Source: Dactylorhiza incarnata (lineage: Eukaryota > Streptophyta > Magnoliopsida > Asparagales > Orchidaceae). Taken from it: 64,000 nucleotides of DNA. Positions 1-64,000 of the stretch are shown in pieces (position 1 is the first letter of the stretch; the number at the start of each line of letters is the position of its first letter). The notes beneath the pieces are model-generated. The model saw only the letters and a program-made list of their open reading frames with translations. It was not told where the DNA came from and ran no database searches. The stretch is from assembly GCA_033032865.1 (NCBI GenBank), contig JAWHQI010000266.1, forward strand, positions 2,393,501 through 2,457,500, written 5' to 3'. Both the position numbers and the translations under genes were made by a program.

Positions 1-156
1 CATCCTTTATGTAAGGCATTGGAGGACCTGTCAGCACAACATCAAAGATGTTTTCATCAATAGAGTTCATATAAAGTTCAATTTCGGTCTTCCAGAGTAT
101 AAACTTGTCCACATTACACACTGGTGGGCTAGTGGATGCATAGTCCTTAGAACTCA
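1..156 (-). pseudogene. gag N-terminus of element H (partial, leaves the window)
   Basis: The minus-strand ATG at 156 opens 52 codons that continue beyond base 1. The translation resembles the gag start of element A at 7301: short Ser/Thr-rich leader, SPPVCNVDKFILWK, ELYMNSIDENIF, LTGPP. These are features of the copia UBN2-type gag domain. It is called a pseudogene only because the rest is not visible; this stretch has no stop codon. It lies 97 bases downstream of the LTR end, as expected for a leader and gag start. Confidence 0.75.
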
Positions 157-234
157 TTTTCTTACAATAATATTAAAATATAAAATATAAGCGAGTGGAT
201 CTTTTGATCAAGGTATTAAACTTTTTCTGATCAA

Positions 235-252
235 CCTAGCTCTAATACAAAT
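235..252 (-). promoter_or_regulatory. Primer binding site of element H
   Basis: Directly next to the LTR end, the minus strand reads ATTTGTATTAGAGCTAGG. This is a diverged match to TGGTATCAGAGC, the complement of the 3' end of initiator tRNA-Met that copia elements use to prime reverse transcription. Sites in the other elements of this window are closer to consensus. Confidence 0.7.
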
Positions 253-1840
253 TGAAAGAGCACAATATCTCCCCTGCGTATTCTCTAGAGGGGGGAGGGA
301 GGGGGTGTGAATAAAGATTTAAAAAACTTTTACTAATAAGTGCACATAGAATTAATCCTAATTACCAGACATCCAAAATTCGAACCAAAATTAATACTAT
401 CACAGAATAATAGAAATAATCAAGAGACAAGCACAACAAATTCATAAACACAGAGGACACGAAAGCTACAGTGGTTCCCCAAAATCTGGGTACTCCACTC
501 TTCTACCACCTTGGTAGGAATACACTATCACAGTGCTTGAGCCGTTTGATAAGGAGACTCTTAGAACCACTTAGTCTTTTGATAAGAAGACTCGTAGAAC
601 CAGAGACCGAGTCTTTTAATAAGGAGACTCTTAGAACCAAACCAGATCTTTTGATAAGGAGATCTTGAACCAAACCGAATCCTTTGAAGCGGGATTCTTA
701 AAACTCTTTACTCAATTTATAGAACTAAGAAATAGAGTAAGCAGAAGAAGAAGATGAAGTGTAATCTTCTGAGTTGAATCCTCTTTCAACAGTCACTGAG
801 GATTCTAGGCACTAGGTGTTCTCGATCCTTTATGAGAGGATGAATCCTTGCTTAGAAGAAGACGCAAGGATTATATGCACTGATCAAGTCTTGATCTCTG
901 TATCCTTTGTTAGCTCCTTTCAGAGACGGAGGAAGAAGAAGCTTTCTGCTGCTTGTAGAAGAAGAATAATGTATAGAGATCTATCAGGTAGGCTAAGAGA
1001 GAGAGAGAGAGAGATCAGCCAAGTAGAAGAAGAATTAGGATTGTTAACTCCTTTTTGAATTCTGTATGTATATATTCTCCTGTCGATTCAATTGAATTGA
1101 GATTGAATGTCTTTCCTTTTTTGACCCTTCTCCAGTTGGAATGTCCAGAGGAAATTATTGCTGTCTTTCTATCTATGTTGATAGCCGATCATTAACCTTT
1201 TGTATAACTTCCAATTTCATCACCCTTAAATCTATGGAATGATTCTTTCTCTTCTTGTACACGTGTGACCCATTATATTTCAAATATCTTCCATATATAC
1301 CTTCTGAATAATCATCAGGATCCATTCCAGGAAGTTTTCCAAATCTTTGAATGTATTTGACATTGCGTCGAATAACTTCTATTTTCATATCGACGCATCT
1401 TTGAATTCTACTAAAAGCAACTTCAAAATCGCCCTCAGCTTTGAATTGAACTTTGTTATCGACGTTGTGTCGATTCATTATCGACGTCTTCGTTGAGATA
1501 AAGAACGTAGACTTCAAATTCTGACTTTTGCATTGAATACTAATCGATGTTGTTTCGAATTCATCTTGAAAGAATATCTGCATCGACTTCTGCGTCGATA
1601 TCTAGTCCGAGTAATGTCGACTTTCAGTTGATGTTGCGTCGACTTCTAGTCGATGCATAATTACTATGGATAATTTTCTCCATGATTTCAGTTTGCCTTT
1701 CTCATGACTTTGACTCAACTGATTTCCTAAGACTTCTATGACCAAATTACCCATACTATACAACATGAGTAATAATATTAGGAAGTAAAATCACCTAGAG
1801 TTAATTTGTTAAGTTAAATCGAAATGAGTTTTTCCCAACA
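253..1840 (-). repeat. LTR of element H (complete, shared by two units)
   Basis: The LTR runs TGTTGGG (1840) to CTTTCA (253) on the minus strand, about 1.59 kb. Its plus-strand left part has a C/G-rich tract next to TCTAGAG, the conserved GGGGAACCACTGTAG block (about 470-485) and a tandem repeat of about 28 bp built on CTTTTGATAAGGAGACTC (545-660). Its U3 side (about 1370-1660) carries many TCGACG/CGTCGA inverted repeats. The spurious reading frames at 471-668, 816-1058 and 1173-1583 lie inside it. Confidence 0.85.
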
Positions 1841-1850
1841 ATCTCCCCCT
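1841..1850 (-). other. Polypurine tract of element H
   Basis: AGGGGGAGAT on the minus strand touches the LTR start TGTTGGG. This is the plus-strand priming site used to make the 3' LTR. Confidence 0.85.
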
Positions 1851-2239
1851 ATTTATCGTAACAAATTTTATAAATTGTTTAAAATGATTTTACAGAATAA
1901 AGGAATAACACAAAAATGTACATCATTTATAAATAAGGATAAAGAAGAAACCATGGGCAGGCAAATGAAAACTTTTGTCTTCAAGATAGAATTTTAAACT
2001 TTACCCTTTACAAATTCTGCTACTTTCCCCTTTACAAATTCAGCATCAGCATTCAACCTTTGTTTCTTTATTCTTAATTTCCAGTTTCTAGTCTGTAAAG
2101 AAATCTTTCAAAGCTTTGCAAATTGTAGTGGTGACTCCTCTTCATCATCTTCAAGTTTAACTTGATTAGGAGTTTGATTAGCATCTTCGTCCCCCCTGAG
2201 TATGTGTACTAAGTTTAGCATGTTCAATCTCAATCTCCC

Positions 2240-2620
2240 CTATTTATCAACCTGATCCACCTGATCCTCCTTATGTTTCTCCACTTTCTTAACCTCATCG
2301 GTATGGGAGGTTAAGAATGACCTAGTTAGAGAGGAGGAGGACATTATTGATTGTAAGGATTGTATAGAGACAGTGACCTCGCCAAGCTGTATTTGCATGG
2401 TTTCAAAGGTTGTTTGAATTTTAAAAAACACGCTCATTCATTTTAATATTGTGCTAGTGACCATCTGTACTGCCTGAAGGATTATAGAATGTAGATTGAG
2501 AGGAGAGGAGGTTAGCATAGTGGAGGAAGTAGGAGCATTAGTGGGAGGGATAATTAATGAGGGATGAGGTGATTGAAAGACATGGTTTGGTGGAATAGAA
2601 GGCTCTGGATATGACAACAA
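2240..2620 (-). pseudogene. Remnant of the extra (env-like) gene of element H
   Basis: Two minus-strand segments share one frame and are separated by one stop codon at 2438-2440. The upstream part is rich in Pro, Ser and Thr; the downstream part is polar and ends in Lys/Glu-rich sequence. By position (between pol and the polypurine tract) it matches the C-terminal half of the extra gene of element E (45851-48452), where a Pro-rich linker precedes a coiled coil. No conserved motif proves this, so the assignment rests on position and composition. Bases 1851-2239 hold 3' noncoding sequence with no gene I can see. Confidence 0.4.
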
Positions 2621-2640
2621 GGGCAGAGATTTTGCATATC

Positions 2641-2852
2641 AGTATTTACCCAACAATATCTCTTTCTTTCTCTATCAAATAGATCCGCTTCTACTTCTCC
2701 AGAAATAAGGGCAAAGGTACATCATGCACATGTTATTTCTGTAACTAAAATTAAAGTCCATTATATCTACATTACCCTTCCTTTAGTTGGGCTGTCCTAT
2801 GTTATTCATCCTGCACATGTAACTAAAACATCAGTAGGAAATCAGATTACCT
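2641..2852 (-). other. Unassigned internal sequence of element H with a splice-acceptor-like site
   Basis: No reading frame is visible. On the minus strand, just after the gag end (GPR then TAA), comes GGTAATC followed about 45 bases later by TTACATGTGCAG. This mirrors the gag-pol junction of elements A and C. The whole of pol is missing between here and the extra-gene remnant at 2620. Confidence 0.4.
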
Positions 2853-3097
2853 TGGCCCATTGCTTCTACCTTTAAATGGTGAAATGAAAGTGTAAGCAGG
2901 CCTTCCACGATACCTATTAGGATGGTAGAGTGGTAGTCTGTTAAACCAACAAGTTTTAGCATTGTGTCCACTTTTACAGCAATAATAACATTTAAAATTC
3001 ACAAGCACAGAGTTGCTTCGATTAGAAGTCGACGCATCTGTAGAGTTGCATCGAAAGGAATTCGATGTGCCTGCAAAGTTGTGTAGATAAAGCATAG
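2847..3097 (-). pseudogene. gag C-terminal zinc knuckle of element H
   Basis: The minus-strand frame encodes CYYCCKSGHNAKTC, a CX2CX4HX4C retroviral-type zinc knuckle, then a basic tail ending in SNGPR and a stop at 2847. This corresponds to the second knuckle of E (near 41970) and of F (near 54690), just before the protease. Immediately N-terminal, codons for NSFRCNSTDASTSNRSNS carry TCGAC/GTCGA motifs like those of H's own LTR. The reading frame runs into LTR sequence at about 3098, so a deletion joined LTR to gag. Confidence 0.65.
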
Positions 3098-4520
3098 AAA
3101 ATTCACAAACACAGAGGACACAAAAGCTATAGTGGTTCCCCAAAATCTGGGTACTCCACTCTTCTATCACCTTGGTAAGAATAAATATCACAGTGCCTGA
3201 GTCTTTTGATAAGGAGACTCTTAGAACCACTGACTCTTTTGATAAGGAGACTCTTAGAACCAGGGACTGAGTCTTTTGATAAGGAGACTCTTAGAACCAA
3301 ACCAGATCTTTTGATATGGAGATCTTGAACCAAACTGAATCCTTTGAAGAGGGATTCTTAAAACTCATTACTTAATTTATAGAAATAAGAAATAGAGTAA
3401 GCAACAGAAGAAGAAGATGAAGTGTAATCTTCTGAGTTGAATCCTCTTTCAACAGTCACCGAGGATTCTAGGAAATAAGTGGTCTAGATCCTTTATTAGA
3501 GGATGAATCCTTGCTTAGAAGAAGATATAAGGATTATATGCACTGATCTGGTCTTGATCTCTGTATCATTTGTTATATTCTTTCAGAGATGGAGGAAGAA
3601 GAAGCTTTCAGCAGCTTGTAGAAGAAGAATGTTGTACACAGATCCGTTGGGTGTGATGAGAGAGAGAAAGAGAGAGAGAGAGAGATATCAGCCAAGCAGA
3701 AGAAGTAGGATCGTTAACTCCTTTTTGAATTTTGTCTGTATAAATTCTTCTGTCGATTCAATTGAATTGGGATTGAATGAATTTCCCTTTCTAATCCTTA
3801 TCTAGTTGGAATGTCTAGAGAAAATTATTGTTCTCTTTTTACCTATGTTGACAGCCCGTCAATAACCTTTTATATAACTTCCAATTTCATCACCCTTGAA
3901 TCTCTAGAATGATTCTTTCTCTTATTATACATTTATGACCCGTTATATTTCAAATATCTCCAATATATACCTTTTGAATAATCATTAGAATCCATTCCAG
4001 GAAGTTTTCTAAATCTTTGACTGTATTCGACGTTGTGTCGAATAACTTTTGACTTCATATCGACGCACATTTAAATTCTACTAGAAGCAAATTCAAAATC
4101 TTTCTCAGCTTTGAAATGAATTTTGCTACCATGCTGATTCATTATCGACGTATCCATCGAGATAAAGAATGTAGACTTCAAATTCAGACTTATGCGTCGA
4201 ATACTAATTGATGTTGCGTCGATTTCATCTTGAAAGAATATCTACATCGACTTCTGCCTTTTGCATCGATGTCTAGTCAGAGTAACGTCGACTTTCAGTG
4301 GATGTTGAATCGACTTCTAGTCGACGCAAGTCGACGCATATTAATCTGGATAATTTTCTCCATGATTTCAGTTTGCCTTTCTCGAGACTTTGACTCAACT
4401 GACTTCCTAATACTTCTATGACCAAATTACCCTTACTATACAACATGGGTAATAATCCTAGGAAGTAAAATCACATATAGTTAATTTGTTAAGTTAAATC
4501 AAAAGAAGTTTTTCCCAACA
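3098..4520 (-). repeat. LTR of element H (upstream copy, 3' end deleted)
   Basis: This copy matches 430-1840: the block GTGGTTCCCCAAAATCTGGG, the CTTTTGATAAGGAGACTC repeats, the GA-rich run near 3660 and the TCGACG-rich U3 all recur in order. It lacks about 180 bases at its U5 end. Its outer edge (TGTTGGG on the minus strand at 4520) adjoins gypsy coding sequence. Confidence 0.8.
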
Positions 4521-5856
4521 GATTGTTATCCATTGCCTCGGATCGACGCACCTGTAGTCTCAGCCGTTGGCTTTTCTGTAATGAGTTTTTTAGATGCTTT
4601 TTCTGGTTACCACCAAATCCGTTTGCCCCCCGGCATGAAAAATGTGTCCTTCATCACCAATGATGAGTGTTATTGTTATAAGATTATTCCCTTCGGTCTC
4701 AAAAATACGGATGCCATGTACCAGAGAATGATAGACAGGGTGTTCAATGAGCAGAAGGGGTGAAATCTTGAGGTGTACATAATTGACCTCATGGTGAAAA
4801 GTAAAAGTGTGGAGGAGCATCTTTGGGACTTGGCAGAAATGTTCGCAACTCTCTAGAGGTTCAAAATAAGGGTCAACTTGGTGAAGTGTGTGTTCGGGGA
4901 AGGGAAAGAAAAATTCCTATGCCACCTCTTGACCCTAGTAGGAGTAGAGCCGAACCCAATTAAGGTCAAGACCATTGTGGAGATGGAGGGGCCCAGGAAC
5001 GTGAAGGAAGTACAACTCTTGATAGTCAGGTTGGCAGGGTTGAGTATATTTCTCTCCAGGGCTGGAGAGAAGTGCTCGCCCTTCTATAAGACCCTCCGAG
5101 ACAATAAGAAGTTTGAATGGTCGGCGGAGTGTTAGGAAGCCTTCCAGAGCATGAAATTCTAGTTGACACGGGAACCCTTGTTACAAGTACCGAAAGAGGG
5201 TGAAGATCTTTTCCTTTATGTCAGGGTAGGGGCCAATGCGGTGAGTTCAGACCTGGTCCACAAGGAGGGCAAGAGACACTCCCAATCTATTATATGAGTA
5301 GAGTCTTGCGGAAGGCGGAACTGCGGTACCCTATTTTGGAAAAGTTGGCATTCACCTTGATCATCTTCGCTCGCAAGCTCCGACCTCACTTCCAACCTCA
5401 CTCAACCAGGGTGGTGACTAGTCACCCCTCCACAATATCTTGGAGGGTGTGGAGCATTCAGGGAGGTTGGTCAAGTGGTCGTTATATCTTAGCAAGTTTG
5501 ATGTCATGTATGTCCCTCAGCTAGCAATGAAGGCTCAGACCATAGCTGACTTCTTAGCAGACTATACAGTGGAGGTGGACAAGACAGAAGCATCCGAATG
5601 GATAGCCTGTGAGATGTTTTTGGATGGTGCATCAGAAAAGAACTCCTTTGGAGGAGGCATCTTTCCATACAACCCCCAGAAACGGTAATAGATCAGTCAA
5701 CCTGCGTCCATTTCTTGATCACCAACAATCATGCAGAGTATGAGGCTGTGGTCCAAGGCTTCACCTCTCCCATGAATTAGGGATTCATGACATCTGAATT
5801 TACTCTATGTTGGTCGCTTCTCAGGTTTGGGGAGAGTTAGAGTCAAGAGGCCCAGT
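4521..5856 (+). pseudogene. Ty3/gypsy reverse transcriptase-RNase H fragment (5' part of the split element)
   Basis: The translation begins DCYPLPRID and continues FLDAFSGYHQIRLPPG and CYKIIPFGLKNTDAMYQRM, typical gypsy reverse transcriptase motifs. A degraded EVYIIDLMVKSK replaces the EVYVDDMVVKSK catalytic block. RNase H signatures follow (KAQTIADFLADYT, LDGASEKNSFGGG, EYEAVVQG). There are many stops and frame changes. Similarity to the Athila/Tat group is my impression from these motifs. It starts abruptly at element H and ends where element A begins; about 270 coding bases expected before the next piece at 15256 are absent. Confidence 0.8.
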
Positions 5857-7245
5857 ACTGCAACCTCAACGTCTCAGCGGCTCAGCGGTCAACGAATCCT
5901 TCAGTTCGATGAACTCAGCTCTGTGTTCAAAGAATAAGTATCAAATGTTCAGATTGACGAAAGTTCTTCTCAGCTCAACAAATTTAATTCTTCTAGCCAG
6001 ATTCATTTGAGGTCGACGAACTCAACATTGTGTTCGACAAAAATCTTGAGATCAACAAAAATTGCAATACAACAGATTTATTTCAGACAGATTATATTAT
6101 TCCATTCTCTAAACTCAGATCTTCTACAACAGATCTATTCTTCCAGATAAGTAAGATCAATATATTTCCTTTGATTATTCCGAGATAAGTAAGAGCAATA
6201 CATTTCTCGGAAAAGGACATTTCATGGAAAAGGAAAAGAGATATACGACGTGTCAGATTTATGGTTCCCAGATATATTTATTCCTTAATTCAAGAGATTT
6301 GATTTTAAAATATTATCAAAAGAAAATGGAAGAAGTTATACAGTATTACTTCCACAGTTTCACGACAGGAACATTACAGGACATATCACAAAATAGCTGT
6401 ACAGAGAAATAAAAGAAAGAAGAAGGTTACAGGAAGAAAAAGAAGAACACATGTTTTACAGATTTTCATCTTCTTCTTCCTCAAGCAGCACTAATTTACT
6501 GAGAACAACATCATCAACAATACTCTCTCAGTAATCAGCTGCAAGATCAGATCTCCAAAAGAGCAACAATAATCTGAAGAATTTATTCTCTCAGATTCAT
6601 CAGCTACAGGAAGATCAATTTTATTCAAAAGAAAGCTTCCAGCCATCTACTGTCAAACAATTTCATATTAGATAGAGGGAGCTTTTCTACATCAAATCCA
6701 CCGGAGTCTTCTCTCAGATTGTTGACAGAGAAGAACATTCAAACCCTTCTTATCCCCTCTTGTACAGGGCTATAACTCCCTTCAAAAGTTAACCCATTGG
6801 TGGCATGGCACCTGATCAAAAACTTGTGGTTTGGTTAGAGCACCTGATCAAAAGCTCACTTGGTGTGTGGACACCTGATCAAAAACCCCTTGGTGATAGG
6901 GCACCTGATCAAAAACCTAGTGGATCCTACCAAGTGTGGTAGAAGAGTAGACGTACCCAGGTTTATTGGGGAACTACTATAAAATCCTTGTGTCGTCTCT
7001 GTGCTTGTCTATTTTCTGTGTGCTATGCTGTGCTGATTTGTTTTCTTTATTTAGTTTTTATAAATCACTTTGCATACACATATATATATCACTATTTTAA
7101 TTCCGCAATAAAATTAAGTGAAAATTTTTAATACTATATTCACCCCCCTCTAGAGTAAATCTAAGATCTAACCTCACCTTCAATTGGTATCAAAGCGTGG
7201 TTGATTATATCAATCACTTTCAACTGATGTCCAATTGCACTTTCA
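5857..7245 (+). repeat. 5' LTR of element A (truncated at its start)
   Basis: The sequence matches the 3' LTR from about 13889 on. It includes tandem copies of GCACCTGATCAAAAAC (about 6800-6925), the conserved ACCCAGGTTTATTGGGGAAC block (6956) and the CACCCCCCTCTAGAG tract (7141). It ends in ACTTTCA after an extra 63-base segment that contains its own primer-binding-like site (TTGGTATCAAAGC near 7193). The first 240 bases of U3 are missing. The frames at 5807-6010 and 6224-6412 are LTR sequence. Confidence 0.85.
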
Positions 7246-7262
7246 ATTGGTATAAGAGGGTA
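7246..7262 (+). promoter_or_regulatory. Primer binding site of element A
   Basis: ATTGGTATAAGAGGG follows the LTR end. It is a weaker match to TGGTATCAGAGC than the copy now trapped inside the LTR 53 bases upstream. Confidence 0.6.
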
Positions 7263-7300
7263 GTTGATTTATTTTAGAGTTTTCTTTTTGTTAAAAACTC

Positions 7301-9367
7301 ATGGCACTGAACAAAAAATATTCTAGCACAAGACCTCCTATGTGCAATCTCAGTAAGTTTGCACTATGGAAGGCAAGGATTATGTTGTACATGAATTCTA
7401 TTGATGAGGAAATATTTAATGTTATTTTGACAGGGCCTCCAACACCTACAGCAATAACTAGTGCTGAAGCCACAACTAACAACAATGCTGTTCCACCACC
7501 TGAGTGGACTGAAGCCCAGAAAAAGCAAAGAAGTGTAGATGCCAAGGCAATGAAAATTTTGGCACAAATAATGTCTGATGACATTTTCCAGAAAGTGGTG
7601 GAATGCACTTCAGCAAGAGAAATTTGGATCTCTCTCAACAATATGGTTGAAGGATCAGCTGATGAAAGAAAGGACAGAAGATCCCACCTTATTTCTCAAT
7701 ATGAGAATTTCAAAAAGGGAGAATCTGAGACAGTGGCTGACATGTATAACAAGCTCAGCCTCATAATCAATGAGCTGAAGACCTTGGACAAAGTGATCTC
7801 CATCACTGAGATCAATGATAAGATCCTTATGGGCTTCCCCAGCACATAGGACTCTAGGATCTGTCCAATCAAGGAAGCCAGTAGCCTTAATGAGATCTCA
7901 ACTGAGAGCTTGTTGGGCAAACTCAAATCCTATGAGCAGCTTATCAAAACCAGAGAAGCTGAGCAATCTACTTCATCTCCAGCATCTAAGAAGGAGAGAA
8001 GCATAGCTTTTCAAGTTTAAGAAGAAGAAAAGGCTCCAAGAGATGAAGAGTTCATGAGCCTTCTAGCCAAAAGGTTCTACAAGATGGCTAAGAAGGACTC
8101 CAGAAAGAAAGACTCCAGATCAAGAGAAAAGCCAAGGTATGACAAATCAAATCCTAAAAAAATAATTTGTTATGGCTGCAGGAAACCTGGACACATTATG
8201 CCAGACTGTCCAGAAAATCAGAAGAAGGAGAAGAGAAAAGAAAAGGAAGATAAAAGACACTCCAGCAAGTCTTCCTCCCACAAGCACAAACACAAGGGAA
8301 GAGGATTTGTAGCAGAAACTTGGAGTGAAACTGAATCAGAATCATCATCCAGCTCATCTGATGATGAAGAAGAATCAAAGGAGAATGATCAGTGCTTGAT
8401 GTCCATTTATGACTCAAGCAGTGAGTCAGTAAGTGCATCTTCATCCAGCTCTTCTGATGATGAAGATGATGAAGAAGAAAAGAATTTCTGTATGATGACT
8501 ATCAATGCCTCAGCAAACAACTGAGATGAAGAAGAATCAGAATCAGAAGATGACAATGATGCAGATCCGGTAATTTCTAATTTTGATTTCAGTTCAATTG
8601 ATTTCAAAGATGAATTCAATGTTCTTTGCTTAGACTTAATAAAATCTGAGAAGGAAATAATCACTCTCAGAAATAAGCTAGCTGGAATGGATAAATTAAG
8701 TGAAGATAATGCTATTCTTAAGAAAGAATTGGCTGCCTCCAGAGAACATATCATTCTCATTGAGAATAAACTTTCCGAGGCTAAGAAATTTGAAGAATCC
8801 CTAAATGGGAGAAGCATCAAACTGATGGACATTACAAGCACAGTAAATGCCAAATTAAGTGTCAAACTAGGCTTGGGTGCATCATCAAGTGAGCCACCTC
8901 TGATTAAGAAGAACATACTGTCTACACCTATAAAATTCATTTTTGCTAAGAGAAAAGAGGTTGTAGATGTAAATAAAAACATTTCAAGTAAGGCTGTTAA
9001 GAATAAAGGAATTCAGCAGAATTCGTCGAATGGAGCTCGACGAAATGAATTCACTTCATCGAACGGAGATCGACGAACTCTGAAGACAGATTTCCTATAT
9101 AGTCATTATTCGAACGACGCTCGACGAAAGCACATCCATTCGTCGAACGGCGATCGACGAACTCAACCTAGTTCGTCGAACGGAAATTATACAGAAAATC
9201 TGAAAAATTCTTATTCTTCACATACTAACAATCCTTTCACTCAATGGATAATACCTCCAAGGATATATCATCCACAAGGTTATAAGGACCAAACTGAAAT
9301 GTCTTTTATTTCAGAGTTTTGTGGTAATACAAAAGGACCCAAGGTAGTCTGGGTCAAAAACAACTAG
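7301..9367 (+). pseudogene. gag of element A
   Basis: One continuous frame of 689 codons from ATG 7301 to the TAG at 9365 is broken by three in-frame stops (7847, about 8018 and 8522). Domains in order: UBN2-type copia gag (residues 1-230, with CNLSKFALWKARI and ISQYENFKKGESETVADMYNKL); a basic region; a CCHC knuckle CYGCRKPGHIMPDC near residue 290; an acidic Ser-rich stretch (SESSSSSSDDEEE); a Leu/Lys-rich coiled-coil region; and a spacer with repeated SSNGDRR. The SSNGDRR repeats are the coding face of the TTCGTCGA palindromes. Gag would form the cytoplasmic particle and bind the element RNA. The protein is longer than ordinary copia gag, as in Sireviruses. Confidence 0.85.
9018..9186 (+). 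repeat. Family-specific palindromes inside gag of element A
   Basis: Copies of TTCGTCGA-N7-TCGACGAA and variants recur (near 9026, 9056, 9106, 9139, 9172). The same dyad occurs at 12585-12690 and in the LTR at 13780-14060. Confidence 0.8.
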
Positions 9368-9390
9368 TTTATTTTTCTGTTTTGCAGGTA
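9341..9390 (+). promoter_or_regulatory. Candidate splice or recoding site at the gag-pol junction of element A
   Basis: Codons CCC AAG GTA end gag sense sequence shortly before the TAG stop. They are followed by the pyrimidine-rich TTTATTTTTCTGTTTTGCAG and then GTA CAG in the pol frame. Joining AAG to GTA would remove 44 bases and put gag and pol in one frame. The same layout occurs in C, with a 43-base gap and a different frame offset. Forty-four bases is very short for a plant intron, so use as an acceptor for a more distant donor, or another recoding mechanism, is equally possible. Confidence 0.4.
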
Positions 9391-12300
9391 CAGAGCTATC
9401 TAAGCAAAAATGAACAATGGTATTTCGATAGTGGCTGTTCAAAGCACATGAAAGGAAACAAGGCCAACCTGAACAACTACAAGGCAAAGCTTGGACCCAA
9501 GGTGATCTTTGGAGACTCCAACTGTGGACAAACCAAATGCTATGGACAGATCAAAGTTGGAGCAGTGACCTTCAAAGAAGTAGCCTATGTCAAGGGTCTG
9601 AAGCACAACCTCATCAACATAAGCCAGTTATGTGATGAAGGTTATCAGGTAACTTTCAATCATTACTTATGTCTTATTACCAATAATAAAAATATTACTG
9701 TATTATCTGGTATTAGATTTGGAAATATTTATTTAGTCAATTTTGACTCTGCCAATTCTGATATTTGCTTATTCAATTCTATAAGTAAAACAAATGAATT
9801 ATGGCATAAAAGACTTGGACATATTAACCTTAGAACTATCTCTAAGCTTTCTAAGGACAATCTTGTTAGAGGATTACCTTCTGGTTCACACAAGAAGGAA
9901 GGACTCTGCAGGGCCTGTCAATTAGGTAAGCAAACTAGAAGTAGTTTTAAATCTTTATCCAAGAGTGATTCACCTAGGATTCTATATTTGCTGCATTTGG
10001 ACCTACTGCAATACAAAGCCTAGGAGGGAAGCATTACTCTCTAGTGATTGTAGATGACTTCTCAAGATTCACTTCGGTGTTCTTTCTTAGGAACAAGTCT
10101 GACACCATCAGTGTTCTGACAGAATTTCTCAGGTCCATCAAGTTGAGTACTCTACTGTAGTTGCATTAATCAGAAGTGATCATGGCACTGAGTTTGAGTC
10201 TCTTCTGATGAGAGAATTCTGTGGAAAATAAGGGATCAAGCAGTGTTTCTCTGCTCCTAGAACTCCTCAACAAAATGGGGTAGCTGAAAGGAAAAATAGA
10301 ACCCTTATTGAATCAACAACTACATTGCTTGTTGATGCTCACTTGCCACTCTCTTTTTGGGCAGAGGCAGTGAACACAGCTAATTATGTGTTGAACAGAA
10401 GCCTGATACATAAACTTAAGGGCAAGACTCCCAATGAATTACTCAAGAATAAAAAGCCTAAGGTTAACTATTTTAAGATATTTGGCTGTAAATGCTATGT
10501 GCACAACAATGATAAGAAGTATCTCAGGAAGTTTGAAGCAAAAGCTGCTGAAGGCATATTCCTTGGATATTCTCTTTCTAGTAAGGCATACAGGGTTTAC
10601 AACAAATCTACTCTTAAGATAGAAGAGTCCATGCATGTATCTTTTGTTGAAACTAATATGTTACTTGAGGAGAGGAACACCACCTCTACCAAACATACTA
10701 TGCAGGTACTAGCTCTATGTGAAGAGCTCAATGGATTAGATCTACAAAAAGAAGAATCATCACTTCCATCAACACAAAATCTTGAAGACAGTGAAGAAGA
10801 GGATCATGCAGATCTTGCTGACAGCTCAAATCAAGTGACAACTGAACAAATTCCCCAAGTGGATATTATTGCTGAACCAACTCCAACTGTTGACCACATC
10901 ACAGTTAGAGATCATCCAATATCACAAGTGATTGGTGATATTTCAGCAGGTGTTCAAACAAGGCATCAACTACATCAAAATCAGATGCACACTTATTTCC
11001 TATCATAAGTTGAACCTCAAACCATAAAAGATGCAGAACAAGTTCCAAACTGGATTCTTGCAATGCAAGAGGAGCTCTATCAATTTGAAAGGAACAAGGT
11101 TTGAGATTTGGTTCCAAGACCAAAAGGCCATCCAGTTATTGGCACCAAGTGGGTCTTCAGGAACAAGCTTGATGATCAAGGCAACATAGTCAGAAACAAA
11201 GCAAGATTGGTAGCTCAAGGATATTCACAGGAAGAAGGAATTGACTATGATCAGACCTTTGCTCCTGTTGCAAGACTTGAAGCCATAAGGATCTTTCTAG
11301 CCTTCGCTGCATTCAAGAAATTCAAGGTATATCAGATGGATGTTAAGAGTGTATTTCTTAATGGAGGCATCAAAGAAGAAGTCTTTGTGGAACAACCACT
11401 AGGTTTCATCTCTCCAACTCACTCCTCTTATGTATTTAAGATTAATAAAGCTCTCTATGGTCTCAAGCAAGCTCCCAGAGCATGGTATGAGACCTTAGCT
11501 AGTTTTCTTTTGGAGAATAATTTTTGTAGAGGCATAGTAGATAAAACCTTATTTTTCAGGATACATAAAAATCAAACTCTACTAGTTCAAATATATGTAG
11601 CTGACATTATTTTTGGCTCTACCGATTCAAATTTATGCAAAAGGTTTTCTAACCTAATGCAATCCAAATTTGAAATGAGTAGTATGGGTGAACTATCATA
11701 CTTCCTTGGTCTTCAAGTGAAGCAAACTCCAAATGGCATATTCATATCACAATCCAAGTATGCTAAGGAATTAGTGAAAAGGTTTTATATGTCTGATGCT
11801 TCCACCATGAAAACACCCATGCCCTCAAATGCTGTTGTTGATGCTGATGAATCAGGGAAACCTGTTGATTAGAAAGTATATAGAGCAATTGTTGGCTCAT
11901 TACTTTATTTAACAGCAAGTAGACCTGATATAATATTTGCTACTTGTATTTGTGCTAGGTTCCAAGTTAACCCCAAAGAATCTCACCTAATTTTACTAAA
12001 AAGAATTTTGAGATATATAAAGGGTTGCCCTAATCTAGGACTCTGGTATCCAACAACATCAGAATTTGAATTAACTGGATTCTCAGATTCTGATTATGCT
12101 GGATGCAGAGTAGACAGGAAAAGCACATCAGAAACTTGCCAGTTTCTAGGTGAGAGGCTTGTGTCTTGGTTTTGTAAGAAACAAACATCTGTGTCCATAT
12201 CAACATCTGAAGCTGAATACATAGTTGTAGGCAGTTTCTACTCACAGATATTGTGGATACAAAATCAGCTCCTAGACTATGATGTCAACTTAAATAATTC

Positions 12301-12547
12301 AATTATATTTTGTGACAATACTAGTGCAATATCTATAGCACAAAATCCAGTTCTCCATAGTAGGACAAAACATATAGAAATTAGGCACCACTTTATCAGA
12401 GATAATGTGGATAAAAATAAAATTTGCCTACAGTTCATTTCTGCTGATTTGCAAAGAGCTGATATTTTCACTAAACCCTTGGATGAAAAGAAACATATTT
12501 TCTTTATAAATCAGCTAGGTATGATAGATGGATATTCAATCTGCTAA
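9388..12547 (+). pseudogene. pol of element A (protease, integrase, reverse transcriptase, RNase H)
   Basis: Domains in order: aspartic protease (FDSGCSKHM, near 9425); integrase zinc-binding region (LWHKRLGHINLRT, CRACQLGK) and core with VDDFSRF, SDHGTEF and NGVAERKNRTL; reverse transcriptase ([37 protein letters not shown]); RNase H (FSDSDYAGC, SEAEY, CDNTSA, KHIEIRHHFI). Damage: a 10-nt deletion near 10005, with 5-base repeats at its ends, plus a 1-nt deletion near 10150 shift the frame; stops at about 10228, 11006, 11102 and 11870. The catalytic YVDD box reads YVADI (about 11595), so the enzyme would be dead even if the frame were open. It cannot move unaided. Confidence 0.9.
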
Positions 12548-13650
12548 AAATTAAATTTTCTACTTACCCAATCTCTTCATCGAACTGAGATCGATGAAAT
12601 CAAGTTTTTCGTCGAACGGAGATCGACGAAGTCATCAAGTTCGTCAAACCGAGATCGACGAAAACTCATTTTTCGTCGAACCCATTTTTGATGAAGCTTT
12701 TATTTCTCACCTGTTATCATAATCAAATCTTTTTTATTTAAGCTGAATGCCTACAGAAATTGCTTCTCTTTCAGTTCCTTTGCACTTGATCTCTATTTTA
12801 TTTTGCAGGAACAGTAGTAATATAAAAATTGCATCCTTCCCTACCTCCTCAAAAGTCCCTTCTTCTAGGGGCCTAGCTCCAGGTCTTCCTGAAACTAGGC
12901 AGGGGGAGATGTATTGTAGAAGATCCTTATTGTCAGGGGGAGATACTTTCCTTTTTGATAGGGGGAGTTAGTTATTTTCTGAAGATGCTCAAGCTTCAAG
13001 AGGAAATGCTGATGAAGAAGCATGTTTTCAGTTCTATGAACAAGCTCCATTTGATGCAGTTTTTGCTTAGGGGGAGATGTTCTATGAACTAGGCAAAGGG
13101 AGAAAGCTGAAGAAGCTCCAGTCTCAGGGGGAGATGCTCTCAGGCTAACATATTTTATAAAAGAGAGAAATGATGCATGGAGAAGCTACATATGTTTCAA
13201 GTTCAGATTCAGAATACAGTTTTTGATATAGGAAAAGCTACATATTCAGAATTTGACAGATTTAGGAGAAGATGTTATGACAGTTTCAAATTCTGATTAG
13301 TAGCAAAGCAGATTAAGAAAGAGCAGTTATCAAATTCAGATTATAAAGTTTCAGTTCAGATCAACAATTCAGAAAGCTGAAATATAGCAGATACAGTTCA
13401 GAATTCAGAATTCAGAAAAATCAGTTCAGATAATATCAGATTTCAAAATTCAGAAAGCAGATTCAGAAAAGACAAAAGGTTTTTATTATTTCTGTTTTCA
13501 TTAAAATGTTTCAGAACTCAGAGTATTATTTATTTTATATCTGATGAACTATTTAAAATATATTAGATATATATATATATATATATGCTCTGTTGTTTTG
13601 TTTGTTTTTAATTTTTGTCAAATAGTGTCCTAACCCAAATAGGGGGAGAT
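12548..13650 (+). other. 3' noncoding region of element A with repeated polypurine tracts
   Basis: TTCGTCGA palindromes come first (12577-12690). A pyrimidine-rich TTTTATTTTGCAG (12796-12808) is followed by a short open stretch, also present in C on the minus strand near 28330. AGGGGGAGA-type tracts follow at about 12901, 12936, 12960, 13069, 13127 and finally 13641-13650 beside the LTR. Repeated polypurine tracts are a known Sirevirus trait. There is a (TA)n run at about 13564-13587. No intact extra gene is visible. Confidence 0.75.
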
Positions 13651-15255
13651 TGTTTGAACAACCCTATCACTGATTTGGGCTAGGATCACTATCTGCTGAT
13701 TATGATCAAGTTAACCCCAATGTATAGTCAATGGGTCAAGAGTTTAGGCTGTTAGAACTCAAGAAATCATTCGGGTTCTGCGTTCGACAAAATGCTATCT
13801 GCGTTCGACGAACGGCTTGCTCTCTGCATTCGATGAACGACTTACACTTTGCATTCAATGAATGGCATGCTCCTGCGTTCGACAATCTTCAACCTCGGCG
13901 TCTCAGCGGTCGACGAATCCTTCAGTTCGACGAACTCAGCTCTGCGTTCGAAGAATAAGTATCAGATGTTCAGATCGATGAAGTTCTTCTCAGCTCAACA
14001 AATTTAATTCTTCTAGCCAGATTCATTTGAGGTCGACGAACTCAACATTGTGTTCGACGAAAATCTTGAGATCAACGAAAATTGCAATACAACAGATTTA
14101 TTTCAGACAGATTATATTATTCCATTATCTGAACTTAGATCTTCTGCAACGGCTCTATTCTTCCAGATAAGTAAGATTAATATATTTCCTTTGATTATTC
14201 CGAGATTATAGCCACTGACATTTCTCGGAAAAGGACATTTCATGGAAAAGGAAAAGAGATATACGGCATGTCAGATTTATGGTTCCCAGATATATTTATT
14301 CCTTAATTCAAGGGATTTGATTTTAAAATATTATCAAAAGAAAAGGGAAGAAGATATACAATATTACTTCCATAGTTTCATGACAGGAACATTACAGGAC
14401 ATATCACAAAATAGCTGTACAGTGAAATAAAAGAAAGAAGAAGGTTACAGGAAGAAAAAGAACACAAGTTTTACAGATTTCATCTTCTTCTTCCTCAAGC
14501 AGCACTAATTTATTGAGAACAACATCATCAACAATACTCTCTCAGTCATCAACTGCAAGATCAGATCTCCAAAATACCAACAATAATCAGAAGAATTTAT
14601 TCTCTCAGATTCATCAGCTACAGGAAGATCAATTTTATTCAAAAGAAAGCTTCCAGCCATATACTGTCAATCAATTTCATATTAGACAGAGGGAGCATTT
14701 CTACATCAAATCCACTAGAGTCTTCTCTCAGATTGTTGACAGCGAAGAACATTCAAACCCTTCTTATCCCCTCTTTTACAGGGTTATAACTCCCTTCAAA
14801 AGTTAACCCATTGGTGGCAGGGCACCTGATCAAAAACCTGTTGTTTGGTTAGAGCACCTGATCAAAAGCTCACTTGGTGTGTGGACACCTGATCAAAAAC
14901 CCCTTGGTGATAGGGCACCTGATCAAAAACCTAGTGGATCCTACCAAGTGTGGTAGAAGAGTAGACGTACCCAGGTTTATTGGGGAACTACTATAAAAAT
15001 CCTTGTGTCGTCTGTGTGCTTGTCTATTTTCTGTGTGCTGTGCTGATTTGTTTTCTTTATTTAGTTTTTATAAATCACTCTGCATATATATATATATATC
15101 ACTATTTTAATTCCGCAATAAAATTAAGTGAAAATTTTTAATACTCTATTCACCCCCCTCTAGAGTAAATCTAAGATCTAACCTCACCTTCAATTGGTAT
15201 CAAAGCGTGGTTGATTATATCTATCATTTTCAACTGATATCCAATTTCACTTTCA
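13651..15255 (+). repeat. 3' LTR of element A (complete)
   Basis: The LTR begins TGTTTGAACAACCC right after the polypurine tract and ends CACTTTCA before gypsy sequence. U3 (13780-14060) has many TTCGACGAA/TTCGTCGA dyads. Further right are GCACCTGATCAAAAAC tandem repeats (14820-14935), the TTATTGGGGAACTACTATA block (14979) and the CACCCCCCTCTAGAG tract. The last 63 bases (15193-15255) duplicate the leader, including TTGGTATCAAAGC, so the LTR has been lengthened at its U5 end. Confidence 0.88.
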
Positions 15256-15860
15256 GAGGCTGACCTACAGACCTCGTGGATGGACCCCCTTGTCACTTTC
15301 TTGACTACAGAGGAAGTACCAATAGATGTTGAGAATAGGAGGAGGTTCTGATACAAGTTGGCCTATTACCTATTGAACGATGGGGTGCTCTACCGTAAGT
15401 CCATGTCCGGTCCTTTGGAATGGTTCCTCTTAGAGAAAGAAGTTACCCAGGTCCTAGAGGAGGTCCACTCAGTTGAGTGCGGGAGTCACTCATGAATCCA
15501 AAACTTAGAAAAGCAGGTGCTAAGGGTGGGGTACTTCTAGCCTACCATCAGGAAGGATGCGGCGGAGTTTGCAAGGAAGTGCCAAAATTTCCAGATCTAT
15601 GCCCCGCTCCATCTACAACCAACCCATTGTCTTTGATCAATCGCAACCCCCTAGCCAGTCTCCTTTTGGGGAATGGACCTCGTGGGGCCATTCCCCCAAG
15701 TGAGTGGCCAGAGAAAAGTCCTCTTGGTTATGATCGACTACTTCTACAAGTGGATAGAGGTAAAGACAATAGCAAAGACGAGACGACCTCCTAGGTTGTG
15801 AGAAATTTCATCCTTGAGAGAGTTGGATGTCTTCGAGAATGGTGTTTCCATAAATTAGAC
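15256..15860 (+). pseudogene. Ty3/gypsy integrase fragment (3' part of the split element)
   Basis: In broken frames the translation gives SWMDPLVTFLTTEEVP, KLAYYLLNDGVLYRKS, EVHSVECGSHS and then a region reading like the zinc-binding and core entry of gypsy integrase (RCQNFQIYAPLH, followed by WMDLVGPF-like and MIDYFYKWIEVKTIAK-like sequence). The frame at 15477-15794 is an out-of-frame shadow of this. It continues the element whose RNase H stops at 5856, which fixes A as a later insertion. Confidence 0.75.
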
Positions 15861-17012
15861 CTCTGCCCGAGTGGAAGAGATCAACCCCAATCCTGCATGC
15901 TAGCTATTTGCCCTCTCAAACTGAATTCCCTCGATCAGAGAGATGTCGTGGACTAGACCCTACACTGGGCTCCTTCCAGGCATTATCCGACTTCGATGAA
16001 ATGGTATCCTTTCTCGTTGTCTAGAACTTGCCCCTAGCGACTCTCGAAGCTTATGCTTATGCTAGTATTATTTTTGCAAATATGATGTAGGCATTTTAGT
16101 GGATAGATTGAGCATTTGCATCCATGCCTATATGAACTACCATCACATAAACTCTTTAGTCCTTACACCCATCCTTTGTTTCACCCCCACCTCATTATCA
16201 CCAATGCCAAAATGATTAACCTAATCTCATACTTAGATTAGAGATTAAATTCAAAATCTGATTTTCTACTTGTGTTTTAAGTGAAATATTGTAATTTGGT
16301 GCGCATTTAAAAGCTAATCTTTTGGGTAATTTTGAAAAAAGCTTAAACAAAATATTATTTGAGAAAGAAAAAGAAAGAAAGAAAGAAATGAAATTTGAAA
16401 AAGAAAAATCTGAATAAAGGGTTAGTGTTTGGCCAATGTGGAAGTGATATGCAAAAATTCATGTCTGGGGGTGTCACTTCCCATTCCTTTTCTTTGGTAG
16501 GCTGATTTTGATGCTAGATCATATTTTGGTTTAAGTGTGATTAAAGCCATCATGTTTATCTTTTGATTCACCTCACCTTAAACCCAAGACTAATGATTCA
16601 TCCTATTTCTAAGTCCAATTGATTTGTAAAAATAGATTTAGCCAATGCCGTGGAGAGAGTGTGACCGGGCAAGCCTATTGTCATAGACATTTATGAATTT
16701 CTTTGGAGGATACCCCAATCTTAGAAGGATAATGCTAAGCTCATCGTACACTATTTTCATTCTACGCAAGGTCTAGGACGATTGGATTTTTGTACTTATA
16801 AGTGGATATAACTAGTCATATTTAGTTTTGAAAAGTATTGATAGTTAGTTTACATAAAGTTAATTATAGTTTTCTTCCCATTACATATTGAGCATAGAAC
16901 TTCTTTGTATACTCCATACTTTTCACTTTCTAATTGATAGTTTAGTCTTGTCTAATACCGATGAGGAGAGCGGTTTGCTCGGGATGAGTAATCATTGAAT
17001 TCTGGGGGTATT
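15861..17012 (+). other. 3' internal region of the gypsy element, noncoding
   Basis: I see no coding frame of note. There is a GAAA microsatellite (about 16361-16390). The end contains GAGAGCGGTTTGCTCGGGA and a short polypurine tract TCTGGGGGTA (17001-17010) before the LTR. Confidence 0.55.
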
Positions 17013-18537
17013 TGATGAGTGAATTCCATATAGTGATTTAGGCACCCTTCTAGCACTATTTTCATACTATAATAGCTCAATCTTGTATGATTTCCATATC
17101 ATATCATTAGAAATCCCAAAGTAGTCCGGCGAGCATTTCTATGCTAGATAGGGTGTATTTTGGACATTTATTGAATGAGGGAGATTTTCTATCCTTCTCA
17201 TTCTTGTTTTATGATCATTTATGCTTTATTGTATACTTAGACACCTACTATGATCATTTGGTTGGATTACAGGTTGTCTACAATTGTTTTTAAGGAAATT
17301 TAGTATATGTACGTGCATTTTGAAGTTGCATGGTCATCCGTTTGTTCACGCATGGACAGAGGCTATCTATCTTTACATCGCATGATCAGGCATTGTTCCT
17401 TCATGCACGAGCACATGCTACTCACGCATGGCCTTGCATGTGTTATTCTGGATGACCCAAGATTTTGGTCTTTAATAGTAAATGATCGTGCATAAAATGC
17501 ACGATCGTGCGACTATTGTTCATGCTCGGTCATCTACTACTTTAGGGTGACCCATTTCCGCACAATTTTCATTCCCTAATGCACGATCGTGCATGAGTTA
17601 ATTCACAGAAGGCCTATAAATCTATTTTTCATGATTTCTTCTGCATCCATCCACCTGGAGCACCGCTTTCCCTCCATTTTTGCCCAGAAGTCGGGTTTCG
17701 ACCACTAGCCATATTCTACCTCCCCAAGCTTCCTAAAGGTGTTAGGGATCATTTGTAAGGTCCCTTTGGAGATTTTGACTTAGGATCTCTTGGTGTTAAG
17801 GGGAACAAACCCCATGATATGATGTGTTATGAGATGGTGACAGCTTCTCCGGTATCATTGATGAGGCCAAGAAGGAAGAGCTGATGTACCATTTTGGGCT
17901 CCCCTATGGATCTGAGGAGAATAGACTTCCATTCTCTCTATGCTAAGGATTGGTATCTTGTATCCATTTTCTCTCCTTTATGATTCATGTATGTATTTGG
18001 AAATGTATTCTAAAGAATCTATACACCAGTACCAATGGGTGTAGATGTTCATAGCTATATTATCTATTGTGGTTGATACAGAAATGATGTTCTTCTTGTG
18101 TTAATGTGTTTGTGATTTGAGTTTATGGCTGTGTTGTTCTGTGCTTTTATTGAGATAGATGCGAGCCATTGAGAGCGAGGGGTTTACCTTTGCAAAAGAA
18201 AGGTGCAACGAGTGCGAATCAGAGGAGTGCCACCTATGGAGGTGAGAAGAGGTGAAGGCGACCCTCATTGTGTTAGTATGTGTGAAGCGGAAGTCGGCGA
18301 CCTACGGAGGAGCGAAGTGGTGTCAGTGGCCCGCAAGTTAAATTAGTTTTCCTTTTAATGCTTTAGTGTTAGTAAAAATTAACCCCCCGTTAAACTCTCT
18401 GACTAAGACTTCTATCTCAAGTCTTTTCTCTATAGATTACTCCACCCCGCCATGTTCCACGTGAGATTGATACTACGAGATTCATCCCATTTTTTTTATA
18501 CTTGTACGACATTGATAATATTACTGTTGACCCATCA
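17013..18537 (+). repeat. 3' LTR of the gypsy element
   Basis: The LTR starts TGATGAGTG after the purine tract and ends GACCCATCA, giving matching TGATG/CATCA ends, about 1.53 kb. The terminal sequence and the preceding CTGGGGGTAT are reminiscent of Athila-type elements. It contains strong palindromes of the TGCACGATCGTGCA type (near 17500 and 17580). The frame at 17307-17495 lies within it and is not a gene. Copia relic X follows directly. Confidence 0.7.
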
Positions 18538-20126
18538 ATCATTATCTGCATCTTCAAACTTCTTAGACACCATTTAGGATAATGGCTTAAGAACATGTCC
18601 CCATTGAAAGTTTTGTATCAGGTTTAAACACCATCTGATATATTACCAATCACATGAGTGGTAAGATGATCCTTGAGATTCACAAATTATTTTAGGAGAT
18701 CAATCCTTTTCACTTGTGGGATAACTTCAACATTGTCTTCTTCTCTGACAAAGGTTGTAATATGATCAATAATTTGTCATAGGAGAATTTATGTTGATTA
18801 TGTCTTCTGCTTGTATAAGAGGAGTGGCTGAAGTGTACTGCAACATTTCAAGTCATCGTAGATTTTCTATATCTTCAACATCTTTGTCATCAACATTGCT
18901 AATGTTTGTTGATTTTTGCAATGAAGTGCTTAAATGGTTTTCGATTGAGACCTTTTACCAAGCACCATCTGATTTATTCTATTAGTAACTTCTTCAACCT
19001 GCATAAGGATTGAAATATTACTTTTTCTTTATAAAACATGTTAGTCTCATCAAAAGTAACATTAATAGACACTTTCATGCACATGATTCCTTTCTTAAAG
19101 CATCTATAGGCTTTACTAGATGAAGGGCATCCAAGGAAAATACCTTTATCAACATTTTAATCAAATTTAGCTAAATGAGATTTACCATTATTCAAAATAT
19201 AACAAGTACTTCCAAAAATTCTTAAGTAAGAAATTTTTGGAATTTTCCCTTTAGCAGTTCATATGGAGTTTTTTTCCTTAGTCTTGTGGATTAAACTCCT
19301 ATTCAAGACATAACATGCAGTGTTTACTGCTTTAGCATCGAAATACATAGGTAAATTGTCTTCAACAAGTAAAGTCCTTCCTGTTTCAATTATTGTTCAA
19401 TTCTTTCTCTCGATAACTCCTTGGAGCAAAAAAACTATGCTTGATCCCTTCCCCTTCATAAAATTTATTCAACCTATGAGACTCAAATTCAGTGTCATGA
19501 TCACTTATGTTCAGTACAACTGAAGTATTTAACTCATTTTGGATTTGTTTAATGAAATTTGTGATGACTTTGAGTGTATCAAACTTAGCTTATAGAAAGA
19601 ACACCCAAGTGAATCTTGAGTAATCATCCATAACAACTAAAGAATAGAATTTACTCATAAACTACTAATAGAAATTGGCCCAAGTAGATCATATCATATA
19701 TAAGATCCTTGGAGAACAATTTTGAACTTGGTTCTTAAAAGAGACCTTTGTTTGCTTTCCTAACTGGTAAGCTCTACAAGGTTTCTCTTTAATATATCTT
19801 GAGTTTGGCAAACCTTTAACTAAGCTACGTTTTGACAACTTAGAGAGTATTTTCAAATTCAAATGGGCAAGCCTTCTAAGCCATTATTTAGAGCTTGAAA
19901 TGGAAGAATTAAACAAACATACTTTAGATTTATTAGATAAGAAATCTACTAAATAAACATTACCATTTATTATAAATAAAAGAGAAATAACTCCCGAGTC
20001 ATTGTTAATAATCAAACACATATCTTGTTTGAAGATTATTTTGTAACCCTTATCACACAATTGGCTAATGTTGATTAAATTATGATGCAGACCTTGTATT
20101 ATATATTAGGACTTTCTCAAACTACG
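18538..20126 (-). pseudogene. Copia relic X: protease end, integrase and linker
   Basis: In several frames the minus strand gives [12 protein letters not shown] (near 20070), LVDFLSNKS, LAHLNLKILSKLSK (near 19850), CRAYQLGKQTK (near 19770), SLVVMDDYSRFTWVFFL (near 19620), SDHDTEFES (near 19490) and the start of the linker to reverse transcriptase near 18660. It is heavily decayed. It is cut by the gypsy LTR on the left and by element B on the right, so it is the oldest layer seen. Confidence 0.75.
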
Positions 20127-21587
20127 TGTTGGGAAAAACCTCATATTTGATGAAATAGATTAGGTGAAAATGATTTTAGGATAAGCCTTAATGATTTATA
20201 GAAAAGGCTATGTCTAGTTCTGTTGAATTGATTCATTATAAAGGTATAAAGTCATCAACTATTTTTTTCTAAAAGATTCAAGACTTTTCAAAGTAGCGTC
20301 GAATGGTATTTTACGCAACATAAAAAGTAAGCGAACTATGTTCTCAAAGACACTATGAATTTTCCTTTACTACATCATGAATTTTAGTCACATCGAATTC
20401 ATCTCAAAGATACATAGATTTCTCTTCCCTCAGCAACTCAGATTAAAAGCTGCTCAGTAATCCAAGTGGCTCTGACTTCTCTTCTTCTCAGAGCTGTCTC
20501 GAATTTATTCAAAAGTCAAGATTCTCTTGACCCCTTCAGAAAGGACATTTCCTGACCATTATAGCGGGTTCCAAGAAATAAACATCATCATCTGAAAAGA
20601 TATCGTCTATCTGTTAAAACCTATTTTAAGGAAGTACTGACTTTCCATTCTAGGAACTTCATTTGAGGAAGCCATCAACATTAATTATTCAAAAGAATAC
20701 AAAGGAAAATATTTTAAATATCTTCCAAGACCAAGAATTTGAAATGCAACGAGCAGAAGAATAGAAGAAGATATAAATAGATTGTACAAAAATAATTTTG
20801 GATCAGTCATAACCTTCTTCTTTCTCTCAAAATATTCTTCATTCCTGAAGAACAACAACAGCAAGCAAGTAACTCTGAAATTCTCTATAACTCAAAGGAT
20901 AATTAGAAGATTCTCCTCTCTCTCAAGAATCAAATCTCTCTTATTCTCTCTCAAGGAATCTCCTGTTCATTATAATACAGAATCCACACCGTGCTGTAAC
21001 GAATTAGTTCTCTCAAAAGCCCTGCTGCTGAAGAACTATTGTGGAAACAAAAAATCATCCCGATGAAAGATTTCTTGAAACTCTCTTTAAAAGATTCTAT
21101 CCGGTTAGAGCGACCTTATCAAAAACTCATTTGGTTTTGGATAGACCTTATCAACAACTCGTGGTTAGAGTGACCTTATCAAAAACTCATTTGGTTTTGG
21201 AGAGACCTTGTCAACAACTCTCGGTTAGAGCAACCTTACTAAAAGATCATCTGGTTTGGAGAGACCTTATCAACCACTCTTAGTTCTAAGGGATCCTTAT
21301 CAAAATCCCACACCATGATAGTGGAATCCTGCTTATAAGAAGAAGAGTATGCGCACCCAATTTTATTGGGGAACTACTATAAAATTTCTTGCGTCGTCTA
21401 TGATTGATTACATCTTCTCCGTGCTTTCATTTTCAATACTCTTTTATTTAACTATTAAATTATTGTGGTTGTGATATACTTGGGGGATTCTATGAAACTG
21501 TTAAAATAGTAAAATAAATCTTCTTGAAATTGAATTACTCTATTCACCCCTCTAGAGTATCTCTCAAGAGATTTTCTTCACCTTTCA
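20127..21587 (+). repeat. 5' LTR of element B
   Basis: The LTR runs TGTTGGGAAAAACC to CCTTTCA, 1461 bases. It contains a tandem repeat of about 62 bp built on GACCTTATCAAAAACTCATTTGG (21100-21300), the CCAATTTTATTGGGGAACTACTATA block (21357) and CACCCCTCTAGAG (21546). The layout matches the LTRs of A and C but the sequence differs. Confidence 0.85.
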
Positions 21588-21605
21588 ATTAGTATCAGAG
21601 CTTGG
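21588..21605 (+). promoter_or_regulatory. Primer binding site of element B
   Basis: ATTAGTATCAGAGCTTGG follows the LTR. It is one base away from TGGTATCAGAGC, the initiator tRNA-Met complement. Confidence 0.8.
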
Positions 21606-21684
21606 TTGATCAGAAAAGTTTAACTCCTTGATCAACAAGATCCTCATAGGACTAATCACTTGAGAAAATTTTTATATCACAAAC

Positions 21685-22216
21685 ATGAGCAAATCACAAG
21701 CCAGAGAATATGAAACCACAAGACCCCCTATTTGCAACCTAAATAAATTTTTATTATAGAAGTCTAGAATTAAATTATATATAAACTTTATTGGTGAAGA
21801 CATATTTGACTCTTTCTTAGCAGGATTTATCACAACATTTATGATGAATGCTGATGGAAGGATTGTGACTATCCCCAAGGCAGAATGGTCTAAAAATTAC
21901 AAGAGGGCTAAATCCAATAATGCCAAAGCCATGTACATCCTTATCAATACAATGTCTGATGAAATTTTCCAGAAAGTTGCAGATTGCCAATCTGCTAAGG
22001 AGACGTGAGATTCCCTCATAGAAATGGTAGAGAAATCCGCTGATGAAAGGAGAGATAAGAAATCCTCACTTATCTCTCAATATGAAAATTTCAAGAAAGG
22101 AGTTCAAGAGACTATAACTGATATGAACACCAGATTCAACATTATAGTAAGTGAGCTGAAAGGTCTAGAAAAGGAGATTTCAAATATTGAGATCAATGAT
22201 AAGTTGATGATGTGCC
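21685..22216 (+). pseudogene. gag of element B, first part
   Basis: From ATG 21685 the frame encodes a UBN2-type gag (TTRPPICNLNKF, NAKAMYILINTMSDEIFQKVADC, SLISQYENFKKGVQETITDMNTRF). Two stops stand where relatives have Trp (near 21757 and 22006), consistent with TGG changed to TAG or TGA. It is interrupted at 22217 by a solo LTR and resumes at 23268. Confidence 0.85.
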
Positions 22217-23267
22217 TGTTGGTATTTCCAAGGTGATCTCAAAGCAATCAAGTAGTTAGCCTCACTACCAACACAATATGAGCCTATAGGGTCGCACATA
22301 AGAGTGTTTGGAGAAGTTGGAGGAAGGATTGTGTTGGACTTACTCATACTGGATATGAGTGAAGGACCAATCCTATGACACATTGGAGTTTGGTCAAGTT
22401 AGCTGAATGTTCCATAGATATTATGAATATTGAATGGAGCATGTTGTCATGTGTTTAAGACGTCATTGTATGTATCGTCGAGATCATCACGATGATATTG
22501 TGAATATCTACAAATGATCACGACGATATAGCTAACTAACAACCTTTGATGTATCATTGAAATGATGTACGATATCGTTTTGATTGTCACGATGGTATTT
22601 TAGTTGTCACGATGATATCGTCGAGATCATCTCGACGATATAGATTGTCACAATGATATCATCGGGATTATCTTAATGATATAGGTTGTAACAACGATAT
22701 CGTCGAACCATCTCGACGATATTTAGTGATCACAATGATACAAACTGAATGCTCCTATTAAAGACTGGGGTCTGCAGATATCTGATTTTATGCCCTGGGT
22801 ATAAGTAGGGAAACGATTAGGTTTTCCCTAAGGTTTTTATTTGAGACAGAGGCAGAACTGTTCCGCTAGTTATTTTTCTGCGAGACACATTCGTCTATCC
22901 TTATCTCCGCCGCCCCTCCATTGGACGGATCTATCAATCCGTGGGAGACGTTGAGGGCACTCCTTCCCCGACCCAGTTCTTGTTGGACAAGAAGATTGGG
23001 GTTCTCCTTCACTTGTGTGGACTTCTATAGAGGCGCGAATACTCTTTTTGTGCTTGGAACTCAGCCGCTCGTACCCGGATCTAGTTCTGGAGCACCTTGG
23101 TTGAGTATTAACTCAATCCCTCTCAGGTATACTGCAATGTGTTGTTTTATTTATTTCTTGAATCATGAAATCGCAAGATCCGAAACTTTTTTGGGTTGTT
23201 CTTATTTTATTTCGCTACGCACATGGGATGTGCTGTTTCCACTCATTATAGAAAACCCAACAGTGCT
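22212..23267 (+). mobile_element. Solo LTR inserted in gag of element B, with target duplication
   Basis: The insert at 22217-23262 starts TGTTGGTATT and ends ACCCAACA. It is flanked by GTGCC (22212-22216) and GTGCT (23263-23267), a 5-bp duplication with one mismatch. Removing it rejoins the gag sequence. There is no primer site, coding sequence or second LTR, so this is a solo LTR left by LTR-LTR recombination. It carries its own dyads (about 22470-22725), variants of GATATCGTCGAGATCATC. The frame at 22921-23274 lies within it and is not a gene. Confidence 0.85.
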
Positions 23268-24447
23268 TACCTAGCTCATGGGACAACATATTATGGGCTA
23301 TAAGAGAAGTGCGGTGTCAAAATGAGATCACCACTGATGCTCACTTGGGCAAGCTCAAATCATATGAGTTATTACTAAAAACAAGAGCAAAAGAAGTTGC
23401 GCAAATGAAGACTCCTCCTTTTAAGGAGAAGTTGATAGCACTACAAGTAAAGGAAGAATACGGCTCATTAGTTAATGATGAGGTCATGAGCTTTATGGCT
23501 AGGAAATTTAAAAAATGGGTCAGAGCTGAAGGTTCTAGAAGAAGAGAGGAGTACTCAAAACCCAGGTATTATAAAACTCCACCTAAAGAAATTGTTTATT
23601 CCACCTGCAGGAAAGCTGAACACATCGCTCCAGAATGTACATAGAATGCAAAGGACGACAAAAAGGGAAATGATAAAAATAAAGGTTATGGTCCTAAGAA
23701 GAAATATGTGAAGAAAGGAAGTGGTTTTATGGCTGAAACCTGGAGTAATCTTGAAGGAGATATATCAACAAGCTCAGAAGAAGAGGATGAAGAAGAAGCT
23801 GGAATGATGGCCCTCATGGCCATAGAAGACTATGATATAGAGATTCCTCATGAGGAAGAAGAGATAACTTTACTTGATGAAGTAGACTATAGTTCAAACG
23901 AGTTTAAATTATTCTTCAAGGAAATGTGCCTTGAACTAGAGAATGCAGAAAAAGAGATTGAATCACTAAAGAAAGAGATTCTCTCTAAATAAAGAAATGT
24001 CCAAATAAAAAAAATTATGAATTAAGAGGTGAAATATTCACCCTAAATAAATCCATAATAACTCTGAAGGCAAAAAATATTTATCTTCGGGAGTGTCTCA
24101 AAAAGGCCAAAGAATTTGAGGATTGCCTCAATGGCAGAACCAACAAGTGTAAGAACATAACTGAAAATCTAAATATGAGATTCAGACACTTGGGCTTACG
24201 TACTAATGTCAATGCTTCACAGGATACCTAGAGCATACCTTCCTGGATGAACCTAGTAAGATTTTTCAAGCCATATGGAAAATCACAAATTCCCTTAGCT
24301 AAAGATGTTCCTTCAACACCAAAAATAAATAATTATTATAATAGTTGGAACCTTCCAAGATCACTATCTCAGGAAGGAATCCTTGGCAAAGCTCCTAGAA
24401 AATATGTTCAAGAAATGAGAAATCTTAACTTAAATCATAATTATTAG
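23268..24447 (+). pseudogene. gag of element B, second part
   Basis: SSWDNILWAIREV and HLGKLKSYELLLKTR continue gag after the solo LTR. A degraded CCHC knuckle follows (STCRKAEHIAPEC, first Cys lost), then an acidic region with GFMAETWSNLEGD, a coiled-coil segment (ECLKKAKEFEDCLNGRT) and a shifted C-terminal stretch from 24247. Frame changes lie near 23275 and between 23992 and 24247. Element D begins nine bases after the last codon. Confidence 0.75.
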
Positions 24448-24455
24448 TCCAAGGA

Positions 24456-25834
24456 TGTCCTCACCTAGAGGGGTGGGGGGGGGGGGGGGGGGTGAATAGG
24501 TGATATCAGCTATTTTAAGACATTGCAGAATAGTAAGAATAAAAGCCACAACCACGCATCAATCACAACATAGACACTCGTTATTTATAGTGGTTCCCCA
24601 AGACAATGTGTCACTGGTTCTCCACTTCCCTATTCACCTATCTAGTAGTATGATAGACTCGGTATTCTCTGCCAAAATTCAGATCCACAGATCCTACAAC
24701 TCAGAGACAACGTCTCCTACCTTAGGTCCCAAGAACCCTACAACTCAGAAGCCCTGTTTGACTTCCTACCTCAGAGAAAAAGTATCATACCTCAGACCCC
24801 ACAAGATCCTACAACTCAAAAGCACTCCTGGCTTCCTACCTCAGAGTCAACATCTCCTACATTCAGGCTAGATAGAGCCCTGCAACTCAGATTCCACACG
24901 GTAATCCTACAGCTCAAATCTCATAGAGATCCTATAATTTAATAAGTTTTTTTTACAAAACTTTCTATATACTCAAAATGAATAAGCTTGAATGCTTTGG
25001 AGTCGTCTAGAAGCCTTGATGAAGATTTGCTTCGACTAGAATCTTCCTGCAGATGTTGTAGATGAAGCAATAAAATTTCTTCTGCACAGATTAAGATTAT
25101 TCTATTAGCTGAATGATCCTTGATCTGAATCAACAACTATGATTGACCTTTCTTCTTGGAGAAGATTAAAGATTTCCTTTCTTCTTGTTTTCTCCTTCCT
25201 TAAGCTTTTCAAATGGAGCAGAGTTTTTTGTGGCAGAAAAGCTTTTCTTGTTAGATGTATAGAAATTACAATTAGGGTTTGCATCAACATCACATTCCCT
25301 TATATAAGACAAGAAGGTCTAACAGTTGATTCTAATACTGACATTCTGTCAGATATCTCTTTCCTTAGCAAGCACTATTTATTGGCTCAATCTGCGGTGA
25401 CAATAAATGACTTGTCACCAAAATCACACTTTAATTTGAATTCACTCCTTTCAGCCAATCGACTAGATGTATAGTCGATTTTACTTCTTCTGGACGATTT
25501 TGCACTGTAAAGCTTTACTACAGTTCTTCTGCACAATTTGTCTAGATACCTTGATAATCTTTAAGATGATTTATCATAGAGTACTCTTCTGACTGAATTG
25601 TCTACATGAATTGTCTTGGTGACTAATAGTCTATAAGATGATATTTCACATTTTATTCTTCTAGACGAATTGTCTGCACTAATCATTTTGCTATCTCTTC
25701 ATCAAGATGATTTTTCATTCCTTCTACCTTCTAGCTGACTCTTCTTCATGAATCGGCTTGATCTTTCTTCAAGATGACATTTTGTTTCTTCAATCTTCTA
25801 GTCAAATCTTCAACACGATTTATCTTGATATATC
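24456..25834 (-). repeat. 3' LTR of element D, U5-side part
   Basis: It contains the conserved GTGGTTCCCCAAGA block (about 24592), tandem repeats around CCTACAACTCAGA (24690-24930) and the C-tract next to TCTAGGTG, which has grown here to a run of about 19 G on the plus strand (24475-24493). It ends at the ATATC duplication beside C. Together with 35276-35978 the LTR is about 2.08 kb. The frames at 24500-24871, 24939-25136, 25105-25293 and 25139-25474 are LTR sequence. Confidence 0.8.
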
Positions 25835-27565
25835 AGAAAGTCCTCTGATATTAGTTGAAACCTCTGATACCCATTGAAAGACCTCTGATATCAGTTGAAA
25901 CCTCTGATACCAATTGAAAGTGAGGTTAGATCTTAAAGTTACTCTAGAAGGGGGTGAATAGAGTATTAAAAAGTTTTTCACTTATTTTTATAGCGGAATT
26001 AAAATAGTGATATTTATATGTGTACTGAGTGAGTTATAAAAACAAACACAAAGAGAACACACAACACAACACAGAAAAATAAACAAGAATCACAGAGGAC
26101 ATAAGGATCTATAGTAGTTCCCCAATAAACCTGGGTACATCTACTCTTCTACCACCCTTGGTAGGAATCCACTAGGTTTTTGATCAGGTGCCCTATCACC
26201 AATGGGTTTTTGATCAGGTGCCCAAACACCACTTGAGCTTTTGATCAGGTGCTCAAACCAAACTACAGGTTTTTGTTCAGGTGCCCTGCCACCAAGGGGT
26301 TAACTTTTGAAGGGAGTTATAACCCTGTACAGAATGGGATAAACAGGGTTATGAAGTTCTTCTCTGTCAATAATCTTAGAGAAGACTAGTGGATTTGATG
26401 ATGTAAAGCTCCCCCTGTCTGATAGAAAATAGTTGACAGTTGAGGATGGAGCTTTCTCTTGAATGAAGATCTTCCTTTGATAGCTGATGAATCTGAGAGA
26501 TAAAAGTTTCTCAAATTGTTTTTTGCTCTTTAAGATTTAAAACTTTGCAGGAGAAATCTGAGATAAGATCTGTGTTGTTGTTCTCAGAGATTGAGAGGTG
26601 CTGCTCTAGGAAGATGAAGATCTATAAACTTTTTGGCTTTCTGTATTTCTCTTTTTCTTCTTCCTCTCGACTGTATTCTTCTTTCTTTTTATTTTTGCTA
26701 CTGTAATAATAATGCTGTAAATCTTCTTCTTGCTTATTCCTTTTGAAATCTTCTGACTGATTTGAAATCAAATCCTTTAATTAAGGAATATAATATTATG
26801 AATAAATTTTCTTGGAACTGTATCCATTAATATTTTTCCTTTTCCATGAAAGCGTCCTTTTTCAAAATGTGTCAACGGCCACTTTTTCAAAATGAGAGAA
26901 TAAATAAAAGGAAATATAATATCCTTGACTTATCTGGAGGAATAGATTCGTTGCTGATACTCGATCTGAGTTCAGAGAATAGAATAAAAATAATCTGTCT
27001 AAAATACTGAACTGAAGAGAATTTCGTCGACCTGAGAATTGAGTTCGTCGAACAGAGTGTTGAGTTTGATGAACTGAATCTGGAGTTTGTCGATCCGAGA
27101 GCTAATTTGCTAAATCTTCTTGGAAGAACTGAGTTCGTCGATCTGAGAAGCACTTTCGTTGATCTGAACATCTTGATATTTATTCTTCGAATGCAGAGCT
27201 GAGTTCGTCGAACGCAGAATGAAGTTCGTCGAACTGAAGAGATAAACTGCTGGACTGGCTGGAAAACTGAGTGCGTCAAGCTGGAGAGCAAGTTCCTCGA
27301 ACGCAGAGAGAAGTTCGTCGAATGTAGGATGAGTTTGTCGAATGCAGAATCTTGCCAAGTTTGTCGAACTGGAGCATGCCGTTCGTCGAACGCAGGATGG
27401 AGTTCGTCGAACGCAGTATGGAGTTCATCGAACACAGAAACTGATTCTTTTCCTTAGTTCTATCAGCCTAAAACCTTGACCCTTTAGACTATACATTGGG
27501 GTCAACCTAGTCCTAGTCAACAGATAGTGATCTTAGCCCAAATCAGTAATAGGGTTGTTCCAACA
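25835..27565 (-). repeat. 3' LTR of element C
   Basis: On the minus strand it runs TGTTGGAACAACCC (27565) to GGACTTTCT (25835), 1731 bases. U3 (about 27010-27430) is dense in TTCGTCGAAC and its complement. GCACCTGATCAAAAAC-type repeats lie at 26170-26300 and GGTTTATTGGGGAAC near 26125. The U5 end contains two 40-bp units carrying primer-binding-site copies (25841-25920). Confidence 0.88.
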
Positions 27566-28591
27566 ATCTCCCCTATTTGGGTTAGGACACTATTTGCCAA
27601 AAAATGAATAATAAAACAAACAACAAAACAACAGAGCATATATATCTGACAAACTTTAAATATTTCAGCAGATATAAAATATGATACTCTGAGTTTTGAA
27701 ATTTTACATTGAAAATAAAAATAATAAAAACAAATAATCAGAACCTTTTGACTTTCTCTGAAGGAGGCTTGAATGTGATTTGCCTTTCAAATTCTTGCTT
27801 TCTGAATTCTGAATTCCTTGCCTTCAGATTTCTGAATTTGTTTATCTGAGCTGAATCTTGCTTCCTGAAATATTTTGGAACTTAAGTTGGAGGTGACTTC
27901 ACCAAATCAACTTGAACAGGAACAGGAACTGAAAAGCTTTATAATCTGAATCTGCATTTTTGAGCTTTAGCTTTTGTTGATCTGAACTGTAGTAATAACT
28001 GAATCTGCTTTGCTACCAATCTGCATTTCAATCTATCATATCTGAATTTCTGAATCAAAATTGCTGCGAGCTTCTTCATCAAGAACTGAATTTTCTTTTT
28101 CATACAACATCTTCCCTTGAAACTTGTGCATCTTCATAAAACATCTCCCCCTATCATAAAGGAGCTTCTTCAAAACATCTCGCCCTATCAAAAGGAGCTT
28201 CTTCATGAAACTTCTCCCCATGCCTAGTTTCAGGAAGGCCTGAGCTAGGCCCATAGAAGAAGGGACATTTGAAGAGGAGGCTGGGAAGGATGCAAGCTTA
28301 GAAGAATAATTGCCATTGTTCCTGCAAAATGAAAAAGAGAGATCAAGTGCAAAGGAACTGGAAGGGAGAAACAAATTCTGTAGGCATACAGTTAAAATGA
28401 AATAAAAGATTTGATTATAATGAATGATCAGAAACATAGGCTTCATCAAAACTGTGTTCGACGAAAAATAAATTTTCGTCGATCTCAGTTCGACGACCTA
28501 GATGACTTCGTCGATCTCCGTTTGACGAACGACTAGATTTCGTCGATCCCAGTTCGATGAAATGATGGGATAAGTAGAAATTTTAATTTTT
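27566..28591 (-). other. 3' noncoding region of element C
   Basis: From the LTR outward on the minus strand are a polypurine tract (27566-27575, AGGGGAGAT), further purine tracts near 28140 and 28170, a TTTTTCATTTTGCAG acceptor-like site (about 28322-28336), and TTCGTCGA palindromes (28455-28562) just after pol. The frame at 28036-28449 is the counterpart of 12747-12971 in A and may be a relic of an extra gene, but I cannot show that. Confidence 0.65.
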
Positions 28592-31500
28592 TTAGTTGAT
28601 TGAATCTCCATCTATCATTCCTAGCTGGTTTATAAAGAAGATATGTTTCTTTTCATCCAAGGGTTTGGTGAAAATATCAGCCCTTTGGAAATCAGTAGAA
28701 ATGAATTGTTGGCAAATTTTATTTTTATCCACATTATCTCTGATAAAGTGGTGCCTAATTTCTATGTGTTTAGTCCTACTATGGAGTACTGGATTTTGTG
28801 CTATAGATATTGCACTAGTATTGTCACAAAATATAACTGAATTATTTAAATTGATACCATAGTCTAGAAGTTGATTTTGTATCCACAGTATCTGTGAGAA
28901 GCAAATGCCTGCAGCAATATATTCTGTTTCAGCTGTTGATGTAGACACAGTTGTCTGTTTCTTAGAAAACCAAGACACAAGCCTATCACCAAGAAACTGA
29001 CAAGTTCCTGATGTACTTTTCCTGTCTACTATGCATCCAACATAATCAGAATCTGAGAATCTAGTTAATTCAAATTCTGATGCAGTTGGATACCAGAGTC
29101 CTAGATTTGGACAACCCTTTATATATCTCAAAATTCTTTTTAATAAAATTAGGTGAGATTCTTTGGGGTTAACTTGGAACCTAGCACAAATACATGTAGA
29201 AAACATTATGTCAGGCCTACTAGCTGTTAAGTAAAGTAGTGAGCCAATAATTGCTCTATATACTTTTTGATCAACAGGTTTCCCTGATTCATTAGTGTCA
29301 ACAACAGCATTTGAGGGCATGGGTGTTTTCATGGTGGAAACATCAGACATACCAAATCTTTTCACTAATTCCTTAGCATACTTAGATTGTGATATGAATA
29401 TGCCATTTGGAGTTTGCTTCACTTGAAGACCAAGGAAGTAAGATAACTAACCCATACTACTCATTTCAAATTTAGATTGCATTAGGTTAGAAAACCTTTT
29501 GAATAGATTTGAATACATAGAGCCAAATATGATATCATCTACATATATTTGAACTAGTAATCATTACTAGAAAATTGACTTTTTGCCACGCTCGTATTGC
29601 CCACGGTCATTTGTCGTGACAAACAGTCAAATTATCGTGGCTAAAAGTCTAAAATTGTGGCTAAAAGTCATAGAAAAAGGGTATTTGCCACAGAAAGAGC
29701 ATGGCAAATACTTTTTTGCGACGCTCGTATTGCCCACGCCCATTCGCCACGGCAGTCCGTGGCTAAAAGTCTTTTGCCACGATTTGGGAGTTTTAGCCAC
29801 GGTAATTTGCCCTGGCTAAAAGTTCGTTTTCTAGTAGTGAATGTTTGATTTTTATGCATCCTGAAAAATAAGGTTTTATCAACAATGCCTCTACATAAAT
29901 TGTTCTCCAAAAGAAAATTAGCTAAGGTCTCATACCATGCTCTGGGAGATTGCTTGAGACCATAGAGAGCTTTATTAAGCTTAAATACATAAGAAGAGTG
30001 AGTTGGAGAGATGAAACCTGGTGGCTGTTCCACATAGACCTCTTCTTTGATATCTCAATTAAGAAATGCACTCTTCACATCCATCTGATATACCTTGAAC
30101 TTCTTGAATGCAGCAAAGGCAAGAAAAATCCTTATAGCTTCAAGTCTAGCAACAGGAGCAAAGGTCTGACTATACTCAATTCCTTCTTCCTGAGAGTATC
30201 CTTGGGCTACTAATCTTGCTTTATTTCGGATGATTATGCCTTGATCATCTAGCTTGTTCCTAAAGACCCACTTGGTGCCAATGACTGGATGGCCTTTTGG
30301 TCTTGGAACCAAATCCCAAACCTTGTTCCTTTCAAATTGGTTGAGCTCCTCTTGCATTGCAAGAATCAAGTTTGGATCATGTTCTGCATCTTTTATGGTT
30401 TGAGGTTCAACTTGTGATAGGAAACAAGTGTGCATCTGATTTTGGTGTAGTTAATGCCTTGTTTAAACACCTGCTGAGATATCACCAATGACTTGAGATA
30501 TTGGATGATCTCTAACTGTGATGTGGTCAACAGTTGGAGTGGGTTCAGCAATGGTTTCCACTTGAGGGATATGATTAGTTGTCACTTGATTTTAGTTGTC
30601 AGCAAGATCTGGATTATCGTCTTCTTCACTGTCTTCAATTATTTCATTTGATGGAAGTAGAGAATCTTTATTCTGTAGATCCAATACATTAAGCTCTTCA
30701 CATAGAGCTGGTACCTGCAAAGTATCTTTGGTAGAGGTGGTATTCCCCTCCTCATTTAATATGTTAGTTTCATCAAAAGGTACATGCATGGACTCTTCTA
30801 TCTTAAGAGTAGATTTATTGTAAACTCTATATGCTTTACTAGAAAGAGAATATCCAAGGAATATACCTTCAGTAGACTTTGATTCAAATTTCCTGAGATA
30901 CTTCTTATCATTGTTATGCACATAGCATTTACATCCAAATATCTTAAAATAGTTAACCTTAGGCTTTTTATTCTTGAGTAATTCATAGGGAGTTTTACCC
31001 TTGAGCTTATGTATCAGGCTTCTGTTCAACACATAATTTGTTGTGTTCACTGCCTCTACCCAAAAAGAGATTGGCAAGTGAGCATCAACAAGCAATGTAG
31101 TTGCTGATTCAATAAGTGTTCTATTTTTCCTTTCAGCTACCCCATTTTGTTGAGGAGTTCTAGGAGCAGAGAAACATTGTCTGATCCCTTCTTTTCCACA
31201 GAATTCTCTCATCAGAAGAGATTCAAACTCAGTGCTATGATCACTTCTGATCAATGCAACTAGAGTAGAGTACTCAATCTTGGTGGACCTGAGAAAGTCT
31301 GTCAGAACATTGAAGGTGTCAGACTTGTTCCTAAGAAAGAACACCCAAGTGAATCTTGAGAAGTCATCTACAATAACTAGAGAGTAATGCTTCCCTCATT
31401 GACTTTGTATTGCAGTGGGTCCAAAAAGATCCAAATGCAGTAAGTACAAAATCCTAGGTGAATTACTCTTGGATAAAGATTTAAAACTACTCTTAGTCTG

Positions 31501-32059
31501 CATACCTAATTGACAAGCCCTGCAGAGTCCTTCCTTCTTGTATGAACCAGAAGGCAGTCCTCTAACAAGATGGTCCTTAGACAGCTTAGATATAGTTCTA
31601 AGGTTAATATGTCCAAGCCTTTTATGCCATAATTCATTTGTTTTACTTATAGAATTAAATAAACAAATGTCTGAGTTGGCAGAGTCAAAATTGACTAAAT
31701 AAATGTTTCCATGTCTAATACCAGATAATACATTTATGTTTTTATTATTAGTAATAAGACAATGAGTGGTTAAAAGTTACCTGATAACCTTCATCACATA
31801 ACTGGCTTATGCTGATGAGGTTGTGCTTCAGACCCTTGACATAAGCTACCTCTTTGAAGGTGACTGCTCCAACTTTGATTTGTCTATAGCCTTTGGTTTG
31901 TCCACAGTTGGAGTCTCCAAAGATCACTTTGGGTCTAAGCCTTGCCTTGTAGTTGCTTAGGTTGGCCTTGTTTCCTGTCATATGCTTTGAGCATCCACTA
32001 TCCAAGTACCATTGTTCTTTTATTTTTGGATAGCCCTGTACCTGCAAAACAGAAAACAT
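28592..32059 (-). pseudogene. pol of element C
   Basis: Order on the minus strand: protease with [11 protein letters not shown] (about 32010); integrase zinc region (LWHKRLGHINLRT), core with VDDFSRFTW, SDHSTEF and NGVAERKNRTL (about 31350-31100); reverse transcriptase ([42 protein letters not shown]) and RNase H (FSDSDYVGC, CDNTSA, RTKHIEIRHHFI), ending at 28592. Damage: a 2-nt deletion near 31765, stops near 31400, 30592, 30055 and 29446, and the CACTA insertion next to the YVDD box (29562-29839). The catalytic residues visible are intact, unlike in A. Confidence 0.9.
29559..29842. mobile_element. CACTA-type non-autonomous DNA element in reverse transcriptase of C
   Basis: The element 29562-29839 (278 bp) has inverted ends CATTACTAGAAAA and CACTACTAGAAAA (right end read on the minus strand) and is flanked by the 3-bp duplication AAT (29559-29561 and 29840-29842). 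CACTA ends with 3-bp duplications are diagnostic of the CMC/En-Spm superfamily. Inside are two copies of GACGCTCGTATTGCCCACG-like sequence (about 29588 and 29720) and many TTTGCCACG/CGTGGCTAAAAG subrepeats. It has no gene, so it would rely on a transposase made elsewhere. Confidence 0.88.
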
Positions 32060-32060
32060 T

Positions 32061-33431
32061 CTAGTTGTTCTTGACCCAGACTACCTTGGGTCCTTTTGTT
32101 TTTCCACAAAATTCTGAAATGAAAGACATCTCAGGCTGATCCTTGTAGCCTTATGGATGATATCTCCTTGGAGGAATTATCCACTCAGTGAAAGGATTCT
32201 TAGTATATTGAGAATAAGAATTCTTCAGATTTTCTGTATATTTTCCGTTCGACGAATTTGGGTGAATTCGTCGATCGCTGTTCGATGAAGTGAATTGCTT
32301 TCGTCGAGCGCCGTTCAAATAATAACTATACTGAAATTCTGGCTTCAGGGTTCGTCGATCTCCGTTCGACGAAATGAATTGATTTCGTCGAGCTCCGTTC
32401 GACGAATTTTGTTGAATTCATTTATTGTTAACATCCTTGCTTGAAAAGTTTTCATCTATTTCTACTGCCTCTTTGCCCTTGGCAGAAATGAATTTTACTG
32501 GTGTAGAAAGAATGTTTTTCTTAATCAGATGTGGCTCACTTGATGATGCACCCAAGCCTAGTTTGCCACTTAATCTAGCATTCACTATGCTTGTGATGTC
32601 CATCAGTTTGATACTTCTCCCATTTAGGGATTCTTCAAATTTCTTAGCTTCAGATACCTTGTTCTCAATGAGAACAATGTGTTCTTTTGAAACAGCCAAT
32701 TCTTTCTTAAGATTTGCATTTTCTTCACTTAGTTGGTTCATTTCAGCCAACATATTTCTGAGGGAAATTATTTCCTTCTCAGATTTAATTAAATCTAAAC
32801 AAAGAGTTTTAAAATCATTTGAATTAAAATCAAAGTTAGATATTACTTGATCAACATCACTTTCAGATTCTGATTCATCTGACTTGTTTGTTGATGCATT
32901 GATTGCCATCATGCAGAAACTTCTTTCATCTGCATCATCTTCATGATCACTGGAGCTGGATGATAATGCATTTTCTAACTCACTGCTTGAGTCATATATA
33001 GCCATCAAGCAATTATCCTTGTCATTTGATTCATTTTCATCTTCAGATGAGCTGGATGAAGACTCTGACTCTTCTGCAGAACCTTCAACCATGTTGTTGA
33101 GGATATTCCAGATATCCCTGGCTGAGGTGCAGTCCACAACCTTTTGAAATAGTTCATCTGACATTGTCTGTGCCAATATATTCATTGCTTTGGCATCAAC
33201 ACTTCTCTATTTCTTTTGAGCTTCTGTCCACTCAGGAGGTGGAACAACATTATTTGTTGTTGCTTCAGCACTTGTTGTTGCTGTAGGAGTAGGAGGTCCT
33301 GTCAAAATTACATTAAAAATATCTTCATCAATATAGATCATATATAATCCGATCCTTGCCTTCCATAATGCAAACTTATTTAGATTGCACATAGGAGGTC
33401 TTGTTCTTGAGTAATCTTTGTTCTGTGCCAT
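32061..33431 (-). pseudogene. gag of element C with an in-frame deletion of the RNA-binding part
   Basis: From the minus-strand ATG at 33431 the frame matches element A (TRPPMCNLNKFALWKARI). It then jumps from NMVEGSA (about 33090) straight to EESESSSSSS, losing about 670 bases that encode the end of the UBN2 domain and the CCHC knuckle. The frame is kept. The coiled-coil region and the palindrome-coded SSNG(A/D)RR spacer (32245-32410) remain. Two stops are seen, one near 33204 and one at 32418 (TGA for GGA in A). It ends GPKVVWVKNN, stop 32061-32063. Confidence 0.85.
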
Positions 33432-33512
33432 AGATTTTTAGCAAAAGAAAAACTCTAGAAAAACTTAAGATCTAATTTTTCTTTTGATTCAGGTGTTAGC
33501 CTGTAAAGAATC

Positions 33513-33613
33513 AACCAACCTCTGATACCAATTGAAAGTCCTCTGATATCAGTTGAAACCTCTGATACCAATTGAAAGACCTCTGATATCAGTTGAAACC
33601 TCTGATACCAATT
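33513..33613 (-). repeat. Triplicated primer binding site of element C
   Basis: On the minus strand TTGGTATCAGAGG occurs three times, at 33601-33613, 33561-33573 and 33521-33533, spaced exactly 40 bp apart. Judged by the LTR ends, the copy next to gag (33521-33533) is the primer site outside the LTR, and the other two lie inside it. Confidence 0.85.
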
Positions 33614-35275
33614 GAAAGTGAGGTTAGATCTTAAAGTTACTCTAGTGGGGGGGGGGGGGGGGGGTTAATAGAGTATTAAAAAGTTTTTCACTTATTTTTA
33701 TAGTAGAATTAAAATAGTGATATTTATATGTGTACTGAGTGAGTTATAAAAACAAAGATAAAGAGAACACACAACACAACATAGAAAAATAAACAAGAAT
33801 CGTAGAGGACATAAGGATCTATAGTTGTTCCCCAATAAACTTGGGTACATCTACTCTTCTACCACCCTTGGTAGGAATTCACTAAGTTTTTGATCAGGTG
33901 CCCTATCACCAATGGGTTTTTGATCAGGTGCCCAAACACCACTTGAGCTTTTGATCAGGTGCTCAAACCAAACTACAGGTTTTTGTTCAGGTGCCCTGCC
34001 ACCAAGGGGTTAACTTTTGAAGGGAGTTATAACCCTGTACAGAATGGGATAAAGAGGGTTATGAAGTTCTTCTCTGTCAATAATCTTAGAGAAGACTAGT
34101 GGATTTGATGATGTAAAGCTCCCCCTGTCTAATAGAAAATAGTTGACAGTTGAGGATGGAGCTTTCTCTTGAATGAAGATCTTCCTTTGATAGTTGATGA
34201 ATCTGAGAGACAAAAGTTTCTCAGATTATTTGTTGCTCTTGAAGATTTAAAACTTTGCAGAAAAAATCTGAGATAAGATCTGTGTTGTTGTTCTCAGAGA
34301 TTGAGAGGTGCTGCTTGAGGAAGATGAAGATTTGTAAACTTTTTGGCTTTCTGTATTTCTCTTTTTCTTCTTCCTCTCGACTGTATTTATCTTTCTTTTT
34401 CTTCTTGCTACTGTAATAATAATGCTGTAAATCTTCTTCTTGCTTATTCCTTTTGAAATCTTCTTACTGATTTGAAATCAAATCCTTTAATTAAGGAATA
34501 TAATAGTCTGAATAGATTTTCTTGGAACTATATCCATTAATATTTTTCCTTTTCCATGAAAGTGTCCCTTTTCAAAATGTGTCAACGGCCACTTTTTCGA
34601 AATGAGAGAACAAATAAAAGGAAATATAATATCCTTGACTTATCTGGAGGAATAGATCCGTTGCTGATAGTCGATCTGAGTTCAGAGAATAGAATAAAAA
34701 TAATCTGTCTGAAATACTGAACTGAAGAGAATTACGTCGACCTGAGAATTGAGTTCGTCGAACAGAGTGTTGAGTTCGACGAACTGAATCTAGAGTTCAT
34801 CGATCTGAGAGCTAATTTGCTAAATTTGTCTAGAAGAACTGAGTTCGTCAATCTAAGAAGCACTTTCATCGAGCTGAACATGTTGATACTTATTCTTCGA
34901 ACGTAGAGCTGAGTTCGTCGAACGCAGAATGAAGTTCGTTGAACTGAAGAGATAAACTGCTGGACTGGCTGGAAAACTGAGTGCGTCGAGCTGTAGAGCA
35001 AGTTCGTCGAACATAGAGAGAAGTTCGTCGAACGCAGAATGAGTTCATTGAACGAAAAATCTTGCCAAGTTCGTCAAACTGGAGCATGCCGTTCATCGAA
35101 CGCAGGATGGAGTTTGACGAACGCAATATGGAGTTCGTCGAACGCAGAAACTGATTCTTTTCCTTAGTTCTATCATCCTAAAACCGTGACCCTTTAGACT
35201 ATACATTGGGGTCAACTTAGTCCTAGTCAACAGATAGTGATCCTAGCCCAAATCAGTAATAGGGTTGTTCCAACA
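33533..35275 (-). repeat. 5' LTR of element C
   Basis: This matches the 3' LTR over its length (1743 against 1731 bases). One clear difference is the G tract at 33647-33664 (about 18 G, only about 5 in the other LTR). The TTCGTCGA dyads lie at about 34735-35150. The frames at 34010-34213, 34732-35001 and 34890-35126 are LTR sequence. Confidence 0.88.
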
Positions 35276-35978
35276 ATATCTTCAATCTTCCTTAAGATGA
35301 TATTTGAGTTCTTTTAAACGAATTGACTTGATATTCATGAAATGTCGTCTTGGTTCCTCGATGATATTTCGAGTAATTAAGACGATAATTTACTTAGTCA
35401 ATTTCTTCCTTCATATAACTCCTTCAGACTATATGTATCACACTTTTAAGATGATAAGAAGGTATATGAACCTTGTCAAGATGATATCGTCTTGGAGAGT
35501 ATTTTACCAAGACGATATTTTGATAACCTTCTTCTTCTTCTTCTTAGACAAGACGATAAAAGCAATGCTGTGAGTTTACAAGATGATATCGTCTTGGAGC
35601 TTAGAGTCTTCAAAACAATATCTAGACCTTCACTCAACGATATTGAAGCTTTCCAAGACGATATTTTCCTTAGTCAATTTATGAACTTCTCAACTCAATC
35701 CCTTTGCTTTAGCTCACTTGATAGACTTATATGCTTGATTTAGAGTTAGTGTCAAGTCTAATATATTTTAGATCATAGGTCGAAATGGTGTTTTGCATAA
35801 TGTGGGATTACATAGGCAAAACAATGTCCGATGACACTAAGTCTAGCCCTATGTTAGACTTGCACTGTCAAGTACTTGAAATCAATAATCTAGAACAAAT
35901 ATGTCAAATACAAAGTGTATTTATCTTTGACCCGAGGACTTCTTCAAATCAGGAATATTGAAGGTAAAGTTCCCAACA
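35276..35978 (-). repeat. 3' LTR of element D, U3-side part
   Basis: This part ends, on the minus strand, at the LTR start TGTTGGGAACTTTACC (35978). It carries the D-family dyad CAAGATGATATCGTCTTGG (35477-35495 and 35578-35596) and variants such as AAGACGATATT. The frames at 35304-35573 and 35492-35743 are not genes. Confidence 0.8.
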
Positions 35979-36227
35979 ATCTCCCCCTATTTTAAGAAGT
36001 CGGAACCTCATTCAAAGATAAACTACACCTACAATAATTAAGGTTATGACACGAAGATTTGAGACAACGTCCAAAATATCATATATATAAGAGTTCTAAA
36101 TGTTTGGAAATGGATAACCAGAACTACATTTGCCCCCTTTTGCACATCAAAATTCAAATATTCTATTTCCTTCCAACTACATTCTGTTTTCCTGATAACA
36201 TTCTCTTTTTCTACTGACTAGTTTCAG
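35979..36227 (-). other. Polypurine tract and 3' noncoding sequence of element D
   Basis: AGGGGGAGAT (35979-35988, minus strand) adjoins the LTR. A further purine-rich stretch near 36130 (AAAAGGGGGCAAA) resembles a second tract. I see no gene here. Confidence 0.7.
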
Positions 36228-37816
36228 CTACTGCATGAATGCCTTAGAAGAGTGCACTGTATTGTCACTGGTTGGAGGTTCAGTCACTATGGGATTGAGT
36301 CCCAAGAAGAGATGAAGTGCATTGACTACCCAGATTGATTGGTGAGCCCCAATCTTCTCTCCCTTTCTGGCTTCTTCAAATATACATTTGTGTAGATTCT
36401 GGGAGGATTCATCTATCTTCTTCGTCAAAGTGTTATTGGCCAGTGCCTGAGTGTTCAGAAATTGGCCCATCATACTATTTTGATTATCAGCCAACCTTTT
36501 GTTGAGAAAGTCCACTGCACTCTCTAGGTTTTCATTTGATCTCGATTGTGATTCCAGAGTAGAATCCATTCTTGTACTCAGAGATTACAATGCTTTCATA
36601 TTACAATATGCTGTTGTTCCTACCTCTGTGAACCAGCTAGTAATTTGATTATTGATGTGAGAAATGTCCGACTTAATCGTCCTCATCTAAGTAGAGAGGT
36701 CTTCATGCATATCCTTCACCACATCATCCACATAAGATTGAAAGTGAAGACTTCCAGCAGCTAGCGGATCTTGTATCTGATTGATTATTGAACTTGAAGA
36801 TTCTGCTGCGGTTAAGGAGAAGATGAGTTGGGAACAACCTTCTCTTGGACTATGTCTTGAAACATTCTATCCATTTCCTCAGTATTTATGGTGTAAGGAG
36901 AGTCCTGTCTTGTAACATTTACTTCTGCTCTGATATCCACATTATCAGCAACAACCATGATCTTCTAGGAGGACTCTGGGTCCTCTTAGAGAGTCAACCC
37001 ATATAAGTTTGCTTCCTCAGCCCCTAGAGTAGGGAGCTCAGTGTGAGTCTCCCCCTCAACTACAACATTATCTTGCAGATTTGCCTGTCCCTCTATGGCT
37101 GGAGCATTCAGTTCTGGAATAATGACCTCATTGGTGATCATGGGCTCACCTAATGGTTCAGTTGAAGTATTTAGAATTGATACTTGACCAGTCTCCCCCT
37201 CAACTTATGCAGGGGTTCTACTTGCATCAATTGATTTCTTGGCCTATTGGGTGCCTTGGAGAACACCTTTTCCCACCTCTCTAGTGTTCTAATGTCCATC
37301 CTTTTCATGTAGTGGATGGGAGCTCCAAGTTTCTTATTTAGCTGCTCTGACATTCTAGACAACAGGTATAAGGATAATATTCTTCCAAAATTGGGGGCAT
37401 TAATGCTTTCCCCAATTTTATCAAACAAGACTTTAGCCTAGTTGGTCTTCTTGCTCAGAATAATCTTGGTCATAATCTTAAACATTTCTCTTGAGATTCT
37501 ATCATTTGACCCAGACTTGCATATTAACACTTCCCCACTATGTTATCCAAGAGCTTTCCCTTGGAATTGAAGTTTGTTCTTTTCAAGGAGCCACATAAAT
37601 CTCCTTCATGTCCACACCAATTCAGTCCTTCAGAGTAATCTTCATCTGAAATTTCATCCTCTTCAGCTTCCTCCTCAAAGACAGGTAGGGGGAGGGATTT
37701 CATCAGCTCTAGAACTGTAACTCTTAATAAGGTATCATTTACCCTTATTTTTATGGCTTTGCCGGAAGTGCGCATATGAGTCCTAGAAAAGAATCGTCTG
37801 CCTTCTTTGGTGCCAT
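36228..37816 (-). pseudogene. Extra (env-like) gene of element D, sense orientation
   Basis: The minus-strand ATG at 37816 starts MAPKK, like the MAPKSS start in element E. Segments then follow in different frames: TLLRVTVLELMKSLPLP and LKRTNFNSKGKLLDNIVGK (37775-37524), FDKIGESINAPNFGRILSLYLLSRM and IHYMKRMDIRTLERWEKVF (37428-37290). The C-terminal part (36569-36228) is Asn/Gln-rich, like a coiled coil. NAPNFGRILSLYL and YMKRMDIRTL closely match E. No signal peptide or membrane segment is evident, so the name env-like reflects position only. The domain recalls the putative plant transposon protein family (Pfam PF20167) found in extra genes of LTR elements; this is from memory of its pattern. 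Confidence 0.7.
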
Positions 37817-38195
37817 TGTCAGAAAAGTTTGAGAGAAGAAAGTCGATGCTGTAGTGCAGGATGAGCTTTTGTTTTCGACGGCTTAGGCCAAATGAAGGTC
37901 TAATCTTTTTCTAAATATTTATCTTATATATACTTCATTTTAAAAAAGTCAACAGTCGCGTACCTGGGAGCTTTTATTAAATCTATTGATCTTCTATTAG
38001 ACGGTTGTGATGAGAGATCCAATAATAGCCAATTTTGGTATGTCAGAGATGCTCCAAGATGATACACTTTCTATGTCGGCTTGATCACCCTTCGATATGA
38101 CCTATATGTCGTCTTGTGGACTCGATAAGATAGACTTGATTTGCTATTTTTTCTGCTTTTTCTGACTTATCTTTTGCAGAAATCTTTTTAGCATG
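37817..38195 (-). promoter_or_regulatory. Candidate promoter of the extra gene in element D
   Basis: On the minus strand a TATATATAAG box (37923-37932) lies about 110 bases before the ATG at 37816, close to the 105 bases seen in E. Upstream, at 38053-38063 and 38107-38118, are CCAAGATGATA and GTCGTCTTG, the halves of the D LTR dyad. Element E is inserted at 38195. Confidence 0.5.
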
Positions 38196-39505
38196 TGTTG
38201 GGTATATTGCCCTCAATATTACCTTGATTTGAAGAGGCATCACTCTCAATGCTAAGGACATACTGTATAACAAAGCTATACTTGTGTAGGATATACAGGC
38301 ACAGGTGACTCAAAAGGAAGGGCCAAACATTGCCTTAGATAAGAAGAAATCATCTACAAGAAGATGAAGATCTGTCTCAGCAGAACCGCTGAGACGAAGG
38401 GTCAGAACCGCTGAGACGAGGAGCCGTCTCAGCGGATCCACTGAGAAGCATACTGGAGCAACCGCTGAGAAGGGGACTGAAGCTGCCGCTGAGACTGGAA
38501 GCTGTCTCAGCCCAACCGCTGAGACTGGACGCTGTCTCAGCCCAACCGCTGAGACTGGAAGCTATCTCAGCCCAACCGCTGAGACAGACCCAAATGTGCT
38601 GATTGGATCTGCTTTTGGCGCAAACGACAATAGAAAGGGAAAAGCAACTCCAATCTGCCCCATACTGTGTCAGGAGAATCGATATAGCCATTGAAGCCTT
38701 CTGAAGGTATAAAAGAAGAAGCTAGGGCACAACAACCACTACTATTCCATTGAAAAACTTTTGATGCCCGCCGCAATCGAGCATTCACGTTTCAGCCAGT
38801 TGAAGTTGTTCTCTGAAGCTGAAGTTAATCTTCTAAGGGAGATTAGTTAGCTCTTCATGTACAAACTCAAGAAGGGCAAGTTGATCTTCTGCTTTGCTGA
38901 AGGAGAAGATCAAGGTGATACAAATCTGAAGCTGCTGTTTTTAGATCTGAAGAAAGGATTCAGAAGACCTAAGAGTAAATCTTTTGTCTTCTGTATTTAG
39001 TTCAAACTCTATTATATCTTTGTAAGGTATTGTTGCCTGAGTGAAAGGCTGTTGAGCCTGTGTGTAAAGCTGTGTTGACAGCTTGAGTGGTAGGACTTCT
39101 TGATAGGTCTGAGGTAGGAAATTTGTGGGATTTCTGAGTGGTAGGAGTTGCATAACTCTGAGATGTAGGGCTGCTGTGCCTGAGGTGTAGGGCTGCTGAG
39201 CCTGAGTGTAGGGCTGCTGTGCCTGAGGTAGGATCACTCTTGATCTGAGAAGTTCTGAGGAACTTATGGTGTAAGCTCAAGGAGCTGAGATTAGAGTTTG
39301 TGGCCTTGTCTAACTCACTGTTAGAAAGGTGAAGGGGAAAGAGGACTACTAAAGACACCCTGTCTTGAGGAACCTCTATAAATCCTTGTGTGCTTTCTGT
39401 GATTGAGTTTTCTGCAGCTAGATACATTAGGATTATATAAAGAAAATAAGTAAAACCTATTCACCCCCCTCTAGGTATTATTTACTACACCTATATAAAC
39501 TATCA
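38196..39505 (+). repeat. 5' LTR of element E
   Basis: The LTR runs TGTTGGGTATATTG to AAACTATCA, 1310 bases. U3 holds a block of GTCTCAGCGG/CCGCTGAGAC dyads (38377-38585). A TATA box, TATAAAAG, is at 38708-38715. Downstream are GGCTGCTG(T/A)GCCTGAG repeats (39160-39230) and CACCCCCCTCTAGG (39462). The 5' copy has three CTGTCTCAGCCCAACCGCTG units where the 3' copy has one. Confidence 0.92.
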
Positions 39506-39522
39506 AGTGGTATCAAAGATAG
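39506..39522 (+). promoter_or_regulatory. Primer binding site of element E
   Basis: AGTGGTATCAAAGATAGG follows the LTR, with a core of TGGTATCAAAG against the consensus TGGTATCAGAG. Confidence 0.8.
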
Positions 39523-39586
39523 GTTGATCAAAAGGACTTAACAGTCTGATCAGATCCTATACAGGAGTAGTCAAATCTGAAATCCA

Positions 39587-42142
39587 ATGGCCAACAGTGG
39601 AATGAAGAAAGTGTTGGGGTCAATGAAGTTGCCCATATGCTCCAAAGAAAACTTTGGTATATGGAAGCAAAGGGTAAGGCTATTCATGGAAGCCTCAGAC
39701 CCAAGGATCTTTTTGACTGTTAAAAATGGTCCTTATTCCTTTGAGAAAGTCTCCACTATTGACCCTACTAGAAAAGTACTTAAGGTATTTTCTGAGCTGA
39801 CCAATGATGAGATAGCACTATACACTATGGACAAGAGAGCCCAAAATATAATAGTAAATTCCATTGATGACACTACATTTCAGAACTTGGTACACTGCCA
39901 AACTGCCAAGGAAATGTGGGACACATTGGTTGTTTATATGGAGGGAACAGCTGAAGTAAGGGGTGATAGAAAGTCACTCCTCAATCAGGAGTATGAAGCC
40001 TTCAGACAACTGAGCCAGGAGAATATCTCCATGTGCTATGAAAGGTTCTTTAGGATTGTAAATGAACTAAGAACCTATGGAAGGGTGTTCATCACAGATT
40101 ATTAACTTAATGACAAGTTTCTTAGATCTCTAACTAGAGATTGGGACACTAAAATATGTGCAATCAGAGAAGGGGCAAGGCTTGGAGAAACCCCTACCCA
40201 TACACTGTTTGGGAAACTGCTCTCATATGAGATGCAGCACTCTGCAAGAAAGGAGGAGGACACTTCCTCCAGGGCTCACACAAGGGAGAGATCTGTTGCT
40301 CTCAAAGATGAAAGCTCTAAGAAGAACAAGGTTAGAGTGCAGTCACCTCCAAGAAAGGCTGCTGAATCTGAGAAATCTGAGAGCTGCAATTCTGACAGCT
40401 CCTCTTCAGATGAGGAGTTTGCTGCCTTCACAAGGCAGTTCAAGAAGATGATCAGGAGGAAACAATGGAAGAACAAACCTTCCTTCTCTTCTCATCCCAA
40501 GAAGGATCATTACAGATCCGAGAGGCAACATCCCAAAGGGGACAAGTATGACTCTAAATCTAGTAAACATGTTTCAACTAACATAATTTGCTATTGCTGC
40601 AGTAAGCCTGGACATGTCATTGCTGACTGTCCAGTCAAGAGAAAGGAAAGAGGTGACAAGAAACCTCATCACCAGAAGGAGAGGAAGGGAGAAAAATCCT
40701 TCCTAGCTAAGAAAGGCAAAAGCTGGAGTGAATCGGAATCTTCATCTTTAGATTCAGATGGTGAGGAGGAAGCCTACTTGGGGCTGTTTGCTGATCAGGA
40801 GGAAGAAGACTGTCCTGCTGCTAGGATAGGAATCAGGGACCCTCTATCACATTCTGATAGTGATGTAGAGGAGGATGAGGACACTCTAGAAGACCATGGG
40901 CTGATGGCTATAACTGAAAATGAGGACAACCACAGCAATTCAGAACATGAGCAGGTATTGATACACTGAATTTCTTCTTCTTCTGATTATGAAATAGGTC
41001 CAGAATCTGAATCTCCTCCATCTAAAGTTGGAAGTGAATCAGATTCTGAGGAGGATGTCAATCAATTGATTGATAGGTATGGTGCACTCCTGGAAGCTCT
41101 GAAAAAGAGCAAAAAGCTAGCCAAGAGGCAAGCCCAAGAAATTACTTCCCTAAAGCAATCAAAATCTGAGTGCATTGAGCATGCTACCCAGCTTGCTCTA
41201 ATGAGCAAGGAGATTGGCAAGCTAAAGGGAATGTCAATCATCCATGTGGACACTATAAGCCACAAGAACAAGATCATTAAGAATCTTGAAGAAAAGCTCC
41301 TCAAGGAGAGGATGCTGGTGGCTCAATTCTCCAAGCCCAAATCTTTGCTACCTATTATTGACACCTTCTCCTTTCAAACCAATAGGAGAGGATTAGGGTT
41401 CAATAAAATGGAAGTAGGAGAAGGGAGTGGAGTAAAGAGCAAGGAGAAGGCTAAGCCTCAACCCACCTTTCAAAAGGTAATACTTCCCTCCAACAGGTAT
41501 GACCATGAAAGCATTTATGGTCACTAGAAGAATGAGAGGTGCTATAGGAAGGAAAATGCTCCTTCATATAATGGAAGAAAGGGAATGGGATTGAGTGCCA
41601 TGAAGGCTCCCCATGAGGAAATTCAAATGGCCCAACATGGACCATTTGTTTTTGGTACTTCAGCCACATCATTCATGAATAAGAAGGCAAGCCCTTCTAA
41701 GGTTGAATCAGTCAAGAAAATGACTGCTGCCAAATCTGTAAACATGTCTGAGTGCTCAGTGTCAGATGCCATCACATCTTGTATGGCTGCCAAGCCATTG
41801 CAAGCTGATGCCATCAGGACAAAGAACATTAAGACAGCACACAGAATGACATTCAGTCAAATCATTGTTGAGAGGAACAGGAAGAATGCTGTTGTATCTA
41901 TTCCTGGACATAAGGACTGTGCTGCACAATCCTCAAGAAATGCTCAGAAGAGAAGATACAACATTCATGAGTGTTGGTGCTGTGGCAAAGTGGGACACTT
42001 TGCAATTGATTGTTGGCACAACCCCAATGTGCCAAAGGCAAAGATTGAACCTCAAGCCAAACCAGCCCTTTCTAGGAATATCCCCTATGGTGTTAACATG
42101 AACCTAGGACCCAAAGTCAGTTGGGATCCTAAGGTACATTAA
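39587..42142 (+). pseudogene. gag of element E
   Basis: A single frame of 852 codons from ATG 39587 to TAA 42140 is broken only by three stops (40103, 40967, 41525) and has no frameshift. Domains: UBN2-type gag (GIWKQRVRLFMEASDPRIF, NQEYEAFRQLSQENISMCYERF), basic and Ser-rich region, CCHC knuckle CYCCSKPGHVIADC (about 40590), acidic Ser/Glu/Asp-rich stretch, coiled coil (EALKKSKKLAKRQAQEITSL), and a second knuckle CWCCGKVGHFAIDC (about 41974). It ends LGPKVSWDPKVH. At this length it is a Sirevirus-type gag. The TAG at 41525 reads naturally as a changed CAG. Confidence 0.9.
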
Positions 42143-42156
42143 ATTTTGTGCTGCAG
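42143..42156 (+). promoter_or_regulatory. Acceptor-like site at the gag-pol junction of element E
   Basis: After the gag stop, ATTTTGTGCTGCAG directly precedes the first pol codon GTT. It matches the position and phase of TTTTGCAG in A and C. Confidence 0.4.
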
Positions 42157-45100
42157 GTTATTTCAAGTACCAGTCTCAACCAAATATGGTACTTGGACAG
42201 TGGGTGCTTAAGGCACATGACAGGAACTAAGGATCTTCTAAAGGATTAGCATCCAGTGAAGAATGGACCCAAAGTTATCTTTGGTGGATCTGAAAAAGGA
42301 GTCACCAATGGATATGGTATGATTTCAAATGGCATAGTCTCAATCACAAGGGTAGCTTATGTTGAAGGGTTGCCACACAACCTTGTAAGCATAAGCCAAC
42401 TATGTGACTTAGGCTATGTCATTGAATTCCACAATGACAAGTGCTTGATCAAAAAGTCTAATGACTTGGAGACCATTCTCTCAAGCACTAGGAGTGGAAA
42501 TGTTTATTGCTTAGACTTCATTTGCAATTATTCTATCTCTTCTGTGTGCCTTGTAGCTAATGAAAGTGAGTCACTTTGTGTCCAATGGCACAAGAGACTT
42601 GCCCACATTAACTATAAGACAATCTATAGATTATTTTATAAAAACCTTGTTAGAAATAGTCCTAAACTAAAATGTGTTAAAAGTGGTCCCTGTCATGCTT
42701 GCCAAATGGGTAAGCAAACTAGGACCACCTTTAAAAGTATTGGCTCCAAGGATACTGAAAGGTGTTTATACCTATTGCACATGGACTTGTTTGGTCCTTT
42801 GCCAATTCAGAGCCTAGGTGGGAAGTTGTATACCTTGGTAATTGTAGATGATCATTCAAAGTATACATGTGTATTCTTCCTTAAGAAGAAGTCAGATACC
42901 TTACATGTCTTTATAAATTATGTCAAGGCAATTCAGAATGATCTACTATGTACTGTGGTCAGGACAAGAACTGACCTTGGCACGGAATTTCAATCTGAAG
43001 CCATGACAAAATTTTGTCAAGAATTTGGTATCACCCAAGAGTTCTCCTACCCAAGGACTCCACAGCAAAATGGTGTGGCTGAGAGGAGGAATAGGACCTT
43101 GATAGAAGCTGGGAGAACATTGCTTAGTGACTCCTCACTCCCAGAATACTTCTGGGCTGAGGCAGTCAATACAGCCTGTTATGTTCTCAATAGAGCCTCC
43201 ATCAATAAGGTCCTTGGGAGAACCCCTTATGAGATTCTGAAAGGCAAACAACCTACAATTTCTTACTTTAGAATCTTTGGTTGCAAATGCTACATTCTAA
43301 ATAATGGAAAATCTTAATTAACAAAGTTTGCAGAAAAATGCAATGTGGGGGTTCTTGTTGGGTATAGCTCACATAGTAGAGCTTATAGAGTTTATAACAA
43401 GAAAACCCATGTTGTAGAAGAATCTATGCATGTTGTGTTTGATGAGACCAGCCTTCTCTACAAAGAATGGTCTAGTTCTTCTATTTTGACAGGAAATGAA
43501 GAAGGGATGCATGAGCTGACTGTCCAAGATAGGCCCAGCAGCAGCAAAACACAAACAGCTGCTGCAATTCCTGAAGAAGAAGAGGTACAAGAGGGTGAAG
43601 TCACAGCTGAACCAGTGGAACAACCACAGCCTCCAGAGGATCCTCTTCCAGCTGCTGCAAGGCACCTGAGAGATCATCCAAGAGATCTTATAATTAGAGA
43701 TCATACCCAAGGCATATTGACAAGAAGTAGAGCTCATAATGAAGCACTATTCTTGAGCTTCCTTTCTCAAATGGAGCCTAAGAAGTTTGAAGAGGCCAAT
43801 CAAGACATCTTCTGGATTGAAGCCATGCAAGAAGAGCTCCTACAATTCAAGAGATGCAAAGTATGGAAGCTGGTGCCAAGACATCAGGGACACAATGTGA
43901 TTGGCACCAAATGGGTATACAGGAACAAGCTTGATGAGAATGGTACAATCATCAAGAACAAGGCCAGATTAGTAGCCAAAGGATACATGCAAGAGGAAGG
44001 TATAGACTTTGATCAAACCTTTGCACCAGTTGCAAGGTTGGAAGCAATTAGGCTATTCCTTGCCTATGCTGCCCACAAGAGGTTCAAAGTCTACCAGATG
44101 GATGTCAAATCAGCCTTCCTCAATGGAGACTTGAAGGAAGAGGTATATGTTGAACAGCCTTCAGGTTTTGTGCATCCAACTCTAACTTCTCATGTTTACC
44201 TTCTTAGGAAAGCATTATATGGTCTCAAGCAAGCTCCAAGAGCTTGGTATGAGACTTTGTCCAACTTTCTCCTCAAGAACAAGTTCATGAGGGGAAAGAT
44301 TGATAACACATTGTTTCTTAGGGAAACAAGGGGCAAGTGTCTCTTAGTCCAAATTTATGTTGATGACATAATATTTGGGTCTACTGATGACAACCTCTGC
44401 AAGAGATTTGCCAATCTAATGTAGGGGGAGTTTGAAATGAGCAGTGTGGGTGAGCTCAAATATTTCCTTGGGCTCCAAGTGAAACAGTCTGATGATGGAA
44501 TTTTCATCTCCCAGACCAAGTACACTAAGGAGCTCATCAAGAAATTTGGGATGGAATCAGCCTCCACCATGAGAACACCCATGGGGTCTAATGTATCATT
44601 AGACAAGGATGAAAAAGGAAAGGCCTTTGATGAGTCCATGTACAGATGCATCATTGGATCCCTATTATACTTGACTGCTAGTAGGCCAGACATTATGTAT
44701 TCTACATGTGTTTGTGCTAGGTATCAAGCATGTCCTAAGGAATCTCACTACACCTCTGTGAAGAGGATTTTGAGATACCTTAAGGGAAGCTTGCATCTTG
44801 GCCTTTGGTACCCTAAGAACAATTACTTTGAACTAATAGGCTTTTCAGATGCAGATTTTGCAGGTTGCAAAGAAGACAGGAAGAGTACAAGTGGTACTTG
44901 TCAATTCCTAGGGAGAAGATTGATATCTTGGAGCAGCAAGAAATAAACCAGTGTTGCAATATCCACAACTGAGTTTGAATACATTGTTGCAGGTAGCTGT
45001 TGTGCACAACTCCTTTGGACACAACATCAATTGGAGGATTACAACCTCAAGGTAAGGGAATCTCCTTTGTATTGTGATTCATCCAGTGCAATATTTATTG

Positions 45101-45300
45101 CTAAAAATCCTGTCTCTCATAGAAGGACTAAGCACATAGAGATTAGATATCACTTTATTAGAGAACATGTAGAGTGTAAAGACATCTGTCTTCAATTTAT
45201 CCCCACTGACACACAAGTAGCTGATATCTTTACAAAGCCACTGGATGAATCTAAATTCAATGCTTTCAAAATTGATCTTGACATGCTTAGTATAGAATAG
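42157..45300 (+). pseudogene. pol of element E
   Basis: One frame of 1,047 codons has no frameshift and four internal stops (42247, 43315, 44422, 44944). Protease: WYLDSGCLRHMTG (about 42190). Integrase: QWHKRLAHINYKT, CHACQMGK, then core HMDLFGP, RTDLGTEF and NGVAERRNRTL, so the D, D and E residues are all present. Reverse transcriptase: [56 protein letters not shown] (about 44360). RNase H: FSDADFAGC, CDSSSA, RTKHIEIRYHFI. The stops at 44422 (LMQ in relatives) and 44944 (KKQTS in relatives) are CAG/CAA changed to TAG/TAA. All catalytic motifs are conserved, so inactivation is recent. Confidence 0.93.
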
Positions 45301-45850
45301 TCCTAAATGTATGAGTAGTAGCTGTCACTATTGTTGATTATGAATGGTGAATTATCAAACTTTACATTATTGTACACTACAACTTAGTGACATGACTAGG
45401 ACACATCTTCAGCCAAAATATCTATATTAGGTCTAAACCCTATGATCAGCTAAACTGCAGGAGTATGTTCAGCTGAATCAGCTGAGAAAAATCCCAGCTG
45501 AACTGCTGAGACGAGCAAACTGTCCCAGCGGTTGACAGTTCACTGTCCCAGCTGAACCGCTGAGACAAGCAAAATGTCCCAGCGGTTGACAGTTCACTAT
45601 CCCAGCGGCCTAGGTCTCCGTCTTAGCTGAACCGCTGAGACGGGGTATGTTCAATATGAAATCTGATAATTAACCCAAAACTCCTTAACATAATAAAGTA
45701 ATTAAGTCTAAAAGCCCAGGGTTAATAAAAACGAAACTGAAATTCTATAAATAGATACACTGTAACTTAAAACACACCACAAAGCCAAAACCTTAGCCGC
45801 CGAGATGATTTATCTTCTCTCCCGTCTCAGCGCCTCGAGTTTCTGCTTCC
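45301..45850 (+). promoter_or_regulatory. Internal promoter region with E-family palindromes
   Basis: Between pol and the extra gene, about 45483-45640 holds repeated ACCGCTGAGAC and GTCCCAGCGGT dyads, the motif of E's own LTR. A TATA box TATAAATA follows at 45746-45753, and the ATG of the extra gene is at 45851. The order palindromes, then about 100-120 bp, then TATA, copies the LTR layout (38377-38585, TATA at 38708). Confidence 0.6.
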
Positions 45851-48452
45851 ATGGCGCCAAAAAGTTCAAAAGATCTCCTGGAGGGCTATGAACTCGTCAG
45901 AGATGGATTCTCTCATGCCTCAGAAGAAATAAGACATGTGATCCATCTAATGGAAGCTTAAGGTTTGGAGCATATGCTGTCTGAACCTTGCTGCATTCTC
46001 AGAACTGAAGTTCTGGAATGGTTCAACCATGTCAAATTATCTCCCTCCAAAACCATCCTGAAGTCCAAGATAGGAAATGAGAAGATAAAGATTACAGCTA
46101 AAAGGTTGGAGAAGGGACTGAAATTAACTCCCTGCAGTAAAACTGAAGAGGAGGAGATATCTGAAAAGGATAAGCAGACTGCCCTAAAGTGGACAGGATA
46201 CAATGATACTAAAACCAGTTGTCTAAGGAGGAAGTTCTTCAATCAACAGGGGAAGCTGTTGTTTGATATAGTGGGCAAAGCTATCCTATGCAAGCCAGGT
46301 TCACATGATACTGTCTCACAGTTCATGTTTGAACTAATGACTAGGATAATTCTGTCCAAGAAAACCTCATGGGGAGAAGTTATTTTTCAAAGGATAAAGG
46401 AATCTCTATAAGCCCCCAATATGGGAAGAATACTATCTCTGTACCTACAGAATAGTCATTCAGAGACCTTTGCACACTCCAAGGGGTCAAATCTCCATTA
46501 TCTCAAAAGAATGGACATTAAGACTCTGGCTAGATTCTCCAGAGTGCTCCCTATGAGCCAGCCATCTGTGGCAAAGGAAAAGAAGAAAGAGTCATCCCAA
46601 TAGAAATCAGATTCATCCTCAAAGTCAGATGGGTCTGACAATGAGGATATTCATGGGTCTGACCTTAGATCTGGCAGCAACCCAATGAACCTAGATAATG
46701 AAGATGTCCCCAGGACAAGAAGAGATGAGGAGCCCCAAGGAATAGTTGAGCCCAATCCTGAGCCATCTCAGATGAATGCTGATCCAGCTGTTCCTCAAGC
46801 TGAAGATGAATTTCCCAACTCACCTATCCATGGTAAATTAGGATTTCAGTTAGGCCTCTCTTCTCTATCAATAATATAGTCTAGGTGTCTAATTCATCAA
46901 TCATTTTTCAGGTAACCTTAGACAAAATTCTCCTCCTATGGATGCCCCAAGTGAGGGGGAGCATAGCCCAGCCTATGAAGAAGGAGGTGGGTTTGCTAGT
47001 GGGGGAGATCATCAATAGGAATCAACCCCTCCAAATCTACAAGGTACACTTAATGCCCCATCTGAGGGGGAGCAGATCCCTGATAATGGAAGGGCTAATG
47101 CTCAAAGTGGAGCTGAAAAGCTGGTTGAAAAGGATCTGACCCAGGCAAAACCAGCTGCTGTTCTGGACACATCTGACCTGTTAAACTCAATACAAACCAT
47201 GATTGAGGGTCAGATGTTGTCTATGAAAGAGATTGTTGCTGAAAAGGTCCATGATGTCTCTGCTCAGATAAGGGATGAATTGTATGCAACAAGAGCTGCA
47301 TTGACTCAGGAGATCCAGGCCAGTGAGCAAAGAATGGAGTCAAGAGTGGTTGTAGTAAGAACTGAGCTGAATGCCCAGGTTAATGATGTCAAAATTGCAT
47401 CAGATCATATCCTTCTGCAGATGACAAGATGGTTTGAAATGGCCAAAAATACTGTTGCTGCCCAGCACACAGTTCTGAAGAATATTGCAGACCATCAAGG
47501 GGATTCCACAAAGGACATCACATATATACAGAATCAGGTCTACAAAAATGAAAATGTCTGGGAAAAAGCTGTTGCCAGAATGGCACAAGTGGTCAACACA
47601 TCAAGCAGCCAAGTCGAGTCCCACATTGACAAGGCAAAGGAATACATTTTAGATGACGTGGACATCACCTTTCAAACTCTCTCTCAATCCATATTGAATC
47701 AACATTCTGAAATAGAGAAGAAGATAGTGGAAAATAGCAAAGAAGGGGAGGAGAAAATTCTCAATCTACATGCTAAGCTGAAAGGAGCTCACATATAGCT
47801 GTATAACAACATGGATTCCTCCCATAAACTGATACTCTCCAATCAAGAAGAAGCCAACAAGCAAGTGGTGGAAGTGGTCAACAATGCTTCCAGTGCTATT
47901 CAAGAAAATATCTTTACCATGGTCAGAAAGGTCACTGATAATCAATGGGACTCAACCTTAAAAGTGCTGCAAGGAAGAAGAATTGATTTGAATCTTCCAG
48001 TCTTGAACCCTAACAGAGATGAAGACTTTGACTTCCAAAGTCAATCAAATCTGATTGCTGATAAGAGAGCAGCAAAGAGGCGGAGGGTAGAGGGTATTCA
48101 AACCGCTGAAGAATACATGCCACAGAAAAGAATGGAAAGATTAGAGGATCCACTCCATGAAGATGACAATCTGGAGTTGGACACAATTGTTGTCAATAAC
48201 TGGGTGAGCCATGGCAATCCAATGAAGGACTTTGACCATGTCTATTCAGCTGCTGAGTGGATCAAACACCTTGAAAGGGAATCTTTAAGGGAAAGGATTC
48301 TCAAAGAAAACATGGTAAGAAGGGAAACTCCTTTAAGGATTCCCACAAGATATCTTCCCAAGCCACTTCTGTACTTCAAAGTAAAGGAGAAGATCAAGGC
48401 TGCTGCTGAAGCTAGGAAAAGAAAGTCTACAGATGGAGAAAGCTCTTCCTAG
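45851..48452 (+). pseudogene. Extra (env-like) gene of element E, spliced
   Basis: The frame starts MAPKSSKDLLEGYELV at 45851. With the intron 46833-46911 removed, it runs to TAG 48450, interrupted by single stops at 45959, 46409, 46601, 47018 and 47796. Exon 1: an alpha/beta-looking domain (VLEWFNHVKLSPSKTILKS, KIKITAKRLEKGLKL, KLLFDIVGKAILCKPGS, APNMGRILSLYL, YLKRMDIKTLARF) and an acidic Pro-rich linker. Exon 2: PSEGE repeats, a long coiled coil (47200-47900) and a basic segment DKRAAKRRR, a possible nuclear signal. There are no membrane helices, so this is not a typical envelope. The domain resembles the antisense gene of F. Confidence 0.8.
46833..46911 (+). other. Intron in the extra gene of element E (79 nt)
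   Basis: Exon 1 ends CCTATCCATG. The intron starts GTAAATTAGG and ends TCATTTTTCAG, with a branch-like CTAAT about 23 bases before the end. The exons join as CAT-GGT-AAC. Without splicing the upstream frame stops at 46877. With splicing it continues in the frame used by all downstream coding sequence. Length and base composition suit a plant intron. Confidence 0.75.
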
Positions 48453-49006
48453 GGTCCATCTTAGAAGAACCAGCCTTGAATTTTTTTTTTTGGATTGAAT
48501 GTACAACTATAAGTTGAATTTTTTTTAATGTCTGCACTGAACATTTAAAGTGAAATGATATTTCATATTCTGATCATAATATTATGTTTGTTACTATTGA
48601 TATATATACTCTGTATTTATTATCTTTAGTATTCTATAGCTTAAATGGGATGTTCAAATTGAAATGGATCAGCTATTACAGAAAATAGCTCTCCAATTGA
48701 GGGGGAGTAAATTCCCTGCTCAGGTTGAGGGGAAGTTGGCAAATGCTAAGAGTGTATAGGTTAGCCTATAGGTTGATCCAAAGGGTCTTTATATGTTGTC
48801 CCTCTATCCATAGCAGGTTAAGGTTGAAGAAACCAGAAAGGGGGAGATAGGGCCAGTACCAATGCTGGAGAAAGGGGAGAAAGGGGGAGAAAGGGCCAGT
48901 GCAAATGCCTAGGGTGTTAGGGCCTTTGCTACAGATCAAGATATGTTTTTGATGTTTATATACCTTAGCATTGGGGATGTTCTGCCTTCTTCAAATAGGG
49001 GGAGAT
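48453..49006 (+). other. 3' noncoding region of element E with repeated polypurine tracts
   Basis: AGGGGGAG-type tracts stand near 48699, 48839, 48880 and 48998 (the last beside the LTR). Others (46955, 47008, 47068) are coded within the extra gene as SEGE or GGD. A T-rich run begins this stretch. No further gene is seen. Confidence 0.8.
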
Positions 49007-50259
49007 TGTTGGGTATATTGCCCTCAATATTACCTTGATTTGAAGAGGCATCACTCTCAATGCTAAGGACATATTGTATTTAACAAAGCTATACTTGTGT
49101 AGGATATACAGGCATAGGTGACTCAAAAGGAAGGGCCAAACATGGCCTTAGATAAGAAGAAATCATCTACAAGAAGATAAAGATCTGTCTCAGCAGAACC
49201 GCTGAGACGAAGGGTCAGAACCGCTGAGATGAGGAGCCGTCTCAGCGGATCCACTGAGAAGGAGACTGGAGCAACCGCTGAGAAGGGGACTGAAGCTGCC
49301 GCTGAGACTGGAAGCTGTCTCAGCCCAACCGCTGAGACAGACCCAAATGTGCTGATGGGATCTGCTTTTGGCGCAAACGACAATAGAAAGGGAAAAGCAA
49401 CTCCAATCTTCCCCATACTGTGTCAGGAGAATCGATATAGCCGTTGAAGCCTTCTGAAGGTATAAAAGAAGAAGCTAGGGCACAACAACCACTACTATTC
49501 CATTGAAAAACTTTTGATGCCCGCCGCAATCGATCATTCACGTTTCAGCTAGTTGAAGTTGTTCTCTGAAGCTGAAGTTAATCTTCTAAGGGAGATTAGT
49601 TAGCTCTTCATGTACAAACTCAAGAAGGGCAAGTTGATCTTCTGCTTTGCTGAAGGAGAAGATCAAGGTGATACAAATCTGAAGCTGCTGTTTTTAGATC
49701 TGAAGAAAGGATTCAGAAGACCTAAGAGTAAATCTTTTGTCTTCTGTATTTAGTTCAAACTCTATTATATCTTTGTAAGGCATTGTTGCCTGAGTGAAAG
49801 GCTGTTGAGCCTGTGTGTAAAGCTGTGTTGACAGCTTGAGTGGTAGGACTTCTTGATAGGTCTGAGGTAGGAAATCTGTGGGATTTCTTAGTGGTAGGAG
49901 TTGCATAACTCTGAGCTATAAGGCTGCTGTGCCTGAGGTGTAGGGCTGCTGAGCCTGAGTGTAGGGCTGATGTGCCTGAGGTAGGATCACTCTTGATCTG
50001 AGAAGTTTTGAGGAACTTGTGGTGTAAGCTCAAGGAGCTGAGATTGGAGTTTGTGGCCTTGTCTAACTCACTGTTAGAAAGGTCAAGGGGGAAAGAGGAC
50101 TACTCAAGACACCCTGTCTTGAGGAACCTCTATAAATCCTTGTGTGCTTTCTGTGATTGAGTTTTCTGCAGCTAGATACATTAGGATTATATAAAGAAAA
50201 TAAGTAAAACCTATTCACCCCCCTCTAGGTATTATTGACTACACCTATATAAACTATCA
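49007..50259 (+). repeat. 3' LTR of element E
   Basis: 1253 bases, the same ends as the 5' LTR. The palindrome block (about 49184-49340) is shorter by two units of about 29 bp. The frames found in it (49123-50033) repeat those of the 5' LTR and are not genes. Confidence 0.92.
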
Positions 50260-50311
50260 GCATGCATAAGCACCATAATAAGCATATAGTATAAAATTGA
50301 TATGCTTTCTC

Positions 50312-50843
50312 TTAGTTCAGCATACCAAGCTCAAATTTAAAGAAGTTAAATTTAGCTTCATCAAGGGGCTTAATGAATATATCTGCCACTTGATTGTCTA
50401 TGGGGACAAACTAAAGACAAATATATTTCTTTTCAACATGCTTCCTGATGAAATGATATCTGATTTCAATGTGCTTAGTCCTGCTATATGACACAGGGTT
50501 CTTAGCAATTGAAATTACACTGGAAGAGTCACAGTACATAGCTGTTTTTCTTATCTTGATGTTGTAAGCTTCCAACTGATGCTGAATCCATAGTAGTTGG
50601 GCACAATAACTCCCAGCTGAAATATATTCTGATTCAGATGTGGAGATTGCCACACTTGTCTGCTTCTTGCTGCTCCAAGAAATCAACATCTTTCCTAAAA
50701 ATTGATAGGTACCTGAAGTGCTTTTCCTGTCTTCTTTGCATCATGCAAAATCAGTATCTGAAAAACCAATTAGTTCAAAATCATCACTTCTAGATACCAA
50801 AGGCCATGATTAGAAGTTCCCTTAAGGTATCTTAATATTCTCT
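50312..50843 (-). pseudogene. RNase H end of pol of element D
   Basis: On the minus strand: RILRYLKGTSNHGLWYL, DDFELIGFSDTDFA, CKEDRKSTSGTYQFLG, LISWSSKKQTSVAISTSESEY, YCDSSSVISIAKNPVS, RTKHIEIRYHFIRKHVE and VADIFIKPLDEAKFNFFKFELGMLN with a stop at 50312. This is copia RNase H of the D/E type, with a frameshift near 50795 and stops. Bases 50265-50311 are D 3' sequence joining 38195 across E. It is cut at 50843 by G. Confidence 0.85.
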
Positions 50844-51586
50844 TGTAATGTCCCGATTCGTGCTAGGCCCCTCGAACGTATGTTTGGTAAGTTGACGCTG
50901 GCTCGTGGTGCACTTGATCGAGGAAAAATGTCAGCGCGAAAAAGGTTTGACACGATGATTCATCGAGTGGACTCAACAATTCGTCGAGTGGACTCGACGA
51001 TTTGTCGAGAGGACTCGACGATTCATCGATAGGAATCGACAATTCATCAAGAGGACTCGACGTTTCGTCGAGAGGACTCGGCGATTCATTGAGTGGGACT
51101 CGACAAATTTGTTGAGTAGGGACTCGATGACCCATTGAGTGGGACTCGACGATTCCTCAAGTGGGAATCGACGATTCATCAAGAGGTCTCGACGATTCAT
51201 CGAGAGGTCTTGATGATTCATCGAGAGGTCTTGACGATTCGTTGAGACCACTCGACGAGTTCGCCGAGTATCGATCCCGTACCATTTTATTTTGACTGCA
51301 TCATTGTGTCCGGATGCGCGCCGTCCAGAAAAGGCTTATTTGGGTTATAATAGTCTATTTTATGTCTTGTAATCAAGGTGGTCCTATAGGATAGCGACAC
51401 ATGGCGGTGTTGTGAAATCCAAAGTATGAGAAGTATTTTTCCCATTAATTCTAGTCAAATCAGCCTCTATTTTCTCTCTCCTCCCTTAACCTCGAACTTC
51501 TTTCCCTCATTCCAAGAGCTGATCACTTTTCCTTCCTCTTCCCCACACCTCAAGCACTGAGACCAGCCATTTTCCTGAAGGAAATT
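50844..51586 (+). repeat. Gypsy-like LTR G, first part
   Basis: The segment begins TGTAATGTCCCG directly in D's RNase H, an LTR-like start common in Ty3/gypsy chromoviruses (Tekay/Del type, from memory). It carries a tandem array at 50955-51272. After F (51587-62662) and its AAATT duplication the sequence resumes at 62668. No coding sequence is seen. If it is one LTR it exceeds 2 kb and runs past the window. Confidence 0.5.
50955..51272 (+). repeat. Tandem array of about 20-bp units in G
   Basis: About 16 diverged copies of GACTCGACGATTCATCGAGAG occur, with variants GTGG for AGG and AATC for ACTC. Each contains TCGA-N7-TCGA dyads. The Ser-rich reading frames across it are products of the repeat. 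Confidence 0.85.
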
Positions 51587-52855
51587 TGTTGGAGCATGCG
51601 TTTCACACTCCTCCGGTTTGATAATAACAAAGTCCCGTTTGTATTTGATTCTATTTTTATTAATGGTGTGCAGGTAACATGTATGAGATGTTCACATTTC
51701 TGCTGGAGCTAAATTTGAATGTGGGAAAATTGCACTGTCGGAAAATTCCGACAGCCGCTGTCGCCCAGGCGACAGCAGAGAAGTTACAACTACTTCCCTC
51801 CACGGCAGCTCGACGAAAGTCAGTTTTGAGCTGTCGGAATTCCGACAGCGATGTCGCCCAGGAGACAGCTCGGAGGTTACAACAACTGCCCACGACACCA
51901 CCCACGATCGGCAATTTTGCACTGTCGGAAATCCGACATCGATGTCGCCCAGGCGACAGCTCGACGGTTACAGCAACTGCCCGCACGACGCCACTCCAGC
52001 GGCAGTTTAACGCTGTCGGAAAATTCCGACAGTCACTGTCGCCCAGGCGACAGCGATTTTCTATAAATTGCCTCCTTGTGTTCGTGCAAAAGTAGCTTTT
52101 GAGAATTCCAAGTCCCTTCCTGAGTACATACGAACCAGAGAGCTCCAGAACCTCTTCAACTCCCATTTGTGCAAAGAAGGATTGAAGATTGAAGACGAGA
52201 TCGGGCGCGCTTCTACATCATCGATCATCTCAAGGCTTCAACAATCCGTTCAGAGATCTGATCTTCTAGGGAGTTGTTCTTTTCATATTGTATTTTCATT
52301 CACATTCTTTTCATTTTGTATTGGTAGAGAAATCGTCGTCTTGCGTGCGGCGTCTAAGTCCTTACGCGGCTTAGGGGAAAATTGCTTCCTTGTGCGGAGC
52401 GTCCAAGTCCTTGCGTGGCTTGGTGGGAAATCGTGGACTTGTGTGCTACGTATGGATCTTGGGAAGATCTAGAGGATAGGCTTGGGCTTGGTCTTGGGAA
52501 AGACAAGCGATAGCCTTCCGATCCTTGGGAGAAGGATTGGTAAACCAAAATTGTAGAATTTTTTGTTAACATAATTGTGCCTTGATCTTAAGCATTGTTA
52601 AGATCATTTTTATTGTACTCAAATTTCATGATTAATATAATTATGTCTTTTTCTTTAATTACATATTTGGTGGCATAATCTTTATCTTAGAAATTTGTGT
52701 TTTGGTTTAATACTAAAGTTGCATTGGTTTGAAAGTATTTATAAGTAATTTTTTAGTAAAGTAAAATCTCTTTAAAAAAAAAATTACTAAGTAAAAATTA
52801 ATTTTTAGACACACCCTTATTCACCCCCCCTCTAAGGGCGTTATACGATCCAACA
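51587..52855 (+). repeat. 5' LTR of element F
   Basis: The LTR runs TGTTGGAGCATGCG to GATCCAACA, 1269 bases. U3 has four paired palindromes (51735-51775, 51831-51868, 51922-51958, 52013-52053). The last ends eight bases before TATAAA (52062-52067). CACCCCCCCTCTAAGG lies near the end (52822). The frames at 51660-52572 are LTR sequence; they recur in the 3' LTR and show no protein family. Confidence 0.93.
52062..52067 (+). promoter_or_regulatory. TATA box of the F LTR promoter
   Basis: TATAAA follows the palindrome CTGTCGCCCAGGCGACAG (52036-52053) after eight bases. The same palindrome-TATA spacing is found upstream of the antisense gene at 59976-59983. Confidence 0.65.
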
Positions 52856-52873
52856 AGTGGTATCAGAGGCAGG
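52856..52873 (+). promoter_or_regulatory. Primer binding site of element F
   Basis: AGTGGTATCAGAGGCAGG follows the LTR, a good match to the initiator tRNA-Met complement. Confidence 0.85.
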
Positions 52874-52904
52874 TTACTCCAAAACGGTTTTACCACCGGG
52901 AGTA

Positions 52905-54836
52905 ATGGCGCACAACGATCACGCGTTCGTTGAGGGGCAAGGAATTAGTAGGCCACCACTTTTTACGGGCACAAACTATAATTATTGGAAAACACGTATG
53001 CGTTATTTTCTAATTGCGCTAGATATAGAAGTCTGGAATATGGTAGAATCAAGTTACACTTCTCCAACATTTGTTGTAGGAGATGTAACCATGGATAAGC
53101 CCAAAGACAAGTGGGATGACAACGATAAATTAAAATGTAAGAACAATGCAAAAGCCATGAATGCTTTATTTTGCGCACTAGATCGCACTGAATTTAATAG
53201 AGTTTGTGCTTGTAATACTGCATTTGAAATTTGGAATTTATTAGAAATCACTCATGAAGGTACTTCGCAGGTAAAGGATTCAAAGCTATTTCAACTGGAA
53301 TCTGAATTTGAAAGGTTCAAAATGGAGGTAGATGAAGAGATTGATACGATGTACACACGATTTACAAAAATCGTGAACGACTCAAAGGTGCTAGGAAAGG
53401 TGTTCTCAAATGGAGATTTGGTAAGGAAAATCTTAAGATCACTTCCCCCGAAGATCAATCCTAAATTGACTGCAATTTCCGAGTCACATGATCTTAAGAC
53501 CTTACAATTGGAGAGCCTCACTGGGAACTTGAAAACTCATGAAGTTGAATTGAAAATTCAACAACAAGAGTATATGGAGCCAAGGAAGAAGGGATTGGCT
53601 CTAAGATCAAAGAAGGAAGAAACTAGTGATTCTGAGGAGGATGAAGAAGATGAGGAAAGTTTATTTGTTAAAAAATTTAGAAAATTTATGAAAAATCCGG
53701 AGAGAAGGAATTCGTTTAAGAAGTATTCTAAGAAGGAGACCTTTAGGAAGAAAAAAGGAAAGGAAGGCGATGAGGAGGAAGAGAGACCGCCACCAAAGTG
53801 CTATCACTGCAAGAAGTTAGGACACATTCGAAGCAAGTGTCCAAAGTACTTGAAAGAACTTAAAGAAAAGAAGCACAAAGGGTCGAAGAAGGTGTTGAAG
53901 GCGGAAACCTGGGATGATACTACTTCTGAGGATGCGAGCAGTTCCGACTCAAGTAAAGAAGAGGAGGCCAACATATGCTTAATGGGAAAGAGCGTCATAT
54001 CTGATGACGAATGCAGTGTCCAAAGCGACACTGAGGTAACTCCTCCAACCTATGATGAATTGTTTTCTGAATTTTTAAAGACTTGCAAATTTTTTGAAAA
54101 AAGCTTAAAAGACAATGATCTTCTTAAATCTGAAAATGACATTTTACTTAAAGAAAATAAAAAATTGTTAAGGGAAATTAAAACTATTGGAAAAAGAGAT
54201 ATCTCTTGCCAAGAGTGTGATCACTTTTTGGGAAGAATTAATGAACTTGAAGAATCTCTTTCCAAATCTCATTCTACAATAAAAATTCTTACTAACAAGA
54301 ATGAGATTTTAGAGAGAGATCTGAAATCTTCAATCTCCAAAGTCCATGAGGGAAAGAAATCTTTTGAACGTAGATGCGTAAATCTAGTATCCGAGAATAC
54401 ACAAATGAAAAACCAGATTCATGACTTAATACTAGCCATGAAAAAATTTGGAATGGGCCGAAGATCACTGGATATGATCTTAGGATACCAACGCCATGGA
54501 TCTGGAAGGTTTGGGCTCAGATACACATCTGGAAGCTGTCGCCCGGCGACAACCACTGTCGCCGGCGACAGTGAAAAGTCCAGAAAATTCACTTTTAAAA
54601 ATTCTAAAATTAATGAATTGTTAAATACTGCATCCTCATCCAGTAAAAGTCCAGAAAAGTAATACTCCTCTAAATACATTACATGCGCCAAATGCAATAG
54701 ATTTGGTCACACTACGGACTCTTGCTGGAAAGAAGGAAAAAGTAAAATCAAACAAATCTGGGTGCCTAAGGCTTCTACCTATACTATGGGTGGAACCACT
54801 TGGGTAACCAGATCTTTACTCACCTCTTCTTTCTAG
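52905..54836 (+). pseudogene. gag of element F
   Basis: I chose ATG 52905 (MAHNDHAFVEGQG); the frame is open upstream only through the primer site. It is open to TAA at 54660 (585 codons), and the same frame continues to TAG at 54834. Domains: UBN2-type gag (FTGTNYNYWKTRMRYFL, LFQLESEFERFKMEVDEEIDTMYTRF), acidic stretch, CCHC knuckle CYHCKKLGHIRSKC (about 53800), coiled coil (54060-54430), palindrome-coded segment (54535-54573), and, after the TAA, a second knuckle CAKCNRFGHTTDSC and IWVPKAS. Since relatives keep the second knuckle in gag, the TAA is probably a nonsense change. A regulated stop is also possible. Confidence 0.88.
54535..54573 (+). repeat. F-family palindromes inside gag
   Basis: CTGTCGCCCGGCGACA and CACTGTCGCCGGCGACAGTG lie side by side in the codons for SCRPATTTVAGDSEK. 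They match the CTGTCGCC/GGCGACAG half of the LTR unit. Confidence 0.85.
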
Positions 54837-57800
54837 GTATGTTGGCAGGCTAAGGACAAAGAAGACGTGTGGTACTTGGACTCGGGTTGTTCAAAGCACA
54901 TGACGGGCAATAAAGAAAAGTTCCTTAGCCTAGAGATGAAGAAAGGAGGAGTTGTTACATTCGGAGACAATGGAAAAGGAAAAATCATCGGCATCGGAGT
55001 TGCGAGTAACGAAAATTTTTCAATTTCAAATGTTTTATTTGTAGAAGGATTAAAGCATAATTTGATTTCTATTAGTCAATTATGTGATAAGGGTTTAAAT
55101 GTTTTATTTGAATCTTCTACAAATTTATGCAAAATTATTAATTCCAAAACAAATGAAATTATTTTTACCGCACCTAGATGTCATAATGTATATATGATTA
55201 AATTTCTTGATTTTTCAAATTCTACCTTAAAATGTTTTTTATCAAAAAATGATGAATTCGATTTATGGCATAGGCGACTTGGACATGCTAGTGCCAAGTT
55301 AATTTCAAAACTTTCAAAAGATAAATTAATTAAAGGTTTACCTTTGCTAAATGGAAATTTATCTTCTTCACTATGTGTGCCTTGCCAAAAAGGAAAATTT
55401 TCAAAATCATCTTTCAAAAGTAAAAACATTATTTCTACCACTAGGCCACTTCAATTAATACATATGGACTTATTTGGGCCAATTGGAATTTCTAGCTTAG
55501 GAGGTAGAAAATACACATTTGTTTTGATTGATCATTATTCTCGTTTTTGTTGGACTTTATTTCTAACCTCCAAATCCGAAGCATTTTCAGAATTTTCAAA
55601 ATTATGTTTGCGTATTCAAAATGAATTTGAGTTAAAAATTAAACGCATACGATCGAATCATGGAGGAGAATTTGAAAATGAAAAGTTCATTTCTTTTTGT
55701 ACGGAGTTAGGAATTAAACATGAATTTTCCGCTCCACGCACACTACAGCAAAATGGTGTAGTGGAGAGGAAAAATAGAACTCTTCAAGAGTTAGCTCGTA
55801 CAATGTTATCTGAATTCAAATTACCAAAATCTTTTTGGGCTGAAGCGGTTAGCACGGCATGTTATGTAATAAATAGAGTAATGCTTCGCCCTATTTTAAA
55901 ATTAACTCCTTATGAATTAATTTTTAATAAACAACCAAATGTTTCTTATTTCAAAGTTTTTGGTTGTAAATGTTTTATTTTGAATTCTAAAGATTCCTTA
56001 GGAAAATTTGATGAAAAATGTGATGAAGGTATTTTTATTGGCTATTCTTCAACTAGTAAAGCTTATCAGATTTTTAATAAAAGAACAAAAATAGTTGAAG
56101 AATCCATTCATGTTAGGTTTGATGAGTTTGCTTCATGTGTAGAAAAGAAAATAACAGGAAAAGAAGATGATCCCTTTCCTTCGGTGGAGAATGATGATGA
56201 AGAACTTAGAGAAAATGAAGAAGAAAAAGGAGAAGAAAGAGAAGGAGAAAGAGAAGAAGAAAGAGAAGAAGAAAGAGAAGAATATGTGCCTCCAAGTGAA
56301 TTGAGATTTTCAAAGGATCATCCAAAGGAGCTTATCATTGGAGATCCGCAAAAAGGGGTTAGTACTCATTCATCGCTACATGTTTTATTTTCAAACCTTT
56401 GTTTTGTCTCTGAAATAGAACCAAAAGATGTTTCCACCGCTTTAAATGATGAATTTTGGTTTTTAGCTATGAATGAAGAACTGAATCAATTTGAACGTAA
56501 TAAGGTTTGGAATCTTGTAGAACGACCCAAAAATCGTCCTGTAGTTGGTGTTAAGTGGATTTTTAAAAATAAAATGGATAATGAATCTAGAATTATTAGA
56601 AATAAAGCCAGATTAGTTGCAAAAGGTTATGCACAAATTGAAGGGGTAGATTTTGATGAAACTTTTGCACCCGTAGCAAGATTAGAAGCGGTTAGGATAT
56701 TTCTTGCATTTGCTTGTTTTAAAAGATTTAAATTATATCAAATGGATGTCAAAACCGTATTTTTAAACGGGTATATAAAAGAAGAGGTTTATGTAGAACA
56801 ACCCCCTGGCTTTATAAATGAGAAATATCCAAATTATGTTTATAAATTAGATAAAGCGCTTTATGGATTAAAACAAGCGCCTCGTGCTTGGTATGATCGA
56901 TTAACTCAATATTTGTTAAAGCACGATTATAAAATAGGAAGTGCTGATTCTACACTCTTCATTAAGCAAATTGATCATGATTTAGTTATTTTACAAGTTT
57001 ATGTTGATGATATTATTTTTGGAGCCACTAATGAAGAGTTGTGTAATGAAGTAGTTCAAATTATGAAAAATGAATTTGAAATGAGTATGGTTGGAGAATT
57101 TTCATATTTTCTAGGTTTTCAAATTACACAAAAACATGATGGAATTTTTATATGTCAAACCAAATATATTCATGATATGTTAAAAAGATTTGGATTTGAA
57201 AACCTTAAGCATGCAAACACTCCTATGAGTACTTCACTAAAATTAGGAAAAGATGAAAGTGGTGTTTCAATTGAACAAACCCTTTATAGAAGTATGATAG
57301 GGTCTTTATTGTATTTAACCGCATCTAGACCTGATATTATGTTTGCCGTTTGTTTATGTGCTAGATTTCAAGCTAATCCTAAAATCACATTTAAAAGCGG
57401 TGAAACGTATCTTTAGATATCTCATAGGAACATCAAAATTAGGTTTATGGTATCCTCATAATGATTCTTTTATTTTACATGGTTTTTCGGATTCCGATTA
57501 CGCGGGATGTTCTTTAGATAGGAAAAGCACTAGTGGCACTTGTCACTTTATCGGCCCTTCACTTATTTCATGGTCGAGTAGGAAACAGAATTCTGTTGCC
57601 CTCTCTACTACCGAGGCCGAATATATTGCACTAGGTAGTTGTTGTGCCCAAGCTCTTTGGATGTCACAAACATTAGAAGATTTTGGCATGCAACAAAGTA
57701 GTGTAGAATTAAAGTGTGACAATAAAAGTGCTATAGACTTAACTAACAATCCCATATTACATTCTAGATCTAAGCATATAGATGTCCGACATCATTTTAT

Positions 57801-57945
57801 AAGTGATCATATTAAGAAAGGTAATATAAAAATCAACTTTATAGGCACGGAAAATCAACTAGCGGATATATTCACTAAGCCGTTACCGGATTCCCGTTTT
57901 TCTATGCTTAGGCTAGAATTGGGAATTCTAGACATTTCACGATGA
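54837..57945 (+). pseudogene. pol of element F (one frameshift)
   Basis: The frame continues from gag after TAG 54834 (TTCTTTCTAG then GTA). Protease [11 protein letters not shown] (about 54880); integrase [28 protein letters not shown], and [11 protein letters not shown], but RSNHGGEF stands where relatives have SDHGTEF, so the second catalytic Asp is Asn; reverse transcriptase [51 protein letters not shown] (about 57005); RNase H FSDSDYAGC, STTEAEY, CDNKSA, KHIDVRHHFI, ending TGA 57943. A 2-nt deletion near 57385 (NPK then SHL) shifts the frame. The acidic EEERE linker (56150-56290) separates integrase from reverse transcriptase. Confidence 0.93.
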
Positions 57946-58243
57946 ATATATCACTATTTAAAGCCTATAAAATTAAAAAAAAAAAATTTTATCACAAAAC
58001 CTAAACAATTTAAAAAGCAAAAGCCTAAATTTTAAAAATCAAACAATAGAATTTAAAAAAGACTTAAAAAAAAATTCAAACATCATTAATATTACATCAA
58101 TATTGTTCAAATAAAAACAGTAGAAAACAACATAAGGATCAAGTTCATTAAACAGCAATAGATCTGAAGAAGTTCACTGTCGCCCAGGCGACAGTGGATG
58201 TCGGAAATTTCCGACATCTCCCAGCAGCAGCAACCTGATGAAA
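57946..58243 (+). other. Spacer after pol of F with a palindrome pair
   Basis: A/T-rich sequence follows. Then come CACTGTCGCCCAGGCGACAGTG (58175-58196) and TGTCGGAAATTTCCGACA (58199-58216), 27 bases past the 3' end of the antisense gene. Confidence 0.8.
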
Positions 58244-59359
58244 CTACTCTGAATCTTCATAACCAGCCCCGCTGCTCTCTGGACAATCTTCTGGAGGTCC
58301 TCGTCTCACGGCTTTACCACGGCGAGTCCGCCTCACTGATTGGCGTGGCGGTTCTTCGTCCAGAACTTGCCATTCGGCCTCTTCCTCTGGCGTTGGCTTC
58401 AACTTCAGACCTTTGACGAGAAACTTCATAAACTTCTGCATTCAACTACGGTCCTTCTTCACTTCCTTCTTGTGATCCTCTAATGAATCACGTAAATTAT
58501 CAATGGACTCTCGTAGTGATCCTGCCCTAGGCAATGGCGGCTCTCGAATCTCAATTCCCGGATGAGCCTTTTTCTGCGTCTTCTTCACTTTCATCGAACC
58601 CGTATAATATATCTCCGGATAACAATCATCCAAATAAGAACTTTGCGCTATCCATCCGTACTTCTTATAGAGTACACGCTGAATTATCGCCCCCATTGGC
58701 AGCGTATGAACCTTCACCCATCTTGGATGCTTTAATCTATACGCATACCTAATCTGGGAGAGTATGAAGTCCGCCACATCAAAAAGCTCATCCTCCATAA
58801 TGTAGTATGTAATGAGGGTCAACTGAGCCGTAATACTTCTTGTATCTCCACTCTTCAACATGACTGAATTCCTTAAGATATCTTGAACTAAGAAAGCATC
58901 CGGATTGAGTGACGTAACTTCAGTGGTTAGAGTCTTCTTTTGATTCCCATGTAAACTCATGTTTACAAGAGTCCAATCTCTATCTTTTCTATAACTCTCC
59001 ACTATATCCGGCACATTTTCACTAACCACTAATCCGAATTCCTCTCTTAGATCAACATGTGTTATTTCCACATGTTGACCCTGAATTCTTGATCTTACTC
59101 CTCCATCCAACTCAGTGCAATTTGGATCTTCCAAATGATAATAGAACTCGCGAATCAAAAAGGAAGAGAACGGCTCTGGGGTGATTATTGAGAGAATACC
59201 TGCATTCGCAAACCGATCATAGATATGATCGTGCTTCGGCTAATCAAATTCCACATACTTCGCAACTCCAACAATAGCTTTCTCCACCCCAGGGAAAACT
59301 TGATATGAACTATGTACATCTTCCGAAGTACTCCTTCGAGCTTTGGAACTGGAAGCCAT
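58244..59359 (-). pseudogene. Antisense extra gene of element F
   Basis: Minus-strand ATG 59359 (MASSSKARRSTSEDVHSSYQVF) opens 371 codons to the stop at 58244, broken by two nonsense codons: one after EFD near 59242 (TAG), one TGA after KKDRS near 58440. Both can come from C-to-T change. Core: FLIREFYYHLED, GGVRSRIQGQHVEITHVDL, AFLVQDILRNSVMLKSGDT, LITYYIMEDELFDVADFILSQI, TLPMGAIIQRVLYKKYGW. These recall the putative plant transposon protein domain and align in order with exon 1 of E's extra gene. The C-terminus is Arg-rich (SVRRTRRGKAVRRG), which could be nuclear. It is opposite in direction to gag-pol and lies between pol and the 3' LTR. Confidence 0.75.
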
Positions 59360-59360
59360 T

Positions 59361-59879
59361 CTGCAAATAACATAAAAATTTTGATTAAACATGTGCTGTG
59401 CACTGGAACACTGTCGCCCAGGCGACAGTGACTGTCGGAAATTTTCGACAGCTCTCCAGTGAACTTCTCTCGAAATTTTTTACATTCACTTCCAGATCTA
59501 CTCAAAATCAAGGTTGTTTCAACATCAAGTTTAAAAAAAAATTATATGTTTTTCAAATCAAAATCTTCTCCATATCCTTACTATTCATCATCTTCAACCT
59601 TCATTCAAAAGACAAAACTTCCATTTTTAAAATTAGTCTATGAACAAAAGCAAACCTTCAACCACAAGAATCACAAAATCATAACATTTTTAACAAAGAT
59701 CCAACAAGATCCACTTGTTTTTAAACTAGATCTACACTTTTAAAAACAAAAAAAATTCAAAAACCTACACCATTCATCAAAAGTCAAAATGAAAACTACA
59801 TTTTCCTTCTTCTCTACTATCAAAATCACAAATCCCTAAAAAATTTTGAGTTAAAAACATAAAAATAAAAAATCCATAC
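59361..59879 (-). other. Candidate 5'-UTR intron of the antisense gene of F
   Basis: On the minus strand CTAAG is followed by GTATGGATTT at 59879, and TTATGTTATTTGCAG ends at 59361, one base before the ATG at 59359. The 519-base stretch is A/T-rich with no coding frame. It contains a palindrome pair (59409-59451). Donor, acceptor and placement just before the start codon suit a plant leader intron. Confidence 0.55.
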
Positions 59880-59975
59880 CTTAGATCTAGAGTTGTCGCC
59901 GACTTCCGACAGCCTTCTCTCGCTCTACAGTCCAGAAAAATGAAGCACAATAGGGTTTGACTCAGTCCAAAGCCC

Positions 59976-60031
59976 TATTTATATTTTTGACTGTCGCCCA
60001 GGCGACAGTGACTGTCGGAAATTTCCGACAG
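59976..60031 (-). promoter_or_regulatory. Promoter of the antisense gene of F: palindromes and TATA box
   Basis: Minus-strand TATAAATA lies at 59983-59976. Seven bases upstream is CTGTCGCCTGGGCGACAG (59991-60008, minus reading), then CTGTCGGAAATTTCCGACAG (60012-60031). The first exon would start about 30 bases after the TATA box and run to 59880. Confidence 0.65.
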
Positions 60032-61390
60032 CTCCCGAAGTGATATTTCTTCAATTATTGGCCCCTTTGATGATTTACAATAGTTATATGTCATTATTAA
60101 TGCTTCACCTCATGACTTGATGACAAACCATGTGTTTTTTATTTTAAAAAAAAAATGTCTCTTACATGATTATATGATTTCATTTCCAAGCTATCATCGT
60201 ATTGACACTCCTACTTAGTTGTTTAGACAATTGGAAATTGTTTTCGCATGCCTCTAAGTATGAGAAATTATTTATCTATCATAATGAACTATCACGTTCA
60301 CTTCTTATTGATCAATACGTATGTCTTTTTATTTAATATATACATGGATCATATTTGCTTTAACATAACAAAAAAGCACTTCTTAAATACAACTTTCAAC
60401 CTTGATTTGTTAGCACAACAAAATATACACCATCTTTTGCGATTCAAGTGAATTCGGAGATCCTTGGTCAATTAAAAAAAAATATCAATATATCAAAATT
60501 AAGATATCACAACATCTGTGATCAAAAAATTTATAATAAAGACAAGGATACTCCACCAAGCACTACTTACCCTCCTGATAAGTCTTAATGAGCATTGTGA
60601 GGTTAAGCACCTTGGAAAGAATTGTAAAGTGTCTTGTGCAAAAGAAAAATGGTTTTCTATTCCTCTTGTGCTATATCTTCAAAGTCAAAGTTGACTTTAA
60701 ATGCTTTTATTATGTTCTACATTTCAATGATCATGTAAATTAAATAACTTCATATGTTTGATCTAAGTATCACATGTACACATCATTATGTTATATAAAC
60801 ATTCATCTTATGAGAATTGGACCGAAAATATTCCATAATTCTATACACTATTGTGTCTTTCTATGATACTTTCAAATGACCTTACTCATGTTTAGGTTAT
60901 TTTCTTTCATTACTTCATATGTCTATACCGTCACTTCATGAGTTTATTCATACTATGGCATATTCCTATTATTTCATGGACTTCAATCATTTCCACACAA
61001 AAAATGCTTCCGTTTACTCTTCCTTTCTATATTCTATATCCTTTCCCTTAAGAACTACACTTTTATCTAATATTAACTTTTGCTAATACCAAAAGGGGGA
61101 GAATTTAAAGTATAAAAAGAAAAATCACAAATCTATTACACCTAAATAGATTACACCTAAATATTCCACCTACACAATACATCATATATTTAGGGGGAGC
61201 ATATATTTAGGGGGTGCATATCTTTAGGGGGAGCATTCTTTTAGGGGGAGCTTTCACCTAAAGTGAGATTATTTATTTTAAGAGAAATATATCATGTTAT
61301 TTTTGTGCACACACCAAATGTTAAAATCAACAATCTAAATAAGACATGATTTCTTTTTATACGGATTTGTTATTATCAAAAGGGGGAGAT
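60032..61390 (+). other. 3' noncoding region of element F with repeated polypurine tracts
   Basis: No gene is seen in 60032-61080; the sequence is A/T-rich. AAAAGGGGGAGAAT (61090) and TTAGGGGGAGC-type tracts (61190-61255, four copies, one with GTGC) precede the final AAAAGGGGGAGAT beside the LTR (61380-61390). Repeated tracts are a Sirevirus trait. Confidence 0.75.
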
Positions 61391-62662
61391 TGTTGGAGCA
61401 TGCGTTTCACACTCCTCCGGTTTGATAATAACAAAGTCCCGTTTGTATTTGATTCTATTTTTATTAATGGTGTGCAGGTAACAGGTATGAGATGTTCACA
61501 TTTCTGCTGGAGCTAAATTTGAATGTGGGAAAATTGCACTGTCGAAAAATTCCGACAGCCGCTGTCGCCCAGGCGACAGCAGAGAAGTTACAACTACTTC
61601 CCTCCACGGCAGCTCGACGAAAGTCAGTTTTGAGCTGTCGGAATTCCGACAGCGATGTCGCCCAGGCGACAGCTCGGAGATTACAACAACTGCCCACGAC
61701 ACCACCCACGATCGGCAGTTTTGCATTGTTGGAAATCCGACATCGATGTCGCCCAGGCGACAGCTCGACGGTTACAGCAACTGCCCGCACGAAGCCACTC
61801 CAGCGGCAGTTTAACGCTGTCGGAAAATTCCGACAGTCACTGTCGCCCAGGCGACAGCGATTTTCTATAAATTGCCTCCTTGTGTTCGTGCAAAAGTAGC
61901 TTTTGAGAATTCCAAGTCCCTTCCTGAGTACATACGAACTAGAGAGCTCCAGAACCTCTTCAACTCCCATTTGTGCAAAGAAGGATTGAAGATTGAAGAC
62001 GAGATCGGGCGCGCTTCTACATCATCGATCATCTCGAGGCTTCAACAATCCGTTCAGAGATCTGATCTTCTAGGGAGTTGTTCTTTTCATATTGTATTTT
62101 CATTCACATTCTTTTCATTTTGTATTGGTAGAGAAATCGTCGTCTTGCGTGCGGCGTCTAAGTCCTTGCACGGCTTAGGGGAAAATTGCTTCCTTGTGCG
62201 GAGCGTCCAACTCCTTGCGTGGCTTGGTGGGAAATCGTGGACTTGTGTGCTACGTCTAGATCTTGGGAAGATCTAGAGGATAGGCTTGGGCTTGGTCTTG
62301 GGAAAGACAAGCGATAGCCTTCCGATCCTTGGGAGAAGGATTGGTAAACCAAAATTGTAGAATTTTTTGTTAACATAATTGTGCCTTGATCTTAAGCATT
62401 GTTAAGATCATTTTTATTGTACTCAAATTTCATGATTAATATAATTATGTCTTTTTCTTTAATTACATATTTGGTGGCATAATCTTTATCTTAGAAATTT
62501 GTGTTTTGGTTTAATACTAAAGTTGCATTGGTTTGAAAGTATTTATAAGTAATTTTTTAGTAAAGTAAAATCTCTTTAAAAAAAAAATTTACTAAGTAAA
62601 AATTAATTTTTAGACACACCCTTATTCACCCCCCCCCTCTAAGGGCGTCATACGATCTAACA
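61391..62662 (+). repeat. 3' LTR of element F
   Basis: 1272 bases, the same features as the 5' LTR, with four palindrome pairs (61539-61857) and TATAAA near 61866. Some palindromes differ between the LTRs: GGCGACAG here against GGAGACAG at 51861, and TGTTGGAAATCC here against TGTCGGAAATCC. Confidence 0.93.
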
Positions 62663-62667
62663 AAATT

Positions 62668-64000
62668 TACCTTGGAAGGAGGATTGAAGCTTGGCCGACC
62701 GCCACCATGCCGCCAAGAAGACAAACTCGATCCACGACCGCAAATCAAGTGACTTCCGCCCCTCTCCCATGGTGATCGATCTTTAGATCTGATTTAGGAG
62801 AGTTATTGACTCAAAAGAGCCCGACCTTGGTTAGTTAAATGAAGTTTTCTAGGAAGAGACCACGCTGGAACTTCTGTTCTAGGGCATCATTTGTCGAAAT
62901 AATGTCTTCGATCTACTCCTCTCTTCAAAATGAAGTTATAGGAGTTGATCTCGTGAAGAACGGTGGTCTAATGAGGAGTATTGGAGGAGAGAAGGTGAGA
63001 TTTTATATGTGTGTGCTGGAGGAAGATGATGAACAGATGTTGTTCATCTGTCTTGAGATCCGTGCAGATTTTATAACATGAAAAAAATATGTTTTTTACA
63101 CGCGACGGACTTCAGACCTATATTTAGGCATAATCCGGCAATACTCAGGCCTTGCGCTCAACACGAAAGTTGTAGCCCTCAAAAAAATACCTTTCCAACG
63201 AGTGGTTGAGGGTTTTTAGTGGAGCTCTATAGCTCCGGCAAAGTGAAATCGAAAATGGTTGGGTAGAATATGATTCGGTTTATGTACAGGACAGCTTGCT
63301 GTCCAGATTTACTCTACTGGGTTCAAACCAAATTTTAGAGAGGTTAGGCTTAGATCTAGACCTTGGGCTCAATATGAAAGTTGTAGCCCTTGGAAATACC
63401 TTTTTGGAATGGGGTGACACATTATTTTTGATGGTCTGTAGTTCCCAGAAATCATATTTTAGTACACATTGATGAATATGAACAGAGTTTTGATGTTTTA
63501 TCGATTTCTCTCAAAATGTTTATCAGATGCTTATAAAATTTGGTAGAAATATGCCTGGTGATATTGCGATCACCCCAGTTATGTTTCAGAATTTTTGAAT
63601 ACATATTTGATATGAATTTGCCTATTGTATCATATAAATGTAAAGTATTATAAAAATGTATTGTGTAATAAAATGAGGTCGAAAATTGGCGGGAATGACT
63701 CAAGTTTTAATTATGATATATGGTAGAAGTTTCAGAAGATTTATCTTTTAAATAAGCCCATAATTAAAAGTGCCGTTGTAAATTATTATGCTGAAATGAA
63801 ATATTAAGGTGCTCATTTAGACGGATTTTGGAAACATGCATAAATTCATATCTATATCACTTGATAATCTATCAGAGAGTTAGATTTGCGATAACCGCTT
63901 AGTAGAGGTTACGATTGATGACCCTTTAGGAGAATGGGTTCGAGATGATTGGCATTGACTAAGCATGATCGAATAATGCTTATGAATTCAATTGCGTTAA
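62668..64000 (+). repeat. Gypsy-like LTR G, second part (leaves the window)
   Basis: This continues G after F. It has two diverged copies of a block with AAGTTGTAGCCCT and AATACCTTT (about 63130-63250 and 63320-63450). The frames at 62839-63081 and 63452-63703 show no protein family. No LTR end or coding region is reached before 64000. It could instead be LTR plus leader. Confidence 0.45.

Follow-up and report, generated by a model that had tools for sequence, protein, structure and literature searches.

The window, by which we mean the whole 64,000-nucleotide stretch of Dactylorhiza incarnata DNA that was analyzed, contains retrotransposons of plant type (the host assembly measures 3.27 Gb), among them element F, a copia element with gag and pol on the forward strand and, between the end of pol (57945) and the start of the 3' long terminal repeat (LTR; 61391), a long reading frame on the minus strand at 58244-59359 (Table 1). 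The two LTRs of element F are 1269 and 1272 bases long; their alignment of 1268 positions has 17 mismatches (12 transitions and 5 transversions), which at a substitution rate of 1.3e-8 per site and year corresponds to an age of roughly half a million years. The domains of pol follow the copia order of protease, integrase and reverse transcriptase (Pol_BBD, gag_pre-integrs, rve, RVT_2), with no separate RNase H match in the domain search of pol, and since pol shifts frame at 57343-57416, element F looks defective quite apart from the antisense gene. Among the hallmarks of Sireviruses described by Bousios et al. (2010; PMC2829016) are palindromes that precede the TATA box in the LTR, polypurine tracts in repeated copies and, close to the LTR end, a poly-C signal. 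In element F, CGG-CCG palindromes are clustered upstream of the TATA box of the LTR, poly-C runs lie near both LTR ends and the polypurine octamer AGGGGGAG occurs at five places within 61094-61381, with 14 further occurrences elsewhere in the window. Judged by its sequence features, element F is best explained as a member of a large Sirevirus-like copia family with an antisense gene between pol and the 3' LTR. Elsewhere in the window, the gag and pol frames of a second copia element lie at 39587-44946 and are followed at 47199-48452 by a pair of sense ORFs (199 and 213 residues) that lack any convincing match in Pfam and are perhaps an ENV-like gene, and an array of 21-base repeats (GGACTCGACGATTCATCGAGA-like) occupies 50927-51279, directly upstream of element F. 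Rfam and tRNA scans of the window came back empty.

Table 1. Features of element F and of its antisense unit (positions of the window).
Feature	Position	Strand	Remarks
Element F, copia with Sirevirus hallmarks	51587-62662	+	LTRs and target duplication; gag and pol domains
Target duplications AAATT, 5 bases	51582-51586 and 62663-62667		Flanks of element F
5' LTR of element F	51587-52855	+	Compared with 3' LTR
LTR promoter module	52012-52068	+	Palindrome pair 52012-52053, 8 bases, TATAAAT from 52062
gag reading frame	52857-54662	+	Retrotran_gag_2 and zinc knuckle
pol	54867-57945	+	Frames 54867-57416 and 57343-57945; frame change between them in window copy
Palindrome pair behind antisense stop codon	58175-58218	-	Kept in 36 of 39 copies; one miss lies outside the stretch
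Antisense 371-codon frame with terminal stop	58244-59359	-	Two in-frame stops in window copy; distant Transposase_32-like domain
Predicted GT-AG intron in 5' UTR, 519 nt, 30% GC	59361-59879	-	Splice-site scoring; kept in family
Intronic palindrome pair	59409-59452	-	Kept in 39 of 39 copies
Antisense 5' leader, without ATG	59880-59975	-	Putative; nearly unchanged in five divergent copies
Antisense TATA box TATAAATA	59976-59983	-	Close copies: 38 of 39; divergent copies: 4 of 5
Palindrome pair before antisense TATA box	59990-60032	-	Reverse complement equals the LTR pair at 39 of 42 bases; retained in 36 of 39 copies
Repeated polypurine tracts	61094-61390	+	AGGGGGAG at 61094, 61192, 61226, 61243 and 61381; precede 3' LTR
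3' LTR of element F	61391-62662	+	Compared with 5' LTR

Read leftward, the antisense unit has the order that a preliminary description of this DNA had given it: a palindrome pair, 7 bases, TATAAATA on the minus strand, a short leader, a candidate 519-nt intron holding a second palindrome pair, an ATG (59357-59359), a 371-codon frame and a third pair behind the stop; all three pairs were recovered at the positions listed in Table 1. TATAAATA occurs a single time in the 3,445-base linker, both strands counted. The putative leader measures 96 bases, and no ATG is present in the 95 that were checked (59881-59975). The predicted intron has the borders AAG/GTATGG and TTTGCAG/A, its donor ranking first among 122 GTs and its acceptor first among 161 AGs in 58100-60040 by our own simple consensus score. 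On the antisense strand, the stretch from 58244 to 57501 contains neither AATAAA nor ATTAAA. The window copy carries stops at codons 40 and 306, ahead of the terminal stop at codon 372, and is therefore a broken version that cannot make the full protein, so that the open 371-codon frame of the preliminary description does not hold for the window copy itself, although its length is right for the family. The longest open stretch that the window copy retains is 265 codons, against a maximum of 186 and a mean of 100 in 300 dinucleotide shuffles of the linker.

The palindrome pair that precedes the antisense TATA box and the pair in the LTR are reverse-complementary at 93% of 42 bases. The spacing also agrees closely, as had been claimed, with 7 bases between TATAAATA and the dyad at 59991-60008 in the antisense module and 8 bases between the end of the dyad at 52053 and the start of TATAAAT at 52062 in the LTR module. 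A chance origin of the palindromes was considered and ruled out, the expected number of matches being 0.00 for each in 100 shuffled versions of the window. All 11 half-sites of the linker (CTGTCG/CGACAG) fall within 58177-60031, that is, on the antisense gene, and none occurs in the remaining 1.4 kb of linker up to the 3' LTR. Because the pairs in the intron and behind the stop codon have no adjoining TATA box, a resemblance to a promoter is limited to the pair at the 5' end; at family level, an antisense gene with an LTR-like promoter module is well supported. The intronic pair is enclosed by a longer inverted repeat (59400-59460) that folds as one closed structure.

Copies of the antisense gene were collected from the host genome by similarity of the coding region, the close copies being the best 40 of 2863 first-look candidates, window included, at 98-100% identity. 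Of these, 39 were fetched in addition to the window, and as L016 and L020 are identical, 39 distinct sequences including the window were compared. The linkers of L016 and L020 are identical on two different contigs, reflecting a recent duplication or an assembly duplicate. The comparison of family members that had been proposed earlier found the full 371-codon frame exactly open in 19 of the 39 and not intact in the other 20. The ATG is kept in all 39, TATAAATA in 38 and its spacing of 7 bases in 37, the donor AAGGT in 37 and the acceptor TTTGCAG in 38. When up to two mismatches were allowed in each palindrome, both palindromes of a pair were present at the promoter in 36 copies, in the intron in 39 and at the 3' place in 36, two of the six misses (L035 and L016) being stretches outside the alignment. 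Among 20 copies in which the surroundings were looked at, gag lies at the expected distance in 18, and the antisense gene is therefore a regular part of the element rather than a nested insertion in the window copy; LTR pairs, comparable in 16 of the 20, differ by 0.08-2.7%. Within the close copies, the palindromes vary no less than the bases around them, an argument against strong constraint at individual positions; the palindromes are CpG-rich, and a raised mutation rate is a possible cause of their variability. Across 57946-60290 the copies fall into two subgroups, with fixed differences at 26 of 514 intron sites versus 0 of 1113 coding sites. Recombination, selection and sampling by coding similarity are all candidate causes of this uniform coding region, and since the copies were chosen by coding similarity, we do not count the uniformity as evidence.

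Changes private to one of the 39 close copies look neutral, with an observed/neutral ratio of 0.94 on 137 sites and 13 nonsense changes versus 5.9 expected; the corresponding ratio for gag is 0.85 on 181 sites (19 sequences). The ratio is 0.55 on 35 sites for changes common to two or three copies and 0.69 on 7 sites for those common to at least four, neither value being decisive. Within and between the two subgroups, pN/pS amounts to 0.41-0.55, values that are not decisive because the close copies were picked by coding similarity and differ mostly by post-insertion changes. Given this bias, further copies were chosen by intron divergence instead. An intron search with the divergent copy L049 as query supplied the best 40 of 1826 candidates, and six coding regions were taken from the low end of this list, leaving out L045 (already in the set) and two at 94%. 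Each of the six can be aligned over the frame, five of them ungapped and one with 21 gap positions; four (L070, L072, L073 and L074) have no internal stop, L071 and L075 have one each, and L073 has an altered acceptor. Measured against L011, L014 and L027, the four deeper copies (dS 0.10-0.19) have dN/dS values of 0.13-0.25, and the two shallower copies have values of 0.17-0.50. An excess of differences at third positions is seen in 10 of 12 pairs (for example 17, 10 and 36 by codon position in L071/L011, p 9e-5) and is not significant in L071/L072 (p 0.86) and L070/L074 (p 0.12). As a control for the reading frame, pN/pS was determined in all six frames for four deep pairs: it is 0.14-0.22 in the antisense frame, 0.39-0.48 in the sense frame that has the same third positions, and 1.0-2.7 in the other four, and the five frames other than the antisense one contain 15-30 stops each in the four sequences checked. 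L071 and L072 are sisters, so that this result rests on about three independent deep lineages. We conclude that purifying selection holds the antisense frame in the family; a lack of purifying selection across copies had been named beforehand among the findings that would refute the proposed gene, and the outcome favors a gene.

The promoters of five of the six intron-chosen copies were compared as well. All five have the palindrome pair, with one change in the first dyad of two copies and, in one of these two, a change in the second dyad as well; TATAAATA is found in four, each with the spacing kept. The leader and the donor show hardly any change, in contrast to a stretch of about 25 bases immediately upstream of the palindromes, which differs. 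We conclude that the TATA box, its spacing, the leader and the splice sites persist in divergent copies.

The antisense protein resembles a known domain only distantly. The Transposase_32 profile (PF20167) matches the window piece over most of its length with an E value of 7e-9, the score of 36.2 bits, like the 28.2-33.5 bits of three intact copies, staying below the curated Pfam cut-off of 45 bits; we therefore regard the protein as a probable distant relative of Transposase_32 and do not file it as a member. Transposase_28/TRP28 (PF04195) gave no match at E up to 0.5 with the window piece or the intact copies. Transposase_32 matches are very numerous in the host genome (at least 150 above the cut-off, among 8771 candidates), and BLASTP of the antisense protein against one strong Transposase_32 protein of the same genome detected no significant similarity. 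Searches of a protein database returned 261 candidates for the 265-residue piece, none at E up to 0.001, and 1298 for the 371-residue frame, none at E up to 1. Among solved structures there was no match for the window piece and one chance-level match (E 0.65) for an alignment of six copies, and structure prediction from a single sequence gave a model of no use (mean pLDDT 36.8). Basic residues are abundant at the C-terminus, a composition that would fit a protein of the nucleus.

The reading that we favor, and to which we attach a good probability, is that the antisense unit is an accessory protein gene with an LTR-type internal promoter, probably co-regulated with the element. The palindrome-plus-TATA module would drive genomic RNA from the LTR, and the same module, placed in front of the antisense gene and in that gene's direction, would drive the antisense transcript; because the same palindrome pair precedes the TATA box in both places, one factor may activate the two, such that whatever switches on the LTR would also switch on the antisense gene. 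The antisense pre-mRNA would lose its 5' UTR intron, and the first ATG would then start the 371-residue protein. Such an intron can survive retrotransposition, since the RNA that is reverse-transcribed is the opposite strand, on which there is no intron. The protein, with its distant Transposase_32-like core and basic tail, would most likely serve the element in an accessory or regulatory capacity, probably in the nucleus, and capture is a possible origin of the gene.

It is unlikely, in our judgment, that the linker palindromes are instead RNA structures acting in packaging, dimerization, export or as hairpin boundaries, with the TATA box incidental and the antisense gene using another promoter. 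All three linker pairs and the LTR pair do form stable tandem hairpins on folding (z -4.9 to -7.1), two of the three linker pairs are without a neighboring TATA box, and a further dyad pair, two GCC-type palindromes resembling those of the LTR, lies at the end of gag (54537-54573). However, perfect DNA palindromes fold as RNA anyway, the sole TATAAATA of the linker sits 7 bases from a pair, at a spacing kept in 37 of 39 close and 4 of 5 divergent copies, and palindromes of this kind precede the LTR TATA box in the Sireviruses described by Bousios et al. (2010; PMC2829016). A more specific proposal, on which we would place slightly less weight still, is that the antisense protein is the element's own transcription regulator and binds the palindrome pairs of the LTR, the promoter, the intron and the region behind the stop; if true, the LTR and the antisense gene would form a feedback circuit comparable in role to retroviral regulatory proteins.

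The selection on the frame bears on two further explanations. That only the antisense RNA matters, as double-stranded RNA or through interference with the genomic RNA, and that the protein is incidental, strikes us as very improbable: the predicted transcript would overlap the genomic RNA, and roles of antisense RNA are discussed for such genes in a recent review (PMC7264820), but selection is limited to one reading frame and the exact length is kept, neither of which an RNA-only role needs. A decaying passenger, that is, a captured gene or transposon fragment of no more use, would fit the two stops of the window copy, the 20 of 39 copies that are not intact and the abundance of Transposase_32 in the genome, but it can be given hardly any credence in view of the dN/dS of the deeper copies and the conserved leader, TATA box and splice sites, broken copies being expected wherever insertions decay neutrally.

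Grande, RIRE2 and Retand, the plant elements whose antisense genes invite comparison, are gypsy elements. As the preliminary description had rightly stated, antisense genes of plant LTR elements have been reported: additional antisense ORFs between pol and the 3' LTR, gene23 of maize Grande and others, are treated in a review that gives gene23 as transcribed from its own upstream promoter and its product as nuclear (Vicient and Casacuberta, 2020; PMC7264820). The gene of the element F family is likewise antisense and lies between pol and the 3' LTR; unlike Grande, element F is a copia element, and its predicted antisense promoter resembles its own LTR promoter. For Retand, antisense ORFs with a TRP28 domain and a suggested regulatory role have been described (PMC11963269), but there the lineage is gypsy and the domain PF04195, whereas element F is copia and has no PF04195 match. 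Sunflower Athila has an additional sense ORF(+) with partial similarity to Transposase_32 (PF20167), according to PMC11728184; the antisense frame of element F resembles the same domain, though below the Pfam cut-off, but ORF(+) is a sense frame in a gypsy element.

The claim that such an arrangement seems not to be described stood in part. Published work already includes antisense genes of plant LTR elements, that of Grande having a promoter of its own (PMC7264820), and palindromic repeats next to the ENV gene of Sireviruses, the latter with the hypothesis of an internal promoter (PMC2829016). The combination of an antisense gene with an LTR-type palindrome/TATA promoter was not found in the literature searched, and among the open-licence titles and abstract openings listed, none deals with an antisense gene in a Sirevirus or with a promoter of LTR type preceding such a gene; it may be described in subscription papers.

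Should one switch control both the LTR and the antisense gene, the family would offer a model for a retrotransposon that times an accessory protein and antisense RNA with its own transcription. A close parallel is with Sireviruses, whose palindromic repeats, the RM boxes, occupy the LTR and also the vicinity of the ENV gene. Of 79 such repeats in the linker, 77 lie upstream of ENV, which the authors see as support for an internal ENV promoter, suspected and in no case conclusively identified; the word "antisense" does not occur in the text of that paper (Bousios et al., 2010; PMC2829016). Promoter-like palindromes beside an extra gene have been a puzzle since 2010, of which the element F family provides a concrete case, and an antisense one. 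Element F shares with these Sireviruses CGG-CCG palindromes a short distance ahead of the TATA box in the LTR and further ones in the linker next to the extra gene; unlike Sirevirus ENV, the extra gene of the element F family is antisense, with a TATA box, a leader and a predicted intron.
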